Part shown: positions 1-64,000 of the stretch, in pieces
How the letters are laid out: the number at the start of each line of letters is the position of its first letter
How positions within the stretch are numbered: position 1 is the stretch's first letter
DNA from: Nitrospirota bacterium
GTDB taxonomy: Bacteria; Nitrospirota; Thermodesulfovibrionia; Thermodesulfovibrionales; UBA1546
Assembly: GCA_009773185.1 (NCBI GenBank)
Contig: WPIF01000014.1
Span: 1 to 64,000 of the forward strand
Reading direction: 5' to 3'
Length of the DNA: 64,000 bases
The notes under the pieces: generated by a model
Told to the model about the DNA's origin: nothing
What the model saw: only the letters and a program-made list of their open reading frames with translations
The model's database searches: none
Made by a program: the position numbers and the translations under genes

Positions 1-88
1 CCGTAAGTGTGGTCTTCCCGTGGTCTACGTGCCCTATCGTCCCTACGTTGCAATGAGGTTTCGTCCTCTCAAATTTTGCCTTTGCCAT
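1..88 (-). CDS. tuf: Elongation factor Tu, N-terminal fragment (runs off window)
   Basis: Translation from the ATG at 88 gives [20 protein letters not shown] followed by VDHGKTTLT. This is the diagnostic EF-Tu start with the P-loop of the GTPase G domain. Only the first 29 codons lie in the window. EF-Tu delivers aminoacyl-tRNA to the ribosomal A site. It is the last gene after the four tRNAs, the same order as the thrU-tyrU-glyT-thrT-tufB cluster of E. coli. A ribosome-binding GAGGAGGCAATA lies just upstream of the ATG. Identity is secure; only completeness is unknown. Confidence 0.96.
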
Positions 89-199
89 TATTGCCTCCTC
101 TTTATTTAGTTTATAGAGTTTTTTTTGAGTTCGTTGAGTTACGGGTTTGCACCTAACTCTATAAACTCAATAAACCGAACAAACACTCAAACTCATACA

Positions 200-272
200 A
201 GCCCATGACCGGGATTGAACCGGTGACCTCATCCTTACCAAGGATGTGCTCTACCAACTGAGCTACATGGGC
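200..272 (-). tRNA. tRNA-Thr (GGT anticodon)
   Basis: The minus strand folds as a cloverleaf with acceptor arms GCCCATG and CATGGGC, a D-arm with AGCTCAGTTGGTAGAGC, and a T-arm with GGTTCAATCC. The anticodon loop carries GGT, reading ACC/ACT threonine codons. The discriminator base is T and CCA is not encoded. It is the tRNA closest to tuf. Confidence 0.95.
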
Positions 273-341
273 ATCTTAATCCGTTCAATCCGTTCCAGCA
301 GTTCGAACTGTTTAAACCGCCTGAACGATTTAAACGGTTTC

Positions 342-416
342 TGGAGCGGGAAACGGGATTCGAACCCGCGACCCTCAGCTTGGAAGGCTGACGCTCTACC
401 ACTGAGCTACTCCCGC
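342..416 (-). tRNA. tRNA-Gly (TCC anticodon)
   Basis: The minus strand begins GCGGGAGTAGCTCAGTGG and ends with an encoded CCA. The anticodon loop CTTCCAA contains TCC, reading GGA/GGG. The T-loop GGGTTCGAATCCC is intact. It lies between tRNA-Tyr and tRNA-Thr(GGT) in the tRNA-tuf cluster. Confidence 0.96.
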
Positions 417-509
417 ATTCCCAAGTTAAAAGTTTTTAATCTAACTTCTGTTTTTCCTTAACTTTCAACTCTTACCTATTCACTGTAAAATTTGCAAAGC
501 AAATTTTAC

Positions 510-594
510 TGGTGGAGAGGGGAGGATTCGAACCTCCGAAGGCAGAGCCAACGGGTTTACAGCCCGTCCCCTTTGGCCACTCGGGTACCTCTCC
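510..594 (-). tRNA. tRNA-Tyr (GTA anticodon), long variable arm
   Basis: The 85-nt minus-strand sequence starts GGAGAGGTACCCGAGTGG and ends in CCA. The anticodon loop CTGTAAA contains GTA. The extra length is a class II variable arm after the anticodon stem, as expected for bacterial tRNA-Tyr. The T-loop GGTTCGAATCC is present. Confidence 0.96.
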
Positions 595-674
595 TCTTAC
601 AGTGTCAGTTTTCTGTGTCAGTGTTGGTTGTTTATATTTGTTCACCTGACACTTATTCACTTACACTGTTCGTT

Positions 675-750
675 TGGAGCCACCGAAGGGAATCGAACCC
701 CCGACCCTCTGATTACAAATCAGATGCTCTGCCAGCTGAGCTACGGTGGC
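675..750 (-). tRNA. tRNA-Thr (TGT anticodon)
   Basis: The minus strand begins GCCACCGTAGCTCAGCTGG and ends with an encoded CCA. The anticodon loop TTTGTAA contains TGT, reading ACA/ACG. It is the first tRNA of the cluster, so transcription probably starts just upstream of 750. Confidence 0.96.
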
Positions 751-756
751 TTTTTT

Positions 757-785
757 GCTTAACTCATTTAGTGTTATGTTGTCAA
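757..785 (-). promoter_or_regulatory. Putative sigma70 promoter of the tRNA-tuf cluster
   Basis: The minus strand has TTGACA at 785-780, a 17-nt spacer and a weak -10 TTAAGC at 762-757. This would start transcription very near the 5' end of tRNA-Thr(TGT). The -35 is perfect and the -10 is poor, so the call is tentative. Confidence 0.4.
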
Positions 786-921
786 AGACGCACAGGGCAG
801 AAAAAGACATACTTCTCCTGCTCATTTTTTTATAACTTGTTAGTATAAGGGATAGAGTATAACATGGTCAATTATTGAAATTCAAGAATAATTTAAGTTA
901 TCTCTGTTTTTCTCGCTGGTT

Positions 922-1650
922 CTAACTTTTACTTGCTCTTTGTCGCAAAACCTCAAACATAAGCACTGCACCGGCAACTGAAGCATTAAGCGAGTTAACC
1001 ATGCCCCTCATTGGAAGGCTTACAATAAAATCACATCTCTCTGCAACCGTCTTTCTGAGCCCTTTGCCCTCAGAGCCTATAACAAGCGCAACCGGAATGC
1101 TGAGGTCTGTATCCCAGGGCATAATTTCAGAGTTTGCCTCTGCGCCGATTATCGTAATATTCATTTCCTTCATCTCTGAAATAGCATGTTTTACGTTATT
1201 GACCTGAGATACAGGAACATACTCTACTGCGCCTGCAGATGCCTTTGATACATCGGGCCCCAAGCCTGCAGACCTGTGCTCCTGAATAACGACCCCGTGT
1301 ACCCCTGCTGCATCAGCAGACCTCAGGATTGCGCCGACATTTCTCGGGTCCTCAATACAGTCAAGTACAAGAAAAAAAGGCAACTCATTTTTCCCGGCCG
1401 GGATATTAAGCAGTTCATTAAACTCCGTATATTTTTTTTGAGAGACACTTGCAGCAATCCCCTGATGTCCCTTCGGAAATTTCTCATTGAAAAAACCAAT
1501 GTCAACAAGCCTGACAGGAATTTTTCTTTTCCCTGCCTCTTTCTCTATCAGAAATAGTTTCTCGTGCCTGCCGGAAGATAAATAGAGTTCTTTAATATCT
1601 CTGCCTGACTTGATTGCCTCAAGTACAGGATTTAAACCATAAATCCACAT
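922..1650 (-). CDS. rlmB: 23S rRNA 2'-O-ribose methyltransferase, TrmH/SpoU family (RlmB-like)
   Basis: The 242-residue protein begins MWIYGLNPVLEAIKSGRDI, typical of the RlmB N-terminal RNA-binding domain. A SpoU methyltransferase domain follows with the knotted-fold motifs LDCIEDPRNVGAILRSADAA, VIGSEGKGLR and LPMRGMVNSLNASVAGAV. RlmB uses S-adenosylmethionine to methylate the ribose of a 23S rRNA guanosine. The open frame extends upstream to 2085, but that part is antisense to the mipA-like gene and does not look like protein. The ATG at 1650 gives normal family length. The gene lies directly upstream of the tRNA cluster on the same strand. Confidence 0.93.
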   Translation of the reverse strand: MWIYGLNPVLEAIKSGRDIKELYLSSGRHEKLFLIEKEAGKRKIPVRLVDIGFFNEKFPKGHQGIAASVSQKKYTEFNELLNIPAGKNELPFFLVLDCIEDPRNVGAILRSADAAGVHGVVIQEHRSAGLGPDVSKASAGAVEYVPVSQVNNVKHAISEMKEMNITIIGAEANSEIMPWDTDLSIPVALVIGSEGKGLRKTVAERCDFIVSLPMRGMVNSLNASVAGAVLMFEVLRQRASKS

Positions 1651-1732
1651 AGCTTCACCAGTATTTTTTGATGTTTCATGATAACATTTTTGTAAGGCTT
1701 TAGTGGAGTTTCCCCGATTTTGACTTAAAAGG

Positions 1733-2578
1733 CTAATAATCGTTCCGTTCAACCAGCTTGGAGGATTGATCAAGTATCCAGGACACCGCAAAGCCTGCGG
1801 AAACATATCGATGGCTGCGTACAAGAGGACTATCCTCGAACACTGCACCGTGCAGGGTATCGTAGCGGGCATAAGCGCCAAACCACATTTTGTCAAAACG
1901 GCGTGACAGGGCCGCCAGGAACTGCGTGCCGGCATAACCGCCGCTCGCATTGTAGGCAGGGCGGCCCGGACGTGCGTCGCTCTCAGGCACGCCATAGAAA
2001 TACTGATGATTACGCTGCGTGCTGAAGATCGGCCCGGCCAGCACCCCGAGTTGCCACGGCCTGCCTGCAATACCGTTGACATCAAGATTAAAGCGCGGTG
2101 AAAAAATTATGCCTGCCTGGCGCGGATGTGACTCAACAGTAAATGCCGCCCGCACCGGCAGACGCAGGTCGAATTTGAAGCGATGATCGCTGCTCTGCCA
2201 GATATGCATGTCCAGCGACGGCCCGAATTCGACCATTGACCTTAGGTTGCTCATACCCTCGCGTGCGCTATTGTTCTTGCTGTGGACCGGAGGCGTGGCA
2301 TTCAGGCTGAGGTTAAGCCCTGCCTGCTCGCTCTTGAACAAGGTCGAGCGCACGCCGCTGCGCTCGACCTTCAGCCATTCCAAACGATATACGATATAGG
2401 GGAATGGCAGGAGGTAGGAGTGCCCCTCGTCTGACCCCCGATAGTCCGGCAGCGACATACCAACAAGGCCAACGCCCAACTCCCATTGCGGCAGTTGCTC
2501 GGCTGCGGCCTGTTGCGGCAAACCCAGGAGTACCGCGCAGAGAAACAGCCCGGCAGCGCGCAGATATGCCTTGCTCAT
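1733..2578 (-). CDS. MipA/OmpV family outer-membrane protein, probably acquired
   Basis: 281 residues. Residues 1-26 are a signal peptide with a hydrophobic core ending in AAA-E. The mature part has the family's early motif PDYRGSDEG followed by PFPYIVYR, then alternating amphipathic strands ending FAVSWIL. It should form a beta-barrel in the outer membrane. MipA in E. coli is a scaffold linking lytic transglycosylase and peptidoglycan synthase; many relatives have unknown roles. The coding sequence is strikingly GC-rich with third-position G/C, unlike the AT-leaning genes on both sides, and resembles betaproteobacterial genes. A GGTGGGG motif precedes the ATG. It ends 82 bp before rlmB and is probably a separate unit. 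Confidence 0.85.
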   Translation of the reverse strand: MSKAYLRAAGLFLCAVLLGLPQQAAAEQLPQWELGVGLVGMSLPDYRGSDEGHSYLLPFPYIVYRLEWLKVERSGVRSTLFKSEQAGLNLSLNATPPVHSKNNSAREGMSNLRSMVEFGPSLDMHIWQSSDHRFKFDLRLPVRAAFTVESHPRQAGIIFSPRFNLDVNGIAGRPWQLGVLAGPIFSTQRNHQYFYGVPESDARPGRPAYNASGGYAGTQFLAALSRRFDKMWFGAYARYDTLHGAVFEDSPLVRSHRYVSAGFAVSWILDQSSKLVERNDY

Positions 2579-2689
2579 TCTGTCCCCACCCTAAACAACG
2601 CCTCGAAATATCATCCTGTTATTGCCTTGCTTTCTTCCTCTTGATAATCCCCTCAAAATCAGTAATAATTTTATCAGAAGGAGCATGTT

Positions 2690-3175
2690 TTGTTAAACAG
2701 ATTTAATGCCGTAACTCTTATATTACTATTTATTTTCATAAACACAGAAATGCCTGCTCATTCCTCTGAAGAAAAATCAGGCGCTGAAAAGACAGGGTTC
2801 TCAAAGCATTTCAACGGGAGTTTCTTCGCTATTACGGAAAAAGGCGAGTTCAGCATCGAGATTCTCCCGGATGAAGAAGAATACAAGATAGGCAGGGATG
2901 TGATAGGCATTGTGGTGCATGACAGGCATGACGAAGATGTTGAAGGCGCAGATATCAATATCACCCATGAAGGCATGGCAGAGCAACCTGTTGTGAAGGA
3001 TAAAGGCGAAGGGCTTTATACTGCCGGAAAACTTAATCTGAGGGAAAAAGGCAGTTGGAAACTGAAGATAACCATAAAAAAGAAAAGACTCACAGACAGC
3101 GCAACTTTCGTTTTTCCGGATGTTTTAAACAAGAGGCTGCCCGCAGGTAAATACAATCCGGGAAATATAAGATAG
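2690..3175 (+). CDS. Secreted YtkA/FixH-like small domain protein
   Basis: The start is TTG at 2690. The only nearby ATG, at 2685, runs into a stop after three codons, while AGAAGGAG lies six bases upstream of the TTG. Residues 1-25 form a signal peptide ending near PAHSS. The remaining ~135 residues are a predicted all-beta domain (GIVVHDRHDEDVEGADINIT ... GEGLYTAGKLNLREKGSWKL). This pattern resembles YtkA/FixH-type immunoglobulin-like domains that bind or present ligands outside the membrane. No enzymatic residues are evident. It converges on coaBC with an 11-bp gap. Family assignment rests on pattern only. Confidence 0.65.
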   Translation: MLNRFNAVTLILLFIFINTEMPAHSSEEKSGAEKTGFSKHFNGSFFAITEKGEFSIEILPDEEEYKIGRDVIGIVVHDRHDEDVEGADINITHEGMAEQPVVKDKGEGLYTAGKLNLREKGSWKLKITIKKKRLTDSATFVFPDVLNKRLPAGKYNPGNIR

Positions 3176-3186
3176 AAAACAGGCGC

Positions 3187-4386
3187 TTATTTTTTAAAGA
3201 ATTTAGCGACTGAATCGAGTATCTTTTCTGAGGCATCATCCTTTGACATAAGAGCTAACGGTGTTTCCCTTTCCTTCTCTATTATCGTTATCCTGTTTGT
3301 ATCTACATCAAAACCCGAACCTGCTTCGGTAACATCATTAAAGACAATGATATCCGCACCTTTTCTCTTGCGTTTGGCCCTGGCCCTGTCAAGCCTCTTG
3401 CCTGTCTCTGCTGCAAATCCGACCAACAGAGGCCGTTTCTTTAATTTGCCTATCTCTGCAAGGATATCGGGAGTATTTTTGAATTTTATGCTGAGTTTTT
3501 CAGACTTGCCTATTTTTATATTTTCTTTTTTCTCAGGCGAAAAATCTGCAGGCGCTGCAGCCATTATGACAATATCGGTTTTCGAAAGATTTTTAAAAAC
3601 TGCTTCTCTCATTTCCGCGGCAGTTTCTACTTTGACAAATGCCTTTAACCCTTTTGGAGCCTGAAGCGCAGACGGCCCGCTAATCAATATTACTTCTGCT
3701 CCCCTTCTGATACATTCTCCGGCAACAGCATACCCCATCTTGCCAGATGAACGGTTGGAAATGAACCTCACGGGATCAAGATATTCGCGTGTCGGCCCTC
3801 CGGTCACTATAACTTTTTTTTTTGAAAGGTCCTTTTTGCTTAAAGCGGATTTTACCGCTTCTGTTATCTCATTCACCTCAGCCATTCTTCCAACGCCTTC
3901 TTCACCGCACGCAAGAGTTCCCTTATCCGGGCCAACCTGAAGGATGCCGTGAGCTGTCAGACGTTTAAGGTTTCCCTGTACCATAGGATTCTCATACATC
4001 CTCCAGTTCATTGAAGGCGCGATAACTACCTTTCCCCTGAATGAAAGTATGCATGTGCTTAAAAGATCATCAGCTATTCCATTTGCGAATTTACCGATTA
4101 TGTTTGCAGTGGCAGGGGCAATGAGCATAAGGTCAGCGTCACGGGAGAGTTCTATGTGGGACATCGGGTCTTCAAAGAGGCCGGAATAGACTTTGCTGCC
4201 GGATGCTATCTGAAGCGACAGCGGGGTTATAAAATTTTTAGAGGCATCGGTCATTATTACAATAACTGATGCCCCGTCATCTTTCAGTCTTCTTATTAAA
4301 TCAACCGCCTTGTAAGCAGCTACTCCTCCGGTTATGCCAAGGAGTATCTTTTTATTCTTCAGCACCTTCTTCCTGTTTATCGCCAA
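3187..4386 (-). CDS. coaBC: Bifunctional phosphopantothenoylcysteine decarboxylase / phosphopantothenate-cysteine ligase
   Basis: The N-terminal flavoprotein half (residues ~13-185) shows GITGGVAAYKA, the catalytic His in MSHIEL, APATANIIGKFANGIADDLL, PSMNWRMYENP and the catalytic Cys in LACGEEGVGRM. The C-terminal ligase half has GGPTREYLDPVRFISNRSSG, AAAPADF and VGFAAETG. Together they perform two consecutive steps of coenzyme A synthesis. The ATG at 4386 overlaps the end of rpoZ by 35 bp and has no clear ribosome site. A GTG at 4365 preceded by AGGAAG is an equally good start and removes only seven residues. It is last in the yicC-remA-gmk-rpoZ-coaBC operon. Confidence 0.95.
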   Translation of the reverse strand: MAINRKKVLKNKKILLGITGGVAAYKAVDLIRRLKDDGASVIVIMTDASKNFITPLSLQIASGSKVYSGLFEDPMSHIELSRDADLMLIAPATANIIGKFANGIADDLLSTCILSFRGKVVIAPSMNWRMYENPMVQGNLKRLTAHGILQVGPDKGTLACGEEGVGRMAEVNEITEAVKSALSKKDLSKKKVIVTGGPTREYLDPVRFISNRSSGKMGYAVAGECIRRGAEVILISGPSALQAPKGLKAFVKVETAAEMREAVFKNLSKTDIVIMAAAPADFSPEKKENIKIGKSEKLSIKFKNTPDILAEIGKLKKRPLLVGFAAETGKRLDRARAKRKRKGADIIVFNDVTEAGSGFDVDTNRITIIEKERETPLALMSKDDASEKILDSVAKFFKK

Positions 4387-4750
4387 AAAGCTCTTTCAGC
4401 GCCTTCTTGTCCATGGTCTCTTTCTCGTGCAGATAGACCTTCAGGTCCTTCTCAAGCTCTGTGAGTTCCTCCGGCGTAGCTTCCTTTTTCTTTTCTTCAA
4501 GCATCTTCCTGTAATCAAACTTCTTTGCCTCTTCTTTTGCCTTTCTGGCTTCTTCCCCTACAAGAAATTCAAGCTTGTCCTGGATAGCCTCTTCTATAGC
4601 AATAGTAGTTACTTTTTTTGACTTTGTCTGAATCTTCGGTTTCGCACCGTAAGACAGCTCCTTTGCCCTCTGAGCAGAGATCATTACAAGCCTGTATCTT
4701 CCATCGATCTTCGTCTCATCAATCTCTACCGGAAGTGAAATAATGTCCAT
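4352..4750 (-). CDS. rpoZ: DNA-directed RNA polymerase omega subunit
   Basis: 132 residues. The conserved omega core is near residues 15-65 (DGRYRLVMISAQRAKELS, then VTTIAIEEA and a Lys/Glu-rich stretch). Omega binds the beta' subunit and helps assemble RNA polymerase. The protein is longer than E. coli omega because of a charged C-terminal tail (residues ~70-132) rich in Glu and Lys, probably helical. Position between gmk and coaBC is the classic order, which supports the call despite low sequence conservation. Confidence 0.88.
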   Translation of the reverse strand: MDIISLPVEIDETKIDGRYRLVMISAQRAKELSYGAKPKIQTKSKKVTTIAIEEAIQDKLEFLVGEEARKAKEEAKKFDYRKMLEEKKKEATPEELTELEKDLKVYLHEKETMDKKALKELFGDKQEEGAEE

Positions 4751-4775
4751 TCAGTTGCCCCCTTATCCTTTCGCC

Positions 4776-5408
4776 TCAACAAGTCCGCCAAGGCGTAAAA
4801 AAGTTTTTCTTTATCCACAATGGCTCTATACTCTTTGTGCGCAGCCTTTCCAGGAGTATTATGGCCTTCAATTCCTCAAGCGCATCTTCAAAAATATTGT
4901 TTATTATAACATAATCGTATTTTTTATAATCCTTTATCTCGTCAACCGCCCTGGTGAGCCTTCTCTCCATGTCGTCTTTTGAGTTGCACATCCTTTTCTG
5001 GAGGCGCTCCCTTAGGACCTTCATCGAGGGAGGGAGGATAAATATATAAACACCATCGCTGCACTTCTTCCTTATCTGCCTTGCGCCCTGTGTATCTATA
5101 TCGAGTATTACATTTATTCCCTTGTTCCGCATCTCCTCAAGCCTTTTTCTGGAGGTGCCGTAAAGGTTGCCGTGAACCTTGGCCCACTCCACGAATTCAC
5201 CCCTCTTTATCATTCTGCGGAATACGCCTTCCGTGACGAATGTATAGTCCCTGTTATTGACCTCTCCAGTCCTCCTGGCCCTTGTGGTATAGGAAACAGA
5301 GTGCCGCAGATTCGGGAGTATTGAACTGAGCTTATGGCACAGCGTGGTCTTGCCTGCACCGGAAGGCGCAGAGACAATGAACAGATGCCCCCTATTCTTC
5401 CTCACCAA
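4776..5408 (-). CDS. gmk: Guanylate kinase
   Basis: 210 residues. The P-loop is [10 protein letters not shown] (residues ~13-22). The GMP-binding motif follows as [19 protein letters not shown], then [17 protein letters not shown] and [14 protein letters not shown]. The enzyme phosphorylates GMP to GDP with ATP. The start at 5408 overlaps remA by 17 bp, indicating translational coupling. The C-terminal tail ([12 protein letters not shown]) is slightly unusual but length is normal. Confidence 0.97.
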
Positions 5409-5679
5409 GATTCACCTTCCCCTCAAGGAACCTCTGTGTAATAGTCTCAACCTGAAGGGCGCTGAGTATAATATGGTTGCTGTCCGTAACTATTATTGAG
5501 CGGGTCCGCCTTCCCTCTGTGGCATCCACAAGTTTGCCCTCTTTCTTCGCTTCTTCACGCAGCCTTTTCATCGGGGCCGAGCCCGGCGTTACGATAGCCA
5601 CAACCTTGGGCGCATAAACTACATTCCCAAAGCCTATATTTACAAGCACCGGGGCCACATCACCTTTTTTCATAATCAC
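5392..5679 (-). CDS. remA: RemA/DUF370 family DNA-binding regulator
   Basis: 95 residues with the family signature [20 protein letters not shown], a central [20 protein letters not shown] and QVETITQRF. In Bacillus, RemA activates matrix genes and forms oligomeric rings that bind DNA. In many other phyla it is an uncharacterised gene fixed between yicC and gmk, as here. There are two possible Met starts (residues 1 and 3). The protein is intact; its target in this organism is unknown. Confidence 0.9.
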
Positions 5680-5707
5680 CTCTCAAAAATGATACAGGAT
5701 GCATCAT

Positions 5708-6556
5708 TCACTGTATATTCTGTACCTGTTCCCTGATCTTTTCAATTTCACTCTTCATCTCTATTGCCATATTTGAAATCCTGAGGTCGTCTGCCTTTGA
5801 TGCAATAGTATTTACTTCCCTGTTAAGCTCCTGCAGCAAAAAATCCAGCCTTTTTCCTATTGTATCATCATCCGCAAGAATTTTTCTAAACTGCTTTAAG
5901 TGGTTTTCTATCCTTGCCAGTTCTTCTGTTATATCAGTCTTCTCAAGCATAAGGGCTATTTCCTGAAGAACCCTGTCCCTGTCGTATTCCATGCCGGCGA
6001 GAAGTTCCTTCAGCCTTTCATGAAATCTTGTACTGTAGTCGGCAATTATCTCAGGGCTCAGGGCTACAAGCTCCCTGTTTATTGAATCAAGCCTGTTAGC
6101 CCTGCCAAGAATTTCTTTTGCAAGAGCCTTCCCTTCGTCAAGCCTCATCTTTTCAAGCTGGGCCATTGCCTCGCTAAATGCGCCGTACAATGAACTGATG
6201 TCATATTCGGGTTCTCCTTCAACAAGGAGATCCCTGTAATTCAACAGCGTTTCGAACCCTATCGTGCCCGGGATTGACAGCTCGGACTTCAGGGCACTAA
6301 GGCTTTTGTATATTTCCTTTGCAAGGCCGGTATTCAGTTTAAACTTTATTCTGGCATCGCCCGTTATTGATATCAAAACATCAAACTTGCCTCTTGAGAA
6401 TTTCCCCTTGAGCATGTTTCTCAAGGGTATTTCATGCTCATTCAGCAATGGAGAAAGCCTCACAGAGATGTCCATAAATCTGTGATTAACAGAACGTATC
6501 TCCACCCTGACGCCTTCTTTCTCTGTGGCCCCGAATCCTGTCATGCTCTGTACCAT
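5708..6556 (-). CDS. yicC: YicC/YloC family endoribonuclease
   Basis: 282 residues starting MVQSMTGFGATEK, the invariant family start, and ending with LQELNREVNTIASKADD followed by IEMKSEIEKIREQVQNIQ. YicC proteins are ring-forming endoribonucleases involved in RNA and sRNA turnover. It is the first gene of the five-gene yicC-remA-gmk-rpoZ-coaBC operon. The divergent HIT gene starts about 145 bp away, so the intergenic space should hold both promoters. Confidence 0.95.
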   Translation of the reverse strand: MVQSMTGFGATEKEGVRVEIRSVNHRFMDISVRLSPLLNEHEIPLRNMLKGKFSRGKFDVLISITGDARIKFKLNTGLAKEIYKSLSALKSELSIPGTIGFETLLNYRDLLVEGEPEYDISSLYGAFSEAMAQLEKMRLDEGKALAKEILGRANRLDSINRELVALSPEIIADYSTRFHERLKELLAGMEYDRDRVLQEIALMLEKTDITEELARIENHLKQFRKILADDDTIGKRLDFLLQELNREVNTIASKADDLRISNMAIEMKSEIEKIREQVQNIQ

Positions 6557-6648
6557 GGTAATTTAAAATATAGAATTAGTTGGCATGTTTAGTCAAATTT
6601 TTACAGAAATTATTTCGCAATATATAACCAATTTTCCCTTTCTTTAGC

Positions 6649-6654
6649 TATAAT
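6649..6654 (+). promoter_or_regulatory. Putative -10 element upstream of the HIT gene
   Basis: A perfect TATAAT lies about 47 bp upstream of the HIT-family start. No convincing -35 is seen at 17-nt spacing. GGAAGGAG at about 6686-6693 is the ribosome site for the gene. Confidence 0.3.
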
Positions 6655-6700
6655 ATCCCTGATATAAAAAAACAAGTAAATCCCGGAAGGAGACTGTCAT

Positions 6701-7180
6701 ATGGAAACTTTATGGGCGCCCTGGAGAATGGAATATATTCTTGGCAAAAAAGAGCCTGAGTGCATTTTCTGCTCCTATCCCAAAAAAAACAATGACAGGG
6801 AATGCCTCATACTCTACAGAAGCAGTCATAATTTCGTTATGATGAATAAATACCCCTATAACAACGGCCATCTTATGGTAGTTCCATACATTCATACATC
6901 TACGACCGATACCCTTTCCGATGAAACACTTCTGGACTTTATGAAGGTCACGCAGCATGCCTTGAGATGCCTTAAAAAGGCCTTCAGCCCTGATGGTTTT
7001 AATACCGGGATAAATTATGGCACAGTTGCAGGCGCAGGGCTGGAAGAGCATATTCATCTCCATATAGTTCCGAGATGGGCAGGGGATACAAGTTTTATGA
7101 CGGTTTTCGGAGAGATAAGGGTAGTGCCTGAACTTCTATTGCAAACTTATGACAAGCTGTTTCCGATATTTAAGGAATAG
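6701..7180 (+). CDS. HIT-domain nucleotide hydrolase/phosphorylase
   Basis: 159 residues. It starts METLWAPWRMEYI and carries a CIFC zinc-like pair at residues ~21-24, as in Ap4A phosphorylase-type HIT proteins. NNGHLMVVPYIHT follows, and the histidine triad EEHIHLHIVPRW lies near residues 113-124. The central His would form a nucleotidyl-enzyme intermediate on dinucleoside polyphosphates or nucleotidyl adducts. It is divergent from yicC and monocistronic, followed by a repeat element. Exact substrate cannot be told. Confidence 0.93.
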   Translation: METLWAPWRMEYILGKKEPECIFCSYPKKNNDRECLILYRSSHNFVMMNKYPYNNGHLMVVPYIHTSTTDTLSDETLLDFMKVTQHALRCLKKAFSPDGFNTGINYGTVAGAGLEEHIHLHIVPRWAGDTSFMTVFGEIRVVPELLLQTYDKLFPIFKE

Positions 7181-7185
7181 AGGCA

Positions 7186-7325
7186 GGGCATAGTACCTTC
7201 GCTCATTCTCGCTACGCTCCGAGGTATTTTGCCTTACCCCATTTTAATTCCCCCCTTGGTAAGGGGGGACACAGAGAGGAGGACTATCGGCAAAATAAAA
7301 CCGCTCAAATACTATACCCGGCCTC
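7186..7325 (-). repeat. Dispersed ~140-bp palindromic element, copy A
   Basis: The reverse complement aligns along its whole length with the element at 10180-10318. Shared blocks include GAGCGGTTTTATTTTGCC, GATAGTCC, a central palindrome CCCCCC-TTGGT-AAGGGGGG (7250-7268 as read on plus) and a closing GGCAAAAT segment. It carries no coding capacity and lies in the gap between the HIT gene and mazG. It is likely a miniature, non-autonomous repeat. Confidence 0.75.
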
Positions 7326-7349
7326 ATTAAAATACAGCGATAAGCAATA

Positions 7350-8114
7350 TTACTTTTTCTCCTTTGCCTCATCCCACAACCTGTCCATCTCTTTAAGCGT
7401 CATGTCGGAAAGGCTCTTTTTCTTTTCTGCTGCCTTCATCTCGATATAGCGGAATCTTGAAATAAACTTGCTTATAGTCTTTCTCAGGGCATCTTCAGGA
7501 TTGACCCCGACAAAACGGGAAATATTAACAAGCATAAAAAATATATCTCCGAGTTCATCCTCTATCTCAGGCTGTTTCTTTTTCCTGAGCGCACTCTTGA
7601 ATTCTTTTAATTCCTCATCCAGTTTCTTAAGCACATCCGTTGTTTTTTCCCAGTCAAAACCAACACGCGCAGCCCGCTTCTGAAGCTTGTGGGCCCTGAG
7701 CAAAGAAGGTATGGCCTTTGGTACGCCTTCAAGTATGGATTCCCTTTTCTTGCCCTCTCTTTGTTTTTCCTCGTCCCAGTATTTCCGGAAATGCTCTTTG
7801 CTCTTAAACTTTGTTTTCCCGAACACATGCGGATGCCTTCTGAGCATCTTGTCGCTGATTGTTTCTATAACATCAGACATATCAAATTCTTTTCTTTCCT
7901 TTGCAAGCTGGCAATGAAAGACTATCTGGAAAAGAAGGTCTCCAAGCTCTTCCTTAATCTTTTCAGGGTCTTTTTCATCCAGAGCTTCAAGTACCTCGTA
8001 TGTCTCTTCAACGAGGAAAGGCTTAAGCGAATCGCTTGTCTGCTCCCTGTCCCACGGGCAGCCGTTCCCGCTTCTGAGCGCCGCCATAATATCAATAAGT
8101 TTTTTCAGATTCAT
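7350..8114 (-). CDS. mazG: Nucleoside triphosphate pyrophosphohydrolase MazG
   Basis: 254 residues with two tandem MazG domains. The first (residues ~5-110) has RSGNGCPWDREQT, the metal-binding EETYEVLEAL and EELGDLLFQIVFH. The second (residues ~150-240) has ELKEFKSAL and EDELGDIFFMLVNISRF. MazG hydrolyses NTPs and dNTPs to monophosphates plus pyrophosphate, for housecleaning or alarmone control. Both Glu/Asp metal sets appear intact. No mazEF lies next to it; the mazEF-like pair in this window is 45 kb away. Confidence 0.95.
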   Translation of the reverse strand: MNLKKLIDIMAALRSGNGCPWDREQTSDSLKPFLVEETYEVLEALDEKDPEKIKEELGDLLFQIVFHCQLAKERKEFDMSDVIETISDKMLRRHPHVFGKTKFKSKEHFRKYWDEEKQREGKKRESILEGVPKAIPSLLRAHKLQKRAARVGFDWEKTTDVLKKLDEELKEFKSALRKKKQPEIEDELGDIFFMLVNISRFVGVNPEDALRKTISKFISRFRYIEMKAAEKKKSLSDMTLKEMDRLWDEAKEKK

Positions 8115-8212
8115 GATGTTTTATGATAGCAGAAAGGAGGAGAATCGTGAAGGAGATAAAAAAATCTTGACCGGAAAGAGGCAGGGGGAATAGAATAGTG
8201 GCAACCTGAGGC

Positions 8213-9067
8213 ATGAATAAAAAATTGTTTGACAAATTAAATCATATGCCTGAAATCCCCGGTCATGGGAAAGACGCTCATAAGCAATGGCTTGAACAAA
8301 AAGAATTTTTGCAGTTTCTTATCAATACATCATCAGGAGAAGTTCCCCTCTATGTTTCGTATAAAGGAACTTTTATTTATTCTGTGTTCCTCCCGCAAAG
8401 CTGTTTGAAAGGCAGGTATATTGATGATTTAATGAAATGGGACTGCAGGCCTGACCGCTCATGGGAATATTGTTATTCTCCTGATAAACACAGGGCATTA
8501 AAAAATATTTCTGTTTTATCCCCCTTCGAATTTTCTGCATCAAAACTATTTAAAAAAGCGGAACCTATAACCATTTTAAGAAGTTTTGAAGGCATGGTAG
8601 GCCCAAAAAGTTATATGGTGGTTAATCAGCTGTTGTCTCATCCTAATGATTTGCACTTTGAAAAAGAAAGGAGTGCGTATTGCCGTTTGAATGAGGATGG
8701 AGATGTTGAAGAAATTATCAAAATACATCATCAACCAGACGGAATTTCAGTAACCATAGCGCAGGCCATTCTTGATAAACATTTATTTTTAACAAAATCG
8801 GTTTTATTACGGTTTTTTGACAGGGCCCTTTGTTGTGCTCAGGCAGGATTAAGCGAGAGCAGAAGACAGGAATCCAAGAAGCGTAATGACAGGAAAAATA
8901 AAATTTATGCCCGGCAAGCGATAGCCTTTAATGAAGATAATTTGCCGACAGCTGGCAAGCTGAGGGGTTTTCAAATTATCAACAACCGCCTGTCGCGCAG
9001 CGAGAGGTTAAAGATCTTCTCGCCTGCTCACCACACCAGCGAAAGCAATGACTTTACATCCGTCTGA
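8213..9067 (+). CDS. Hypothetical protein, family not recognised
   Basis: 284 residues and no signal peptide or membrane segment. The first ~200 residues look globular (VPLYVSYKGTFIYSVFLP; CRPDRSWEYCYSPDKH; SFEGMVGPKSYMVVNQLLSH). The last third is basic and helical (SESRRQESKKRNDRKNKIYA). A ribosome site is weak (GAGG immediately before the ATG). Third-position bias and uninterrupted length support a real gene. Its 3' end overlaps by 40 bp the convergent small gene at 9028-9234. I do not recognise a function. Confidence 0.7.
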   Translation: MNKKLFDKLNHMPEIPGHGKDAHKQWLEQKEFLQFLINTSSGEVPLYVSYKGTFIYSVFLPQSCLKGRYIDDLMKWDCRPDRSWEYCYSPDKHRALKNISVLSPFEFSASKLFKKAEPITILRSFEGMVGPKSYMVVNQLLSHPNDLHFEKERSAYCRLNEDGDVEEIIKIHHQPDGISVTIAQAILDKHLFLTKSVLLRFFDRALCCAQAGLSESRRQESKKRNDRKNKIYARQAIAFNEDNLPTAGKLRGFQIINNRLSRSERLKIFSPAHHTSESNDFTSV

Positions 9068-9234
9068 ATGCGGTTATATTTGCATTTGATGACCATGCAG
9101 ACATCTGAACGGTAGCAGACGCCGTTTTTCAGCACCACATGAATATTGATTCCTGTCTCTCCGCTATGCGGACAGGGCAGATGGAGCTTTCTTGTAGCCT
9201 CTGAATAACGTTTTTCAACAAAAGTATTTTTCAT
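9028..9234 (-). CDS. Small Cys-containing hypothetical protein
   Basis: 68 residues containing CPHSGETG, then CYRSDVCMVIKCKYNRI. Four Cys and one His are placed so that a small metal-binding fold is possible. No good ribosome site is visible upstream. Its 3' end overlaps the convergent gene at 8213-9067. It sits downstream of the formate dehydrogenase operon on the same strand but is separated from it by 77 bp. It may be real or a remnant; function unknown. Confidence 0.4.
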   Translation of the reverse strand: MKNTFVEKRYSEATRKLHLPCPHSGETGINIHVVLKNGVCYRSDVCMVIKCKYNRIQTDVKSLLSLVW

Positions 9235-9311
9235 TAATAATTAAAATCAGCCTTTGATTTTTTTAAACTTTGTTTCCCGCAATAATAACCCGGGAGAGCA
9301 TCAAAATGCCA

Positions 9312-10181
9312 TTAAGGATTATTATTAAAATTATATTTTTTAATCTCGTTGTATGAAAATACAGGGCCGTTTGTACAGATGTATTTCCCGTCAGCATAGC
9401 AGTGACCGCATTTACCGACACCGCACTTCATGTGCGCCTCCATAGTCGTGATGATATTGTCCGGAGGCATGCCCATTAATGAAAGGTCCCTCATAACGGA
9501 CTTTATCATAACATGAGGCCCGCATATATATGAATGCCCTGTTTTAAAGGAAATCTTTTGCCTGGTGAGATGTTCTGTCACAATCCCCGTGCAATATTCG
9601 CATTCCTCATTCTTCACATCAACAGTGACAATAGCGTCCATTCCCTCAGCCTTCCATTTAATTATTTCAGGGACAAACAACACCTCGGCAGGGTTTCTCG
9701 AACCATAGACCAAAGCTGTCTTGCCGAATTTTTTCTTTTGGTTCATAACAAAATTAATCAATGACCTTAAAGGAGCAATCCCTATGCCGCCTGCGACAAA
9801 AAGTATGTCCTTTCCATAAGCCTCCTCAGGAGGGAACCCGTTTCCGAGCGGCCCGCGAATGCCGATATAATCACCGGGCTTTAACTCGTGTATTGCAGAA
9901 GTGACAGCCCCGACCTTTCTTACGCAGAGTTCTATATCGTCATGGAGTTCGGATGTTGATGTAACCGAAATAGGAACTTCACCGGCGCCCCATACAGAAG
10001 CCATGAGAAACTGGCCCGGATTGTAAAAAAACCCTTTTGGCTTTTCAAGCCTGTAAAGTTTTGTGTCAGATGTAAGGTCAATAACATCAAGCACCCTTAC
10101 CTGCATCGGCAGATATATTTCTTTGTGATTTTTTGAGTTTTTAGTTTTAGTCATAACACGCCCATAAATATGGACAGGCAA
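9312..10181 (-). CDS. FAD/NAD(P)-binding oxidoreductase subunit, sulfhydrogenase-gamma/sulfite-reductase-B type
   Basis: 289 residues. The ferredoxin-reductase fold has an FAD-binding barrel (GQFLMASVWGAGEVPISV, CVRKVGAVTSAIHEL, GIRGPLGNGFP) and an NAD(P) domain (FVAGGIGIAPLRSLI ... YGSRNPAEVLF). It ends in a [2Fe-2S] cluster motif CGVGKCGHCYADGKYIC. This is the diaphorase-type gamma subunit seen with soluble hydrogenases and anaerobic sulfite reductase. In this operon it would move electrons between the formate dehydrogenase and NAD(P). The start is uncertain: the ATG at 10181 or the one at 10154. It is the third gene of the fdhF operon, separated from the second by repeat copy B. Confidence 0.88.
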   Translation of the reverse strand: MPVHIYGRVMTKTKNSKNHKEIYLPMQVRVLDVIDLTSDTKLYRLEKPKGFFYNPGQFLMASVWGAGEVPISVTSTSELHDDIELCVRKVGAVTSAIHELKPGDYIGIRGPLGNGFPPEEAYGKDILFVAGGIGIAPLRSLINFVMNQKKKFGKTALVYGSRNPAEVLFVPEIIKWKAEGMDAIVTVDVKNEECEYCTGIVTEHLTRQKISFKTGHSYICGPHVMIKSVMRDLSLMGMPPDNIITTMEAHMKCGVGKCGHCYADGKYICTNGPVFSYNEIKKYNFNNNP

Positions 10182-10318
10182 TAGTGGTTGAGCGGTTTAT
10201 TTTGCCGATAGTCCACCCCTCTATGTCCCCCCTTACCAAGGGGGGAATTTAAGGGGGGTAGAGGCAAAATCCTCTTCGCCTCGGCGAAAGCGAAAATATT
10301 ATATCCTGCCGCTATATA
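10180..10318 (+). repeat. Dispersed ~140-bp palindromic element, copy B
   Basis: This copy matches the reverse complement of 7186-7325. It has TTGCCGATAGTCC, the palindrome CCCCCCTTACCAAGGGGGG at 10227-10245, and an AGGCAAAAT block. It sits inside the formate dehydrogenase operon, between the Fe-S subunit and the flavoprotein subunit. Its strong hairpin could attenuate or stabilise the transcript there. Confidence 0.75.
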
Positions 10319-10324
10319 CATTGT

Positions 10325-11338
10325 TTAATCCAGTTTATTCGCAATTGTTGCCATATCAATCCTGCCGGGACAGGTTATTGTGCACCTGCCGCACCCTACG
10401 CAGCCGAATTTGCCGAACTGTTCAGGATAATACAGAAGTTTATGAAAATACCATCTTTTAGTCCGCATAATCTTTTTTTCAGCAGGCAGGACATTTCCAG
10501 CCATCTTCGTAAACCCCTTGAACATGCACGTGTCCCATAAACGCATTCTCACGCCCTTGTCCGGTGTCTCCTTCCAGTCAATAACATTGAAACAGGTGCA
10601 TAAAGGACACTCATAAACACAGCCTCCGCATTCAAAACACCTGAGAGCAACAGATTCCCAGAAAGAATCATCAACCTTTCCTGCTAATATCTTCTGTCTG
10701 ACATTTTCCAGTGTTATCCTCTTTTCGAATTTCGACTGGGAACTCAGGTTCGCCTCATACTGGTCGTCATAGTCTGACTTCCCGGGACTCTGAAACAGAT
10801 GCCTGAAACGTTTTACCGGCGCATGCCCTTCCTTTGAACCCACCTGCACAAGATACCTGTCTCCAAGGTCAGTCAGCTGTATGTCAAAACCTGATTTGAG
10901 ATACGGCCCGGTGCCAAGCCCTATGCAAAAACACGTCGGGTCAGGATTATTGCATGCAATAGATATAAAAATTGTATTTTTTCTTCTGCTTACGTAGAAA
11001 CCGTCTTCAAACAACCCTCCATAGAATCTGTCCATCAAAGCTACAGCTGACATATCGCAGGACCTTACCCCGAAAATAACCCTTTTCCTGCTGTTGTTTA
11101 AGGCATCAACACCCTTACCGGAGAATTTAAACATCTCCTCTTTTTGCGGAAAGATAAATTCTTTAGGAGAAGGAATATTTGCGGGGCAATCAAGTTCAAT
11201 CTCATGAATGCCTGTAACAGAACTCAGGATTATGTCGCCGTCTACAGACCTCAGGGGAGCTATCAGGTCGGATTCCTTCCGGAGCTGCCTCAGCCAGTAT
11301 GAAAGATGCGCCTTGTTTAATACAAAATCACCCTTCAT
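10325..11338 (-). CDS. Iron-sulfur electron-transfer subunit, HydB/anaerobic sulfite reductase A type
   Basis: 337 residues. The N-terminal part (to ~220) is the family's own domain, including the motif FGVRSCDMSAVALMDRFYGG and a Cys pair in DPTCFC. Two ferredoxin-like [4Fe-4S] motifs follow, CFECGGCVYECPLCTCF (around 235-250) and CVGCGRCTITCPGRID (around 310-325). In sulfhydrogenases and sulfite reductase this subunit passes electrons between the flavoprotein and the catalytic subunit. It overlaps fdhF by 11 bp, so the two are co-translated. Confidence 0.9.
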   Translation of the reverse strand: MKGDFVLNKAHLSYWLRQLRKESDLIAPLRSVDGDIILSSVTGIHEIELDCPANIPSPKEFIFPQKEEMFKFSGKGVDALNNSRKRVIFGVRSCDMSAVALMDRFYGGLFEDGFYVSRRKNTIFISIACNNPDPTCFCIGLGTGPYLKSGFDIQLTDLGDRYLVQVGSKEGHAPVKRFRHLFQSPGKSDYDDQYEANLSSQSKFEKRITLENVRQKILAGKVDDSFWESVALRCFECGGCVYECPLCTCFNVIDWKETPDKGVRMRLWDTCMFKGFTKMAGNVLPAEKKIMRTKRWYFHKLLYYPEQFGKFGCVGCGRCTITCPGRIDMATIANKLD

Positions 11339-13457
11339 GTTCGGCCTCGGACTCTTCGTAAAGGTCTAACAGGATTTTAATATCATTTTTTTTGTCATAA
11401 GGGACCGCCTGCCTCGCACCCGGCTTCGGGACCAAAGGAACAATCTTCACTGCGCATACCTTGAATTCAGGAATCTTTGCTACAGGGTCCACCGCGGTAT
11501 TCGTTATTAAGTTAACGGCTGCGTCGCGGAAATGAAATGGTATGAAGACAATGCCTTCAGGTGTTTTATCTGTAACCAGTGCATTAACGACTATCTCTCC
11601 TCGGCGTGATAAAACCCTCACTTTGCTATGGTTTTTAATTCCAAGTTTCCCTGCGTCTTTATGATTTATCTCAACAAAGCACTCGGGCTCCTCTCTTTTA
11701 AGAGTAGAAGTCCTTCCGCACATAGTTGCAGTATGATAACGGAAATAAATCCTGCCTGTTGTAAGGATAAGCGGATATTCATCATCCGCTGGCTCCGCAG
11801 GAGGAACAAAATCTATCGGGTTAAAGGTTCCAAGCCCTTTGGTAAATTTTTTCCTGTGAAGAAACGGCGTACCGTTGTGGTTTATATCCGGACACGGCCA
11901 CTGAAGCCCGAAATCATCCAGCCTGTGATGGAGTATCCCTCCATAAGCAGGCGTCAGGAGGGCTGCTTCCTCCATTATTTCATGAGTTGCCCTGTAACCC
12001 ATGTCGTACCCCATTTTTTCGGAAATCTCACCTATAATCTTCCAGTCCGGCATAGCGCCGTACATCGGACGAATAGCCTTTCTGAGTTTCTGCACCCTTC
12101 TTTCTGTATTTGTAAAAGTCCCGTCTTTTTCCGCAAAGCTGACAGCAGGAAGCACAACATCCGCAAACTGAGCAGTATCAGACATGAATATGTCCTGCAC
12201 AACGAGGAAATCAAGTTTTTTAAGGGCCTCTTTTACATGAACTGCTCCGGGGTCTGAAATAACCGGATTTTCCCCCATTATATACATTGCCTTTATTTTT
12301 CCATCAAGAACCGAGTCAAACATCCCGGTAAGGGTCAGGCCGGGTTTGGCAGGAAGTTTTTTCCCCCATGCTTTTTCAAATTTTCTTCTTGCCCTGGCAT
12401 CAGATACCTTCTGATATCCTGAATATACCTCAGGCAATGCGCCCATATCACATGCGCCCTGCACATTATTCTGCCCGCGCAAAGGATTCAGCCCGGTCAT
12501 GGGCTGGCCTATGTGGGCCGTAAGCATTACCAGGTTGGCGCATGAGCGCACATTATCAACACCCGTGACATGCTGCGTGATACCCATGGAATAAAAGAGC
12601 ATTGACCTTTTTTCTGTTGCATAAATCCTTGCAACTCTTCTTATCTCACTGGCAGGAACACCTGTTATCTTTTCCGCAACTTCAGGCGGATACCCCATCA
12701 CTATTTTTTCAAACTCATCAAAATTTTCAGTCCTTCTCTTTACAAAACTAATATCAACAAGGCCTTCATTGATGATTACGTTCATGATGCCGTTGAGCAA
12801 TGCCACATCAGTGCCGCTTTTTTGTCTCAGGTGTATCCTGGCAAACTTTGCAATCTGTGTCTGCCTCGGGTCAGCAACAATAAGTGTCGCTCCCTTATCA
12901 ACAGCGTCGAGCATGTGCATGCCTATCATGGGATGCTGCTCTGTGGTATTGGACCCTATAACAAACAGCGCCTTTGCGTTATCTATCTCTTCTATTGAAT
13001 TTGTCATAGCCCCGGAACCGAATGCTGAGGCCAGACCGGCCACAGTGGTGCTGTGTCAGAGGCGTGCGCAGTGGTCTATGTTATTAGTGCCGATAACAGC
13101 CCTTGCGAATTTCATGAGCACAAAATTCTCTTCATTTGTGCACTTGGCGGAACTGAGCAATGCTATTGAATCAGGGCCGTATTTTTCTTTAATTCCTGCA
13201 AGCCTTCCTGCTATTAAATTTATGGCCTCATCCCATGGTGTTTTCCTGAAGACACCGTTCTCTTTTACCAGCGGATATCTGAGCCTTTCGGGATGCTGTA
13301 TAAATTCAAAACAATTCCACCCTTTAACACAAAGAGAGCCTTTATTGACAGGGTGATGCTTCATAGGGGAGACACCGGCTATGCTGTTTTCTTCAACGTG
13401 CAGATAAAGGCCGCAGCCGCAGCCGCAATAAGGACAGATAGTAGAAATTTTCTCCAC
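11328..13457 (-). CDS. fdhF: Selenocysteine-containing molybdenum/tungsten formate dehydrogenase, catalytic subunit
   Basis: The gene reads as one 709-residue protein if the in-frame TGA at 13058-13056 is decoded as selenocysteine (residue 134). The two halves join as NIDHCARL-U-HSTTVAGLA, aligning with the E. coli FdhF active site. The N-terminus has the [4Fe-4S] motif CPYCGCGCGL with a fourth Cys in GSLCVKGW. The C-terminal domain has the molybdopterin pattern TTGRIYFRYHTATMCGRT. The length matches E. coli FdhF (715). It oxidises formate to CO2 at a bis-MGD metal centre. The start is GTG at 13457; a stop lies just upstream in frame. It heads a three-gene operon with an Fe-S and a flavin subunit. 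The sel genes are not in this window. Confidence 0.95.
13020..13058 (-). promoter_or_regulatory. bSECIS element of fdhF
   Basis: Immediately after the TGA codon the mRNA can form a stem with GGCC / GGCC arms closing a GGUCU apical loop. The GGU sits at nucleotides 22-24 counting from the U of UGA, the same position as in the E. coli fdhF SECIS, where it binds SelB. Confidence 0.85.
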
Positions 13458-13537
13458 ATAATCATTTTAACATAAAAGCAGGCTGCTTATAGCCTTCCCG
13501 CGCTTCTCACTACATGCTTATAGCCTTTGAACTTTTT

Positions 13538-13599
13538 GCTTCCGGACTATTCCACACTTTTGCCCTAAGACTTCAAAATCAATGACCCAGTCCGGAAGC
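13538..13599. repeat. Inverted repeat between fdhF and the ATPase gene
   Basis: GCTTCCGGACT at 13538-13548 is the exact complement of AGTCCGGAAGC at 13589-13599, with a 40-nt loop. It lies between the divergent fdhF and DUF4143 genes. It could be a folded leader, a regulatory site or a repeat remnant. Confidence 0.55.
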
Positions 13600-13614
13600 C
13601 TTGACCTTCATATG

Positions 13615-13662
13615 AGTTTTAAGTATAATTAAAACTATTAGAGAATGATAGTGGAGTTTTAA
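13615..13662 (+). promoter_or_regulatory. Operator-like AGTTTTAA sites before the DUF4143 gene
   Basis: AGTTTTAA (13615-13622) and TTAAAACT (13629-13636) form a palindrome with a 6-nt spacer. A third half-site AGTTTTAA lies at 13655-13662, directly before the ATG at 13665. The spacing suggests a repressor site; the regulator is unknown. Confidence 0.4.
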
Positions 13663-13664
13663 CT

Positions 13665-14873
13665 ATGATTAAAAAGTATATTAAGCGGACACATTATCTT
13701 GAGCGGATTCGGCCCTTCATGAATAAGGACGTAATAAAAGTTCTTGTGGGTCAGAGGAGGGTAGGAAAAAGTTATCTGCTGCTTCAAATCATGGACGAGT
13801 TGGTCCGGCAGGGTGTTGATAAAAACAATATCCTCTATATCAACAAGGAACTGCATGAGTTTGATGCCGTCAGAGATTACCGCGACCTGCTGCATTATAT
13901 AAAGCAATCAACCAAGGGAAGGAAAAAAACAGCCCTTTTTATAGATGAAATTCAAGGCATTGCTCAATTTGAGAAAGCCCTGAGAGACCTTCAGGCAACA
14001 GGGGGATATGATATTTACTGCACTGGCAGCAATGCAAATCTCCTCTCAGGTGAACTGGCAACCTATTTGTCCGGCAGATATGTGGAGATTGAGGTTTATA
14101 GCCTATCATACCCGGAGTTCCTTATTTTCCACAAACTTGAAAATAACGAAGACTCCCTTCTGAAATATATCAAATACGGGGGACTTCCGTATCTGATCAA
14201 TCTGGAACTGAGCGAAGCAGTTGTATATGACTATCTGAAGAGCATAAGCAATACAATACTTTTTAAGGATGTGGTTGCAAGATACAGCATCAGGAATGTG
14301 GCGTTTCTTGAGAGGCTCGTAGAATATGTGGCGGATAATGTAGGGAGTCTGGTGTCTGCAAAAAAGATCAGCGATTTTCTGAAATCCCAGAAGACAAAAA
14401 TTTCGCCCAATATAGTTCTCAATTACCTCTCATTTCTGTCTGACGCGTTTCTCATCTTTAAAGTTCGCCGCTCTGAAATAGGAGGCAAAAGGCTCTTTGA
14501 GATCAACGACAAATACTATTTTCAGGACTGCGGGCTGAGACATGCCCTTGTCGGTTATCGCCTGTCCGACATCAATAAGGTGCTTGAGAACATAGTCTAT
14601 ATGCATCTGAGGGCATCCGGCTACACTGTTACCGTAGGCCAGATGGGAGCAAGGGAAGTAGATTTTGTCGGCGAGAAAAAGGGAGAGAGGCTTTATGTGC
14701 AGGTAGCGTATCTTATTCCCGACAAGAAGACCTGGGAGAGGGAATTCGGGAATCTGCTGAGGATAGCGGACAATTACCCAAAATTCGTTGTCTCGATGGA
14801 CAGGATGATAGAAGGCGGCGAAAAAGGCATAAGGCATATGCATTTTACACAGTTTATTAAAACACTGCTGTAG
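13665..14873 (+). CDS. AAA-family ATPase with C-terminal DUF4143 domain
   Basis: 402 residues. The Walker A motif is VGQRRVGKS (around residues 28-36) and the Walker B is ALFIDEIQ (around 89-96), followed by a sensor CTGSNANLLSGELATYLSGR. The C-terminal DUF4143 part has EVDFVGEKKGERLYVQVAY, the nuclease-like E-D-x(n)-Q-V arrangement of this family. Such ATPases are common, often horizontally moved genes of unsettled function, sometimes found near toxin-antitoxin or defence genes. It is divergent from fdhF and monocistronic, adjacent to the candidate defence cluster but on the opposite strand. Confidence 0.9.
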   Translation: MIKKYIKRTHYLERIRPFMNKDVIKVLVGQRRVGKSYLLLQIMDELVRQGVDKNNILYINKELHEFDAVRDYRDLLHYIKQSTKGRKKTALFIDEIQGIAQFEKALRDLQATGGYDIYCTGSNANLLSGELATYLSGRYVEIEVYSLSYPEFLIFHKLENNEDSLLKYIKYGGLPYLINLELSEAVVYDYLKSISNTILFKDVVARYSIRNVAFLERLVEYVADNVGSLVSAKKISDFLKSQKTKISPNIVLNYLSFLSDAFLIFKVRRSEIGGKRLFEINDKYYFQDCGLRHALVGYRLSDINKVLENIVYMHLRASGYTVTVGQMGAREVDFVGEKKGERLYVQVAYLIPDKKTWEREFGNLLRIADNYPKFVVSMDRMIEGGEKGIRHMHFTQFIKTLL

Positions 14874-14878
14874 CGCAA

Positions 14879-14920
14879 AGTCGCCTCCGCGTTCAGGCGG
14901 GTTCGCCGCCTCAGGCGACT
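14879..14920. repeat. Nested palindrome, possible bidirectional terminator
   Basis: Outer arms AGTCGCCT / AGGCGACT and inner arms AGGCGG / CCGCCT nest into a strong hairpin between two converging genes (the ATPase and the dCTP deaminase-like gene). No U-run follows on either strand, so it may be a REP-type repeat rather than a classical terminator. Confidence 0.5.
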
Positions 14921-14969
14921 CGCCGAGGAGAGCGTGGCGACCAGACTTGCGGACTATGAGACTAATAAA

Positions 14970-14991
14970 TCAAAATTAAAGACCTGACCCC
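14970..14991 (-). repeat. Mobile-element-like end, left copy
   Basis: The minus strand reads GGGGTCAGGTCTTTAATTTT, related to the plus-strand copy at 18036-18057 and nearly identical to 54751-54771. The last codons and the stop of the dCTP deaminase-like gene lie within it. The left and right copies point outward around the four-gene cluster. Confidence 0.6.
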
Positions 14992-15713
14992 GAAGACTTG
15001 AACCTCAGCCGCCGGTTCTCAATCTCCATCTCTTTGAGTTTCAAGTTTTCGAGATTAGTTTTTCCCTTATCACGAGAGTCTCGCAGAATATCTATCTCCA
15101 TATCATTCCAATATATAGGCTTACTAACTCTGAGATTTCCTGAATATTTAGCACCGAATTTAATCTCGTATGACTTTAAGGGTTCGTTAAGAGTGTAAAA
15201 AACGAGCTGTGCAATTCTTATTCCAGGGTACAACTTAATTGGAACATCTCCCGCGTTAAGCAACTCAAACGTTATAGTCCCGGCCGATCCGGGATGTATT
15301 AACCCCGCAGTTAAATGTACAAGAGTGCCCATTCTAGCCCAAGTGCTCCTACCTTCAAGATGACCGACTAAATCATTAGGTATTTTGATATATTCAAGAG
15401 TCGATCCTAGGGCAAATTCTCTAGGGTGAAGGATAAAAGGTTTCAAAGGAGATAGGCGTTTTATTAGGCGAAATTTAATCTCTTGTTCTTCAATTTTAGC
15501 ATCTAAAGGGTCTATATGAGTATAGTTTGGTCTTTCAGTAACAATAAACTCTGTCCCTAATCTCAAATCTAGGCTATTTGAACCAAGCTGGTCTTTAAGA
15601 CTTATCAAAGGGGTAATAATAATCTTTTTATCCCAAACATTATGCATTAATCTTTGCATGATTTCATTATCATTTAGTCTGCCACTGCTTAGCTTGTTCT
15701 TTTGCATAATCAC
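14976..15713 (-). CDS. dCTP deaminase/dUTPase-fold protein, possible defence effector
   Basis: 245 residues. The core (around 90-180) has PREFALGSTLEYIKIP, the nucleotide-binding GRSTWARMG, then HLTAGLIHPGSAG and ITFELLNAGDVPI, whose Glu matches the catalytic Glu of dCTP deaminases. Active-site residues therefore look intact. Housekeeping Dcd is about 190 residues; this protein has an extra N-terminal stretch and a charged, probably coiled C-terminus (LENLKLKEMEIENRRLRF). The last four residues and stop are encoded by the flanking repeat, so the 3' end may have been cut. It overlaps the upstream metallopeptidase-like gene by 4 bp (ATGA). dCTP-depleting deaminases are known phage-defence effectors; a defence role here is inferred. 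Confidence 0.85.
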   Translation of the reverse strand: MIMQKNKLSSGRLNDNEIMQRLMHNVWDKKIIITPLISLKDQLGSNSLDLRLGTEFIVTERPNYTHIDPLDAKIEEQEIKFRLIKRLSPLKPFILHPREFALGSTLEYIKIPNDLVGHLEGRSTWARMGTLVHLTAGLIHPGSAGTITFELLNAGDVPIKLYPGIRIAQLVFYTLNEPLKSYEIKFGAKYSGNLRVSKPIYWNDMEIDILRDSRDKGKTNLENLKLKEMEIENRRLRFKSSGSGL

Positions 15714-17083
15714 TTTTGACTATAGAATGAATGAATTACACTTATTTCCAATGATTTAAGTAAGATATCATCCAAGGTCTTCAAATAGGATTCATATTGC
15801 TTCACAAATTCTTTTGAAAATAAAGTTAGATGACGGTGTCCCATTTTTATATTTGAAATATGATATACACATCCAGCATTAATTATTTCACCAACTGTAC
15901 AAGGCTCCTCGTTTAATAAATCAAAGTAATGGTTCATGTTATCGTTTGTTATTTGTATCTTTTCTTCTTTATTTTTTTGTTTGCTTTTGTTCATAGAACT
16001 TATTAAAATTTCATGGTTAAGTTTATCCTTAACCAATAATAAACTATTATTATAATTATTTATGCTAATCGGACTAATTGGTATTTCATCCTGACATTTG
16101 TATATTTCTTGCGAAATTTTATATGCCATGTCATCCGAAGGAAAATGCTCTGGCCAATCTTCCTTAAAAAATAGCTTTCTGTCGGCTGCATCAAGTTGCT
16201 TTCGCCCATTAAACAGATCAACCATATAATTGAGAGGTTCAAAAAGAGGTTTTGTATAGTCCATGCCCATATCTTTTAGTTTTTCTAATAAGAAGAAGAC
16301 TCTAAAAGTCGGCGAAGGATGAATTTCACTTGGTTCATTAAGATTATTATTTATGAAAACTGAGGCAAACGATATCAAGGCATAAAGGTATGCAGGTCCA
16401 AGGAATTTTAAAGCGATCAGATCAGCACTAATTTCTCTTGCCCAATTATATAAAACTTCTTTCTGTTTTACAGATAGACTTTTTTGTGAACTTTCGCTCA
16501 AAGATTTATATGATTTATCGGTGATATTATATTCATCTGATATTGTGTGACCAATTTCATGAATAAGCATGGGCCACATAAGTGGATTGTTTTTTTCTAT
16601 TTTAGGTAAAATCCAAACTATAGAACGAGTTTTTTCTGGAACTCCCTTCATGTCTTCATGTACTTTATGGCACCAAAAGTTATACTCTTCAGTAAAAAAA
16701 ATGTTTCCATACTGACAATGCGTTTTCTCAGATATTTTTTTTTCTAATAGTTCTGACAGGAAAATATAACACTCTTTACTCGCCCATGGAGTATAAACCC
16801 AGCGTAAACTTTCATGATCAACCTTAAAATCCTGACATAAAGTCAGCAACCGTGTAAAAGCATTTAGAGTGTCCCATTCTTCGAGTTCGTCAGATTTTTC
16901 GAGAAAAGGAATTATACGCTTTGAAATTCCATCCTTATAAGTCTCAACAATAGAAGAGAAGGCAGATATTATGTTCATATTTTTAATATCTGCCTCTTTT
17001 CTTATTTCTTCAAGGTAGCTATCTAATCTTATAACTTTTTCAAGAAGAACATATGTAGCAAACTTCAAGAATTCTTTTTTCAA
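15710..17083 (-). CDS. HExxH zinc metallopeptidase-like protein
   Basis: 457 residues, no signal peptide. A gluzincin signature is present: HEIGH at residues 175-179 and, about 38 residues on, EISAD (E217, D221), which would give the third zinc ligand. A transmembrane-like or buried stretch ALKFLGPAYLYALISFASVF follows. The C-terminal ~150 residues have no recognised motif. The predicted location is cytoplasmic, so it may cut an intracellular protein. It is coupled to the dCTP deaminase-like gene by a 4-bp overlap and follows the small gene at 17097 by 13 bp. I do not recognise the full-length family. Confidence 0.75.
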   Translation of the reverse strand: MKKEFLKFATYVLLEKVIRLDSYLEEIRKEADIKNMNIISAFSSIVETYKDGISKRIIPFLEKSDELEEWDTLNAFTRLLTLCQDFKVDHESLRWVYTPWASKECYIFLSELLEKKISEKTHCQYGNIFFTEEYNFWCHKVHEDMKGVPEKTRSIVWILPKIEKNNPLMWPMLIHEIGHTISDEYNITDKSYKSLSESSQKSLSVKQKEVLYNWAREISADLIALKFLGPAYLYALISFASVFINNNLNEPSEIHPSPTFRVFFLLEKLKDMGMDYTKPLFEPLNYMVDLFNGRKQLDAADRKLFFKEDWPEHFPSDDMAYKISQEIYKCQDEIPISPISINNYNNSLLLVKDKLNHEILISSMNKSKQKNKEEKIQITNDNMNHYFDLLNEEPCTVGEIINAGCVYHISNIKMGHRHLTLFSKEFVKQYESYLKTLDDILLKSLEISVIHSFYSQK

Positions 17084-17096
17084 TGATTTGCTTTTC

Positions 17097-17531
17097 CTAT
17101 TTGAAAGTAGTTGTTTCTGTTAATCCATGCAATAAATGTATAAAAAATTTTTCGCAATTAATTATTTCATCTTTTTTATCAACATAATTTTGAGGAGATT
17201 TGATAATATCGTCCAATTTTTTTCTAACTTCATTAGCCTTATCTACCAATGTTTTGAGACTTTCGCCATTTACTAATGGCTTCTTTGAGGCTGTTTTTTG
17301 AAAAGCTTTCCATGTTGGCATATTGTCAAAAGAAATGTTTACCTCTTTTTGGGTAAGTTCATATCCTGTTAGCAAAAATCTACAAAGTTCAATACCATTT
17401 ATAATGAGATTCTTTACTTCTTCTCCAAACCCAAAGTGGCGAAGTTCCATTAGCCCCGCGGCTGCGTCTCTTGCGAACTGAGTAATTTGCCTATATGAAA
17501 AAACGTCCTTATCTTTTTCTATTTTTTGCAC
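17097..17531 (-). CDS. Small helical hypothetical protein of the dCTP deaminase cluster
   Basis: 144 residues, predicted almost entirely helical, no membrane segment or catalytic motif (ITQFARDAAAGLMELRHFGF; NEVRKKLDDIIKSPQNYVDK). It begins inside the end of the preceding gene (23-bp overlap) and is followed after 13 bp by the metallopeptidase-like gene, so it is part of the same translation-coupled unit. It could be an adaptor or sensor, but nothing in the sequence proves that. Confidence 0.7.
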   Translation of the reverse strand: MQKIEKDKDVFSYRQITQFARDAAAGLMELRHFGFGEEVKNLIINGIELCRFLLTGYELTQKEVNISFDNMPTWKAFQKTASKKPLVNGESLKTLVDKANEVRKKLDDIIKSPQNYVDKKDEIINCEKFFIHLLHGLTETTTFK

Positions 17532-17922
17532 TTTTATTTTCCTCCTTTTTCACAATTTTTTCTATTTTTTCAATACCCCTGACTAATGTATCTGGATCAT
17601 CGGTTCTTAAATCAAGTTTTCTTTTTTTATCTGTATAGACAAAAACATGATGAGAATCTGATTTTGTATATGGTACCTTTGAAATCAAATAGACCTTCAT
17701 ATCGTTTAATATTTTTATTAGATTATATGGTTCAGCCATAACTGTAAGTACAACTGCCACATCCGTTAGAGTATCCATTGAAAAGGATTTATCATGGGGG
17801 ATTCTTTTTTTATTGGTGCATTCTTTTTGAATTGTTACTTCACCAGCATATTTATCTATGATTTTTCGTATATCCTCGCCGATAACCGAATCAGTTTCAA
17901 TATTTAATTGACATTTTCTCAT
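17509..17922 (-). CDS. First protein of the dCTP deaminase cluster; alpha/beta small domain
   Basis: 137 residues. The pattern is beta (RKCQLNIETDS), a helix (GEDIRKIIDKYAG), then MDTLTDVAVVLTVMAEPYNLIKILNDMK, strands HHVFVYTDKKRKLDLRT and a last helix. The layout recalls effector-associated small domains that accompany conflict systems (EACC1-like), but the resemblance is by eye only. The ATG at 17922 has no Shine-Dalgarno and lies about 14 nt from the predicted transcription start. It is the first gene downstream of an exact-consensus promoter. The C-terminus is Lys-rich. Confidence 0.7.
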   Translation of the reverse strand: MRKCQLNIETDSVIGEDIRKIIDKYAGEVTIQKECTNKKRIPHDKSFSMDTLTDVAVVLTVMAEPYNLIKILNDMKVYLISKVPYTKSDSHHVFVYTDKKRKLDLRTDDPDTLVRGIEKIEKIVKKEENKSAKNRKR

Positions 17923-17942
17923 ACAATATATATACCAGCTAA

Positions 17943-17971
17943 ATTATATGGCAATGACCCTATCTTGTCAA
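17943..17971 (-). promoter_or_regulatory. Exact-consensus sigma70 promoter of the four-gene cluster
   Basis: The minus strand has TTGACA (17971-17966), a 17-nt spacer, and TATAAT (17948-17943). Transcription should start near 17936, giving a leader of about 14 nt without a ribosome-binding motif. Perfect boxes at perfect spacing are rare in chromosomal genes. Confidence 0.75.
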
Positions 17972-17993
17972 TAAAATTTAATGGCTTTGTCAA

Positions 17994-18241
17994 GCCAAAA
18001 TAGAAATGTCCGGTTTCTACCAAGGCACACACATTGGGGTCAGGCTTGAATTTGTGAATTTAGCTTCTACATTCATTTCATATCCCCCAAAATCCCTTTG
18101 CCCGCTTCCTTCAAAATTTTATCCTTCTCCGCCATCTTCCACCCGCAAAATAAATTTGATATACAGGCTATTTTATAACAAGATTATATAGTTTTTCGTT
18201 TGAATTGTGCAATATAATGACCACATACCATCACTCATATC
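17994..18241 (+). repeat. Element remnants in the 17.9-18.2 kb gap
   Basis: This gap holds GCCAAAATAGAAATGTCC (17994-18011), matched at 49457-49474, and GGGGTCAGGCTTGAATTTGT (18036-18055), the right-hand partner of the repeat at 14970-14991. The rest (18060-18241) is AT-rich with no gene I can support. Confidence 0.5.
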
Positions 18242-19771
18242 TCAATGCATCTCTGCCCGCGCCTCACCCTTGCTTTTTTTCATCAGGAAAACAAGCGGAA
18301 GAATAAGAATCAGAAATATGCTCAGCAGATAGAACGCATCATTGAACGACATCATTGATGCCTGCCTCAGAAACTGTCCGTAGATAGCGCTAAGCCCTCC
18401 CTGCTGCGAGGCAGCCGCAGACATGCCCTTGGACTGCAGCATATGGGAAGCATTCGCAGTTGCAGCCTGATAATTTGAAGCAAACGGCGTCAGGTGTTCC
18501 ACAAGGCGGACCTGATGAAACTGAGCGCGCCTTGCAATCATTGTGGTAACAAACGCAACACCAAAACTTCCGCCCAGGTTTCGAAGGAGATTATAAATCC
18601 CTGAGGCATTAGCCATATCCTCTTTCCTTACACTCGACATAGTCATAGTTGTCAGAGGGATAAAAAGAAATCCCATGCCCACTCCAAGCACAATCCTCGG
18701 CCAGATAATAGTATTAAAATCAGCAAGGAGGTTGAACTGAGACATAAGATGTGTTGCATACGCAGAAACAATTAATCCGAATGCAAGCAGGGCTTTTGGA
18801 TTAACTTTTGTTATAAGCTTTCCTGCCATAGGCATTGCAATGAGTGTCGCGATGCCTCCAGGCCCGAGCACCATGCCAGCCAATGTTGCGTTATAGCCCA
18901 TCAAAGTCTGGAGATATATCGGCAGCAGAACAATGCTTCCAAAGAGATTAAAGAAAGCAAAAAACATTACAAGGTTACCTGTGGTAAATGAAAGGTTTTT
19001 GAAGGTCTTGAGATTAACTATCGGATGTTCTGCAAAAAACTCGATAATAATAAAAAGCACAAGAGACGATACAGAGATTATTGCCATCCAGGTTATAAAA
19101 CCGGATGAAAACCAATCCTCTGTCTGTCCCTTATCCAGCACTATCTGGAGGCATCCAAGCCCTATTGCAAGAAACGCAAGCCCCCAGTAGTCTATTTTCA
19201 TCTTCATCTTTTTCATATAAGGCGGGTCAACTATAAAAAATAAAACCATCAGGATTGACACAAAACCTATCGGAATATTTATAAAAAATATCCAGTGCCA
19301 GGACCAGTTGTCAGTAATCCAGCCTCCGAGCAGCGGGCCTACTATGGGGCCGAACATTATGCCGACTCCGAATATTGCCATTGCCATGCCGTGCTGTTTC
19401 GGTGGAAATGTCTCAAGAAGGACAGACTGGGATATGGGCTGCAGCGCTCCTCCGCCCATGCCCTGAAGTATTCTGAAAATTACAAGGCTCTGAAGGTTCC
19501 ATGAGAGGCCGCAGAGCAGGGAACTCACCGTAAACAATGAAATGGAAAATATGAGATACCTTTTTCTTCCAAACAGCCTGCTCAGCCATCCTGTCATCGG
19601 AATTATGATTGCATTGGAAACAAGATAAGAAGTTATTGTCCAGGTAGATTCATCAATGCCTGCTGAAAGGCTCCCCCTGATGTGGTCTAAAGACACATTG
19701 ACAACAGACGTATCAATTATCTCGATAAGGGTCGGAAGCATTACTGTTAAGGCAATTATCCATTTATTCAT
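18242..19771 (-). CDS. MFS drug exporter, DHA2 family (EmrB-like)
   Basis: 509 residues, 14 predicted membrane helices. Family motifs are visible: DTSVVNVSLDHI near residue 21 in the first helix, GWLSRLFGRKRYL in loop 2-3, and the motif-C-like GPIVGPLLGGWITDNWSWHWIFFIN. EmrB pumps use proton influx to expel hydrophobic compounds through an adaptor and TolC. The protein is the last gene of the efflux super-operon, directly after the EmrA-like adaptor but with a 95-bp gap filled by heptamer repeats. Substrate cannot be predicted. Confidence 0.94.
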   Translation of the reverse strand: MNKWIIALTVMLPTLIEIIDTSVVNVSLDHIRGSLSAGIDESTWTITSYLVSNAIIIPMTGWLSRLFGRKRYLIFSISLFTVSSLLCGLSWNLQSLVIFRILQGMGGGALQPISQSVLLETFPPKQHGMAMAIFGVGIMFGPIVGPLLGGWITDNWSWHWIFFINIPIGFVSILMVLFFIVDPPYMKKMKMKIDYWGLAFLAIGLGCLQIVLDKGQTEDWFSSGFITWMAIISVSSLVLFIIIEFFAEHPIVNLKTFKNLSFTTGNLVMFFAFFNLFGSIVLLPIYLQTLMGYNATLAGMVLGPGGIATLIAMPMAGKLITKVNPKALLAFGLIVSAYATHLMSQFNLLADFNTIIWPRIVLGVGMGFLFIPLTTMTMSSVRKEDMANASGIYNLLRNLGGSFGVAFVTTMIARRAQFHQVRLVEHLTPFASNYQAATANASHMLQSKGMSAAASQQGGLSAIYGQFLRQASMMSFNDAFYLLSIFLILILPLVFLMKKSKGEARAEMH

Positions 19772-19797
19772 TTTTTACATGATATAAAGGATACATA

Positions 19798-19862
19798 ATG
19801 CATGATGCAAGATTTAAAAAATGGCTTTTATCATGCATCGTGAATCTTGAATCATGTATCAT
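19798..19862. repeat. Degenerate heptamer repeat between emrB-like and emrA-like genes
   Basis: The stretch contains successive 7-nt units such as TCATGCA TCGTGAA TCTTGAA TCATGTA TCATGAG. It fills the gap between the two genes of the MFS pump and shows no ribosome site beyond the immediate start region. It belongs to the heptamer family seen at several joints of this operon. Confidence 0.65.
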
Positions 19863-19866
19863 GAGT

Positions 19867-20979
19867 TTATTTCTCAACAATTATCGTCGGCTCAACAGAC
19901 ATGCCGATTCTCAGGACATGCTCGGAATCTGTGCCTTTATCGAGGATTATCTTCACCGGAATCCTCTGCACCACTTTAACAAAGTTTCCGGTTGCATTCT
20001 CCGCAGGGAACAAAGAAAACACAGCTCCGGTGCCAGCCATGATGCTTTCAACTTTGCCGCTGAATTTCTTTCCTGAATATGTATCCACCTTAATCTCAAC
20101 CTTCTGTCCAACCTTTACCCTCTCAAGCTGTGTTTCCTTATAATTCGCAATAACGTGAACATCTTCCAGGGCCACAACTGCCATGAGAGGCTGTCCGGCC
20201 TGAATCTGATTACCCAGTTCAAGTGATTTCTTAGTCACGTATCCGTCTGCCGGGGCATAAATCTTTGTGTAGTCATAATTAAGCTGTGCTGCATCCAGCA
20301 AAGCCTCTTTCTGCCTGACAGACGACATTAATACCAACTTCCCTGCCTCTGCCTGTTTCAAGGCCGACCTCTGGGTTTCGACAGAAAGAGCTGAATATTT
20401 CAGGCCCTCTGATGCTGCCTTTACCATTGCCAGAGATGATATATAGTTTGTTTGTGTTTTTTCATATTTTTCCTTCGGGATTATATCCTCTTTATAAAGG
20501 CCTTCAGCCCTTTTCATATCAGACTCAGCCTGTTTAAGGTTTGCCTCTTGGACTTCAAAAAGGCCATTTATTGCATTTGCCCTTGCGCTTAACTCTGCAA
20601 TCTGCTTTTTCGAGGTCTCTATCCTGGCCTCAACCTCCAGCAGTTTTGCCTTTTCAGAATTAAGCCCTGCCAGCATTTCTTTTATCTTTACATCATAATC
20701 AGCAGAATCCAGTTCCAGGAGAACGTCCCCTTTTTTTACAAACTGATTCGACTTCACATATATGTTTTTAACTGTACCATGCACCTTTGAGGCAATAGTG
20801 TGCACATTGCCGTCCACAAATGCATCATCGGTCGCAATATGGGTTTTCTTATACTGGATATAAAAAAATCCTGTGATGATTCCTGCCAATGTAATACCGG
20901 CAAAAATAAAAGCAGCCATCATTTTTTTCCTATGATTTGAAGGAGCCGTTGTTTTTATTTCTTCCATTTTATTCTCCAT
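19867..20979 (-). CDS. EmrA-like periplasmic adaptor (HlyD family)
   Basis: 370 residues. A single N-terminal membrane helix (around 20-42) follows a basic start. The split biotinyl-lipoyl motif begins VDGNVHTIASKVHGTV. A long helical hairpin (around 90-225) follows, and the second half-motif is APADGYVTKKSLELGNQI. The conserved end region includes VIANYKETQLERVKVGQ. Such adaptors link an MFS pump to an outer-membrane channel. It is 29 bp downstream of the ABC permease gene and precedes the MFS gene, the same order as emrAB. Confidence 0.94.
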   Translation of the reverse strand: MENKMEEIKTTAPSNHRKKMMAAFIFAGITLAGIITGFFYIQYKKTHIATDDAFVDGNVHTIASKVHGTVKNIYVKSNQFVKKGDVLLELDSADYDVKIKEMLAGLNSEKAKLLEVEARIETSKKQIAELSARANAINGLFEVQEANLKQAESDMKRAEGLYKEDIIPKEKYEKTQTNYISSLAMVKAASEGLKYSALSVETQRSALKQAEAGKLVLMSSVRQKEALLDAAQLNYDYTKIYAPADGYVTKKSLELGNQIQAGQPLMAVVALEDVHVIANYKETQLERVKVGQKVEIKVDTYSGKKFSGKVESIMAGTGAVFSLFPAENATGNFVKVVQRIPVKIILDKGTDSEHVLRIGMSVEPTIIVEK

Positions 20980-21008
20980 AATTGTTTTTCACCACCCATT
21001 CACCTATC

Positions 21009-22238
21009 TTATTCATACCTCAAGGCATCTATCGGATTAAGCAGGGATGCCTTGTATGCCGGATAAAATCCGAAAAATATCCCGACCAGGCCTGAAAAAC
21101 TGAAGGACATCAAGATTGACAGCGGCGACACAATGGTCGGCCAGCCAAAAAGAGCCGACAGTATCTCCGAGCCTGTCACGCCTATGATAATCCCTGCAAG
21201 GCCTCCGATTAAAGATAATGTAAGCGCCTCGATTATGAATTGCAGCCTGATGTCCCATGTCTTTGCGCCTATCGCCATCCTTATGCCTATCTCCCTGGTC
21301 CTTTCAGTAACAGAGACAAGCATTATGTTCATTATTCCTATTCCTCCGACAAGCAAAGAGACCGATGCAATTGCGCCGAGCAGCAGGGTCATGACCTTAG
21401 TGGATTCTTCCCGTGCCTGCATCATCTGTGTGAGGTTTCTGACGGTAAAATCAGCATCCTGTTTAGGCCCAATGCGGTGTCTCTGCCTGAGCAGTTCGTT
21501 TATCTGTTTCTCTGCATCAGCCAGATATTCAGCGCCTCTTGCCTTTACCATCATTGATCTGATCATGCCCGGGAAAGCCGTACCGAATACTTTCTTTTGC
21601 GCAGTTGTTACAGGGATATAAACCGTATCGTCCTGGTCCTGGCCTGTTGCCGACTGGCCTTTTTTCCCAAGGACGCCAAGCACAGTGAAAGGAACATTTT
21701 TAATCCTGATAATTTTGCCGACAGGGTCTGTATCGCCAAAAAGGTTATCCACAACAACCTGTCCGAGCAAACACACCTTTGTTGCGCTCTTTACATCCTG
21801 TTCTGTAAAAGGCTTGCCCGATGACAGGGTCCAGTCCCTCACAATCAGCATGCCGGGTGTTGTTCCAACCACGCCGGTAGACCAGTTCATGTTGCTGTAA
21901 ACAACCTGCGCAACTCCGGTCAGATTAGGGCCGACCTCCTCTACTGCGGGGCATTCCCTTTTTATCGCCTCTGCATCAGCAAGAGTAAGTGTGGACTGAG
22001 TGCCTGCTCCCATTCTTACTCCTCCCGATGTTGTAGCTCCCGGAACTACTATAAGCAGATTGCTTCCCATGCTCGACATCTGCTCCTCTATCTGCCTGCT
22101 TGCCCCTGTGCCCACTGCAAGCATAGCAATAACAGCGCTGACGCCGATAATAATGCCAAGCATTGTGAGTGCAGAACGCATCTTATTCACTCTTAATGCC
22201 CTTAAAGAGATCTTCAATGTTGCCGGTAAATTAATCAT
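21009..22238 (-). CDS. MacB-type ABC transporter permease
   Basis: 409 residues. There is one N-terminal membrane helix ([20 protein letters not shown]), a large periplasmic MacB_PCD domain (around 45-260), then three helices of the FtsX domain ([34 protein letters not shown]). MacB normally carries its ATPase on the same chain; here it is a separate protein encoded just upstream, overlapping by 8 bp. The system would act as a mechanotransmitter, pushing substrates from the periplasm through TolC. Confidence 0.94.
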
Positions 22239-22947
22239 GGTTTTCCAGCCCCTGACCTCTAATCCCTTTTTCCTCGTCGCTAACTATACATCCGTCGAGG
22301 AACCTTATTATCCTCTTGCTGTATGCAGCTATGTCATGCTCATGGGTCACGATTATTATCGTAATATGAGACTCTGTATTCAGCTTTACAAAAAGCTCCA
22401 TTATCTCAGCGCTTGTCTTGGTATCGAGGTTTCCGGTAGGCTCGTCCGCAAGTATGATGGGAGCATTATTCACCAACGCCCTTGCTATAGCGACCCTCTG
22501 CTGCTGGCCTCCTGAAAGCTGGTTGGGATGATGCCCTCCTCTTCCTTCAAGTCCAACATTTTTTAACGCCCCCGCAGCCTTTTCACTTCTTTCTTTGGCC
22601 GGGATACCGTCATAGAGCATAGGGAGTTCTACATTTTCTAGCGCAGATGTTCTCGGCAGCAGGTTGAATCCCTGAAAAACAAAACCTATCTTTTTGTTTC
22701 TTATGCCGGCGAGTTCGTCCCTGTCAAGCTTACCAATGTCTATACCTTCCAGCATATACTGCCCGGTTGTTGGTTTATCCAGACATCCGAGAATGTTCAT
22801 AAATGTTGATTTCCCGGAACCCGACGGCCCCATTATGGCAACAAACTCTCCTTGTTCTATTTTGGTGGATACAGTGCAAAGGGCCTTCAAATCAATATCC
22901 CCGAGCCTGTAAACCTTGCTTATGCCGTTTACCTGGATAAGAGACAT
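22231..22947 (-). CDS. ABC transporter ATPase, MacB/LolD type
   Basis: 238 residues. Walker [10 protein letters not shown] (around 40-48), Q-loop [11 protein letters not shown], signature [15 protein letters not shown], Walker [13 protein letters not shown] and H-loop VTHEHD are all intact. It energises the permease encoded next. The start lies 4 bp after the MacA-like gene, confirming one operon. Confidence 0.96.
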
Positions 22948-22951
22948 ATTT

Positions 22952-24133
22952 TTAGAAAAACCTCGGGCTACGGTTGTTCGAGGTCTGCCCCTTTGACTTA
23001 ATAAGAGATTCGACTATAACTTCCTGCCCTTCCTTTATATCGCCTGCAACAAGCTCAGTATGGTTTCCGTCGCTTATCCCTGCAACAACCTTTATGCGTT
23101 TTGGTTTATTATTTTCCAGTATCCAGACACCGGCTCCTTTTTTCTCAGGCCCTCCCATTCCTTTAGCAGGAGCACCTGTGCCTTTTTCCGAAGGTTTGAA
23201 CCGAAGGGCTGCATTAGGTATCTTGAGAACATCTTTTTTAATTGACACGATTACGGATACATTTGCAGTCATTCCGGGCTTGAGTTTAAGCTCAGGATTA
23301 TCCATTTTAATTACCACATCATAAGTAACGACATTCTGTATGGTTATCGGAGCATTCCTGACCTGCCACACCCTGCCCTTGAAGGTGATATCAGGATAGG
23401 CGTCAACAGTAAATTCAACATCCAGCCCGACTTTCATACTGCCTATATCAGCCTCGCCCACATTCGTATTTATCTGCATCTTTGTAAGGTCCTGGGCTAT
23501 TGTAAAAAGCGTAGGTGTCTGGAAACTCGCTGCTACAGTCTGCCCGACATCCACGTTCCTGGATATTACAACTCCGTCAACCGGCGACAGTATCCTTGTA
23601 TATCCAAGATTGGCCTGTGAATTTTTCAATGCGGCCCCGGTCTGGGCAACCTGCGCCTTTGCAGCGCTCACCTGTGCCTTTGCAGTCTCATTATTTGTCT
23701 CGGCAGTATCAACGTCGCTCCTCGCAATAAGGTCCTTCGAATAAAGCTGCTTATTCCTTTCAAATGTCCTTTTTGCATCCACCAGGGAAGCCTCTGCTTT
23801 TTCAAGATTGGCTTTGGCCGAAAAAAGATTGGCCCTTGCCTGCTCCACCTGGGTCTCAAATATTGAAGGGTCTATCAGCGCTATCAGCTGCCCTTTTTTT
23901 ACAGGCGAATTGAAATCAACGTAGATGTTTTTTATTGTCCCTGAAACCTGCGTGCCCACCAATACCGTTGTCACTGCATTCACAGCGCCTGTTGCCGTAA
24001 CATTTGTCTCTATATCTCCCTTTGTTATTTTTTCAGTCCTGTACTTCAGCCCGCTATCTTTATTCCTGAAAAATATAAATGCGGCCACACCAAGAATAAT
24101 TACGATTAAAATTCCAAGCAGTATTTTTTTCAT
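22952..24133 (-). CDS. MacA-like periplasmic adaptor protein
   Basis: 393 residues. An N-terminal membrane anchor ([19 protein letters not shown]) leads into a lipoyl half-motif [20 protein letters not shown], a long coiled-coil hairpin (around 95-190), the second half-motif [18 protein letters not shown] and beta-barrel/MP domains. The proline/glycine-rich insert [16 protein letters not shown] near 325-340 is unusual. It overlaps the preceding TolC gene by 4 bp. Confidence 0.94.
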
Positions 24134-25398
24134 TTTGTCCCTATTGCTTTCTCAAGGTTCGCAAGAGCAACCTTGTAGTCATAAAGTGCCTGTATATGCG
24201 ATAACTTTGAATTAATTAATCCCACCTGTGCGTCGGTAACTTCGATTGGATGCCCTACCCCTGCAGCATATCTGCCATTGGCAAGTTCGAGGTTTTCCTC
24301 GGCCTGTTTTACTGCAAGCTCTGCCACCGGAATCCTTTCCTCCGCCTCCTGGAGATTTAAATAAATCTGCTGGACTTCAAGGAAAATATTCTGCTTCAAC
24401 AGCTCTTCATTTGCCTTAAGGACATCAAGGTTTGCCTTTGCCTCCTCTACCTGATATTTTGTAAGAAAACCGCTGAATATGGGGAATGATAACGTCACTC
24501 CTGCGTTCCAGCCCTCGCCGAGTGGAAATTTCTCTCCGGACCTGTTATAGGCCGCATTACCTGTCAGGACAGGATAATATCCGGTCTCTGCGAGTTTGAC
24601 AGATTTCTCCGCTGCCTGCCTTTTAAAAACCAGAGATGTCAGGTCCTGCCTGTTTTTATAAGCCCTTTCGATGGCTTCATTAAAAACAATCCCGGATTTC
24701 AGGAATGAAAGATTATCTTCGATTGTATATTCAGGCGCATCAGGCACCCCGATTGCATTATTAAGTGTTACAACTGCCAGCCTGAGGCTATTCTCCGCCT
24801 TGATAAGGTTCAGCCTGGAATTGCTCAAATCTACCCCGGCCTTGGTCAAATCAAATTTAGGTTTTGTGCCAACCTCATAAAATCCTTTTGCCTGTTCAAG
24901 ATGCAGCTGAAATTGTTTGACTGTTTCATCTGCGACATCCCTGTTCTTTTTTGCCTGTAATACTCCATAGTATGACTGCTTTACATTAAGAATTATCTGC
25001 GCCGTTACGTTTGCTAAGTCCGATTTTGATGAATCCAGATTAAGGTTCTGGATGTCCACCTGTGTTGAAGTCTTGCCAAAATCATATATATTCTGTTTAA
25101 GGGTTGCACTGCCGGTATACTGATCAGAGGAATTGTGATCAGTCCTTGATACAGGGGATGTTCTGCTGTATCCTGAGGTCAGGTCTATCTGCGGATAATA
25201 ACTTGCCTTCGATCCTCCGACCTTGCTCTGATTCACCCTTACTGTATTTTTTGCCGCTACAATGTTCGGTTGTTTTTTTAAGGCTATTCCTATACACCTG
25301 TCCATATCAAGCAATTCGCCTTTTTTTATAACCTCATCTGCCTTTGCACCTGAGGATATAATCAATATAAATGCAATAACCGTTACAATTTTTTTCAT
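24130..25398 (-). CDS. TolC family outer-membrane efflux channel (second copy)
   Basis: The gene starts at 25398, where MKKIVTVIAFILIISSGAKA gives a clean signal peptide. The open frame extends 28 codons further, but that would bury the signal. About 422 residues. The two structural repeats each have long helices (ILNVKQSYYGVLQAKKNRDV; LEVQQIYLNLQEAEERI) and NAIGVP-like loops. It would serve the MacAB pump immediately downstream, possibly also the EmrAB pump. The gap to the RND gene is 52 bp. Confidence 0.93.
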   Translation of the reverse strand: MKKIVTVIAFILIISSGAKADEVIKKGELLDMDRCIGIALKKQPNIVAAKNTVRVNQSKVGGSKASYYPQIDLTSGYSRTSPVSRTDHNSSDQYTGSATLKQNIYDFGKTSTQVDIQNLNLDSSKSDLANVTAQIILNVKQSYYGVLQAKKNRDVADETVKQFQLHLEQAKGFYEVGTKPKFDLTKAGVDLSNSRLNLIKAENSLRLAVVTLNNAIGVPDAPEYTIEDNLSFLKSGIVFNEAIERAYKNRQDLTSLVFKRQAAEKSVKLAETGYYPVLTGNAAYNRSGEKFPLGEGWNAGVTLSFPIFSGFLTKYQVEEAKANLDVLKANEELLKQNIFLEVQQIYLNLQEAEERIPVAELAVKQAEENLELANGRYAAGVGHPIEVTDAQVGLINSKLSHIQALYDYKVALANLEKAIGTK

Positions 25399-25450
25399 AT
25401 TTATATTATCTCTTGTCTCTTTCAAAATTTCATGGCCCTTAAATATATTT

Positions 25451-28400
25451 TCAGCCTTTCGCCCTGGCTTCCTTACTTTCACGACGCCCTGCTAACCAGC
25501 CCTTCACCATTTCCTGTATCCTGTCCATATAATAATAAACAACCGGCGTAATGTAGAGGGTTAAAAGCTGGGAGACAATAAGCCCGCCAACAACTGCAAG
25601 GCCGAGAGAACGTCGTGAATCTGATCCTGCGCCGAATCCAATGGCTATCGGCAGTGTGCCCATCAATGCCGCCATCGTGGTCATCATAATAGGCCTGAAA
25701 CGGATAATGGCGCCTTCGTAAATAGCATCCATCGGTTTCTTCCCCTCATTTCGCTGGGCCTCAAGCGCAAAGTCAATCATCATAATGGCATTTTTCTTCA
25801 CAATGCCTACAAGCATTATGATTCCTACAAAGGCATATAGGTTCAGGTCCTTTCCGAATATCAAGAGAGTGAGAAGAGCTCCGAAACCAGCAGACGGCAG
25901 GCCTGAGAGAATGGTCAGGGGGTGGATATAACTCTCATAGAGTATGCCAAGTACGATATATATCACAACAATAGCAAGTATCAGGAGCATAGCAAGCCCT
26001 TTTGTAGATGCCTGATATACCTGCGCTGTTCCCTGAAATCCTGTGGTTATAGAGGCCGGAAGGGCTCTTGCCTCCTTCTCAACAGCAGTCACTGCATCAC
26101 CCAAAGGGGTCCCTGGTTTGAGATTAAACGAGATTGTAACGGCATTAATCTGCCCCAGGTGGTTAATGGATAATGGTCCAAGCCCCTTTTCCATCGTTGA
26201 CAGAGAAGAGAGCGGCACCAGTTCTCCGGTGTTAGAGCGGACATAGAGCATGCTTAGCGCTGACGGGTCCATCTGATATTGCGGCTCCAGTTCCATGATC
26301 ACATTGTATTGATTTGTGGGAGTGTATATGGCAGATACCTGCCGGGTTCCGTAGGCCGAGTAGAGGGTCTCTTCTATCTGCTGGGCGGTGATACCGAGAC
26401 TGGCAGCCCGGTCGCGGTCAATATCCAGGTTAAGTTGAGGGCTCTTCATTTGTAAATCACTGGTCACGTCCTGCAACATCGGCAGTCCTCGCAACTTCAT
26501 CTCAAAGTCGGTTGCATTCTTATAAAGTTCATCTGTCTCAGGGCTCTGAAGGACAAACTGATACTGTGCCTTTGACATGGTTGCCTCAAGGCGGATTGGA
26601 GGCGGGTTCTGCATAAACATCAAAACACCCGGGACTCCCATCACCTTAGGGCGTAGATTCTGGATAATCTGGTCTGCATTAAGCTTGCGTTCGTGGCGAG
26701 GCTTAAGTTTTATAAACATGAAGCCGCTGTTTGAGCCTACCCGCGACCCGCCTGCTCCGACCGCAGACATGAAAGCTTCAATGTTCGGGTCCTGAAGCAC
26801 TATATCTGCCAGTTTCTGCTGGTGCCGTTTCATGTCCTCAAAGGAGATACCCTGTGCGCCTTCAGTTGAAGCAAAAAGCGCGCCGATATCGTCTGACGGC
26901 AGAAGCCCCATCGGCATCTTAGTAAAGAGCCAAAGAGTAAGCACTGTCATAACCGCAGTAATAACTATAACAGCCCTGCGTAACCCGAGTATCCGTTTGA
27001 GTGTCCGCTCATAGAGATTGCGCATACCGTTAAAAAACCTCTCCATTGCATTGTACATACGCCCGTGACGCTCTGCGGCATGCGGCTTGAGAAAACGGCT
27101 GCCGAGCATTGGTGTCAGAGTCAGGGAAACGACACCTGAGAGCAGGATAGCTACTGTGATAGTCACGGCAAACTCATGTAACATTCTTCCCAGCATACCG
27201 CCCATAAAAAGGACCGGGATGAAAACCGCAACTAAAGAGAGAGTCATCGAGATGATAGTAAATCCAATCTCCTTAGAGCCTCTTAATGCCGCATCCATCG
27301 GCTTCTCTCCGTGCTCCATGTGGCGGACTATGTTTTCGAGCATTACTATTGCGTCATCCACTACAAAACCAACCGAGAGTGTCAGAGCCATAAGTGTTAT
27401 ATTGTTGACTGAGAACCCCAGGCCATACATTGCCGCAAACGTACCTATTATAGAGAGCGGAAGTGCCAGGCTTGGGATGATTGTGGCCGACAGATTGCGA
27501 AGGAAGAGGAAAATCACCAGAATAACCAAAGCTATAGTAAGCAGCAGCGTAAATTTAACATCAGCTACTGAATCCCTGATAGATTCAGTCCGGTCAAAGA
27601 GAATATTAAGCTGAACGTTCCCGGGCAACTGGTCTCTGAAACCGGGGATTTGTTTTTTTATGCTGTCAACAACTTCTATGGTGTTAGTGCCGGGCTGACG
27701 CTGAATTGCAAGAACTATGGCACGGGTTGACTTTCCCTCTGCGTTGTACCATGCTGCAATTTTATCATTTTCAACGCTGTCCATAACCTTTGCTATATCC
27801 TGCAGGCGCACTGGTGCGCCGTTGCGATAAGCGACAACCATCGGCTTAAATGCCTCTGCATTATAAAGCTGGCCTGTTGCCTGTATTGTAAATGCCTGTT
27901 TGTCTCCCTGAAGCCCGCCTGTGGGTATATTCACATTCCAGCGTGCCAGGGCTGATGAAACCTCATCTATGCCTATCTTACGGTTCGCAAGTTTCTGAGG
28001 GTCGAGTTGCACACGCACAGCATATTTTTGTGAACCGTATACCTGCACCTGCGCCACGCCGCTGATCATCGAGATACGCGGAGAAATAATGGTGTCAGCG
28101 TATTCGTTTACAGCAGAGAGGGGCAGGGTCTGCGAGATAAGGGCGAGATAAAGCACCGCCTGGTCAGCGGGGTTTACCTTTCTATATGACGGAGGGTTTG
28201 GCATGTCCTGTGGAAGCTGGCGGGCAGCTTTTGATATAGATGCCTGAACGTCCTGTGCAGCGGCATCAATATCGCGCTCCAGGGCAAACTTAAGCGTAAT
28301 AGTAGACACACCCTGGCCATTGGTTGATGTCATTGAGTCAAGGCCGGCTATGGTCGAGAACTGGCGCTCCAGCGGAGTTGCAACAGCACTGGCCATGGTC

Positions 28401-28570
28401 TCCGGGCTGGCACCAGGCAGGTTGGAAGTCACCTGTATAGTAGGAAAATCTATATTAGGAAGGTCATTGACCGGTAAAATCCTGTATGCAAAGAGCCCGA
28501 AAATCATCACGGCCAGCATAACAAGGCTGGTCATTATAGGCCGTTTTATGAAAAGGTCGGATATTTTCAC
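25451..28570 (-). CDS. RND efflux pump, HAE1/MdtBC-like inner-membrane transporter
   Basis: 1039 residues, twelve-helix RND layout with two periplasmic loops. The start MKISDLFIKRPIMTSLVM is typical of MdtB/MdtC-type pumps. The proton-relay Asp pair is in GFVVDDAIVMLENIVRHME (around residue 405), and the C-terminal half has the matching LVGIVKKNAIMMIDFALEAQ. The pump is driven by proton flow and would take substrates from the periplasm. The ATG overlaps the adaptor gene stop (ATGA). Confidence 0.97.
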   Translation of the reverse strand: MKISDLFIKRPIMTSLVMLAVMIFGLFAYRILPVNDLPNIDFPTIQVTSNLPGASPETMASAVATPLERQFSTIAGLDSMTSTNGQGVSTITLKFALERDIDAAAQDVQASISKAARQLPQDMPNPPSYRKVNPADQAVLYLALISQTLPLSAVNEYADTIISPRISMISGVAQVQVYGSQKYAVRVQLDPQKLANRKIGIDEVSSALARWNVNIPTGGLQGDKQAFTIQATGQLYNAEAFKPMVVAYRNGAPVRLQDIAKVMDSVENDKIAAWYNAEGKSTRAIVLAIQRQPGTNTIEVVDSIKKQIPGFRDQLPGNVQLNILFDRTESIRDSVADVKFTLLLTIALVILVIFLFLRNLSATIIPSLALPLSIIGTFAAMYGLGFSVNNITLMALTLSVGFVVDDAIVMLENIVRHMEHGEKPMDAALRGSKEIGFTIISMTLSLVAVFIPVLFMGGMLGRMLHEFAVTITVAILLSGVVSLTLTPMLGSRFLKPHAAERHGRMYNAMERFFNGMRNLYERTLKRILGLRRAVIVITAVMTVLTLWLFTKMPMGLLPSDDIGALFASTEGAQGISFEDMKRHQQKLADIVLQDPNIEAFMSAVGAGGSRVGSNSGFMFIKLKPRHERKLNADQIIQNLRPKVMGVPGVLMFMQNPPPIRLEATMSKAQYQFVLQSPETDELYKNATDFEMKLRGLPMLQDVTSDLQMKSPQLNLDIDRDRAASLGITAQQIEETLYSAYGTRQVSAIYTPTNQYNVIMELEPQYQMDPSALSMLYVRSNTGELVPLSSLSTMEKGLGPLSINHLGQINAVTISFNLKPGTPLGDAVTAVEKEARALPASITTGFQGTAQVYQASTKGLAMLLILAIVVIYIVLGILYESYIHPLTILSGLPSAGFGALLTLLIFGKDLNLYAFVGIIMLVGIVKKNAIMMIDFALEAQRNEGKKPMDAIYEGAIIRFRPIMMTTMAALMGTLPIAIGFGAGSDSRRSLGLAVVGGLIVSQLLTLYITPVVYYYMDRIQEMVKGWLAGRRESKEARAKG

Positions 28571-29760
28571 TTTGTCTTATCTTTAGCCGGAACTTCCGGT
28601 TTTTGATTTTGCTCTATGCCCTTTGCTCCCTGCTCTTTGCTCTCTGCTCCCTGCGGCTTCCTTATCTCTACCTTGGCCCCCGGCATAAGACGCATCTGGC
28701 CGTCGGTGACAACTATCTCACCGGGGTCCAGTCCCTTTTCGATTACAGTTACATCTTCGTATGTGATACCCGCGGTAACCGGACGAAGCTCCGCTGTATC
28801 ATTCTTCACAACAAAGGCGAACTGGCCCTGCTGTCCTGTCTGGACTGCCTGGGAAGAAACAACAATTGCATCCTGAATAGTCGAAAGGGTAATTTGGACC
28901 GTGACAAATTGTCCCGGCCACAGGGCCTTATCCTTATTATCAAAGGTTGCCTTCAGCTTAATTGTTCCGGTTGCAGTGTCAACAGTGTTGTCCACAAAGG
29001 TCAATACGCCGTGAAAGGGGTTCTTGTCGTCTTTTGAGAAAAAGATATCCACTGAGAGATTGCCTGATTTCATACGCCTTTTTATTTCGTGCAGGTATTG
29101 CTCGGGAACAGAAAAAGTCACGTATACAGGCTGAATCTGATTAATAACCACCATAGGTTTATCATCATTTGCCTTAACCACATTGCCCTGGTTAACCAGC
29201 AGACTTCCTGTCCTGCCCGAAACAGGCGCGTATATGGAGCAGTAACTGAGTTGAAGCCCTGCATTCTCAACAGCAGCTGCATCGGCCTTTAAAGTCGCCT
29301 TTATTGCCTCTGCATTTGCAAATATCTGCTCGTATTGTGAACTGCTGACAAGCTGTTCTTTATACAACTCCTTATACCTCACAACATCTTCCTCAGCCTT
29401 TTTAGCCAGGGCAGTATCTCTTGCAAGGTTAGCTTTAGCTGATTCAAGAGCTGTTTTATAGGTGCGCGGGTCAATAGTAAAGAGCAGCGCTCCCTTATTT
29501 ACGTCCTGCCCCTCACGGAAATATACTTTCTCCAGCTCACCGCCAACCCGCGCTTTTATTGATACAGTTGAATAGGCTTCAACATTTCCTATCGCACGTA
29601 TTTGAACAGGCACTGTTTTTTTAACAACTGTACCAACAGTCACAGGCACCGCCGGTTTCTTCATCTGCTGTTCTTTTCCCTTGCAGGCAGGCAAAAACAG
29701 TAAACAATAAACACTAAACAGCAGACAGCAGGCTGTAACAAAAAAAGAATGCTTTTTCAT
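28567..29760 (-). CDS. RND efflux adaptor lipoprotein (AcrA/MdtA-like)
   Basis: 397 residues. The N-terminus is a lipoprotein signal with a lipobox at LPAC-K (around residues 23-27). Then come the lipoyl half-motif KARVGGELEKVYFREGQDV, a helical hairpin, IYAPVSGRTGSLLVNQGNVV and the beta-barrel domains. Both ends are unusual: the signal peptide (ACCLLFSVYCLLF) and the C-terminal tail (GAESKEQGAKGIEQ) are encoded by heptamer repeats at 29699-29735 and 28603-28650. It overlaps TolC and RND genes by ATGA on both sides. Confidence 0.95.
   Translation of the reverse strand: MKKHSFFVTACCLLFSVYCLLFLPACKGKEQQMKKPAVPVTVGTVVKKTVPVQIRAIGNVEAYSTVSIKARVGGELEKVYFREGQDVNKGALLFTIDPRTYKTALESAKANLARDTALAKKAEEDVVRYKELYKEQLVSSSQYEQIFANAEAIKATLKADAAAVENAGLQLSYCSIYAPVSGRTGSLLVNQGNVVKANDDKPMVVINQIQPVYVTFSVPEQYLHEIKRRMKSGNLSVDIFFSKDDKNPFHGVLTFVDNTVDTATGTIKLKATFDNKDKALWPGQFVTVQITLSTIQDAIVVSSQAVQTGQQGQFAFVVKNDTAELRPVTAGITYEDVTVIEKGLDPGEIVVTDGQMRLMPGAKVEIRKPQGAESKEQGAKGIEQNQKPEVPAKDKTK
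28603..28650 (-). repeat. Heptamer repeat encoding the adaptor's C-terminal tail
   Basis: Reading the minus strand, units such as GGGAGCA GAGAGCA AAGAGCA GGGAGCA AAGGGCA TAGAGCA follow one another. The array is translated in frame and gives the Glu/Gln/Lys-rich end of the adaptor. Confidence 0.7.
29699..29735. repeat. Heptamer repeat inside the adaptor signal peptide
   Basis: On the plus strand the units are AGTAAAC AATAAAC ACTAAAC AGCAGAC AGCAGGC. The array encodes the hydrophobic core of the lipoprotein signal, showing that repeat DNA has been recruited as a functional export signal. Confidence 0.65.
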
Positions 29761-31136
29761 CTTAGGTTTCCTTCCTTATTCTGACTGACGACCGACGGCT
29801 GAGGACTGATAACTGATTTAAGCAGCATCCCTGTTGCACGTTTTAATCTCAAGATAGAAAGCTGATAATTATATTTCGCATCTGCAAGCTGCCTCTGCGC
29901 AGTAACAAGCAGAGTATTTGCGTCCATAACATCCAGGCTGTTTGCAATGCCGTATTCAAACTGTTTTGATACAGCCTTATAATTGTCCTCTGCATATACG
30001 GCCTGCGCCTCAAACTTCTCTGTAATACCTTTTTGGGTTACGAGATCAAGATATGCATTTTCCACTTCAATGCCGACTGATTTTTTCCTGTCCTCATAAA
30101 CAAGCATGACCTGTCTCTGCTTTGACTCTGCTTCCCGTACCTCTGCCCTTCTGAGGCCTCCCTCAAAAAATGCAAAATTAAGCTTAACGCCGCCATATAC
30201 GCTTTCTCTATTGTAAGCAGCTGATTTAGGGTCCTCATTTTTTCTTGAATAGACGCCCTCGACAGAAAGGGTCGGCCAGTATGAGCCCTGTGTATATCTG
30301 ACCTGGTCTTCTCCTATTTTTTTCTGGAGCTCAAGGCTTTTAAGCTCTACCCTCTCTGAAAATGCTGTCTGTTTTAAGGTTTCGATTGCCTGGCCAGGCT
30401 TGCCATCTGCCGCATACTGGCTGCTGTCTGCTGTTTCCTTAACGTCATAACTTCCATCTATTCCTGCAATCCTTGCAAGGACAGCCTTCGCAACCTGAAG
30501 CCCGTTCCTTGCCTTTATCTCTTCTGACTGCGCTCCGGATAACTCTGCCTCTGCCCTGAGAAGCGTGGTCTTTGTAACCTCACCGACCTTGAGCCTGATA
30601 GCAGCAGCATCCCTGTATTTGGTTAACCTCTCGACATTCGAACTCGTAATCTCAAATGCCTTCTTTGCCCTCAACACATCATAATATGCAGACGAAACGC
30701 TAAGGAGATACTCTTCCTTTACTGAATCGAGATCATATCTGCTCTTCTCTATGTTTTCTTTTGATATATTGAAGGCAGTGGCTTCCCTGCCGCTCAAAGA
30801 TACCGACTGGTCAAGCCTGACACCCCAGTACTCAGCATCTTCAGGCTGAATAACAGACCCTGCGGAAGAGAATTTATCTTCGGTATACCTCGTATAATTC
30901 CAGAAAGCAGACAGCTTCGGCAAAAGTACGGACCTCGCCTTGTCCTTCCCTGTTTCTGCAATAAACAGATCCTCCTCGGATATCTTGATGCGTTCAGAGC
31001 GTTCCAGCGCAATCCTGTAAAGGTCATCAAGGCCGTATTCAACTGCATGGGCATAATTTGCAAAAATAATTATTGAAAAAAGAATTAACAAAATACTTTT
31101 TAGCTGATTACTCATTGCTGATTGCTCATTGCTCAT
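29757..31136 (-). CDS. TolC family outer-membrane efflux channel (first copy)
   Basis: 459 residues. The helix-rich TolC repeats are evident (YLLSVSSAYYDVLRAKKAF; IEVENAYLDLVTQKGITEKF). A signal peptide lies at ~13-31 (KSILLILFSIIIFANYAHA). The extra N-terminal MSNEQSAMSNQL and C-terminal SVISPQPSVVSQN stretches are products of heptamer repeats at 31101-31140 and 29780-29817. The start overlaps the TetR stop by ATGA and the end overlaps the adaptor start. Confidence 0.93.
   Translation of the reverse strand: MSNEQSAMSNQLKSILLILFSIIIFANYAHAVEYGLDDLYRIALERSERIKISEEDLFIAETGKDKARSVLLPKLSAFWNYTRYTEDKFSSAGSVIQPEDAEYWGVRLDQSVSLSGREATAFNISKENIEKSRYDLDSVKEEYLLSVSSAYYDVLRAKKAFEITSSNVERLTKYRDAAAIRLKVGEVTKTTLLRAEAELSGAQSEEIKARNGLQVAKAVLARIAGIDGSYDVKETADSSQYAADGKPGQAIETLKQTAFSERVELKSLELQKKIGEDQVRYTQGSYWPTLSVEGVYSRKNEDPKSAAYNRESVYGGVKLNFAFFEGGLRRAEVREAESKQRQVMLVYEDRKKSVGIEVENAYLDLVTQKGITEKFEAQAVYAEDNYKAVSKQFEYGIANSLDVMDANTLLVTAQRQLADAKYNYQLSILRLKRATGMLLKSVISPQPSVVSQNKEGNLR
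29780..29817. repeat. Heptamer repeat encoding the TolC C-terminus
   Basis: Plus-strand units ACTGACG ACCGACG GCTGAGG ACTGATA ACTGATT lie at the 3' end of the first tolC gene and are translated. Confidence 0.6.
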
Positions 31137-31144
31137 TGTTTATT
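31101..31144. repeat. Heptamer repeat at the TetR/TolC junction
   Basis: Plus-strand units GCTGATT ACTCATT GCTGATT GCTCATT GCTCATT GTTTATT straddle the end of tetR and the start of tolC. They supply the overlapping stop/start and the first dozen TolC residues. Confidence 0.7.
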
Positions 31145-31714
31145 CCTCCTTATAAGTCCGTTAAGTATAAGATTACTGCATTCCTCAGGCGAAAAAAGTG
31201 AATCCGGCTCCACTACGATTGAAAGGATAAAACCCCTTATGACACTGAAGATTATCCTGGCTGTTTCCTGCACATTCACCTTTTTGAATACACCTGATTG
31301 AATTCCCTGCCTGATTATGTTCTCGACGAGCCCTCTTTGCTTCTTAAAAAATTTTCTTTTCATCTCAAGGCCGAATGCAAACCCGTGCTCCCTCCCCTGT
31401 ACAAGGATGATCTCCTTATGCTTTTTTGCATAATTAAGGCTCATCGCTATGAAGATGCCGAGCGCCTCTGCAGGGTCATTGATATCTTTTACCGATTCCA
31501 TTGTCTTATCCGCAAAGTCACCCATCCTGCTTTTCATCAGGGTGAGATAAAGGTCTTCCTTGTTCTTGAAATAGAGGTACAGGCCGCCAATGCTTATGTC
31601 AGAGGCCTTTGCTATCACCCTCATGTTCGCCTTTGCATAGCCGTACTCGGCGAACACCTTCATCGCCGCATCAAGGATTCTCTTCTTTGATTTTATGCCT
31701 GAACGTTTGTTCAT
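31133..31714 (-). CDS. TetR/AcrR family repressor of the efflux operon
   Basis: 193 residues. The N-terminal helix-turn-helix is RILDAAMKVFAEYGYAKAN followed by SIGGLYLYFKNKEDLYLTL, the canonical TetR DNA-binding region (residues ~10-58). The remaining helices form the ligand and dimer domain. It is the first gene of the operon. Two palindromic sites over and upstream of its own ATG imply autorepression, with efflux substrates as probable inducers. Confidence 0.95.
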   Translation of the reverse strand: MNKRSGIKSKKRILDAAMKVFAEYGYAKANMRVIAKASDISIGGLYLYFKNKEDLYLTLMKSRMGDFADKTMESVKDINDPAEALGIFIAMSLNYAKKHKEIILVQGREHGFAFGLEMKRKFFKKQRGLVENIIRQGIQSGVFKKVNVQETARIIFSVIRGFILSIVVEPDSLFSPEECSNLILNGLIRRNKQ

Positions 31715-31729
31715 GTGAACTTATGTTCA
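31700..31729. promoter_or_regulatory. Twin TetR operators, TGAAC-N4-GTTCA
   Basis: TGAACGTTTGTTCA (31700-31713) and TGAACTTATGTTCA (31716-31729) are two perfect palindromes with identical arms, centre-to-centre 16 bp. The first covers the tetR start codon. This matches the usual TetR autoregulatory layout. Confidence 0.75.
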
Positions 31730-31768
31730 GTTTATGACAACAATGGTTTTATGTCAAGTATTTTTTGG

Positions 31769-31793
31769 ATTCCGGCCTACGACCTGCCGGAAT
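31769..31793. repeat. REP-like palindrome
   Basis: ATTCCGGC (31769-31776) pairs with GCCGGAAT (31786-31793). A second arm pair, AGATAAC near 31806 and GGTTATCT near 31850, follows. Both resemble dispersed REP-type hairpins; no gene lies here. Confidence 0.5.
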
Positions 31794-31913
31794 GAAGGGA
31801 AAAAAAGATAACAGCAGATTGCTTCGTTTTAAGGGGCGCTGCCCCCGGTTATCTGTTCCCAATATCAAGATATAAAAGCAGGTTTTGGTTCAGGCTTTGT
31901 TGCTGCAACCAAC

Positions 31914-32507
31914 TCAGGGACTGGTTTCTCCAAGAAGCCTTTTTACAAGCCGCTTGCTTGAATCTATCAAATCATCAATCTCACATTTGCATTTATCCTC
32001 TGAGCTGTTCTCTATCTTGCCTGTCTCCACATTTATGACTGAAAGTGACAAATAGTATGTCTTTCCAACCAATCCTATTGAGCCTGTAACAATCTTCCCG
32101 ACGCCAAGCAACTGCCCTGCTTCAACAATACACTCTCCGGAAGCGCATCCTGAAAGCTGAAATTTCTGCTCCCCTAATATCTTATTCATATTGCCTCTGT
32201 CTATCACCTCATATCTGCCTGACATAACTATCTCACGCCTGATGCTCTCTGACAATGGACGGACAACGGCTTTGTCTACTTTATCGGATATTTCAAGGTC
32301 AAAAACAGCAAGCATGGTATCAATGCGTTTTACCGGCTTCGTTTTTTCTTCAGCAGGTTTCGTATAAACAGGTTTTACATCAGCAGGTTTCGTCTCAGCA
32401 GGCGCCGGAGGTTCTTTTGTATCTTCCGGCTTTGATGGAGCAACCAAGAAGGCAAAGGAGGGGATTGTGAGAAAAAGGATAAACAGAATTGTTAAAAGTT
32501 TTTTCAT
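31914..32507 (-). CDS. CsgG/LpoB-like secreted protein
   Basis: 197 residues. A signal peptide (1-19) is followed by a Pro/Lys/Glu-rich linker (around 25-60). The CsgG-like domain begins MLAVFDLEISDKVDKAVVRP, then GRYEVIDRGNMNKILGEQKF and ASGECIVEAGQLLGVGKIVT. This N-terminal CsgG fold is used by periplasmic or outer-membrane proteins that assemble complexes. It starts just after the TlpA-like stop (one-base gap). A specific partner cannot be named. Confidence 0.8.
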   Translation of the reverse strand: MKKLLTILFILFLTIPSFAFLVAPSKPEDTKEPPAPAETKPADVKPVYTKPAEEKTKPVKRIDTMLAVFDLEISDKVDKAVVRPLSESIRREIVMSGRYEVIDRGNMNKILGEQKFQLSGCASGECIVEAGQLLGVGKIVTGSIGLVGKTYYLSLSVINVETGKIENSSEDKCKCEIDDLIDSSKRLVKRLLGETSP

Positions 32508-32508
32508 A

Positions 32509-33015
32509 TTATTTCAAAAGCCTCCCTGCCTTTTCTCTTATCACCTTCTCGATATTCGGCAGTTCGCCTCTGATGATATCTTTCACCTTACCGTCCGAAC
32601 CGATAAAAACAGTATGCGGCAGGCCATTAACTCCGTATTCAGCCCCTATCCTGCTGTAAACATCGCTGAGTATTATGGGCTTGTCTACCTTAATCTTTGA
32701 AAGCATTTCGTTAATCTTGTCAAAGTCCTCGCCATAACCTACTATCACAATCTTAATCCCCTTTTTCCCAAATTCATCAACAAGGGAGTTCAGTACAGGA
32801 AGTTCATTTTTGCACGGCTTGCAGTAAGAGGCAAAGAAATTGAGGACTATACCTTTGACACCCTTCTTAGAAGGGGTCAGATAATCGCTCAGGTGAAAAT
32901 ACTTATTATTGGTGTCTCTCAATGAAAATAGAGGGGCAGGGTCATTGATGCTCAGGGCAAAAGCCGTTGATGCTGTCAGGAAAAGCAGATATATTGATAG
33001 TATTATGGTCTTCAT
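32509..33015 (-). CDS. TlpA-like periplasmic thioredoxin-fold protein
   Basis: Start at 33015, where MKTIILSIYLLFLTASTAFA is a clean signal peptide; the longer frame adds 21 residues in front of it. The domain has PAPLFSLRDTNNKYFHLSDY, the active site NFFASYCKPCKNELPVL (CxxC) and the cis-Pro motif GLPHTVFIGSDGK. TlpA/ResA-type proteins reduce disulfides outside the cytoplasm, for instance in cytochrome c maturation. It is co-transcribed with the CsgG-like gene. Confidence 0.92.
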   Translation of the reverse strand: MKTIILSIYLLFLTASTAFALSINDPAPLFSLRDTNNKYFHLSDYLTPSKKGVKGIVLNFFASYCKPCKNELPVLNSLVDEFGKKGIKIVIVGYGEDFDKINEMLSKIKVDKPIILSDVYSRIGAEYGVNGLPHTVFIGSDGKVKDIIRGELPNIEKVIREKAGRLLK

Positions 33016-33092
33016 GCTGAAATAAGGATACAATAGGCAGAAAAGGCAAATCAAGGCAATTTTCACTCCGCAGGTCAAAGGCAGAATAAAAT

Positions 33093-33449
33093 CTATTTGA
33101 TCTTGCTTATCCTGTTCTTTGAATTAATAGTGACTATTCTGGGTTTGGAGGTTTTTATCTTTTCGTCTTCGAAATAGCCGTAGCAGAAGATGATAATCTT
33201 GTCTCCGACAGCGCCTTTTCTTGCAGTGGGGCCGTTAAGGCAGAACATCCCGGAGCCTTTTTTGCCCGGGATTACATAGGTCTCAAATCTCTCGCCGTTA
33301 TTCATATTGCTTATCATTACCTGCTCCCACGGAAGGATGCCTGCTTTTTTGAGGATTCCTTCGTCTATGGTAATGCTTCCTTCATAGGCAAGGTTTGATT
33401 CCGTAACAGTTGCCATGTGTATTTTGGCTCTTAACATGCACCTCAGCAT
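33093..33449 (-). CDS. panD: Aspartate 1-decarboxylase proenzyme
   Basis: 118 residues, starting MLRCMLRAKIHMATVTESN. The self-cleavage site is Gly24-Ser25 in LAYEGSITID; Ser25 becomes the pyruvoyl cofactor. GPTARKGAVGDKIIIFCYG is the conserved C-terminal half. It makes beta-alanine for pantothenate and CoA synthesis, complementing coaBC in this window. It stands 77 bp upstream of the tlpA-like gene. Confidence 0.97.
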   Translation of the reverse strand: MLRCMLRAKIHMATVTESNLAYEGSITIDEGILKKAGILPWEQVMISNMNNGERFETYVIPGKKGSGMFCLNGPTARKGAVGDKIIIFCYGYFEDEKIKTSKPRIVTINSKNRISKIK

Positions 33450-33498
33450 GGCAATCCCCGGTAGACAGCATTAAATGCAGAAGCGACCCCACCTTTTT

Positions 33499-33572
33499 CC
33501 TCCCCTTGGCAAGGGGAGGCCGGGAGGGGTAGAACTTTGGAACTATGGCACTTTTGGACTTTGGAACTATTT
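33499..33572. repeat. Palindrome and short repeats between gatC and panD
   Basis: CCTCCCCTTGGCAAGGGGAGG (33499-33519) is a palindrome like the centres of elements A and B. ACTTTGGAACTAT then occurs twice (around 33533 and 33558). Confidence 0.5.
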
Positions 33573-33573
33573 T

Positions 33574-33852
33574 TCATTCAATTATCTTCGGCACTCTGTA
33601 GAACTTGTCTGTATGGTCAGGCGCGTTCAGCAGGGCATCTTCCCTTGGGATGGAATTCCCGGGCATATCATCACGCATCACATTGCTTAAAGAAAGCACA
33701 TGTGATGTAGGCCCAACATCTTTTGTATTAAGCTCATCCAGTTTTTCCATGTAACTCAGTATGCCGTTAAGCTGAGGGCCGAAAAGCTCTTTTTCTTCCT
33801 CAGAAACAGACAGCCTTGCAAGTTTTGCGATATGTTCCACAGATATCTTCAT
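33574..33852 (-). CDS. gatC: Asp-tRNA(Asn)/Glu-tRNA(Gln) amidotransferase subunit C
   Basis: 92 residues from the ATG at 33852, giving MKISVEHIAKLARLSVSEEE. The frame extends upstream but the conserved GatC start lies here. The core contains ILSYMEKLDELNTKDVGPTS and DALLNAPDHTDKFYRVPKI. GatC stabilises GatA in the GatCAB complex that makes Asn-tRNA or Gln-tRNA by transamidation. gatA and gatB are not in the window. It follows the helicase gene by 28 bp. Confidence 0.95.
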   Translation of the reverse strand: MKISVEHIAKLARLSVSEEEKELFGPQLNGILSYMEKLDELNTKDVGPTSHVLSLSNVMRDDMPGNSIPREDALLNAPDHTDKFYRVPKIIE

Positions 33853-33880
33853 ATAGCTGATAGCTGTCAGTAAGTTTTTT

Positions 33881-35986
33881 TCATATCTTTTCGAGATTGG
33901 CAAACCTGAGGCAGAGCCTCTTTATTCCCACATTCGGGAAATTTACCATAACCTTCTGCTCATCCCCGTCTCCATAGCACTCCCTTACAACACCCTGTCC
34001 CCATTTCGGATGCTTCACCCTGCAGCCCGCCACATATAAACGCGGCGCGCTTAATTTAACAATCCTCTTCACCGGCATGGCAACAGGCTGAGGGCTTGCC
34101 GATTTTTCTGTCCACTGACAGCAGTGCGGGGGTATATCGCTGAGGAATCTGGAAGGCTCCTGCTCCTGCATCTTTGTGTAGAGTCTTCTCTTTTTTGTGC
34201 CTGTAAGCCAGAGGATATCCTTGGCCCTTGTCATCCCGACATAAAATAATCTTCGTTCCTCCGACAGTTCTTCTTTATTGTTAAGCGCTTTAAAGTATGG
34301 GAGCAGCCCATCCTCAAGCCCGCCGACAAAAACAACAGGGAATTCAAGGCCCTTTGTGCTGTGCAGGGTCATAAGTGATACAGAGTTTTCTGCATTACGG
34401 GAGTCCATCGCAGTAACCAGAGCTGCCCTGTCACTGAATTCATTTATATCCTTGCCTTCTGCAGATGCGATAAGCTCATGGATATTCTGGGCCTTTTCCT
34501 CTCCTATAAAATCCACATATTTTGCCTTATCAACTATTTCCTTCAGCATGTCAGCTGCAGAACTGTAGTCAGCAGAGACAATTTTTTCTATAAGGTGAAT
34601 AAATCCATTGAGTTTCTCTCTTGCAGAAACCGCAACGCCATTCACCTTTAATATGGCCTTAATCGCATTGAACAGGCTCAATGATTTCTTTTTTGCCTCA
34701 TGTTCTATCTTGGAGAGTGTTGCAGCGCCTATGCCCCTCGGAGGGCAGTTGATTATGCGCCGCAGGCTTACGTTATCGTCAGAATTGATTACAAGCCGCA
34801 TATAAGCAATAATATCCTTTATCTCTTTGCGCTGGTAGAAGCTTATTCCACCCATCACGCGATATGAAATAAGTTCTTCCCTGAGTGCGTCTTCTATGGC
34901 CCGCGCCTGAAAATTCACCCTGTAAAGCACTGCAAAATCCTTATAGTTATATTTACCCTTCAGATAGAGTTCTTTTATCACGCTCGCTATATGCTTTGCC
35001 TCTTCTTCTTCGGTATTAAGCCAGCAGTGATTAACTTTTTCTCCCTGCCCCCTTTCCGTCCATAGTTTCTTGGGCTTTCTCATCGAATTGCCGGCTATTA
35101 CAGCGCCTGCAACATCAAGTATATTCTGGGTTGAACGATAGTTCTGCTCAAGCTTTATGACCGCTGCGCCGGGAAAATCCTTTTCAAAGTTAAGTATATT
35201 GGCAATATCCGCGCCCCTGAATTTGTATATGCTCTGGTCATCGTCTCCAACAGCACAGATGTTATCCTCGGCAGCAAGCAGTTTCAACAGCCTGTACTGT
35301 GCATAATTGGTATCCTGAAACTCATCAACAAGAACGTACTTAAACATATCATGGTATTTCTCGAGCAGCGCCGGATTTTCTTCAAACAGCTTAACTGAAA
35401 GCATTATCAGGTCATCAAAATCAAGCACATTGCATCTCTTAAGTTCGTCCTGATACCTCACATAGACCTTTGCGAGTTTTTCATCAAAGCCAAAACCATT
35501 GGTCTGTGACAGGAAGCTGCCCGGACTTACAAGCGAAGACTTCAGGGAGCTTATTCTAGATACAACACCTCTATACATGGCCTCATATATCTTAAACTCC
35601 TTGAGTATGTGCCTTATAAGGTTGCTCTGGTCATCGTCATCATATATTACAAAGTTGTTATTGTATCCAAGCGCCTTTATCTCTTTCCTGAGTATCCTGT
35701 TGCACTGTGAATGAAAAGTGCCTATCCATGAAATATCCGTGTCCTTTCCAATGAGATGATATATCCTCCCTTTCATTTCCTCAGATGCCTTATTTGTAAA
35801 GGTGACTGTAAGTATTGAGTTCGGGGAAAGTTTCTTTGATCTTGCCAGATGTGCAAACTTATGAGTGATAACTCTTGTCTTGCCGCTGCCTGCCCCCGCA
35901 AGCACCAGAAGCGGACTGCCTGTATGGAGAACTGCATCCCTCTGCTGGGGATTCAGGTCCTTCAATAAAATCTCTTCCTTTGACAT
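33881..35986 (-). CDS. pcrA: UvrD/PcrA-type superfamily 1 DNA helicase
   Basis: 701 residues. The helicase motifs run in order: Q motif LNPQQRDAV, Walker A LAGAGSGKTR, TFTNKASEEM (Ia), LVDEFQDTN (II), GDDDQSIYKFRGA (III), LEQNYRST (IV), LMTLHSTKGLEFPVVF (V) and YVGMTRAKD (VI). These enzymes act in mismatch and nucleotide-excision repair and in removing RecA from DNA. A GGGAG motif sits just before the ATG. The C-terminal part contains a Tudor-like WGQGVVRECYGDGDEQKVMV, common in PcrA. Confidence 0.95.
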   Translation of the reverse strand: MSKEEILLKDLNPQQRDAVLHTGSPLLVLAGAGSGKTRVITHKFAHLARSKKLSPNSILTVTFTNKASEEMKGRIYHLIGKDTDISWIGTFHSQCNRILRKEIKALGYNNNFVIYDDDDQSNLIRHILKEFKIYEAMYRGVVSRISSLKSSLVSPGSFLSQTNGFGFDEKLAKVYVRYQDELKRCNVLDFDDLIMLSVKLFEENPALLEKYHDMFKYVLVDEFQDTNYAQYRLLKLLAAEDNICAVGDDDQSIYKFRGADIANILNFEKDFPGAAVIKLEQNYRSTQNILDVAGAVIAGNSMRKPKKLWTERGQGEKVNHCWLNTEEEEAKHIASVIKELYLKGKYNYKDFAVLYRVNFQARAIEDALREELISYRVMGGISFYQRKEIKDIIAYMRLVINSDDNVSLRRIINCPPRGIGAATLSKIEHEAKKKSLSLFNAIKAILKVNGVAVSAREKLNGFIHLIEKIVSADYSSAADMLKEIVDKAKYVDFIGEEKAQNIHELIASAEGKDINEFSDRAALVTAMDSRNAENSVSLMTLHSTKGLEFPVVFVGGLEDGLLPYFKALNNKEELSEERRLFYVGMTRAKDILWLTGTKKRRLYTKMQEQEPSRFLSDIPPHCCQWTEKSASPQPVAMPVKRIVKLSAPRLYVAGCRVKHPKWGQGVVRECYGDGDEQKVMVNFPNVGIKRLCLRFANLEKI

Positions 35987-36377
35987 TACAACTCCCTTTT
36001 TAAAAGTTATCTAAAGGTTACGCCTGTTTGTTCATGAAAATAATGTCGAATGCCGGAGATATAGTGATTTCAACGAGTCAGCCCCCTCACTTCCCTTGCC
36101 TGCCTAAAGCCTGAATTAGATGATTTAGTCTAAAACAAATTAGCAAAAAAAATAAAGTTGTATGTACAAGCTTATCCTTCATTTATATAAACGGGGTGTT
36201 CGGTTTTCCTCGGCTGAAAAATCGGTTTGAAACAACTCAAACGGTTAATAATCTTATTAAAAAACAACCATCCAAGAAAGAAATTCATACTTAATTATTG
36301 TAAGTGTTAGCTGTAAAAAAAAGCAAGGATAAAAAAATAAAAATCAATAAAAAAATCTTATAAATATTTCTGTCATC
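35987..36377. other. Empty intergenic region upstream of pcrA
   Basis: About 390 bp of AT-rich DNA between the glmS stop and the helicase start. I see no open frame longer than about 25 codons, no RNA gene and no clear terminator. A promoter for pcrA presumably lies near 36000-36100 but no strong boxes were found. Confidence 0.4.
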
Positions 36378-38204
36378 CTATTCAACCGTAACGCTCTTGG
36401 CAAGATTCCTCGGCTGGTCTACATCGCATCCCCTTAATACTCCAATATGATATGCGAGAAGCTGCAACGGGACCGCCAGCAGAACTGCCATAAGGAAAGG
36501 ATTGGTCTCAGGCACAAATATGCAAAAATCCGAACGGCTGCGGACTTCCGTGCTGCTTTCATTTGTTACTGCTATAATCCTGCCGCCCCTGCTTCTTACT
36601 TCTTCTATATTAGACAGCACCTTATCATAAAGCCTGCCCTTTGGCGCCAAAAATACAGACGGGACAGCTTCATCAACAAGGGCTATCGGCCCATGTTTCA
36701 TCTCTCCTGCGGGATAGCCTTCTGCATGGATATAAGATATTTCCTTAAGCTTAAGCGCTCCTTCAAGTGCAATAGGGTAATTTATGCCTCTTCCAAGATA
36801 CAGAAAATCATCTGCCTTGAACAGTTCCTTTGCTATATGGGCAATCTCGCCGTCTGCCGTAAGGACCTTCTCTATCATCCCGGGCAGGGAAAGGAGATCC
36901 CTCAGCAGCCCTGTCGTTGAATCCTTATCCATGGACCCTTTGAGCCTTGCAAGTCCGATTGCAAAAAGATAGAGCCCGATTATCTGGGTCGTAAATGCCT
37001 TTGTTGATGCAACACCTATCTCAGGGCCTGAATGTGTATAAAAAACAGCTTCAGCCTCCCTTGATGCAGTGCTGCCGACAACATTGCAGATACTCAGCAC
37101 CTTCGCACCGAGCCGTTTTGCTTCTCTTTGAGCTGCAAGGGTATCAGCGGTCTCTCCTGACTGTGTTATGGCTATCAAAAGATTCCTCTGTCCCAATATT
37201 GGATTCCTGTACCTGAACTCCGAGGCTATATCCACCTCTACAGGAATCCTTGCAAGCTCTTCTATCATATATTTCCCGATAAGGGCCGCATGCCATGATG
37301 TGCCGCATGCAACGATAAATATTTTCTCAAGCTCTTTCAAATCCCCTGTATCCATGCCAAACTCATCAATATTCACCTCGCCGCTTTCAGGATAAAACCT
37401 TCCCCTCATCGTATCGGCAATCGCCCTTGGCTGCTCATATATCTCCTTGAGCATAAAGTGCCTGTAGCCGCCCTTTTCAGCCATGGACGGGCTCCAGGAA
37501 ACAGATATAACTTCCTTTTTCACCGGCAGGCCGGCAAGAGTTGTTACCATCACGCCGTCTTCCGTCATAACGACCATTTCTCCTTCATCAAGGAATATCA
37601 CATCCCTTGAATGACTAAGAAAGGCAGGCACATCGGATGCAAGAAAAAACTCTCCATCGCCAAGGCCGATGACCAGGGGGCTGTCTTTTTTTATTCCAAC
37701 AATCTTACCGGGCTCCTTCTCATTCATTACCGCAAGGGCATATGCGCCTTTTACTTCACTGAGGGCTCTCCTTACCGCGTCTTCCAAAGGAAAATCCTTT
37801 GAATACTTTTCAATCAGGTGGCATATAACTTCTGTATCGGTTTCGGATGTAAATTTATATCCTTCTTCTATCAGCTTCTTTTTCAGAGGCAGATAATTTT
37901 CTATTATCCCGTTATGCACAAGAACTATCCCGTCTGACCTGTGAGGATGCGCGTTTTCTTCCGATGGCTTCCCATGGGTTGCCCACCTGGTATGCCCTAT
38001 TGCCGTATGGCTGAACGGCTTATCAGCCTCCATTACAGAATAAAGGTCTTTTATCTTCCCTGTGCACTTCCTGACCTCTATGCCTTTTTCACGGAAAAAT
38101 GCAATCCCCGCCGAATCGTATCCCCTGTATTCAAGGCGTTTGAGCCCGTCAAGGATTATCGGAACCGCATTCTTTTTACCCGTATAACCTATTATCCCGC
38201 ACAT
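36378..38204 (-). CDS. glmS: Glutamine-fructose-6-phosphate aminotransferase (isomerizing)
   Basis: 608 residues. Cys2 in MCGIIGYTGKK is the glutaminase nucleophile. The glutaminase domain continues GIAFFREKG ... GHTRWATHGKPSEENAHPHR. Two SIS sugar-isomerase domains follow (VACGTSWHAALIGKYMIEEL, SQSGETADTLAA-like ITQSGETADTLAAQ; LGRGINYPIALEGALKLKEI). It ends with the conserved DQPRNLAKSVTVE. It makes glucosamine-6-phosphate, the entry to peptidoglycan and lipopolysaccharide. It lies 47 bp after glmU, so both form an amino-sugar operon. Confidence 0.97.
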   Translation of the reverse strand: MCGIIGYTGKKNAVPIILDGLKRLEYRGYDSAGIAFFREKGIEVRKCTGKIKDLYSVMEADKPFSHTAIGHTRWATHGKPSEENAHPHRSDGIVLVHNGIIENYLPLKKKLIEEGYKFTSETDTEVICHLIEKYSKDFPLEDAVRRALSEVKGAYALAVMNEKEPGKIVGIKKDSPLVIGLGDGEFFLASDVPAFLSHSRDVIFLDEGEMVVMTEDGVMVTTLAGLPVKKEVISVSWSPSMAEKGGYRHFMLKEIYEQPRAIADTMRGRFYPESGEVNIDEFGMDTGDLKELEKIFIVACGTSWHAALIGKYMIEELARIPVEVDIASEFRYRNPILGQRNLLIAITQSGETADTLAAQREAKRLGAKVLSICNVVGSTASREAEAVFYTHSGPEIGVASTKAFTTQIIGLYLFAIGLARLKGSMDKDSTTGLLRDLLSLPGMIEKVLTADGEIAHIAKELFKADDFLYLGRGINYPIALEGALKLKEISYIHAEGYPAGEMKHGPIALVDEAVPSVFLAPKGRLYDKVLSNIEEVRSRGGRIIAVTNESSTEVRSRSDFCIFVPETNPFLMAVLLAVPLQLLAYHIGVLRGCDVDQPRNLAKSVTVE

Positions 38205-38218
38205 ATCTTAGTCTCCAA

Positions 38219-38360
38219 AACGCATAGCGCAAAGAGCATAGAGAATTTCTCTCATGCCTTTTCTCCCTGCGCTCTGCCCTTAGCTCTCTGCTTTTTTGTC
38301 TCTCCTGCTGCTAATTTTTTATTTCTAACTGACAGCTGACTGCTGATAGCTGACTGCTTT
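38219..38360. repeat. Heptamer repeats between and inside glmU/glmS
   Basis: Runs such as TCCCTGC GCTCTGC CCTTAGC TCTCTGC and ACTGACA GCTGACT GCTGATA GCTGACT are visible. They lie partly between glmU and glmS and partly inside the glmU 3' end, where they encode a tail of about 35 residues. Confidence 0.7.
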
Positions 38361-39718
38361 TTTCTTTTCGCCCAATCTTTAATATTCTTCTGCTCTGCCC
38401 TGCTCAGTGCAAGCGCCTGTGGAGGAACACTTTTTGTAATCGTAGACCCTGCGCCGATATAGGCGTCCCTGCCAACTCTGACAGGCGCAATAAATTGCGT
38501 ATCACTCCCGACAAATACCCTGTCTTCTATTATTGTCCTCCGTTTTTCTTTACCGTCATAATTACAGGTTATTGTGCCTGCGCCGATATTGACATCATTC
38601 CCTATTGAGGCATCTCCCAGATAGCTTAAATGCGATGCCTTTGTTCTTTTGCCTATTATGGATTTTTTCACCTCGACAAAATTACCTATCCTGGCCCCGG
38701 CGCCTATCTCGCTTCCAGGCCTGATATGCGCAAAAGGCCCAACAACTGCCCCTGCCATTATGACAGACCCCTCAATAACTGTTGAATCCTTGATAACAGC
38801 TCCATCTTTAACCACGCTGTCTATTATCCGGACATTCGGGTAAATAGTGCACCCTCTGCCTATTTTTGTTTTGCCTTCAAGAAAGACATCAGGATAAATA
38901 GTTGTCCCCTTCCCTATCATAACCTCCGGATAAATAAAGACTGAATCAGAGTCAAAAAATGTAATGCCTTTTCCCATCCAGTTATTGATAAGTCTCTTTC
39001 TGTATGCCTGCTGTGCCTTTAACAACTCGGGCCTTGTGTTAATCCCCATCATCTCATCCTCGGAACCTATGCAGTATGCCTCTACTTTACAGGCCTTGCT
39101 TTTGGCAATGCCGATAATATCAGTAAGGTAATATTCATTCTTTAAGGTATTAAGCCTGATTTCTTTGAGAAGGCCTAAGAGGCCTGATTTAACAGCATAT
39201 ATGCCGCTGTTGACTTCGGTTATCTTTTTCTGGACATCAGTTGCATCCTTTTCTTCTGCTATTGACAGGATATTGGCTGATTCATCCCTCACAATCCTGC
39301 CGTATGCAGCAGGCCTGGCTGCAACAAATGATATAAGTGAAATATCATTATTGCTCTTCCCGTGCAGTCCGAGAAACTTAAGCAGGGCCTCTGCTGTAAC
39401 CAAAGGGGCATCTCCATTCAATATGAGTACAGTGCCCTTAAAACCTTTAAGAAATGTCCTCGCCTTCAGGACTGCATCGCCTGTTCCCTTAGGTTCTTTT
39501 TGTATGGCAAATAAAATATTGCTGCCCTTCAAAGTATCCTTTATCTCCTTATACTGCCGGCCGGCAACAACAATAGTCCTGGAAGGTTTCAGTTTTGAAG
39601 CAGCATCAATTACATGCTGAAGCATTGCCTTACCTGATATCTTATGCAGGACCTTCGGCAGGGCGGAGTTCATCCTTTCACCCCGGCCAGCTGCAAGGAT
39701 AACAACCGTCAATTTCAT
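38252..39718 (-). CDS. glmU: Bifunctional UDP-N-acetylglucosamine pyrophosphorylase / glucosamine-1-phosphate acetyltransferase
   Basis: 488 residues. The uridyltransferase half begins VVILAAGRGERMNSALPKVL. The left-handed beta-helix half has hexapeptide repeats (MIGKGTTIYPDVFLEGKTKI; AHIRPGSEIGAGARIGNF; GDASIGNDVNIGAGTITCNY). It makes UDP-GlcNAc from glucosamine-1-phosphate. After the usual end (KNIKDWAKRKK) it carries a tail, SAISSQLSVRNKKLAAGE plus KKQRAKGRAQGEKA, coded by heptamer repeats and probably disordered. It starts 4 bp into the DUF502 gene's end. Confidence 0.96.
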   Translation of the reverse strand: MKLTVVILAAGRGERMNSALPKVLHKISGKAMLQHVIDAASKLKPSRTIVVAGRQYKEIKDTLKGSNILFAIQKEPKGTGDAVLKARTFLKGFKGTVLILNGDAPLVTAEALLKFLGLHGKSNNDISLISFVAARPAAYGRIVRDESANILSIAEEKDATDVQKKITEVNSGIYAVKSGLLGLLKEIRLNTLKNEYYLTDIIGIAKSKACKVEAYCIGSEDEMMGINTRPELLKAQQAYRKRLINNWMGKGITFFDSDSVFIYPEVMIGKGTTIYPDVFLEGKTKIGRGCTIYPNVRIIDSVVKDGAVIKDSTVIEGSVIMAGAVVGPFAHIRPGSEIGAGARIGNFVEVKKSIIGKRTKASHLSYLGDASIGNDVNIGAGTITCNYDGKEKRRTIIEDRVFVGSDTQFIAPVRVGRDAYIGAGSTITKSVPPQALALSRAEQKNIKDWAKRKKQSAISSQLSVRNKKLAAGETKKQRAKGRAQGEKA

Positions 39719-40344
39719 TCCTTTGCCTCTAAAATTTTTGCAGGAGCTGCGATGCCGCCTGAAAGGATTATCTTGACGCCTTCCTCTATCGAGATGTCGG
39801 TATAGAAAACATCCTTCTCCGTAAAGAGTATTATCTCACCGAGATACAGGTTATTTGTAGGGACATATACTGCCCTGAGGCATGTTTCTCTGCCGGAATT
39901 ATCCGTCTTTATTGTGCTTTCTTTAGTTAAAAAACCAAATGCATAGGAGCCTACCCTGGGATATTCAACTATCACAAACTTTTTAAATGAGCTCTTATTC
40001 TCAGGTGAAAACGCATCCACCAGCTGTTTTATGGATGAATAAATACCCTTGAATACAGGCACCCTGACAATAGCCTTCTCAATAAATTCTATTGCCTTTT
40101 TACCAAAAACATTTGTTGAAATTATGCCTATAAGGAATATAAGGGTTATTGCCGAGACAAAACCAAGGCCCGGAACGTGATGTTCAAGGATTTTATCATA
40201 AACAGGCCCGAGTATCCCGTCCACAAACTCAAAGAACCAGACAAGAACCAGGGCAGTAATTACTGCAGGAATTGATACAATCAGTCCGGCAAGAAATTTT
40301 CTTTTAAGAATCGCTCGAATCGAAATTGCCATATGTATTATCAT
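39715..40344 (-). CDS. DUF502 family membrane protein
   Basis: 209 residues with two N-terminal membrane segments (residues ~16-36 and ~60-80: LAGLIVSIPAVITALVLVWF; AITLIFLIGIISTNVFG). A soluble beta-rich part follows with the family's VPVFKGIYSSIKQLVDAF and RAVYVPTNNLYLGEI. Function of DUF502 is not established; a plant homologue (COV-type) affects patterning. It could start at Met5 instead (40332). It is coupled to glmU by a 4-bp overlap. Confidence 0.9.
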   Translation of the reverse strand: MIIHMAISIRAILKRKFLAGLIVSIPAVITALVLVWFFEFVDGILGPVYDKILEHHVPGLGFVSAITLIFLIGIISTNVFGKKAIEFIEKAIVRVPVFKGIYSSIKQLVDAFSPENKSSFKKFVIVEYPRVGSYAFGFLTKESTIKTDNSGRETCLRAVYVPTNNLYLGEIILFTEKDVFYTDISIEEGVKIILSGGIAAPAKILEAKE

Positions 40345-40511
40345 AAATCTACAGGATGAAATATTGCAAGGTTCCCGATAATCCTCTTTCTAAGTTCCCA
40401 TATTTATAGCAATATGCTAATATTCACACCATATTAAAAAAAGAAGGATTGAGTCTTCTTTTATAGCGAGATGCGGATGACCATTTATGCCTTTATAGCC
40501 AGGGAGAACTT

Positions 40512-41423
40512 ATGTTCCTGTTTTTGAACTGGTTCTGCATTGTTTGTACGTGTTGGCTGCAAGTCTTCCTTGTCTTCCTCTTCCCAGCAAAATTTCATAA
40601 AAGATGTGGACGAAGGAAACCCATAGAAGACAATAAATTTTATCATCGCCAACCCAAGCCTGTATGGGTAAGACAGGAAGTAATGCGGCTCAAGGCGCTT
40701 ATGCCTGAGGCAGGGTGTAGAACAATTGCCAATACATTCAATCGCAAGTTTGCAGAGAGCAAACAGATGACTGTAAGTAAGACCTTTGTGAATGATGTTA
40801 TCAGAAATAACAAATATGAGATTCAGGTATTGAGAAAAGAGATAAAAAATAAAAAGCCAAAAGATGTGCCGAAGAATCTTGTCTGGGGAATGGATATAAC
40901 AGGCAAAGGAGATTCTCTTGGGAATATCCATAACATACTTGGGATAGTTGAACACGATAGCAGGCTGAGTCTTGGCCTGACATCTTTGAAAGACAAAGCC
41001 TCTATTACAATATTGCGATATTTGCTTGATGCTGTTGAGAGCTATGGCACCCCAAAATTTGTAAGGACAGATAATGAGCCTGTTTTTACCTCATGGCTTT
41101 TCAGATTCAGTCTATGGTTTATCGGTATTCGTCATCAGCTTATTGACAAAAGCTGCCCGTGGCAGAATGGAAAAATTGAACGGTTATTCGGGACATTGAA
41201 AGAGAAGATAGACCAATGGCAGGTAACCAATCAGGAACAACTCAATGAAGCGCTCGTTCAGTTCCGTTTCTGGTATAACCATGTCCGGCCACATCAGAAT
41301 CTTGAGGGCAGAACACCGGGCGAGGCATGGAGGAGAATTGATGTCTTTACAAAGGGACATAAGCAGGAATATTGGTTTGAGGCGTGGGATGGATTGCTGG
41401 CAGGGTTTTATTTAAAACTTTAA
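40512..41423 (+). mobile_element. IS481-type transposase (DDE integrase fold)
   Basis: 303 residues. The integrase core has the catalytic triad: Asp in VWGMDITGKG, Asp in VRTDNEPVF and Glu in WQNGKIERLFGTLKEK. The end region FWYNHVRPHQNLEGRTPGEAW is typical of the family. The gene appears full length with no frameshift. No clear terminal inverted repeats or target duplication were found, so element borders are undefined. The non-coding 41424-41689 has no gene. It lies beside the RHS locus. Confidence 0.85.
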
Positions 41424-41689
41424 GTTGTCTTTCAGGACAGGAGTGAAATTATAAAGGAAGAAGGATGTCCGCAGACCCCTGCGTTCAATGTGAGGCTGAG
41501 ACTGAAAATTGTCAGTTTGTGTTAGCCATGTAGAGAAAAGAGGCGGTTTAAGAAAAAATTTTATCATCAAGTTAATAACTTGATGAGTTTTCAAAACAAA
41601 AATCAACCGAAAATCCCTTGCGGACAGTCGGACAGGACACATAGCCGTACAATGTGGCTGTTCTCATTTAATTAGAACCCGTCACCTTT

Positions 41690-42064
41690 TTACTTTTTGT
41701 GGTAGCGTTTGTATCCAAGATAGAAGGCACATAGTAAAAAAAACAATGTGGATAGAACTATGCGAATATCCCATCCCTGCAAAACTAAACCAACAAAACC
41801 AGCAACAACTAAGATTAATGATAGAACAGTCGCCGACAAGTCGATACCTGAGGAGACCCTTTCAGCTAAAGCTAAACTTTCTACTGTATTTATCATCCCT
41901 CCTAAACGGTAGCCACCAATAAATCCAATTGTAAACCCTATGAGAAAGCCAGTTGCCAATCCATAGAAATCAGATGAATACAAAGCCCCGAAAAAAGAGC
42001 CTGTGCCACCACCTAAAATTCCAAAAACGCTTGCAAGTCTTAATTGAAGTGGAACTCTTTTCAT
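41690..42064 (-). CDS. Small multipass membrane protein, candidate immunity to the RHS tail
   Basis: 124 residues from ATG 42064; the longer frame runs back through the RHS gene and is rejected. There are three or four predicted membrane helices (FGILGGGTGSFFGALYSSDF; GLATGFLIGFTIGFIGGYRL; LSLILVVAGFVGLVLQGWD; IVLSTLFFLLCAFYLGYKR). The first two are Gly-rich like the RHS C-terminus. It starts 7 bp after the RHS stop, so the pair is co-translated. Polymorphic toxins place immunity genes in just this position. No homologous family is recognised, so the role is inference. Confidence 0.65.
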   Translation of the reverse strand: MKRVPLQLRLASVFGILGGGTGSFFGALYSSDFYGLATGFLIGFTIGFIGGYRLGGMINTVESLALAERVSSGIDLSATVLSLILVVAGFVGLVLQGWDIRIVLSTLFFLLCAFYLGYKRYHKK

Positions 42065-42071
42065 GATTCTC

Positions 42072-45000
42072 CTATTTACACGGGCTCCTATGCTGCCTGC
42101 GCCATTGCTCCAACATTCCTTCTTCACCACAATTAAGAGAACCGGCACAAGGCTGATCAAATAATTGATGGCCTGCCGTGCCACCGAGAAAGCCTCCTGC
42201 CATTCCACCAACAATGCCACCAATTGCGCCACCTACAAATCCTCCGACAATGCCACCACCTAAACTTCCCAATGGTCCACCACCAAGCCCCAAAGAAGCA
42301 CCATAGGCAAAACCTACATCCATTCCGATACTAGTTCCAGCCGCGGCTCCAGCAACAGCGCCTCCATACCAGCCTACGGTGGCACCTATCGTCTGCCCTG
42401 GTCCTCCTCCATAAGCACCGGGGCCAAGTGGTGCTGGCGAGATTGGTGCTAACCCCAGCGGGTCCGTCCAGTTCACTGGATCTGATGAGATATAATTAAA
42501 TAGATTTACGTCTCCACCCTTGAAATCAATTGGATCCTTCGCCGTCCATTTCCCTATTGCAGGATCGTAGTCCCTTGCACCGAATCTTACAAGACCAGTG
42601 TCTCTGTCATGTAAGCCACCTGCAAATCCGAATGGAACGGCAAAACTTGGATTAGTATCGGAAATTATATTCCCAAATGAATCATAGGTTATTTGCTTGA
42701 CAATATTTCCAGAGCTATCAGTTACCGCCCTCAATGAGCCTACCTGATCATAAAGCAGGTAGTATGTGATTCCATTCTGAACCATAGACACCGGCATTCT
42801 TCCATTTGCGTAATTGAAGCGCATTAGCAGATTACTGTTGCCGTCATAGACAGCAAGTAGTTGAGTTAGCCCTTGCCATAGATATTTTTCTACCACCGTT
42901 CCGCTAATCCGCTTTGCAATCCTTCTGCCCATCGGGTCATGGTCATAGATAATAGTCGTTCCATCAGGTTTGGTAATGTTCAGCAATTCACCTCTTGAAG
43001 AATACTGATATGTCATCGTGCCGGAAGCTGTCGTCTTGCCTGTCAAGAAACCATCTACATTGAACTGGTATGTATTCGCACCTGCCGTTAAAATATGATC
43101 TTCATTGGAATAGCTGTAGTTTACCGAGTTACCGATAAGGCGGTTGCCGTTTGCATCATACGAGTAGCTCTCTGTTGTCGTTCCGTTCTGCTTTACTTCA
43201 ATCAATCTTCCAAGGGTAAGGGTATCATATTGGTAGTCCCATGTAATAACTTCACCTTTAATATTTTCTACTCTCTGAGTGATTCTTCCTGCCTGGTCAC
43301 GTGTCATGCTGAGGATATACACATCGGTTGCGCTTATCTTGTTGGAATACGCATCAACCTCTCCATATCCGCTAAATGTTCTTGAAAGACTATACGTGTT
43401 ATCGGATACTTTTTCGGGCAGCCCGTTTTGAGAATTCCTTGCTATCGTGAACGCGCCTGCGCTGGTCAGCAAGCCGTCATTGTCATAGCCGAGACTATAA
43501 GAAGTCCCTGCATAGGAAATAGATAAAAGCCTGAAATCATTGTTGTAGGCATAGCTAATAGTTTGATTAAGAAGTCCCGTTCTGCTATCCGTTTTCAATA
43601 ACAAACCATCGTATGTAAACGTTATTTTCTCTGTGCCTCGCACTGCGCCTGACATGAGACTTGAGCATCCATATTCAAAAGTTGTCATTCCCTCCGGAGT
43701 TGTTGTGCTTGTGAGCAATCCTTTGGTATATGTATTCGTTATCAGTTTCCCGGACGGGAATTGAATCGTTTTCAATTTTCTCTCTTTGTCATAAGAATAT
43801 AGATAACTGCCGGACAATGGCGTCATCCATGTCTTGCGCTGATCGTTGGCGGTGTAGCCGAATGAGTTGGCTATGCTTTTGGGATTCGTAAGAACCGTCA
43901 TATTGCCGTTGTTGTCGTAATTGTAGGATACTATCGTTCCATCCGGACGATATTCGGATTTCAATCTGCCCATTACGTCATACATGTAATCAAAGGTCTT
44001 GTTGTCCGGCGTAATCATATAATCAATATTTCCATTTGGGTCATAAGCAATTGAAAGCGTCCTTGTGCCTGTGGTCGTGCCTGTGAGCCTCCCTCGTGTG
44101 TCATAGCTGAATGTTACCGGCGATAAACCTGCAACTGAAATCTCCTTTGTCAGAAGATTCGTTGTGTCATATTTGCTCGTTACAATCCTGCCGAGAGGAG
44201 AGGTGTTTATGATCGCTCCTGTAAGAACATTATTTTTTGTTGTCCAGTTCTTGCTGTTTATAGCAGTCGTCTCCGTAATCAAATCCGGTTTCTTATCCGT
44301 ATTTGTGTCCTGATAGGTTTTGGTGAAAGCGGTTGTCAGCAATAATCCGGCAGGAGATGTTTTTGAGAGTTCTTTTGTGTATTTGAATTTATACTCTGAG
44401 TCAAGGCCATATTTCATTGTCTGTTTCATTCCGCAGAACTGTGATGTCTCTGTCAAGCCGTCTGATGAAGCAGTCGTTTGTGTAATCGCACCTGTCGGGT
44501 CTGTTTTTAATGAAGTATATGCGCCTGTTGAATCAGTTTTGTCTTTGTATGCAGTAAGATTTCCCTCTGCCGTGAGAATGTTCGTAAGGATATACCCTGA
44601 ATTGTCCATTGTCTTTGAATAGTTCCAGCTTCCGCCTTCAGGGTCTAATATATCCGTAATCCTGCCGTTGGCATCAAATTGATGCTTAAAATGATTGTTC
44701 TTAGTGTCATATTCATCTGTCATAAGGCTCTCTGATGTATAGGCAAATGCATATGCTGAGTTATCAGGGTAAGAAACCTTTTTCAGATTGTTGCTGCCAT
44801 CAATGGTCAAGCTCGTGATAATGCCGTCAGGGGAGGTGATGGATGTCGGTATGCCACTTCCGTCTCTCTGAATCGTTGTCTGATTTCCGAATCTGTCTGT
44901 TATGGAGATGAGTTGTTTATTCTGATAGCCAAAGGTGAGAAGAGTCTTACCCGTTTCAAGATCAATAGTAGATTTATGCAGACCGATGCTATCCATGATG

Positions 45001-48000
45001 TATCCAAGACCGTTTTCATCGGTGAAGACAAAGTCATCGGCAACAATATGCCCTATAAATATTTCTGGTGGAGAAATTTTCCTTACCCGTTGATTTAGCA
45101 TATCTGCTATATAGATATTTCCTGCACTATCAACTGCTACTCCTCTCGAATCACTAAATTTTGCCTGGGTAGCCGGACCGCCATCGCCGCTAAAGCCGCC
45201 TCCCCACCAACCACTATCACTACCAGCTACTGTTGTAATAATGCCGCTGGCATCCACTTTTCTTATTCGGTGATTCCAAGCATCTGCAATATAAATATTG
45301 CCTGAACTATCTATGACTACTCCAGTTGGATAATTAAGCATTGCATTTGTTGCAAGGCCACCGTCTCCACTAAAACACGTTTGCCAGTTCTGCCACGAGC
45401 AGCATCGCTGCCCAGCGCCAGCAATTGTTATGATAATGCCGTTTGTGTTCACTTTTCGTATTCTACTAGTAATTGTATCTGCAATATAAATATTGCCTGA
45501 ACTATCTACGACTACTCCCTGTGGAGAATAAAGACTTGCCTGAGTTGCAGGGCCTCCATCCCCAAGGTTCAACCAATTACTACCACCACCTGCTACCGTT
45601 GTGATAATTCCATTAGTATCCACTTTTCTTATGCGACCATTATAGCTATCCGCTATATAAATATTCCCTGCGTTATCCACTGCTATACCAGTTGGAGAAT
45701 TAAGCATTGCCTGAGTTGCAGGGCCTCCGTCTCCAAGGTTCAACCAATTACTACCACCACCTGCTACCGTTGTGATAATTCCATTAGTATCCACTTTTCT
45801 TATGCGACCATTATAGCTATCCGCTATGTAGATATTTCCTGCGCTGTCTACTGCCACTCCATGTGGAGAATAAAGCCTTGCATTTGTTGCAGGGCCTCCA
45901 TCTCCGCTAAAGCCGGACTGTCCATTGCCTGCAACGGTTGTGATAATTTTAGTAAAATTGTTTTTGCTTTTTGTGCCATCCCCCTTATAAAGAGCGTTAG
46001 AGTCAGACAAATTCAGATAATGATGCGAAGAGAGCGTCCAACCACTGCCAAAAGCAGCAATAGAAGTAATCCCTTCTCCTCTCTGAACAATCAATGAACT
46101 ATGCTTCCATGAGATGACTTCCTGTCTTGCAAGAATTCCCGTAACATAGCTGCCTGCCTGAGCAAATGATTGAGCAAAATTGCCTCCATCGTAATAAACT
46201 GCCTGATACACAAACCCTATGCTTATGTTTGCAGTTGTTGAACCAACAGGTTTTCCAAGATAATCTAATCCATCCCATACAAATTCAGCTTTTTGATTCG
46301 GCTGGGCTGGAAGTGTTGTCTCAAATGTTCTGCCTGCAACTTCCATCTTCACAATAATGCTCTTGAGGCTCGGAGGAACAGAGCTTCCGCTTGCAGGAAT
46401 GGTTATCGAGGATTTAAAGCCCTTAACGCGGTTGCTTGCGTAATGCAAGGCCATATCTGTTCCGGGGATTGGTATGTCTTCATGGAAGATGCGGTTTCTG
46501 CTCTCGCAATATGAGTTTATTTTGTCACAATCATCATCATCTTTCTGCCCATCGGATGAGGGTTCGCCTCCGGGATTCGGCGGAGTTGCACCAGCAGGTG
46601 GACCGTAAGGCCAGTTGCAGTCCCACGGAGTGAAATGATTAATCTTGACACGCCAATATGTTGAATTGGGTTTATATTTAGAGGGGTCAGTCAGCCCTTG
46701 TATATTAAAATCGTCAGGCAGGCTGTCTCCTGTGCTGTCAATTGCATCAACAATCCCATCTCCATTTGTGTCGAGAAGCTTGACTACAACTCCATTGTCT
46801 GAAGGAACCCATACTGCCCTGTCTCTGTCGTAATAGCCAACAGGGACTTTTTCTCCAACTTTAAAGCCTAAAAAATTATCCACATAAACAGTAACCGGCT
46901 TTTCGAATCTCACATTCTTTGCGCCGTCAACTGAGAGTTCGGAGGCATAGGTGAATGCGGAATTCGGCGGCAGTTTTGCAGGCATGGATTCAGGCGTTTC
47001 AAACTCTGTGGCCCTTGTTGCGATGGATGAAAGAATTGTCTCTGTGCCGTCTGCGGATTTTGAATATGCCTTGTTGTCTCCGCTAAAAACCATTGTCAAG
47101 AAACGGCTGCCATATGAATCGGAGATTGTTGAGCTCTTGTGGGTTATGATTGTTGAGGGATTGCCGTCAAAGTTCACTGTTGTAACAGCTATGTCTTCGG
47201 GGATCATGGAGATCGTCTCGGCTGTTGCTATATCATTCCATGGGGTATTTACCTGACGGTGGGTTGTTATAAAACTCGTTTTCTCATAAACAATTGTGAT
47301 AGTTCCGCCTCCATCTACAGGGATAGAGAACCTTCCTTCGCTGTTTGTGGTTACTGTTCCATATTCAGGATGGCTGTGGATTGAGACTGTTACGCCTGAT
47401 AACGGATTCTGCGACTTGTCTTTGACGATACCCGTAATCATGGAAAATCTTTTGGAGTCATAGGCTTTTATCGTTGCATTTTGAGGGACCAGTTCTTCAT
47501 ATTGTTTTCCAAATGAGCCTTCGGGCAAGGGTTCTACGGTAATTTTCTTGTTTGCAGTGAAAATAATAGGGCTTGATATGCCTCCTCCCGGCAAAGGGTT
47601 AATGACTTTAACCTGATAACTTTCATCTGTCTTTATTGCATCAGACGGGATTGTTGCAATAATTTGTGTCTTGCTTATGTAGTTTGCCGGATAAGGCAGG
47701 TTGTTGAAGCTCATAAGTGATGTCTTTACAAAGTTATCGCCTGTCAAGGTAAGTATGAAATCAGGGCTTTCTGCTGTGATTGACGCCGGGTTTATGGATG
47801 TGAGTGAAGGGATAGGGTTAAGGACTGTGAATGTTGCTGTGTTTGATGGCCCGCCACCGGGTGACGGGTTTGACGCTTTTATGTCAAGGTATCTGCCATA
47901 TTCCAAGTCTTCAGATGTGAGTTCAAGCTGGATTTTTGTCTGGCTTATGAGTGTAAAGGGTCTTGAGGTTCCATTTATATACACTGTGGTGTCATTGAAA

Positions 48001-49343
48001 AGTCCTGTGCCAAAGACTGTGAGGGTTAATCCCTGTGTGCCTGCCATTGTTTCCAATGGGTCAAGGGATGAGATTTGCGGGATCGGGTTCATTATCTGGA
48101 GGGTTGCCGAATTTGATATGCCGCCTTCAGGCGCTGGATTAGTAACTGTTATCTGGTATGTGCCTGTTTTTTGTAGTAATGTCTCAGGGATTTCTACTTT
48201 GAGGTGGTGATTGTCTATGAAGGAAGCGTGCAGCGTATAGCTGGTAGCGGGTAGTAAAAAACCAGATGAGGATTTTATAAATCCTGAACCTTCGATGATA
48301 AGCTCTGCTGTTTTGCCTCCACGCAAGAGCGTATCAGGCGTAATCGAGGTTATTGCCGGAATAGGATTGGGAAGCTGTATCAAAGTGAGGCTGTCTGTTT
48401 TGTCGTCAACTATTCCTGCTATGTTTGTGAAGTTGTTGACTGCAACTCCTTTGGGTAGTTTGTTTAAGGGATAGGTTTTAATTGTTGTGTTTGTATTCAG
48501 GTCTATAAGTTGTAGTGTTCTATCTTCGTCACAGATTACAAGGGCGCGGTTGTCGAGCTGGTTTATTGCTACTGAGATTGGATGCTTGCCTGTCTGAATT
48601 GTGGAGGTCTGCCAATTAAAAAGATTTATGATTGTTATTGAGTTATCTTTTTCATTAACAACTGCTGCAAGGTGCGTTTCATGATTAACATCAATTGCCT
48701 GCGGTTTTTGTCCGGTTGGAACTGTTCCTGTTACCTGATTGGTGTTCAGGTCTATGACTGAGACATTGTAGTCTTTTTCATTTACAACTAATGCAAGGTT
48801 CAGGACAGGGTCTATCGCTATATCCTTTGGCTCCTGTCCTACTGGAATAGTTCTTGTTAAGCTGTTATTTGTCAAATCAATAACTGAGACTGTGTTGTCT
48901 TTGTGATTGGCTGCATAGGCACGGTGGGTTGCCTGATTTATCGTTATTCCTTCCGGTTCTTTGCCAATCGGGATTGTCTTGATTACTGAAAAGGTATTGA
49001 GATCTATAAATAAGACTGTATCATCTTTGCTGTTTGTTACAAGGGCAATATTCAGTCCTTTATCAATTGAAACTCCTCTTGGAGCTTTGCCGACAGGAAT
49101 GGTTGATATAACTTTTTGAGTATTGAGATTTACTATTGAAACTGAATCGGCCTTCTCATTTGCAATCACTGCAATGTCTGTAATCGGATTAATTGCTATG
49201 CCTCTGGGGTTTGATTCGAGGGGGATGCCTGAGGTGTCGGTTGTGGAATGGACAGAGTCTTTAAGAGAAAATACTATAAGGCTAAGGACTGATAAAATTA
49301 AGACAAAGAAAACGCATCTAAAAGAGTAGCTCTTTCTCATCAT
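42072..49343 (-). CDS. Giant RHS/YD-repeat protein with YVTN, IPT/TIG and NHL domains and a glycine-zipper tail
   Basis: 2423 residues. In order: signal peptide (1-32); YVTN-type beta-propeller (around 40-330, units like NPRGIAINPITDIAVIANEK); IPT/TIG immunoglobulin-like repeats (around 335-610); a carboxypeptidase-regulatory-like domain (TGIVKDKSQNPLSGVTVSI); NHL blades (around 1130-1430, GPATNARLYSPHGVAVDSAG); RHS/YD repeats; and the RHS core end GARDYDPAIGKWTAKDPIDF ... DPVNWTDPLGL. The 125 residues after DPLGL (2299-2423, 42072-42449) are a glycine-zipper (GGGIVGGFVGGAIGGIVGG) then CAGSLNCGEEGM. RHS cages hold a C-terminal toxin; a pore-forming tail fits. The small membrane gene follows. 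Confidence 0.92.
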   Translation of the reverse strand: MMRKSYSFRCVFFVLILSVLSLIVFSLKDSVHSTTDTSGIPLESNPRGIAINPITDIAVIANEKADSVSIVNLNTQKVISTIPVGKAPRGVSIDKGLNIALVTNSKDDTVLFIDLNTFSVIKTIPIGKEPEGITINQATHRAYAANHKDNTVSVIDLTNNSLTRTIPVGQEPKDIAIDPVLNLALVVNEKDYNVSVIDLNTNQVTGTVPTGQKPQAIDVNHETHLAAVVNEKDNSITIINLFNWQTSTIQTGKHPISVAINQLDNRALVICDEDRTLQLIDLNTNTTIKTYPLNKLPKGVAVNNFTNIAGIVDDKTDSLTLIQLPNPIPAITSITPDTLLRGGKTAELIIEGSGFIKSSSGFLLPATSYTLHASFIDNHHLKVEIPETLLQKTGTYQITVTNPAPEGGISNSATLQIMNPIPQISSLDPLETMAGTQGLTLTVFGTGLFNDTTVYINGTSRPFTLISQTKIQLELTSEDLEYGRYLDIKASNPSPGGGPSNTATFTVLNPIPSLTSINPASITAESPDFILTLTGDNFVKTSLMSFNNLPYPANYISKTQIIATIPSDAIKTDESYQVKVINPLPGGGISSPIIFTANKKITVEPLPEGSFGKQYEELVPQNATIKAYDSKRFSMITGIVKDKSQNPLSGVTVSIHSHPEYGTVTTNSEGRFSIPVDGGGTITIVYEKTSFITTHRQVNTPWNDIATAETISMIPEDIAVTTVNFDGNPSTIITHKSSTISDSYGSRFLTMVFSGDNKAYSKSADGTETILSSIATRATEFETPESMPAKLPPNSAFTYASELSVDGAKNVRFEKPVTVYVDNFLGFKVGEKVPVGYYDRDRAVWVPSDNGVVVKLLDTNGDGIVDAIDSTGDSLPDDFNIQGLTDPSKYKPNSTYWRVKINHFTPWDCNWPYGPPAGATPPNPGGEPSSDGQKDDDDCDKINSYCESRNRIFHEDIPIPGTDMALHYASNRVKGFKSSITIPASGSSVPPSLKSIIVKMEVAGRTFETTLPAQPNQKAEFVWDGLDYLGKPVGSTTANISIGFVYQAVYYDGGNFAQSFAQAGSYVTGILARQEVISWKHSSLIVQRGEGITSIAAFGSGWTLSSHHYLNLSDSNALYKGDGTKSKNNFTKIITTVAGNGQSGFSGDGGPATNARLYSPHGVAVDSAGNIYIADSYNGRIRKVDTNGIITTVAGGGSNWLNLGDGGPATQAMLNSPTGIAVDNAGNIYIADSYNGRIRKVDTNGIITTVAGGGSNWLNLGDGGPATQASLYSPQGVVVDSSGNIYIADTITSRIRKVNTNGIIITIAGAGQRCCSWQNWQTCFSGDGGLATNAMLNYPTGVVIDSSGNIYIADAWNHRIRKVDASGIITTVAGSDSGWWGGGFSGDGGPATQAKFSDSRGVAVDSAGNIYIADMLNQRVRKISPPEIFIGHIVADDFVFTDENGLGYIMDSIGLHKSTIDLETGKTLLTFGYQNKQLISITDRFGNQTTIQRDGSGIPTSITSPDGIITSLTIDGSNNLKKVSYPDNSAYAFAYTSESLMTDEYDTKNNHFKHQFDANGRITDILDPEGGSWNYSKTMDNSGYILTNILTAEGNLTAYKDKTDSTGAYTSLKTDPTGAITQTTASSDGLTETSQFCGMKQTMKYGLDSEYKFKYTKELSKTSPAGLLLTTAFTKTYQDTNTDKKPDLITETTAINSKNWTTKNNVLTGAIINTSPLGRIVTSKYDTTNLLTKEISVAGLSPVTFSYDTRGRLTGTTTGTRTLSIAYDPNGNIDYMITPDNKTFDYMYDVMGRLKSEYRPDGTIVSYNYDNNGNMTVLTNPKSIANSFGYTANDQRKTWMTPLSGSYLYSYDKERKLKTIQFPSGKLITNTYTKGLLTSTTTPEGMTTFEYGCSSLMSGAVRGTEKITFTYDGLLLKTDSRTGLLNQTISYAYNNDFRLLSISYAGTSYSLGYDNDGLLTSAGAFTIARNSQNGLPEKVSDNTYSLSRTFSGYGEVDAYSNKISATDVYILSMTRDQAGRITQRVENIKGEVITWDYQYDTLTLGRLIEVKQNGTTTESYSYDANGNRLIGNSVNYSYSNEDHILTAGANTYQFNVDGFLTGKTTASGTMTYQYSSRGELLNITKPDGTTIIYDHDPMGRRIAKRISGTVVEKYLWQGLTQLLAVYDGNSNLLMRFNYANGRMPVSMVQNGITYYLLYDQVGSLRAVTDSSGNIVKQITYDSFGNIISDTNPSFAVPFGFAGGLHDRDTGLVRFGARDYDPAIGKWTAKDPIDFKGGDVNLFNYISSDPVNWTDPLGLAPISPAPLGPGAYGGGPGQTIGATVGWYGGAVAGAAAGTSIGMDVGFAYGASLGLGGGPLGSLGGGIVGGFVGGAIGGIVGGMAGGFLGGTAGHQLFDQPCAGSLNCGEEGMLEQWRRQHRSPCK
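45541..45841 (-). repeat. Near-identical 171-bp tandem NHL unit in the RHS gene
   Basis: About 130 bp at 45541-45670 recur at 45712-45841 with only a few changes (offset 171 bp, 57 codons). Other blades of the same propeller are far more diverged, so this duplication looks recent. Confidence 0.8.
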
Positions 49344-49404
49344 TTTCCCCTCTGATGATTTGGCTGGAACTGTTTAGAATAATAAAGAAGCATAAAACTC
49401 TTGT

Positions 49405-49478
49405 CAAGGAGAAAATTCAGACCTGTGAATTTACTTCATGAAATTTACTTCGTTACGCCAATTTAGAAATGTCCTGTT
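49405..49478. repeat. Element remnant at the right edge of the RHS locus
   Basis: AAAATTCAGACCTG (49412-49425) resembles the GGTCAGGTCT family, and GCCAATTTAGAAATGTCCTG (49457-49476) resembles 17994-18013. It marks the boundary upstream of the RHS gene. Confidence 0.45.
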
Positions 49479-49507
49479 CTTTATCTCTATCTCCAGTAAT
49501 TATGGAA

Positions 49508-50263
49508 TCACTTGCTGAGCTTCTCGGCCACTTCATCGGGAATATCAAAATTTGCATATACGTTCTGGACGTCCTCGTGGTCTTCGAGCGCATCCATGAG
49601 CCTCAGCATCTGCTCCGCAGACTTTCCATCCAGGGCCACATAGTTTTTGGGAAGCATCGTTACTTCAGCGGATTCGATTGGTATATTTGCCTTCTCGATA
49701 GCAGCCTTAACCTCGTTTAAAGCCTCAGGCGCTGTGATTATCTCATAATTGTCCTCCTGAGGATCATTTTTCATGTCCTCGGCGCCTGCATCCAGAGCAG
49801 CAGACATGAGAGAGTCTTCTGAGGCCTTTGCCTTGTTAACCAATATATAACCCCTCTTGTCAAATATCCACGAAACACACCCGGTTTCTCCAAGGCTTCC
49901 GCCGCTTTTGGACATCATATGCCTTATCTCCGGGACTGTCCTGTTTTTGTTGTCAGTCATGACCTCAATAAGCATGGCAACACCTGCAGGCCCATATCCC
50001 TCATATACAATTTCCTCGTAAGTAACTCCGGGAAGTTCGCCGGTCCCCTTCATAATCGCCCTTTTAATATTATCGTGAGGCATATTTACTTCCTTGGCCT
50101 TCTCTATCGCTGTGCGCAGCCTGGGGTTGCCTTCGGGATCTCCTCCCCCGAACCTTGCCGCGACCGATATCTCTTTTACTATCTTGGTAAAGGCCTTGCC
50201 TTTTTTTGCGTCCGTATGGGCCTTTTTATGTTTTATCTGAGACCATTTCGAATGTCCTGACAT
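49508..50263 (-). CDS. yebC: YebC/PmpR family translation/transcription factor
   Basis: 251 residues starting [20 protein letters not shown], the invariant family start. [36 protein letters not shown] and the C-terminal [20 protein letters not shown] follow. YebC was long annotated as a transcription regulator; recent work on the family links it to ribosome help at proline stretches. The gene stands alone 14 bp after the BamD-like gene on the same strand. Confidence 0.97.
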
Positions 50264-50277
50264 TATGTACCCCCAAC

Positions 50278-50949
50278 TTATTTTTTGAGTTTCTTTATTT
50301 CTTCCAGCCTCTTTTGGGAAGTTTCACCTTCCGTGGTTTTCGGGAAGAATTCTATTACTATCTTATACCCCTTCTCTGCTTCTATAAGGTCGCCAAGATT
50401 GAACTTTGCTTCAGAAAACATGAACAGATGATATGGCCTGTCAAGCTTCCCTGTGGCGATAAACTTTTTGACATGCGGCGTAAATATCCTTAGAAGCCTG
50501 TCCCACATCTTATTAGCGTAATAAGATTGCCCGAAGGCCTGTTCTATGTTGAACCCGAGCGTGGAATCAGGATATCTCCCGAGAAAATCTTTATATAATT
50601 TTTCCGCCTTGTCAACTTTTGGGGGCTTGAACTCATCAATGAGCAAAACAATAAGCCTCCAGTAAGTTTCTTCAACCAAAGGGACATCGGGATACTTATT
50701 TATTATCTCATCATACAAAGCCTCCATCTGCGGAAGTATGGACTGCCTGTCCTCTGCTTCCTCTGTAAGGCTGAGTATCCTGCCAAACAGTTCATTCACT
50801 TTTTTCTCCTGCTCTTCAACAGAAACTTTCTTCCCGGCAGCAGGCGGCTTCTTATCATCTGTTATCTTGGGCGGCGTTACGCATGCAGGGATTAAAAACA
50901 AAACGACCAAAAGATAGCGTATAGCGTGTAGCGTATAGCGTGTTTTCAT
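50278..50949 (-). CDS. Tetratricopeptide lipoprotein, BamD/YfiO-like
   Basis: 223 residues. The lipobox is IPAC-V (around 20-24). Then comes a Lys-rich linker and TPR-like helical pairs ([58 protein letters not shown]). BamD is an outer-membrane assembly lipoprotein, but many related TPR lipoproteins serve other complexes. Its start [14 protein letters not shown] is coded by heptamer units GTATAGC/GTGTAGC at 50911-50941. The end overlaps nothing; the start overlaps the NtrC gene stop by 4 bp. Confidence 0.82.
50911..50941. repeat. Heptamer repeat encoding the lipoprotein's N-terminus
   Basis: AGATAGC GTATAGC GTGTAGC GTATAGC GTGTTTT lie at the 5' end of the TPR lipoprotein gene and are translated as the start of its signal peptide. 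Confidence 0.65.
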
Positions 50950-52310
50950 TCTATATGATACTCCTTTATCTTAGTCAGCAGTGTTTTGTAACTCACCTGT
51001 AAAGCTTCTGCTGCCCTGCTTTTATTCCCTTTTGTTTCTTTCAATGCCTTTGTTATCCTCTGCGTTTCAGCAATCCTCAGCGCCTCTTTTGACGCATCCT
51101 CAAGAGTCCCGTTCATAGGGAGATTCTTCAACCCGGCTTCCAGGGACAGAGTGCTCAAAGATACATGTTCAGGAGTTATGACCCTGCCGTCACACAATAT
51201 TATTGCCCGCTCAATCGTATTTTCAAGCTCCCTTACATTGCCTTTCCATGAATAGTTAACAAGCATCTCCATAGTCTCATTCGAGATGCTCTTCAATGGA
51301 GCTTTAAGTTCTCTGCAGTACTTATTAAGGAAAAAGTCTACAAGTAACGGAATATCCTCTGTTCTTTCCCTGAGCGGAGGAATCATTACAGGAAAGACAC
51401 TCAGCCTGTAGAACAGGTCTTCCCTGAACGCCTTTTCCGAAACAGCCTTTTCAAGGTCCTTATTGCTCGCTGCAATAATCCTGACATCTATCTTTATTGT
51501 CTTCAATCCTCCAATCCGCTCAATCTCTCCTTCCTGCAAGACTCTGAGCAGCTTGGCCTGAAGCGCAGTGTCCATCTCTCCAATCTCATCGAGAAATATA
51601 GTCCCCTTATCAGCAAGTTCAAACTTTCCCATCTTCCTGAAATCAGCGCCTGTAAACGCGCCTTTTTCGTGTCCGAAGAGTTCAGATTCAAGAAGCTCCC
51701 TCGGTATGGCTGCACAGTTAATCGGCACAAACGGATATTCCCTTCTGGGACTGAGATTATGTATACCCCTTGCAAATAATTCCTTGCCTGTACCGCTCTC
51801 ACCCAGTATGAGCACTGTCGTCTTGCTCGGCGCGACCTTCTGAATGTTCTGCGCGACAGTTGTAATTTTCTCACTCTTACCGATAATCCTTGGGATTCCA
51901 AGCTGGGCCGAGAATTCTTCTTTCAAAAGCATGTTCTCTGTCATTAACCTCTGTGTCTCAAGCGCCCTTTTCATAAGCATCAGCAGGTGGTCGGTATCAA
52001 AAGGCTTTGTAATAAAATCAAAGGCCCCCTCTTTCATTGCAATAACAGCAGTCTCAACCGACCCGAATGCTGTCATCACAATTACCGGCGTCAACGGGTT
52101 TTCCTCTTTTGCCGCTTTCAATACATCTATCCCGTCTTTTTTAGGAAGCTTCAGGTCAGTCAAAACCATATCCACCCTATCTTCCTTCAATTTTTTAATT
52201 CCCTCAAGCCCGTCCCTTGCAATAACAGTCCTGTAGCCTTCAGCCTTGAGGGTCTCTTTAAGCATATCTGACATTGATTCTCTGTCTTCGACTATGAGGA
52301 TTGTTTCCAT
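50946..52310 (-). CDS. NtrC-family sigma54-dependent response regulator
   Basis: 454 residues. The receiver domain (1-120) has the phosphorylation Asp52 in LTDLKLP and the conserved Lys in FDFITKPFD. The AAA+ domain has Walker [10 protein letters not shown], the sigma54-contact loop GAFTGA, and Walker [11 protein letters not shown]. It ends with a Fis-type helix-turn-helix ([20 protein letters not shown]). It activates sigma54 promoters when phosphorylated. The partner kinase is not adjacent. A sigma54-type promoter occurs upstream of lpxC in this window; a link is only a possibility. Confidence 0.96.
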
Positions 52311-52328
52311 AAAAGCCTAAATATCATA

Positions 52329-53108
52329 TCACATCTTTGCATCTTTCAGTGCATCCCTGCAACCGCAGTTTCTCTGCTCCGGGATAATGCTGAATACCTT
52401 TTCTAAAAGAATTTTTATTCTTTCAGTTGATTCTGCCATCTTTTCTACAACCTCTGTTGTTGTCAGTTTCTTTCCAGAGATGCCTGCAGCAAGATTCGTT
52501 ATAACAGCAATGCCGGCAAGGCATATCCCAAGTTCCCGGGCCAATGAAGCCTCAGGCATTCCTGTCATTCCCACAACATCAGCGCCAAACAGCGAAAATG
52601 CCTTTATCTCTGCTGCTGTCTCAAGCCTCGGCCCGTTTGTACATATATAAGCAGCCTTTTGTTTAAGTTTAATGCCAGCCTTTTTCCCTGCTGAAATTAT
52701 TGCTGACCTCAGTTCAGGACAGTACGGCTCAGTAAAATCAACATGGACTATTTCTTCCTTATCATAAAATGTCCTTTCCCTGCCCTCTGTCATGTCTATA
52801 ATCTGGTCAGGAACAACAATATCGCCGGGTTTCATTTTCTTATTTATACCGCCGACAGCGTTTATCGAGATAATCCTTCCTGCGCCGAGTTCCTTAAACC
52901 CCAGGATATTTGCCCTGTAGTTAACCTTATGAGGCGCGATATGATGAGGAGAGCCGTGTCTTGGAAGAAATGCAACCTCTCTTCCCGCTATATCGCAAAT
53001 CCTGTAAAGGCCTGACGGTTCGCCGTAAAGAGTTGTTATTTTCCTTTCTTCCCTGACAACAACCCCTTCAATCTCATAAAGCCCGCTCCCGCCTATAACA
53101 CCTATCAT
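52329..53108 (-). CDS. mtnP: 5'-methylthioadenosine/purine nucleoside phosphorylase, MtnP type
   Basis: 259 residues from ATG 53108, giving MIGVIGGSGLYEIEG; the longer frame adds 22 unlikely residues. RHGSPHHIAPHKVNYRANI, INAVGGINKKMKPGDIVV, YICTNGPRLETAAEIK and GMTGMPEASLARELGI are the family's phosphate, ribose and purine sites. It splits methylthioadenosine (or methylthioinosine) with phosphate in methionine salvage. GGAGGAAGGGAG precedes the ATG. Confidence 0.93.
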   Translation of the reverse strand: MIGVIGGSGLYEIEGVVVREERKITTLYGEPSGLYRICDIAGREVAFLPRHGSPHHIAPHKVNYRANILGFKELGAGRIISINAVGGINKKMKPGDIVVPDQIIDMTEGRERTFYDKEEIVHVDFTEPYCPELRSAIISAGKKAGIKLKQKAAYICTNGPRLETAAEIKAFSLFGADVVGMTGMPEASLARELGICLAGIAVITNLAAGISGKKLTTTEVVEKMAESTERIKILLEKVFSIIPEQRNCGCRDALKDAKM

Positions 53109-53201
53109 CTTTTCGCTCCCTTCCTCCGGAACAACACTATACGTATGGAATAAAATTTTAACATATAAGGGCAATATTATTTAATAAATTCAATCTTCGT
53201 A

Positions 53202-53246
53202 TTTAAGTATTGACATTAGTATAACTACTTGGTATCTTTTAAGTAT
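53202..53246 (+). promoter_or_regulatory. Sigma70 promoter of mazEF-like genes with TTTAAGTAT repeats
   Basis: TTGACA (53210-53215), 17-nt spacer, TATCTT (53233-53238). Transcription would begin at or within a few bases of the ATG at 53245, giving a leaderless message. TTTAAGTAT occurs at 53202-53210 and again at 53238-53246, a likely site for antitoxin autoregulation. Confidence 0.6.
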
Positions 53247-53493
53247 GAAAACAGCAATATCTATCCCGGATGAACTCTTCAAGGAAGTTGAGAAGTTTGC
53301 CCAAAAACATAATTACTCCAGAAGCGAGGTGTTTGTCGTTGCAGTCAGAGATTTCCTCAGAAAACTGGAATCAAGAAAACTCCTGAATCTCCTTAATGAC
53401 GCATACTCGGCCACCGAGCCTGTCGAAGAAAAAGCTCTCAGGGAAAAAAGCAAGAAACATTATGCCAGAACAGTTTTAAAGGAAAAATATTGA
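53245..53493 (+). CDS. Ribbon-helix-helix antitoxin of a MazEF-type module
   Basis: 82 residues. The N-terminal MKTAISIPDELFKEVEKFAQ and SRSEVFVVAVRDFL are a ribbon-helix-helix DNA-binding domain. The C-terminal half is charged and probably disordered until it wraps the toxin. Such antitoxins neutralise the adjacent toxin and repress the operon. The stop overlaps the toxin start by 4 bp. Confidence 0.92.
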   Translation: MKTAISIPDELFKEVEKFAQKHNYSRSEVFVVAVRDFLRKLESRKLLNLLNDAYSATEPVEEKALREKSKKHYARTVLKEKY

Positions 53494-53843
53494 CAATCAG
53501 GCAGGGTGATATTTACTGGGTCAACCTTGGCGTCCCGAAAGGCTCAGAGCCAGGCTACAGACATCCGCATGTTGTTATACAAAACAATATTTTTAATGCC
53601 AGCAAAATAAATACAGTAGTTGTTTGCGCCTTAACTTCAAACCCAAAAAGGGCAGCCGCCCCTGGAAATGTTCTGTTGAAAAAAGGAGAAGGAAATCTGC
53701 CAAAAGACAGTGTTGTTAATATATCGCAGATTATAACGGTGAATAAGCCAGACCTTATTGAAAAGATAGGGTCATTATCACCTGCAAAACTCCAGGAGGT
53801 AATAGAAGGTATTAAGCTCCTGGTAGAGCCAAGAGAGTTGTAA
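53490..53843 (+). CDS. MazF/PemK-type mRNA interferase toxin
   Basis: 117 residues. It begins with TTG at 53490 (TTGA overlap), preceded by AAAGGA. RQGDIYWVNLGVPKGSEPGY, RHPHVVIQNN, VVCALTSNPKRAAAPGNVLL and DSVVNISQIITVNK are the family motifs with the conserved Arg and Thr/Ser active-site positions. It cleaves RNA at specific short sequences. Nothing suggests inactivation. It is immediately followed by the parDE-like cassette. Confidence 0.95.
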   Translation: MTIRQGDIYWVNLGVPKGSEPGYRHPHVVIQNNIFNASKINTVVVCALTSNPKRAAAPGNVLLKKGEGNLPKDSVVNISQIITVNKPDLIEKIGSLSPAKLQEVIEGIKLLVEPREL

Positions 53844-53854
53844 TCTTAGATATC

Positions 53855-53889
53855 AAATACCCTTCCTGCGCCGGAAGTTTTTTGGGGCA
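53855..53889. repeat. 35-bp direct repeat, left copy, flanking the parDE-like cassette
   Basis: It starts AAATACCCTTCCTGCGC and matches 54520-54554 at 32 of 35 positions, in the same orientation. It sits between the mazF stop and the end of the toxin pseudogene. Confidence 0.75.
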
Positions 53890-53894
53890 AATGC

Positions 53895-54200
53895 CTATAT
53901 CATTTCATCGGATAGTCTATCAATCCAGTATCTTGGTTTTCTGTGAAGGTGAGCAACAGCTATGACAACAATTGTGTCTGAATCAATACCGTAAATAATT
54001 CCGTAAGGGAAACGGGTAAGCAGGCAGCGCCTGAGTTCGGGTTCTATTTCTGTACACGAAAGCGGAAATGCTGTAATTCTCTTGACAGTGCGGTCGAGGT
54101 CATCCAGAAAGCGTGTTCCTAAATCTTGCGATTGGGAATCATACCATGCAACAGCGTCATCAACCTAAAGTTGGGCAAGCTTCGAAAATCTAATCTTCAT
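53895..54200 (-). pseudogene. ParE/RelE-type toxin inactivated by a nonsense codon
   Basis: From ATG 54200 the frame reads MKIRFSKLAQL then TAG (54167-54165, codon 12). It then continues open for 89 codons: VDDAVAWYDSQSQDLGTRFL, ITAFPLSCTEIEPELRRCLL, TRFPYGIIYGIDSDTIVVIA, VAHLHRKPRYWIDRL. This is a complete ParE toxin apart from one base change (for example GAG to TAG). No in-frame start follows the stop. The ATG overlaps the antitoxin stop by 4 bp, as in live modules. A suppressor tRNA could in principle restore it. Confidence 0.85.
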
Positions 54201-54418
54201 CTACTGTGATGCTTTCTCATAACTTGTTCGTAGGAGACAGTTTTTAATTTGCCTGATTTATACGCTTTCCATCGGCTTCTTGCTTCCTCAGCCCAAACAC
54301 GGTCAATCTCGGGATCTGGTTTGTCGAGTTGCATCAGGATTGAATCAACGATCTCAAGCTTTGCATTATCGGGCAATGCTTGAATCCTTGCTTCAAGTTC
54401 TTTATTCTTTGTTGCCAT
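54197..54418 (-). CDS. Antitoxin, putative addiction module component family
   Basis: 73 residues. Features are an N-terminal helix (ELEARIQALPDNAKLEIVDS), the pattern PDPEIDRVWAEEARSRWKAY, and GKLKTVSYEQVMRK, as in the short antitoxins paired with ParE/RelE toxins. AAGGAGGGAGAA precedes the ATG. Gene intact, partner toxin broken. Confidence 0.88.
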   Translation of the reverse strand: MATKNKELEARIQALPDNAKLEIVDSILMQLDKPDPEIDRVWAEEARSRWKAYKSGKLKTVSYEQVMRKHHSR

Positions 54419-54450
54419 TTCTCCCTCCTTTCGCCTGCAGAATTGATTCT

Positions 54451-54459
54451 ATTATACCA
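54451..54459 (-). promoter_or_regulatory. Extended -10 promoter of the parDE-like module
   Basis: The minus strand has TGGTATAAT, an extended -10, about 33 bp upstream of the antitoxin ATG. A TTGATG lies 19 nt further up as a possible weak -35. Confidence 0.45.
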
Positions 54460-54519
54460 ATATCAGAGAGAAATTCATCAACCGGCTTATTGGTGCTGCA
54501 AGATATTCTCTCAGCTTTT

Positions 54520-54554
54520 AAATACCCTTCCTGCGCAAGAAGTTTTATGGGGCA
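54520..54554. repeat. 35-bp direct repeat, right copy
   Basis: AAATACCCTTCCTGCGCAAG and the following 15 bases match 53855-53889 with three mismatches. It lies just upstream of the module's promoter, so the two copies enclose the whole parDE-like operon. Confidence 0.75.
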
Positions 54555-54904
54555 TATATATAAAGCTTTGTTGGAATGAAGGGGGAAGCGGGGTGTTGGA
54601 TTTTTTTGTAGAGAGAGGAGGGGGAAGAGTGAAAATAGGCGCTGAACTGATTTGTTTTATCGAAGAATACTGCAAGTGTACCTAGGTTTTTTGTTCTAAC
54701 GTCTGCATTTGTTTTGAGGCGATAAATGTACGCAAAGAGCACAGCAAAGAGGATCAGGTCTTTACTTTTGACTTTTCATCGAGTAAATAAGAAAAAAACA
54801 GCTCTTAGTTGACTGAGAACTTTTGGCAAGAAGAAACAGGCGATATTCTTATCCGCTGCAAAGGGGCTTATTTCAGGGATTAGTAAAAATAGTTAGAACA
54901 AGGT
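54555..54904. other. Gap with a mobile-element-like end
   Basis: About 350 bp without a supportable gene. GGATCAGGTCTTTACTTTTG at 54751-54770 is nearly identical to the repeat at 14970-14991. Short open frames here lack ribosome sites. Confidence 0.45.
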
Positions 54905-55456
54905 CTAACGCGATCTTTTCCGCCCGGATGTTCGGTATCGCGCCATTTTCTCCCTAACCTCAAATCCGATTTTACTTTTCTTCGTCTCCGGCGGAGTCAT
55001 GAGTTGGCGTATAGCATCGAAGACAATCTTGAACTGTGCATCATATTTCTTTTCCATCTCATTTAGTTTTCGTGCAAGCTCGGCATTAGAGGCAAGCATC
55101 TGTCTGAGCTTAACAAATGCACGCATTATTTCGATATTTACTTTAACTGCTCGCTCGCTGTTCAGGACACTCGAAAGCATGGCAACACCCTGTTCTGTAA
55201 AAGCATATGGTAAATAACGCCGGCCTCCCCAATGACTTGAGGTGCCAAATTGGAACCTCAAGTTCTCGAACTCCGCTTTGTCGAGCTGAAACATAAAGTC
55301 AGCCGGAAAACGATTAGCATTTCTCTTGACTGCTCTCACCAGCATTTTTGTTTCTACACCATAAAGCTCTGACAGGTCGGCATCCAGCATAACCTTTTCC
55401 CCACGGATCATCAGAATCTTTTTTTCAATCATCTCAACTGGAATCAGCGTTTTCAT
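54905..55456 (-). CDS. ORF6N-domain DNA-binding protein
   Basis: 183 residues from ATG 55456, preceded by GGGAGG. The ORF6N domain (around 10-95) has the signature [20 protein letters not shown] followed by [16 protein letters not shown] and [20 protein letters not shown]. The rest is a coiled coil and a basic Arg-rich tail. ORF6N proteins are common on phages and integrated elements as antirepressor-like factors. It lies next to the toxin-antitoxin genes, supporting a mobile island. Confidence 0.9.
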
Positions 55457-55609
55457 TATGCCTCCCAAAAATTTTTCCCTCAATCATATCCGTTCAAGTG
55501 AGAGAATTTCAAGAGAGAAAAAATATTATAAAGGGAACCTTTATAATAAGGCTTAACAACCCGCATTCTCCTGCCGGCATCATGGCAGTCTCTTAATTTT
55601 TTTTCTTAA

Positions 55610-55618
55610 TGCTATAAT
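55610..55618 (+). promoter_or_regulatory. Extended -10 promoter before tldD
   Basis: TGCTATAAT at 55610-55618 is an extended -10 about 40 bp before the tldD ATG. No clear -35 is seen. Confidence 0.4.
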
Positions 55619-55658
55619 AAATGGGATTGCCGCATAATAATAAAAATCGAGGGCATTA

Positions 55659-57041
55659 ATGCTGGATAAAGAACTGCTCCAAAAAATACTTAAAAAAACC
55701 CTTTCTTCCGGCGGGGAATATGCCGATGTGTTCGTTGAGCGCAGAAAACCGACATCCATCCAGCTTGAAGATGATAAGATAGAAAAAATATTCACAGGCA
55801 TTGATTCAGGAGTCGGTATAAGGCTTATCGCAAATAGCAAGACCTTCTATGCCTTCAGCAATGACCTGTCTGAAAAGGCATTATTGAATGTTGCAGAGAG
55901 CCTTACAAAGGCATCCAAATCTCCACAAAAGGACATAACCCTCGACCTCAGGAAACAAAGGCCTGAGGTAAACTTCAATATAAAATTAATCCCCGAAACT
56001 ATTCCTATGGATAAAAAAATAGAGCTTGTCAGAACTGCAAACAAGGCTGCGCGTGCTTTTGACAAAAGAATTAAACAGGTAATTGTAATGTACCGGGATT
56101 CTGTACAAAAAGTTCAGATAGCAACATCAGAAGGTTTCATAGCAGAAGATGAACGCATTCATACGCTTATGGTCGCCCACGTAATCGCATCTGATAACGG
56201 AATAATCCAGACAGGATACGAACCTGCCGGGGGCCTGGTAGGTTTTGAACTCTTTGAAAATGTAAAACCGGAAGAGCTTGCCTTAACAGCAGCGCGGCGC
56301 GCAACAATGATACTTACGGCAAGAAGGGCTCCCGGAGGAAGAATGCCTGTTGTAATATCATCCAATGCAGGCGGCACAATGATACACGAAGCCATAGGCC
56401 ACGGGCTTGAGGCCGACCTTGCACAGCAGGGCCTTTCAGTATATTCAAATAAGGCAGGCGAAATGGTAGCATCGCCCTTAATCACTGTTCTTGATGACGC
56501 CACTATTCCAAATAAACGGGGATCTTTCAGATTTGATGACGAAGGAACACCTTCACAAAGAACAGTCCTTGTTAAAAACGGGGTGCTGACAGGTTATATG
56601 TATGACAAATACACTGCCATGCAGGACAAAACAAGGTCCACAGGCAATGGACGCAGGGAGTCCTATCACAGCAGGCCGATTCCGAGAATGACCAATACAT
56701 TTATAGCTTCAGGGGAATCTCTGCCTGAAGATGTTCTAAAATCTACATCTAAGGGCCTTTTCGTTAAAAAGATGGGCGGCGGCCAGGTTAATACAGTAAC
56801 CGGAGATTTTGTTTTTGAGGTACAGGAGGGCTATATAATTGACAATGGAAGGATTGGAGAGCCAGTGAGAGGGGCTACGCTCACAGGCAATGGCCCGGAA
56901 GTGCTGAAATCCATTGATAGGGTCGGCTCTGACATGGGGTTTTCAATAGGAACATGCGGGAAGGACAACCAGGGAGTGCCTGTATCAGATGCAATGCCTA
57001 CAATAAGAATACCTGAAATTGTTGTAGGCGGCGAGGCATAG
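55659..57041 (+). CDS. tldD: TldD metalloprotease subunit
   Basis: 460 residues. The zinc motif is HEAIGHGLEAD (around residues 243-253). The N-terminal ADVFVERRKPTSIQLEDDKI and C-terminal MRGGEVNP-like MGGGQVNTVTGDFVFEV and GNGPEVLKSIDRVGSDM are typical. TldD pairs with TldE (PmbA) to form a hollow protease that trims peptides such as microcins or CcdA. No tldE follows in this window; the next gene is lpxC. A GAGGG ribosome site precedes the ATG. Confidence 0.95.
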   Translation: MLDKELLQKILKKTLSSGGEYADVFVERRKPTSIQLEDDKIEKIFTGIDSGVGIRLIANSKTFYAFSNDLSEKALLNVAESLTKASKSPQKDITLDLRKQRPEVNFNIKLIPETIPMDKKIELVRTANKAARAFDKRIKQVIVMYRDSVQKVQIATSEGFIAEDERIHTLMVAHVIASDNGIIQTGYEPAGGLVGFELFENVKPEELALTAARRATMILTARRAPGGRMPVVISSNAGGTMIHEAIGHGLEADLAQQGLSVYSNKAGEMVASPLITVLDDATIPNKRGSFRFDDEGTPSQRTVLVKNGVLTGYMYDKYTAMQDKTRSTGNGRRESYHSRPIPRMTNTFIASGESLPEDVLKSTSKGLFVKKMGGGQVNTVTGDFVFEVQEGYIIDNGRIGEPVRGATLTGNGPEVLKSIDRVGSDMGFSIGTCGKDNQGVPVSDAMPTIRIPEIVVGGEA

Positions 57042-57131
57042 TCTGTTAATAGTGTGTTGATAACTACACATCTGATGAATATAAACAACACCTTTTATCC
57101 GTAAATCCCTTGATTTTAAAAAAAAATTATC

Positions 57132-57147
57132 TGGCACTCTATTTGCA
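57132..57147 (+). promoter_or_regulatory. Sigma54-type promoter upstream of lpxC
   Basis: TGGCACTCTATTTGCA has the -24 GG and -12 GC exactly ten bases apart and matches the consensus TGGCAC-N5-TTGCA. Transcription would start near 57158, four bases before the lpxC ATG, so the message would be nearly leaderless. Confidence 0.55.
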
Positions 57148-57161
57148 TTCATTTAACGGTC

Positions 57162-58040
57162 ATGCGTTTGCAAAGAACAATAAAACAGGAAGTGAGCTTC
57201 GAAGGCATAGGGCTTCATACAGGTAACCATGTCAACGTACAACTCAAGCCTGCATCGAGAGATACCGGCATTATTTTCCATAGAATAGACAAAAATGTAA
57301 TGATAAGGGCGCATGTAGGCGAAGTTTCAGACACTGCGTTTGCAACAAGTCTCGGCTCTAATGGCACAAGAATAAAGACTGTTGAACATATTCTTGCAGC
57401 TATATCAGGACTGGGAATAGATAATCTTGTTATTGAGATGGATGGCTCTGAGGTACCAATTCTTGACGGCAGTTCTACTGAACTTATTGCTCTAATCCTG
57501 AAAGGCGGAATCGCAAAACAGGGCAAAAAAAGACCGTATCTGCGTATTGTAAAGCCTGTTGTTCTCGAGGACGGGCATTCTGAGATTGCTGCCTTTCCGT
57601 ATGAGGGCAGAAAAATTACTTACAGAATACATTTCAATCACCACCTTTTAGGCGAACAAAGGCTGAGCATTGAACTCAATGAGGAAACCTTCATAAAAGA
57701 AGTGGCCCCGGCAAGGACCTTCGGGTTTTTAAAGGATGTAGAATATCTGAGGGCAAACGGCCTTGTAAAGGGAGGCTCGCTGGATAATGCTATAATCCTT
57801 GGAGACAACGGGGTAATTAACAAAACAGGCCTGAGGTTCAAAGATGAATTTGTAAGACATAAAATACTTGATTTTATTGGAGATTTCTCCCTGATAGGGT
57901 TTCCTGTGCATGGCCATATAATAGCAAACAGGGCAGGACATTCAACGAACATAAAGTTTATAAAGAAACTGCTTTCAGCTACGGATTGCTGGGAAATTGT
58001 ATCAGATGTTGAGCATGCCCAGGCACTGACTTACTCATAA
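57162..58040 (+). CDS. lpxC: UDP-3-O-acyl-N-acetylglucosamine deacetylase
   Basis: 292 residues starting MRLQRTIKQEVSFEGIGLHT. Zinc ligands and active-site residues are in KTVEHILAAI (His), FVRHKILDFIGDFSL (His and Asp) and PVHGHIIANRAGHSTN. It commits precursor to lipid A synthesis, showing an LPS-bearing outer membrane. No Shine-Dalgarno precedes the ATG, consistent with the sigma54-type site just upstream. It converges on the microgene and its terminator. Confidence 0.97.
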   Translation: MRLQRTIKQEVSFEGIGLHTGNHVNVQLKPASRDTGIIFHRIDKNVMIRAHVGEVSDTAFATSLGSNGTRIKTVEHILAAISGLGIDNLVIEMDGSEVPILDGSSTELIALILKGGIAKQGKKRPYLRIVKPVVLEDGHSEIAAFPYEGRKITYRIHFNHHLLGEQRLSIELNEETFIKEVAPARTFGFLKDVEYLRANGLVKGGSLDNAIILGDNGVINKTGLRFKDEFVRHKILDFIGDFSLIGFPVHGHIIANRAGHSTNIKFIKKLLSATDCWEIVSDVEHAQALTYS

Positions 58041-58120
58041 AAAACACTGTAATTTCAAGATGTTACAAAATTGTACTTGATTTATTTGTAAAAATCAGTA
58101 TCTTATAAGGATAGCCTCTG

Positions 58121-58152
58121 AAAAAAGAGGCTGGAGAGTCGGATCTCCAGCC
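58121..58152 (-). terminator. Rho-independent terminator of the microgene transcript
   Basis: On the minus strand GGCTGGAGA / TCTCCAGCC form a 9-bp stem with a 6-nt loop, followed by TCTTTTTT. It lies 21 nt after the microgene stop. On the plus strand no U-run follows, so it serves the minus strand. Confidence 0.85.
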
Positions 58153-58173
58153 CAAAAGATTCTAAACAGTAAC

Positions 58174-58218
58174 TTATTTCTTTTTCTTCTTTGCTGCTGC
58201 TTTCTTCTTAGCTGCCAT
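58174..58218 (-). CDS. 14-residue Lys/Ala peptide microgene
   Basis: The frame ATG-to-TAA encodes MAAKKKAAAKKKKK. A strong extended ribosome site, GAGGGGGTGA, lies 6 nt before the ATG, and a hairpin terminator follows. It starts 45 bp after the HTH-nucleotidyltransferase gene stop and probably shares its transcript. The product resembles tails of histone-like or ribosomal proteins and may bind nucleic acid. It is too short for homology; the flanking signals are the evidence. Confidence 0.6.
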   Translation of the reverse strand: MAAKKKAAAKKKKK

Positions 58219-58262
58219 TATAGTTCACCCCCTCTCCATCCCCCTAAGGGGAAAGCATAAAG

Positions 58263-58835
58263 TTATATTCTGCCTATCAGGGTAATTCTTTTTCCTGACA
58301 GCAGTTTTTCCAGATCAATATCTCCTTTTTCCTTTTTGACCTTATATTCCGAGTCATCAAGCACTGTATAATGAATCTTCTTGCCAAATTCATCCTCCAG
58401 GGCCTTCAGGCTTGCTCCGATATTATTGGACGTTGCACCGATTATGAAAAGGTCAACCGTGCCTACATCCTCGCTCTCTGCATATGGACCGTAAAGGAAT
58501 GCTGCCTTTGCACCGGACTTTCTGGCCAATGTCTTTAAAGCGCCGGGCAGACCGAGAGATTTGGCAATGAGGTTCTTGAGTTCTGAAAACAACTGGGACG
58601 TCTTATTAGCCTGAAAGTATTTCAGATTAGCAACCTTATGGCTGAACACTATACCCATCTTTTCGAGGTTATCGAGTTCTCTCTTGACACCGGATGGATT
58701 CTTTCTTATGAGAGTTGCTATTTCCCTGACATAGAATTTTTCATCAGGGCTGTTTAAAAGAAGGGCCAGCAGGTCAGCTCTTATAGTTGATGAGAAGAGC
58801 ATCTTTAGGGTCTCTCCTGTTGGCTGTTTTACCAT
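58263..58835 (-). CDS. HTH regulator fused to a degenerate nucleotidyltransferase domain
   Basis: 190 residues. The N-terminal winged helix (around 10-85) has SSTIRADLLALLLNSPDEKF, VREIATLIRKNPSGVKRELD and KMGIVFSHKVANLKYF. The C-terminal half has the nucleotidyltransferase pattern AAFLYGPYAESEDVGTVDLFII, where the usual GS-x(8-9)-D-x-D has GP and T-x-D, so the first catalytic Asp is missing. This family is known as ArsR-type regulators with a nucleotidyltransferase fold; catalytic activity is doubtful. It precedes the microgene. Confidence 0.8.
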   Translation of the reverse strand: MVKQPTGETLKMLFSSTIRADLLALLLNSPDEKFYVREIATLIRKNPSGVKRELDNLEKMGIVFSHKVANLKYFQANKTSQLFSELKNLIAKSLGLPGALKTLARKSGAKAAFLYGPYAESEDVGTVDLFIIGATSNNIGASLKALEDEFGKKIHYTVLDDSEYKVKKEKGDIDLEKLLSGKRITLIGRI

Positions 58836-59218
58836 CTTGCATTATGTTATATCATAACAATTCAGGTTTGTCAACAAAAAAATCAATATTTTATACAAAC
58901 CTCTATTTTTTTTATTCGATAGCTGAAGTAACAGTCAACGACCAAGCCGTTAATGAATACAGAAACATACATAAGGCATAAGGATTGATGCAGTTGTAAA
59001 TACAGTACACTTAGTTGCATATACAAGAAACTTGCTAATTGATACAGAAGAGCAAATTAATGAGAACTTTGATGCTGTAGGCGGAACAATCGCATACAAA
59101 CACGTTAAATACTATATATAGTGGCCGCTGATAAACCGCATACAAGTTGCAAAATATCTAAACTTTAAACTTTAGGTTTGAATAACGCCCTTTGTTTCTA
59201 AGCGTTGAAAACCGTTAT
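58836..59218. other. Gap with a possible gene remnant
   Basis: About 380 bp. On the plus strand a 43-codon open stretch ends at 59121 (NLLIDTEEQINENFDAVGG ... VKYYI) but has no start codon or ribosome site, so it may be the end of a lost gene. Nothing else is supported. Confidence 0.3.
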
Positions 59219-59548
59219 TTATTGTTTAGTCTCGGTATATGCATTGTCGCATACTTTACCGTTGCTGTCGAAATCCACGATCAGAGCGGCACTAACGGTT
59301 TTTGCGCCGCCATGAGATGAGAATGCATAAACATAAGTCCACCGCTCCACACACCCAGCCGGATGTCCCTGTAAAGGAGCTGTTACCTGATAAGGTTCGC
59401 CGAACCACTCCCTGATCTGGGTCTTGGTGTGAACGCCCTTCCTGATATCATTTACGTGTGTCCTGTCGAATTGCTTGCCTGATGAAGCGCAGGCAAATAT
59501 CACCATGGCTGCTGCTGCCAATAAACAGATTCTCACAGATGCCTTCAT
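59219..59548 (-). CDS. SmpA/BamE-like lipoprotein
   Basis: 109 residues from ATG 59548, preceded by AAAGGAGGG; a longer frame adds an unlikely 18 residues. The signal ends in a lipobox FAC-A (around residues 18-21). The BamE-like motif is DIRKGVHTKTQIREWFGEPY followed by ERWTYVYAF. Such lipoproteins sit in the outer membrane, often in the BAM complex. It stands alone between the remnant gap and fabF. Confidence 0.85.
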   Translation of the reverse strand: MKASVRICLLAAAAMVIFACASSGKQFDRTHVNDIRKGVHTKTQIREWFGEPYQVTAPLQGHPAGCVERWTYVYAFSSHGGAKTVSAALIVDFDSNGKVCDNAYTETKQ

Positions 59549-59704
59549 CTTACCCTCCTTTAAAGCTGGAATATCCCCTGTTCTTAAACTGTACCAACTC
59601 AATAATTCGGTAACTTTCTAAATCATAGCACTTGTTTATTTCAGGGTCAATTAAAGTCCGGAAATTTATTAGGTAATTGTACTGGGAGAATTGATAATTT
59701 TGGG

Positions 59705-60949
59705 TTAAGCTTTGTATCTCTTGAAAATAAGGCAGGCGTTTGTTCCGCCGAAGCCGAAGGAATTCGACATCACGCAGTTCACTTCCATCTTCCTTGCCTT
59801 GTTAGGGACATAATCAAGGTCGCACTGCGGGTCAGGATTATCAAGATTTATTGTCGGAGGCACAATATTATCCCTCATGCACAGGACGCTTATGACAGCC
59901 TCCACGCCTCCTGCAGCGCCAAGCAAATGGCCTGTCATGGACTTTGTCGAACTCATTGCAACTTTATAGGCATGTTCCTTAAAAACCGTTTTTACAGCAA
60001 TACTTTCGAGTTCATCACCATATTTCGTGGATGTGCCATGGGCATTTATGTAGTCAATATCTGACGGGTTAAGGCCTCCGTCCCTGAAAGCCATTGCCAT
60101 GCACCGCGCTGCGCCCTCGCCTTCAGGCGCAGGCGAAGTTATGTGATATGCATCTGACGTCATTCCATATCCGACAACTTCTGCCTGTATCTTTGCCCCT
60201 CTTGCAAGTGCGCTTTCGAGGCTCTCAAGCACCATAATGCCGGAGCCCTCTCCCATTACAAAACCGTCTCTGTCCCTGTCAAAAGGCCTGCTTGCCTTTT
60301 CAGGTTCATTGTTTCGTGTCGAGAGCGCCTTCATTGCATTGAAACCGCCTATGCCCAATGGAGTTATGACTGATTCAGAGCCTCCTGCAATCATTGCCTC
60401 AGCATCACCCCGCTGAATCATCTTAAAGGCATCCCCGATTGCATGGCTTCCTGAGGCGCATGCAGTCGCCACTGCAGAATTCGGGCCTTTAGCGCCAAAT
60501 CTTATAGATACCTGACCGGCTGCAAGGTTTATTATCAGCATAGGGATAAAAAAAGGCGTAATCCTTCTGGGGCCTCTCTCAAGCAGGACAGAATGATAAT
60601 GCTCAATAGCAGGCAGCCCGCCAATGCCTGAACCGATTATAACTCCGACCTTTTCAGTATTGGCTTCCGTCACCTTTAAACCCGAATCCTTCATCGCCAT
60701 ATCAGAAGCTGCAATAGCGAGATGGATAAAACGGTCCATCTTCTTTACTTCTTTAGGCTCTATGTAGTCTTCAGGGTTAAAGCCCTCTATCTCGCCTGCT
60801 ATCTGCGTTGTAAATGCCGAGGAGTCAAAGTGGGTAAGCCTTCTGACGCCTGACCTGCCTTCAATAAGCCCTTTCCAGCTTTTTTCGGCTCCAATCCCGA
60901 GAGGCGTGACAATACCCACCCCTGTTACAACAACTCTCTTTTTTCCCAT
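59705..60949 (-). CDS. fabF: 3-oxoacyl-[acyl-carrier-protein] synthase II
   Basis: 414 residues. The nucleophile Cys is in AVATACASGSHAIGD (around residue 165), the two His in NAHGTSTKYGDELE and SMTGHLLGAAGG, and the end NSFGFGGTNACLIF is intact. It elongates acyl-ACP by two carbons. Its ATG overlaps the acpP stop by one base (TAATG), so the two are tightly coupled in fabG-acpP-fabF. Confidence 0.97.
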   Translation of the reverse strand: MGKKRVVVTGVGIVTPLGIGAEKSWKGLIEGRSGVRRLTHFDSSAFTTQIAGEIEGFNPEDYIEPKEVKKMDRFIHLAIAASDMAMKDSGLKVTEANTEKVGVIIGSGIGGLPAIEHYHSVLLERGPRRITPFFIPMLIINLAAGQVSIRFGAKGPNSAVATACASGSHAIGDAFKMIQRGDAEAMIAGGSESVITPLGIGGFNAMKALSTRNNEPEKASRPFDRDRDGFVMGEGSGIMVLESLESALARGAKIQAEVVGYGMTSDAYHITSPAPEGEGAARCMAMAFRDGGLNPSDIDYINAHGTSTKYGDELESIAVKTVFKEHAYKVAMSSTKSMTGHLLGAAGGVEAVISVLCMRDNIVPPTINLDNPDPQCDLDYVPNKARKMEVNCVMSNSFGFGGTNACLIFKRYKA

Positions 60950-61179
60950 TAAGGCTTTTTGCTGTTAATATACGCTATTGCGTCTTTTACCTTGGTTATC
61001 TTCTCAGCATCTTCATCAGGTATCTCTATATTGAAAGCCTCTTCAAATGCCATTACAAGTTCAACAGTATCCAGAGAGTCTGCACCGAGATCCTCAACAA
61101 AAGATGCCTCGGGCGTTACCTCAGCAGAATTAACCCCGAGCTGTTTTGATATAATCTCTTTTACTTTTTCGTCAACCAT
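60949..61179 (-). CDS. acpP: Acyl carrier protein
   Basis: 76 residues. Ser in [15 protein letters not shown] carries the phosphopantetheine arm. [19 protein letters not shown] and [15 protein letters not shown] are standard. It holds growing fatty acids for FabG and FabF encoded on either side. GGAGGTGCTTTA precedes the ATG. Confidence 0.98.
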
Positions 61180-61226
61180 TAAAGCACCTCCAATTAAATT
61201 CTTATTTTAAACTGCACAGCTAAAAT

Positions 61227-61967
61227 TTATACGTACATGCCTCCATTAACATGTATTACCTGTCCCGTTATATACCCTGCCTCCGGCGATGCAAGAAAAA
61301 CAACAGCATTTGCAACATCCTCGGGCGTGCCGAACCTCCCTAACGGGATTGCTCTCTTCATCTCATCCTTAACGTTTTCAGGGAGGGCATCAGTCATCGC
61401 AGTTGTTATGAAGCCGGGGGCAACGGCATTTGCAGTTATGCCCCTGCTTGCATATTCCTTTGCAGTAGTCTTTGTCAGGCCGACAATCCCTGCCTTTGAC
61501 GCGCTGTAGTTTGCCTGTCCAGAATTTCCCATGAATGCAACAACGGATGCGATATTTATAATCCGTCCATACCTCTGCTTTGCCATTACCTTAATTGCCT
61601 CTTTCGAGCAAAGAAACACGCTCTTCAGGTTAATGTTAATTACAGTATCCCAATCCTCTTCTTTCATCCTCATTATAAGGCCGTCTCTTGTTATGCCTGC
61701 ATTATTTATGAGAATGTTTATTTTACCAAATTCTTTCGATATATCTTCAAATATTTTAATTACCTCATCTGATTTCGAAACATCGAGCTTAACCGGCATT
61801 GCCTTTACGCCAAGCTTTTCAAGCTCAGCCGCGGTATCTTTTGCCTGTTCAAGGCTGATATCGGCAATAACAAGATTAACGCCTTTTCTGGCAAGCGCAT
61901 CAGCTATTGCCTTCCCGATACCACGCGCCCCCCCTGTAACAACAGCAACCTGTTCCCTAAAATCCAT
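61227..61967 (-). CDS. fabG: 3-oxoacyl-[acyl-carrier-protein] reductase
   Basis: 246 residues, short-chain dehydrogenase. The NADP site TGGARGIGKAIADAL, the NNAG motif (ILINNAGITRD) and the Ser-Tyr-Lys triad (IINIASV, NYSASKAG) are intact. It reduces beta-ketoacyl-ACP in the fatty-acid cycle. First gene of fabG-acpP-fabF in this window. Confidence 0.97.
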   Translation of the reverse strand: MDFREQVAVVTGGARGIGKAIADALARKGVNLVIADISLEQAKDTAAELEKLGVKAMPVKLDVSKSDEVIKIFEDISKEFGKINILINNAGITRDGLIMRMKEEDWDTVININLKSVFLCSKEAIKVMAKQRYGRIINIASVVAFMGNSGQANYSASKAGIVGLTKTTAKEYASRGITANAVAPGFITTAMTDALPENVKDEMKRAIPLGRFGTPEDVANAVVFLASPEAGYITGQVIHVNGGMYV

Positions 61968-62134
61968 TTTTTCCTCCAGAAAAAAGCCGGCTATAATTTT
62001 AACAGAGAATTCTTATTATTTTCCAGTCTTTTTAGAAAAGATCCGTCTTTCCATTTTTCAGGACAGAAAAGCAGAATCCTTGTTCACATGGAAATCTTAT
62101 CTTATTGGAAGTAAAAAAAACAAGCATTGCGGTG

Positions 62135-62143
62135 TGTTATAAT
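62135..62143 (+). promoter_or_regulatory. Extended -10 promoter before galU
   Basis: TGTTATAAT at 62135-62143 is an extended -10, 40 bp before the galU ATG. No matching -35 is evident. Confidence 0.45.
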
Positions 62144-62182
62144 TTATGGTATTAGTTTATATTAGTACAACAATATAATTTT

Positions 62183-63088
62183 ATGAATAAAAAAATAAAA
62201 AAAGCTATATTCCCCGCAGGGGGACTCGGGACAAGGTTTCTGCCTGCAACAAAGGCCTCGCCCAAAGAGATGCTGCCTATTGTTGATAAACCCATGATCC
62301 AATATGCAATCGAAGAAGTAATGGCATGCAACATTAAAGAGTTCATAATAATCACGGGAAAATACAAGCGTTCCATAGAAGACCATTTCGATTCTGCATA
62401 TGAGCTTGAAGAAAATCTCCGAAAACTCGACAAGAAAAAGCTCCTTGAGGAAATAACAAGGCACAACCACCTTAACTTTGCATACATCCGGCAGAAGGCA
62501 GCGCTGGGGCTTGGACATGCAATCCTTTGCGTAAAGCCTTTTGTAAAGGATGAACCATTTGCAGTCCTTCTCAGTGATGATGTAATAGAACCCGAAGAGA
62601 CGCTGCTTAAGGATATGATTAAACTTTATGAAAAACTTGAATGCCCGATACTGGCGCTCGAAGAAGTTCCCATGACAGACATACACAAGTATGGCGTAAT
62701 AGAAGGGGCAGATTTAGGCAACGGGCTGTTTAAGATTAATAACCTCATTGAAAAACCTTCTAAAGAAAAGGCGCCTTCCAATCTCGCAATAATAGGAAGA
62801 TATATTCTTACACCGGAGATATTCGGCATCCTTGAAAAACTGACGCCGGGCAGAGGAGGCGAAATACAACTTACAGATGCACTGAGAGAACTTCTCAAAA
62901 AACAGACCATTTACGGTTACCTCTTTAAAGGCAAAAGATACGACGCCGGAGACAAGCTGGGATATCTCAAGGCAACAGTTAATTTTGCACTGAAAAATGC
63001 AGAGGTTTCAGAGGCATTCAGTAAATACTTGCTTGATATTGCACACATGTTAAAAAATAAAAAACATCATGAAGATAAAACACATTAG
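62183..63088 (+). CDS. galU: UTP-glucose-1-phosphate uridylyltransferase
   Basis: 301 residues. The nucleotide-binding start is FPAGGLGTRFLPATKASPKE. KPMIQYAIEEVMACNIKEF and the sugar-site GRYILTPEIF and KGKRYDAGDKLGYL follow. It makes UDP-glucose for LPS and polysaccharide. No strong ribosome site precedes the ATG at 62183 (AT-rich leader). It is followed by lon on the same strand with a 48-bp gap. Confidence 0.96.
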   Translation: MNKKIKKAIFPAGGLGTRFLPATKASPKEMLPIVDKPMIQYAIEEVMACNIKEFIIITGKYKRSIEDHFDSAYELEENLRKLDKKKLLEEITRHNHLNFAYIRQKAALGLGHAILCVKPFVKDEPFAVLLSDDVIEPEETLLKDMIKLYEKLECPILALEEVPMTDIHKYGVIEGADLGNGLFKINNLIEKPSKEKAPSNLAIIGRYILTPEIFGILEKLTPGRGGEIQLTDALRELLKKQTIYGYLFKGKRYDAGDKLGYLKATVNFALKNAEVSEAFSKYLLDIAHMLKNKKHHEDKTH

Positions 63089-63136
63089 TAAAGTTCCGGT
63101 AAAAAAATTATTGTAAAATAAAGTTAGGAGTTTAGA

Positions 63137-64000
63137 ATGGCAAATCTTGCAGAAAAAGAAGAGAAAGAGCTTGAGATACCTGATAGCCTTCCCGTGCTTC
63201 CAGTAAGGGATATTGTTGTCTTTCCTTATATGATATTGCCTCTCTTTGTTGGAAGAGATATGTCCATAAAGGCTATAGAACATTCATTGAGCACAAACAA
63301 GATGGTCATGCTTCTTACGCAAAAGGACCTTAATGCAGAGAATCCGGTACCTGATGAACTGTATTCTATTGGCACTGTGGGACTTATAATGCGGATGCTG
63401 AAACTTCCGGATGGAAGGGTCAAGGTGCTTGTGCAGGGCCTGGCCAAGGCAAGGGCAGTAAAGTTTTCTCAGGAGGAGCCATTCTTTACAGCAGGCATAG
63501 AAAAAATACTTGACAAGAAGCCGGAAGAAATAACAATTGAGATAGAAGCCATAATGAGGAGCGTGAGAGAACAGATAGACAAGGCAGTCTCTCTCGGCAA
63601 AACAATCCTCCCTGATATAATGATAGTTATCGAAAACCTCGACGATCCGGGAAAACTTGCCGACCTTATTGCGTCAAACATAGGCCTGAAGACAGAGCAG
63701 GCACAGGCAGTGCTTGAGATAACAGACAATGTTAGGCGGTTAAAAAAAGTCAGCGAGATAATGAACAGGGAGATAGAGCTTCTTACAGTCCAGCAGAAAA
63801 TCCAGACCGAAGTCAGGGGCGAGATAGACAAAAACCAGAGGGAATATTTCCTCAGGGAACAACTGAAGGCAATTCAGAAAGAGCTTGGAGACATTGATGA
63901 GCGCTCGGAAGAGATAAAGGAATTCAAGAAAAAGATTCTGGAAGTAAAGATGCCGGAAAAAGTCCAGAAGGAGGCGGAAAAGCAGCTCAAACGCCTCGAA
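63137..64000 (+). CDS. lon: ATP-dependent protease Lon, N-terminal part (runs off window)
   Basis: The first 288 codons are in the window, starting at ATG 63137 after TAGGAG. LPVLPVRDIVVFPYMILPLF is the conserved start of the Lon substrate-binding domain. QREYFLREQLKAIQKELG marks the helical region before the AAA+ domain. The ATPase and Ser-Lys protease parts lie beyond the edge. Lon degrades misfolded proteins and antitoxins, relevant to the modules at 53-55 kb. Confidence 0.97.
   Translation, partial: MANLAEKEEKELEIPDSLPVLPVRDIVVFPYMILPLFVGRDMSIKAIEHSLSTNKMVMLLTQKDLNAENPVPDELYSIGTVGLIMRMLKLPDGRVKVLVQGLAKARAVKFSQEEPFFTAGIEKILDKKPEEITIEIEAIMRSVREQIDKAVSLGKTILPDIMIVIENLDDPGKLADLIASNIGLKTEQAQAVLEITDNVRRLKKVSEIMNREIELLTVQQKIQTEVRGEIDKNQREYFLREQLKAIQKELGDIDERSEEIKEFKKKILEVKMPEKVQKEAEKQLKRLE

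What the first reader, a model, noticed from the sequence alone, without database searches (positions are those of the whole stretch)
42072..49343. RHS protein with YVTN, IPT and NHL domains and a glycine-zipper tail plus a coupled membrane protein
The variable 125-residue region after DPLGL is a Gly-zipper helix set, as in membrane-inserting effectors, not an enzyme. A 124-residue multipass protein with similar Gly-rich helices starts 7 bp later. This suggests a pore-forming polymorphic toxin with membrane immunity. The very long N-terminal propeller and immunoglobulin-like array with a signal peptide imply export by the general pathway and surface display rather than a VgrG/T6SS cargo.
Basis: partly seen in the sequence, partly recalled or inferred. 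Interest (0 to 1): 0.7.

Follow-up and report, generated by a model that had tools for sequence, protein, structure and literature searches.

The report
Bacterial teneurin-like toxin with glycine-zipper tail
This is a very large, exported bacterial protein built like the animal brain receptor teneurin; it probably carries a small membrane-damaging toxin at its end, with a matching membrane protein beside it as antidote, which makes it a new example of a toxin family described in 2026, here in a phylum not on that study's list.

Summary
A 2423-aa reading frame (42072-49343, minus) ends in a 125-aa glycine-zipper tail after DPLGL. A 124-aa multipass protein (41690-42064, minus) starts 7 nt later with a Shine-Dalgarno site.

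Residues 629-2298 match the solved Bacillus TLP at about 1100 bits, in the order TTR, TIP, FN-plug, NHL, YD-shell, with the autoprotease residues at identical spacing. TLPs were defined in 2026 (PMC13018210) as polymorphic toxins with downstream immunity genes; the Bacillus tail permeabilises membranes. That paper's phylum list lacks Nitrospirota, where this one lies.

Orthologues 58-72% identical overall carry unrelated tails and unrelated next genes. The only tail relative found sits on a papain-fold RHS carrier, again followed by a small membrane protein. Of 50 RHS/TLP tails with an SD-preceded next gene within 60 nt, 46 of those genes have a membrane or signal segment (12 of 42 control ORFs). 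The genome lacks TssB (T6SS). Sister genomes show an empty site.

Most likely: a Sec-exported, surface-displayed TLP with a membrane-depolarising tail and a membrane immunity protein. Toxicity and immunity are inferred, not shown.

The parts
42072..49343 (-). Teneurin-like protein, 2423 aa, whole reading frame
   Evidence: best solved relative Bacillus Teneurin-Like Protein 9pt5/9ifo, E=0, 1114 bits
49245..49343 (-). Residues 1-33: hydrophobic N-terminus, likely Sec signal peptide (SPI type; no lipobox)
   Evidence: Kyte-Doolittle up to 2.57; inference from sequence, no signal-peptide predictor was available
48369..49211 (-). YVTN/lactonase-type beta-propeller, about residues 45-325
   Evidence: TIGR02276, Lactonase, YNCE
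47544..48371 (-). Three Ig-like (CoaZ_rpt_PGGG) repeats, about residues 325-600
   Evidence: NF058597 three stretches
47205..47462 (-). Teneurin TTR-like domain, residues 628-713
   Evidence: PF25020 E=1.4e-20
46497..47204 (-). TIP region, about residues 714-949, with Cys939 and Ser944 of the FN-plug loop near its end
   Evidence: continuous alignment to Bacillus TLP
45954..46496 (-). FN-plug region, about residues 950-1130
   Evidence: PF24329 sub-threshold; continuous alignment to Bacillus TLP
45069..46025 (-). NHL propeller, about residues 1107-1425
   Evidence: PF25021 E=2e-50, PF01436
42450..45026 (-). YD-shell and RHS core, about residues 1440-2298, with autoprotease residues R2257, D2270, D2294
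   Evidence: PF25023, TIGR03696 to 2298; spacing 13 and 24 as in Bacillus TLP
42075..42449 (-). Variable C-terminal tail, 125 aa, two glycine-zipper helices, proposed membrane toxin
   Evidence: one relative in 176 order genomes
41690..42064 (-). P0002, 124-aa multipass membrane protein, proposed immunity protein
   Evidence: 7 nt after the stop with SD; best match among the other downstream genes is the neighbour of the tail relative
40512..41423 (+). rve-type integrase/transposase, tail-to-tail with the pair and inside the inserted block
   Evidence: PF13683; relatives beside two other RHS/TLP tails
40375..49507 (.). Approximate inserted block relative to the empty site between the DUF502-like gene and yebC in sister genomes

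Best explanation
The locus encodes a bacterial Teneurin-Like Protein, a polymorphic toxin of the RHS/YD family, plus its immunity protein. Step 1 (inferred): the protein is exported by Sec and displayed through its YVTN propeller and Ig-like repeats, not by a T6SS. Step 2 (by homology): FN-plug, NHL and YD-shell form a closed shell, and the aspartate protease at its end cuts after DPLGL, leaving the 125-aa tail free inside. Step 3 (inferred): on contact the tail is released and its two long glycine-zipper helices insert and oligomerise in the target's inner membrane, depolarising it. Step 4 (inferred): the 124-aa four-helix membrane protein, itself glycine-zipper-rich in its first two helices, blocks insertion or assembly of the tail in the producer's own membrane. 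Steps 1, 3 and 4 are not shown by experiment. Scaffold, tail and immunity gene lie in one inserted block.
For: Bacillus TLP match with identical protease spacing. Teneurin-specific Pfam domains in order. Orthologous scaffolds with different tails and different neighbours. Tail-neighbour co-inheritance in 18 of 39 homologous tail pairs. Downstream genes with a membrane/signal segment in 46 of 50 against 12 of 42 controls. Significant zipper periodicity. A relative of the tail on another carrier with a similar membrane neighbour. No TssB. Precedents: Bacillus TLP tail permeabilises E. coli when given a signal peptide; EsxX with polytopic ExiCD; CdzC/D with inner-membrane CdzI.
Against: No experiment. 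The tail has no sequence homology to any tested toxin. Its hydropathy is moderate (below 1.6 over 19 residues). Homology of P0002 to the neighbour of the tail relative is only suggestive (3-4% level against shuffles that keep local composition). P0002 has no known family. How TLPs cross the outer membrane and deliver tails is unknown.
Confidence: 0.68

Rival explanations
1. The glycine zipper is only a translocation device, as in the T6SS DNase Tde1, and the true toxin domain has been lost or is the last ~28 residues; the locus is then a decayed or non-toxic tail.
For: Tde1 uses a glycine zipper for entry (PMC10240207). The tail ends in a short hydrophilic piece with three Cys. Some RHS tails here are longer with glycine zippers before other sequence (L101, L118, L119).
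Against: The related tail in G161 also ends shortly after its zipper, with no long domain. Tails of this length are normal for TLPs (about 15 kDa). An SD-bearing membrane gene is kept next to it.
Confidence: 0.15
2. The tail and the small membrane protein are parts of a surface-adhesion or envelope-anchoring device with no toxin function; the Gly-rich helices anchor the large protein in the outer membrane.
For: Animal teneurins are adhesion receptors; N-terminal propeller and Ig-like repeats resemble adhesins; glycine-zipper segments occur in outer-membrane lipoproteins (general knowledge; weak Gly-zipper_Omp hit of P0002, E=0.17).
Against: The tail is the hypervariable part and is exchanged with its neighbour, as expected of a toxin and not of a conserved anchor; the protease site would release it.
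Confidence: 0.12
3. P0002 is an unrelated small membrane gene and the true immunity lies elsewhere.
For: No known family; similarity to the G161 neighbour only suggestive.
Against: 7-nt spacing and SD overlapping the stop; the only other genes in the insert are the integrase and the TLP.
Confidence: 0.12
4. It is a T6SS Rhs effector of the Tse5 kind (Rhs cocoon with a pore-forming tail).
For: Tse5 is an Rhs pore-forming toxin (PMC10684867) and matches the core weakly.
Against: No TssB in a genome rated 100% complete; no PAAR or VgrG domain in the scans; signal-peptide-like N-terminus; scaffold far closer to TLPs (1114 bits against 46 for Tse5).
Confidence: 0.02

Closest known systems
Bacterial Teneurin-Like Proteins, Bacillus inaquosorum TLP (PMC13018210; PDB 9pt5, 9ifo)
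   Same: TTR, TIP, FN-plug, NHL, YD-shell order; protease residues at the same spacing; short variable tail; hydrophobic membrane-active tail in the Bacillus case; downstream immunity-type gene; Cys near the FN-plug cleavage serine
   Different: Different N-terminal domains (YVTN propeller and CoaZ repeats); tail not homologous and built of glycine zippers; phylum not on the paper's list; likely SPI signal where the paper predicts SPII for Gram-negative TLPs
EsxX/TelE glycine-zipper toxins with ExiCD (PMC12744356)
   Same: Glycine-zipper C-terminal toxin; polytopic membrane immunity acting against the extracellular form
   Different: LXG carrier and T7SS; no sequence match shown here; function of the window tail not tested
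CdzC/CdzD-CdzI of Caulobacter (PMC5380434)
   Same: Surface-associated glycine-zipper killer with small inner-membrane immunity protein; no T6SS
   Different: Two small type-I-secreted bacteriocins, no RHS shell
Tse5, T6SS Rhs pore-forming toxin (PMC10684867)
   Same: RHS cocoon carrying a membrane-active tail
   Different: T6SS-delivered; far weaker scaffold match

Membership tests
Bacterial Teneurin-Like Protein (TLP) | FN-plug, NHL and YD-shell adjacent, in order, in one frame | tested here: met
   Pfam order (FN-plug below its cut-off) and alignment to Bacillus TLP over residues 629-1311 and 1133-2344
Bacterial Teneurin-Like Protein (TLP) | TIP domain between TTR and FN-plug (96% of TLPs) | tested here: met
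   residues 714-949 align continuously with the Bacillus TIP region
Bacterial Teneurin-Like Protein (TLP) | Autoprotease Arg and two Asp at the PxxxxDPxG site | tested here: met
   R2257, D2270, D2294: spacing 13 and 24, identical to R2103, D2116, D2140
Bacterial Teneurin-Like Protein (TLP) | Hypervariable short C-terminal domain and a downstream immunity-type gene | tested here: met
   orthologues with different tails and neighbours
Bacterial Teneurin-Like Protein (TLP) | Tail cleaved and enclosed in the shell | not testable with these tools
   needs protein
Glycine-zipper membrane toxin | Repeated GxxxG in membrane-length helices | tested here: met
   helices predicted with low confidence
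Glycine-zipper membrane toxin | Membrane depolarisation or permeabilisation | not testable with these tools
   no experiment possible
Glycine-zipper membrane toxin | Cognate membrane-protein immunity | tested here: inconclusive
   adjacent multipass gene, similar neighbour in the one tail relative
T6SS Rhs effector | T6SS in the genome; PAAR/VgrG-type N-terminus | tested here: not met
   TssB absent in own genome while found in the E. coli control; no such domain in scans. TssB was the only T6SS gene searched for

The most novel reading that the evidence does not exclude
In this Nitrospirota order, teneurin-like and other RHS proteins form a T6SS-independent, Sec-exported arsenal aimed mainly at the envelope (membrane or peptidoglycan), traded as tail-plus-membrane-immunity cassettes between unrelated carriers, with the tail tied by a C-terminal cysteine to the conserved FN-plug cysteine and some cassettes associated with a dedicated rve integrase.
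Probability: 0.2. Interest if true: 0.65.

Novelty: new member of a known kind. Interest (0 to 1): 0.42.

Why it matters
It places bacterial teneurin-like toxins in Nitrospirota, a phylum outside the six listed by the defining paper, and gives a simple toxin/immunity pair (125 aa and 124 aa) for testing whether a glycine-zipper tail can be delivered from a teneurin shell without any known injection machine. How TLP tails reach their targets is stated as unsolved in that paper. The comparative set (108 tails with their neighbours) suggests that RHS tails in this lineage act mostly at the envelope.

Tried and rejected
Pfam, NCBIfam, PHROGs and PDB sequence searches with the tail and/or P0002: no significant family. 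Plasmid collection with P0002: no match. Two-row alignment of tail relatives over 396 phylum genomes: no further relative. Foldseek with the P0002 model: nothing significant. Homology of the tail to the Bacillus TLP tail: rejected, since beyond DPLGL the alignment is weak and the tail alone does not find it. Inverted repeats bounding the insertion: none convincing. A first tail-calling script with a regular expression found only 34 tails and was replaced by an HMM that found 108. A failed script and two wrong-frame queries were corrected. The integrase copies in G008:C57 and G005:C100 were checked and show no RHS core match on their short contigs, so the integrase association is not universal. 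The metagenome collection was not searched (not available).

Full report
WHAT IS THERE. The 2423-aa frame at 42072-49343 (minus) and the 124-aa frame at 41690-42064 (minus) exist as described. The RHS stop and the next ATG are 7 nt apart, and the sequence TAGGAGAATCATG joins them. The 125 residues after DPLGL hold 27 GxxxG pairs (11.6 in shuffles, 0 of 5000 as high), Gly spacings peak at 4 and 8, and tail residues 16-97 carry only Asp44 and His94 as charged or ionisable residues. A two-row AlphaFold run gives two long helices (17-52, 59-97) at low confidence, mean pLDDT 58. P0002 is predicted as four helices, mean pLDDT 68.

WHAT IT IS. Pfam finds the teneurin-specific models TTR_TEN1-4, TEN_NHL, TEN_YD-shell and a sub-threshold FN-plug, in teneurin order. 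The best solved relative is the Bacillus Teneurin-Like Protein (9pt5/9ifo; E=0, 1114 bits), far above animal teneurins (342 bits) and T6SS Rhs proteins. The match is continuous through the TTR-TIP-FN-plug part and loses real similarity at DPLGL. The autoprotease residues R2257, D2270, D2294 have the spacing of R2103, D2116, D2140 in the Bacillus protein. The Cys before the FN-plug cleavage serine (Cys719/Ser724 there, Cys939/Ser944 here) has a counterpart in the TLP sequences read. The family was described in PMC13018210: cleaved tail inside a shell, toxic tails of many kinds, downstream immunity genes, delivery unknown. That paper lists six phyla and does not contain the word stem Nitrospir.

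COMPARATIVE TEST. Three long orthologues are 72, 58 and 58% identical overall. The G004 orthologue shares the N-terminus almost letter for letter but ends in a 77-aa Cys-rich tail followed by a 156-aa protein with four hydrophobic segments. Other TLPs end in an L,D-transpeptidase-like tail with a signal-bearing neighbour (G008 and L158; YkuD E=1.4e-4, just under its cut-off), in a Gly-rich tail (G143 C53; a related tail is on an own-genome RHS, L004/L063), or in hydrophobic tails with three-segment neighbours (L170, L172). Across 108 RHS/TLP tails, 50 have an SD-preceded gene starting within 60 nt of the stop; 46 of these have at least one hydrophobic membrane/signal segment and 27 at least two, against 12 of 42 SD-preceded ORFs of 60-300 aa in control loci. 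Of 39 homologous tail pairs, 18 have homologous neighbours (E<1e-3), several with cores under 50% identical. So tail and neighbour behave as exchanged toxin-immunity cassettes, as in known polymorphic toxins.

THE WINDOW'S OWN PAIR. In 176 order genomes one relative of the tail was found (G161, E=3e-8, 47% over 29-108). It is the C-terminus of a different carrier with a papain-family protease and a transglutaminase-like domain. The next gene there is a 135-aa membrane protein with SD. It is the best match to P0002 among the other downstream genes (global score 77.5 against 52.5 for the next), z 4.3-4.6 against full shuffles, but only at the 3-4% level against shuffles that keep local composition. 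I take this as suggestive of homology, not proof. P0002 was not found in 100 relatives, in a 230-genome class search, or in plasmids.

HOW IT LIKELY WORKS. By homology: shell, autoprotease, cassette organisation. Inferred: Sec export (hydrophobic N-terminus, no lipobox, no TssB in the genome), membrane insertion of the released zipper helices, and blocking by P0002 in the inner membrane. Precedents: the Bacillus TLP tail permeabilises E. coli only with a signal peptide, EsxX with ExiCD, CdzC/D with CdzI. The Tde1 precedent (zipper as translocator) is the main rival for the tail.

GENOMIC SETTING. In sister genomes G001 (YebC 100% identical) and G002 the DUF502-like gene and yebC are neighbours; the window has about 9.1 kb (40375-49507) instead of about 25 nt. 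The block also holds an rve integrase. Among 175 relatives only four genomes have this integrase at E<=1e-40; one copy lies just downstream of the G004 TLP and its neighbour, and one full copy plus a broken one lie beside an own-genome RHS tail on C30, while copies in G008 and G005 show no RHS core nearby.

LIMITS. Hydropathy thresholds are crude; downstream genes were chosen by a heuristic that favours SD and ATG, and 58 of 108 tails had no such gene within 60 nt; contig ends truncate some loci; the control ORFs come from few loci; there is no experiment. Novelty is modest because the family, and a membrane-active tail in it, are already published.

Noticed in passing
window 40375-49507; L183, L184: The TLP, its neighbour and an integrase form an approximately 9.1-kb insertion: sister genomes have the DUF502-like gene and yebC adjacent.
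   Followed up: yes
window 40512-41423; L047:3407-4318; L198:2187-3098 and 4090-4472: A rare rve-type integrase (four genomes of 175) lies tail-to-tail just beyond RHS/TLP tail ends at three separate loci; two further copies (G008, G005) have no RHS core nearby.
   Followed up: partly
108 RHS/TLP tails, e.g. window residue 2422, L170, L172, L173, L163: Cysteine is enriched at the very end of RHS/TLP tails: 39 of 100 non-redundant tails have Cys in the last 8 residues, 24 expected from shuffles, 0 of 2000 as high. It recalls the tail-to-FN-plug disulfide of the Bacillus TLP.
   Followed up: partly
L049:2445-4328 and L063:7663-13500: The same Gly-rich tail (61% identical over the aligned part) is on a TLP in G143 and on a different RHS carrier in the window's own genome, with weakly similar neighbours (E=0.007).
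   Followed up: partly
L050:2995-3360, L158 tail, L067, L122, L060:1998-2420: L,D-transpeptidase-like tails recur on TLP and RHS carriers, and one RHS tail is DUF5675; these may be peptidoglycan-directed toxins.
   Followed up: no
L098:842-7348: RHS carrier with likely signal peptide, papain-family protease and transglutaminase-like domain, bearing the related glycine-zipper tail.
   Followed up: no
window 53245-53843 (+): Small gene pair that looks like a MazEF-type toxin-antitoxin (ribbon-helix-helix-like protein and a MazF-like protein), judged from the translations only.
   Followed up: no
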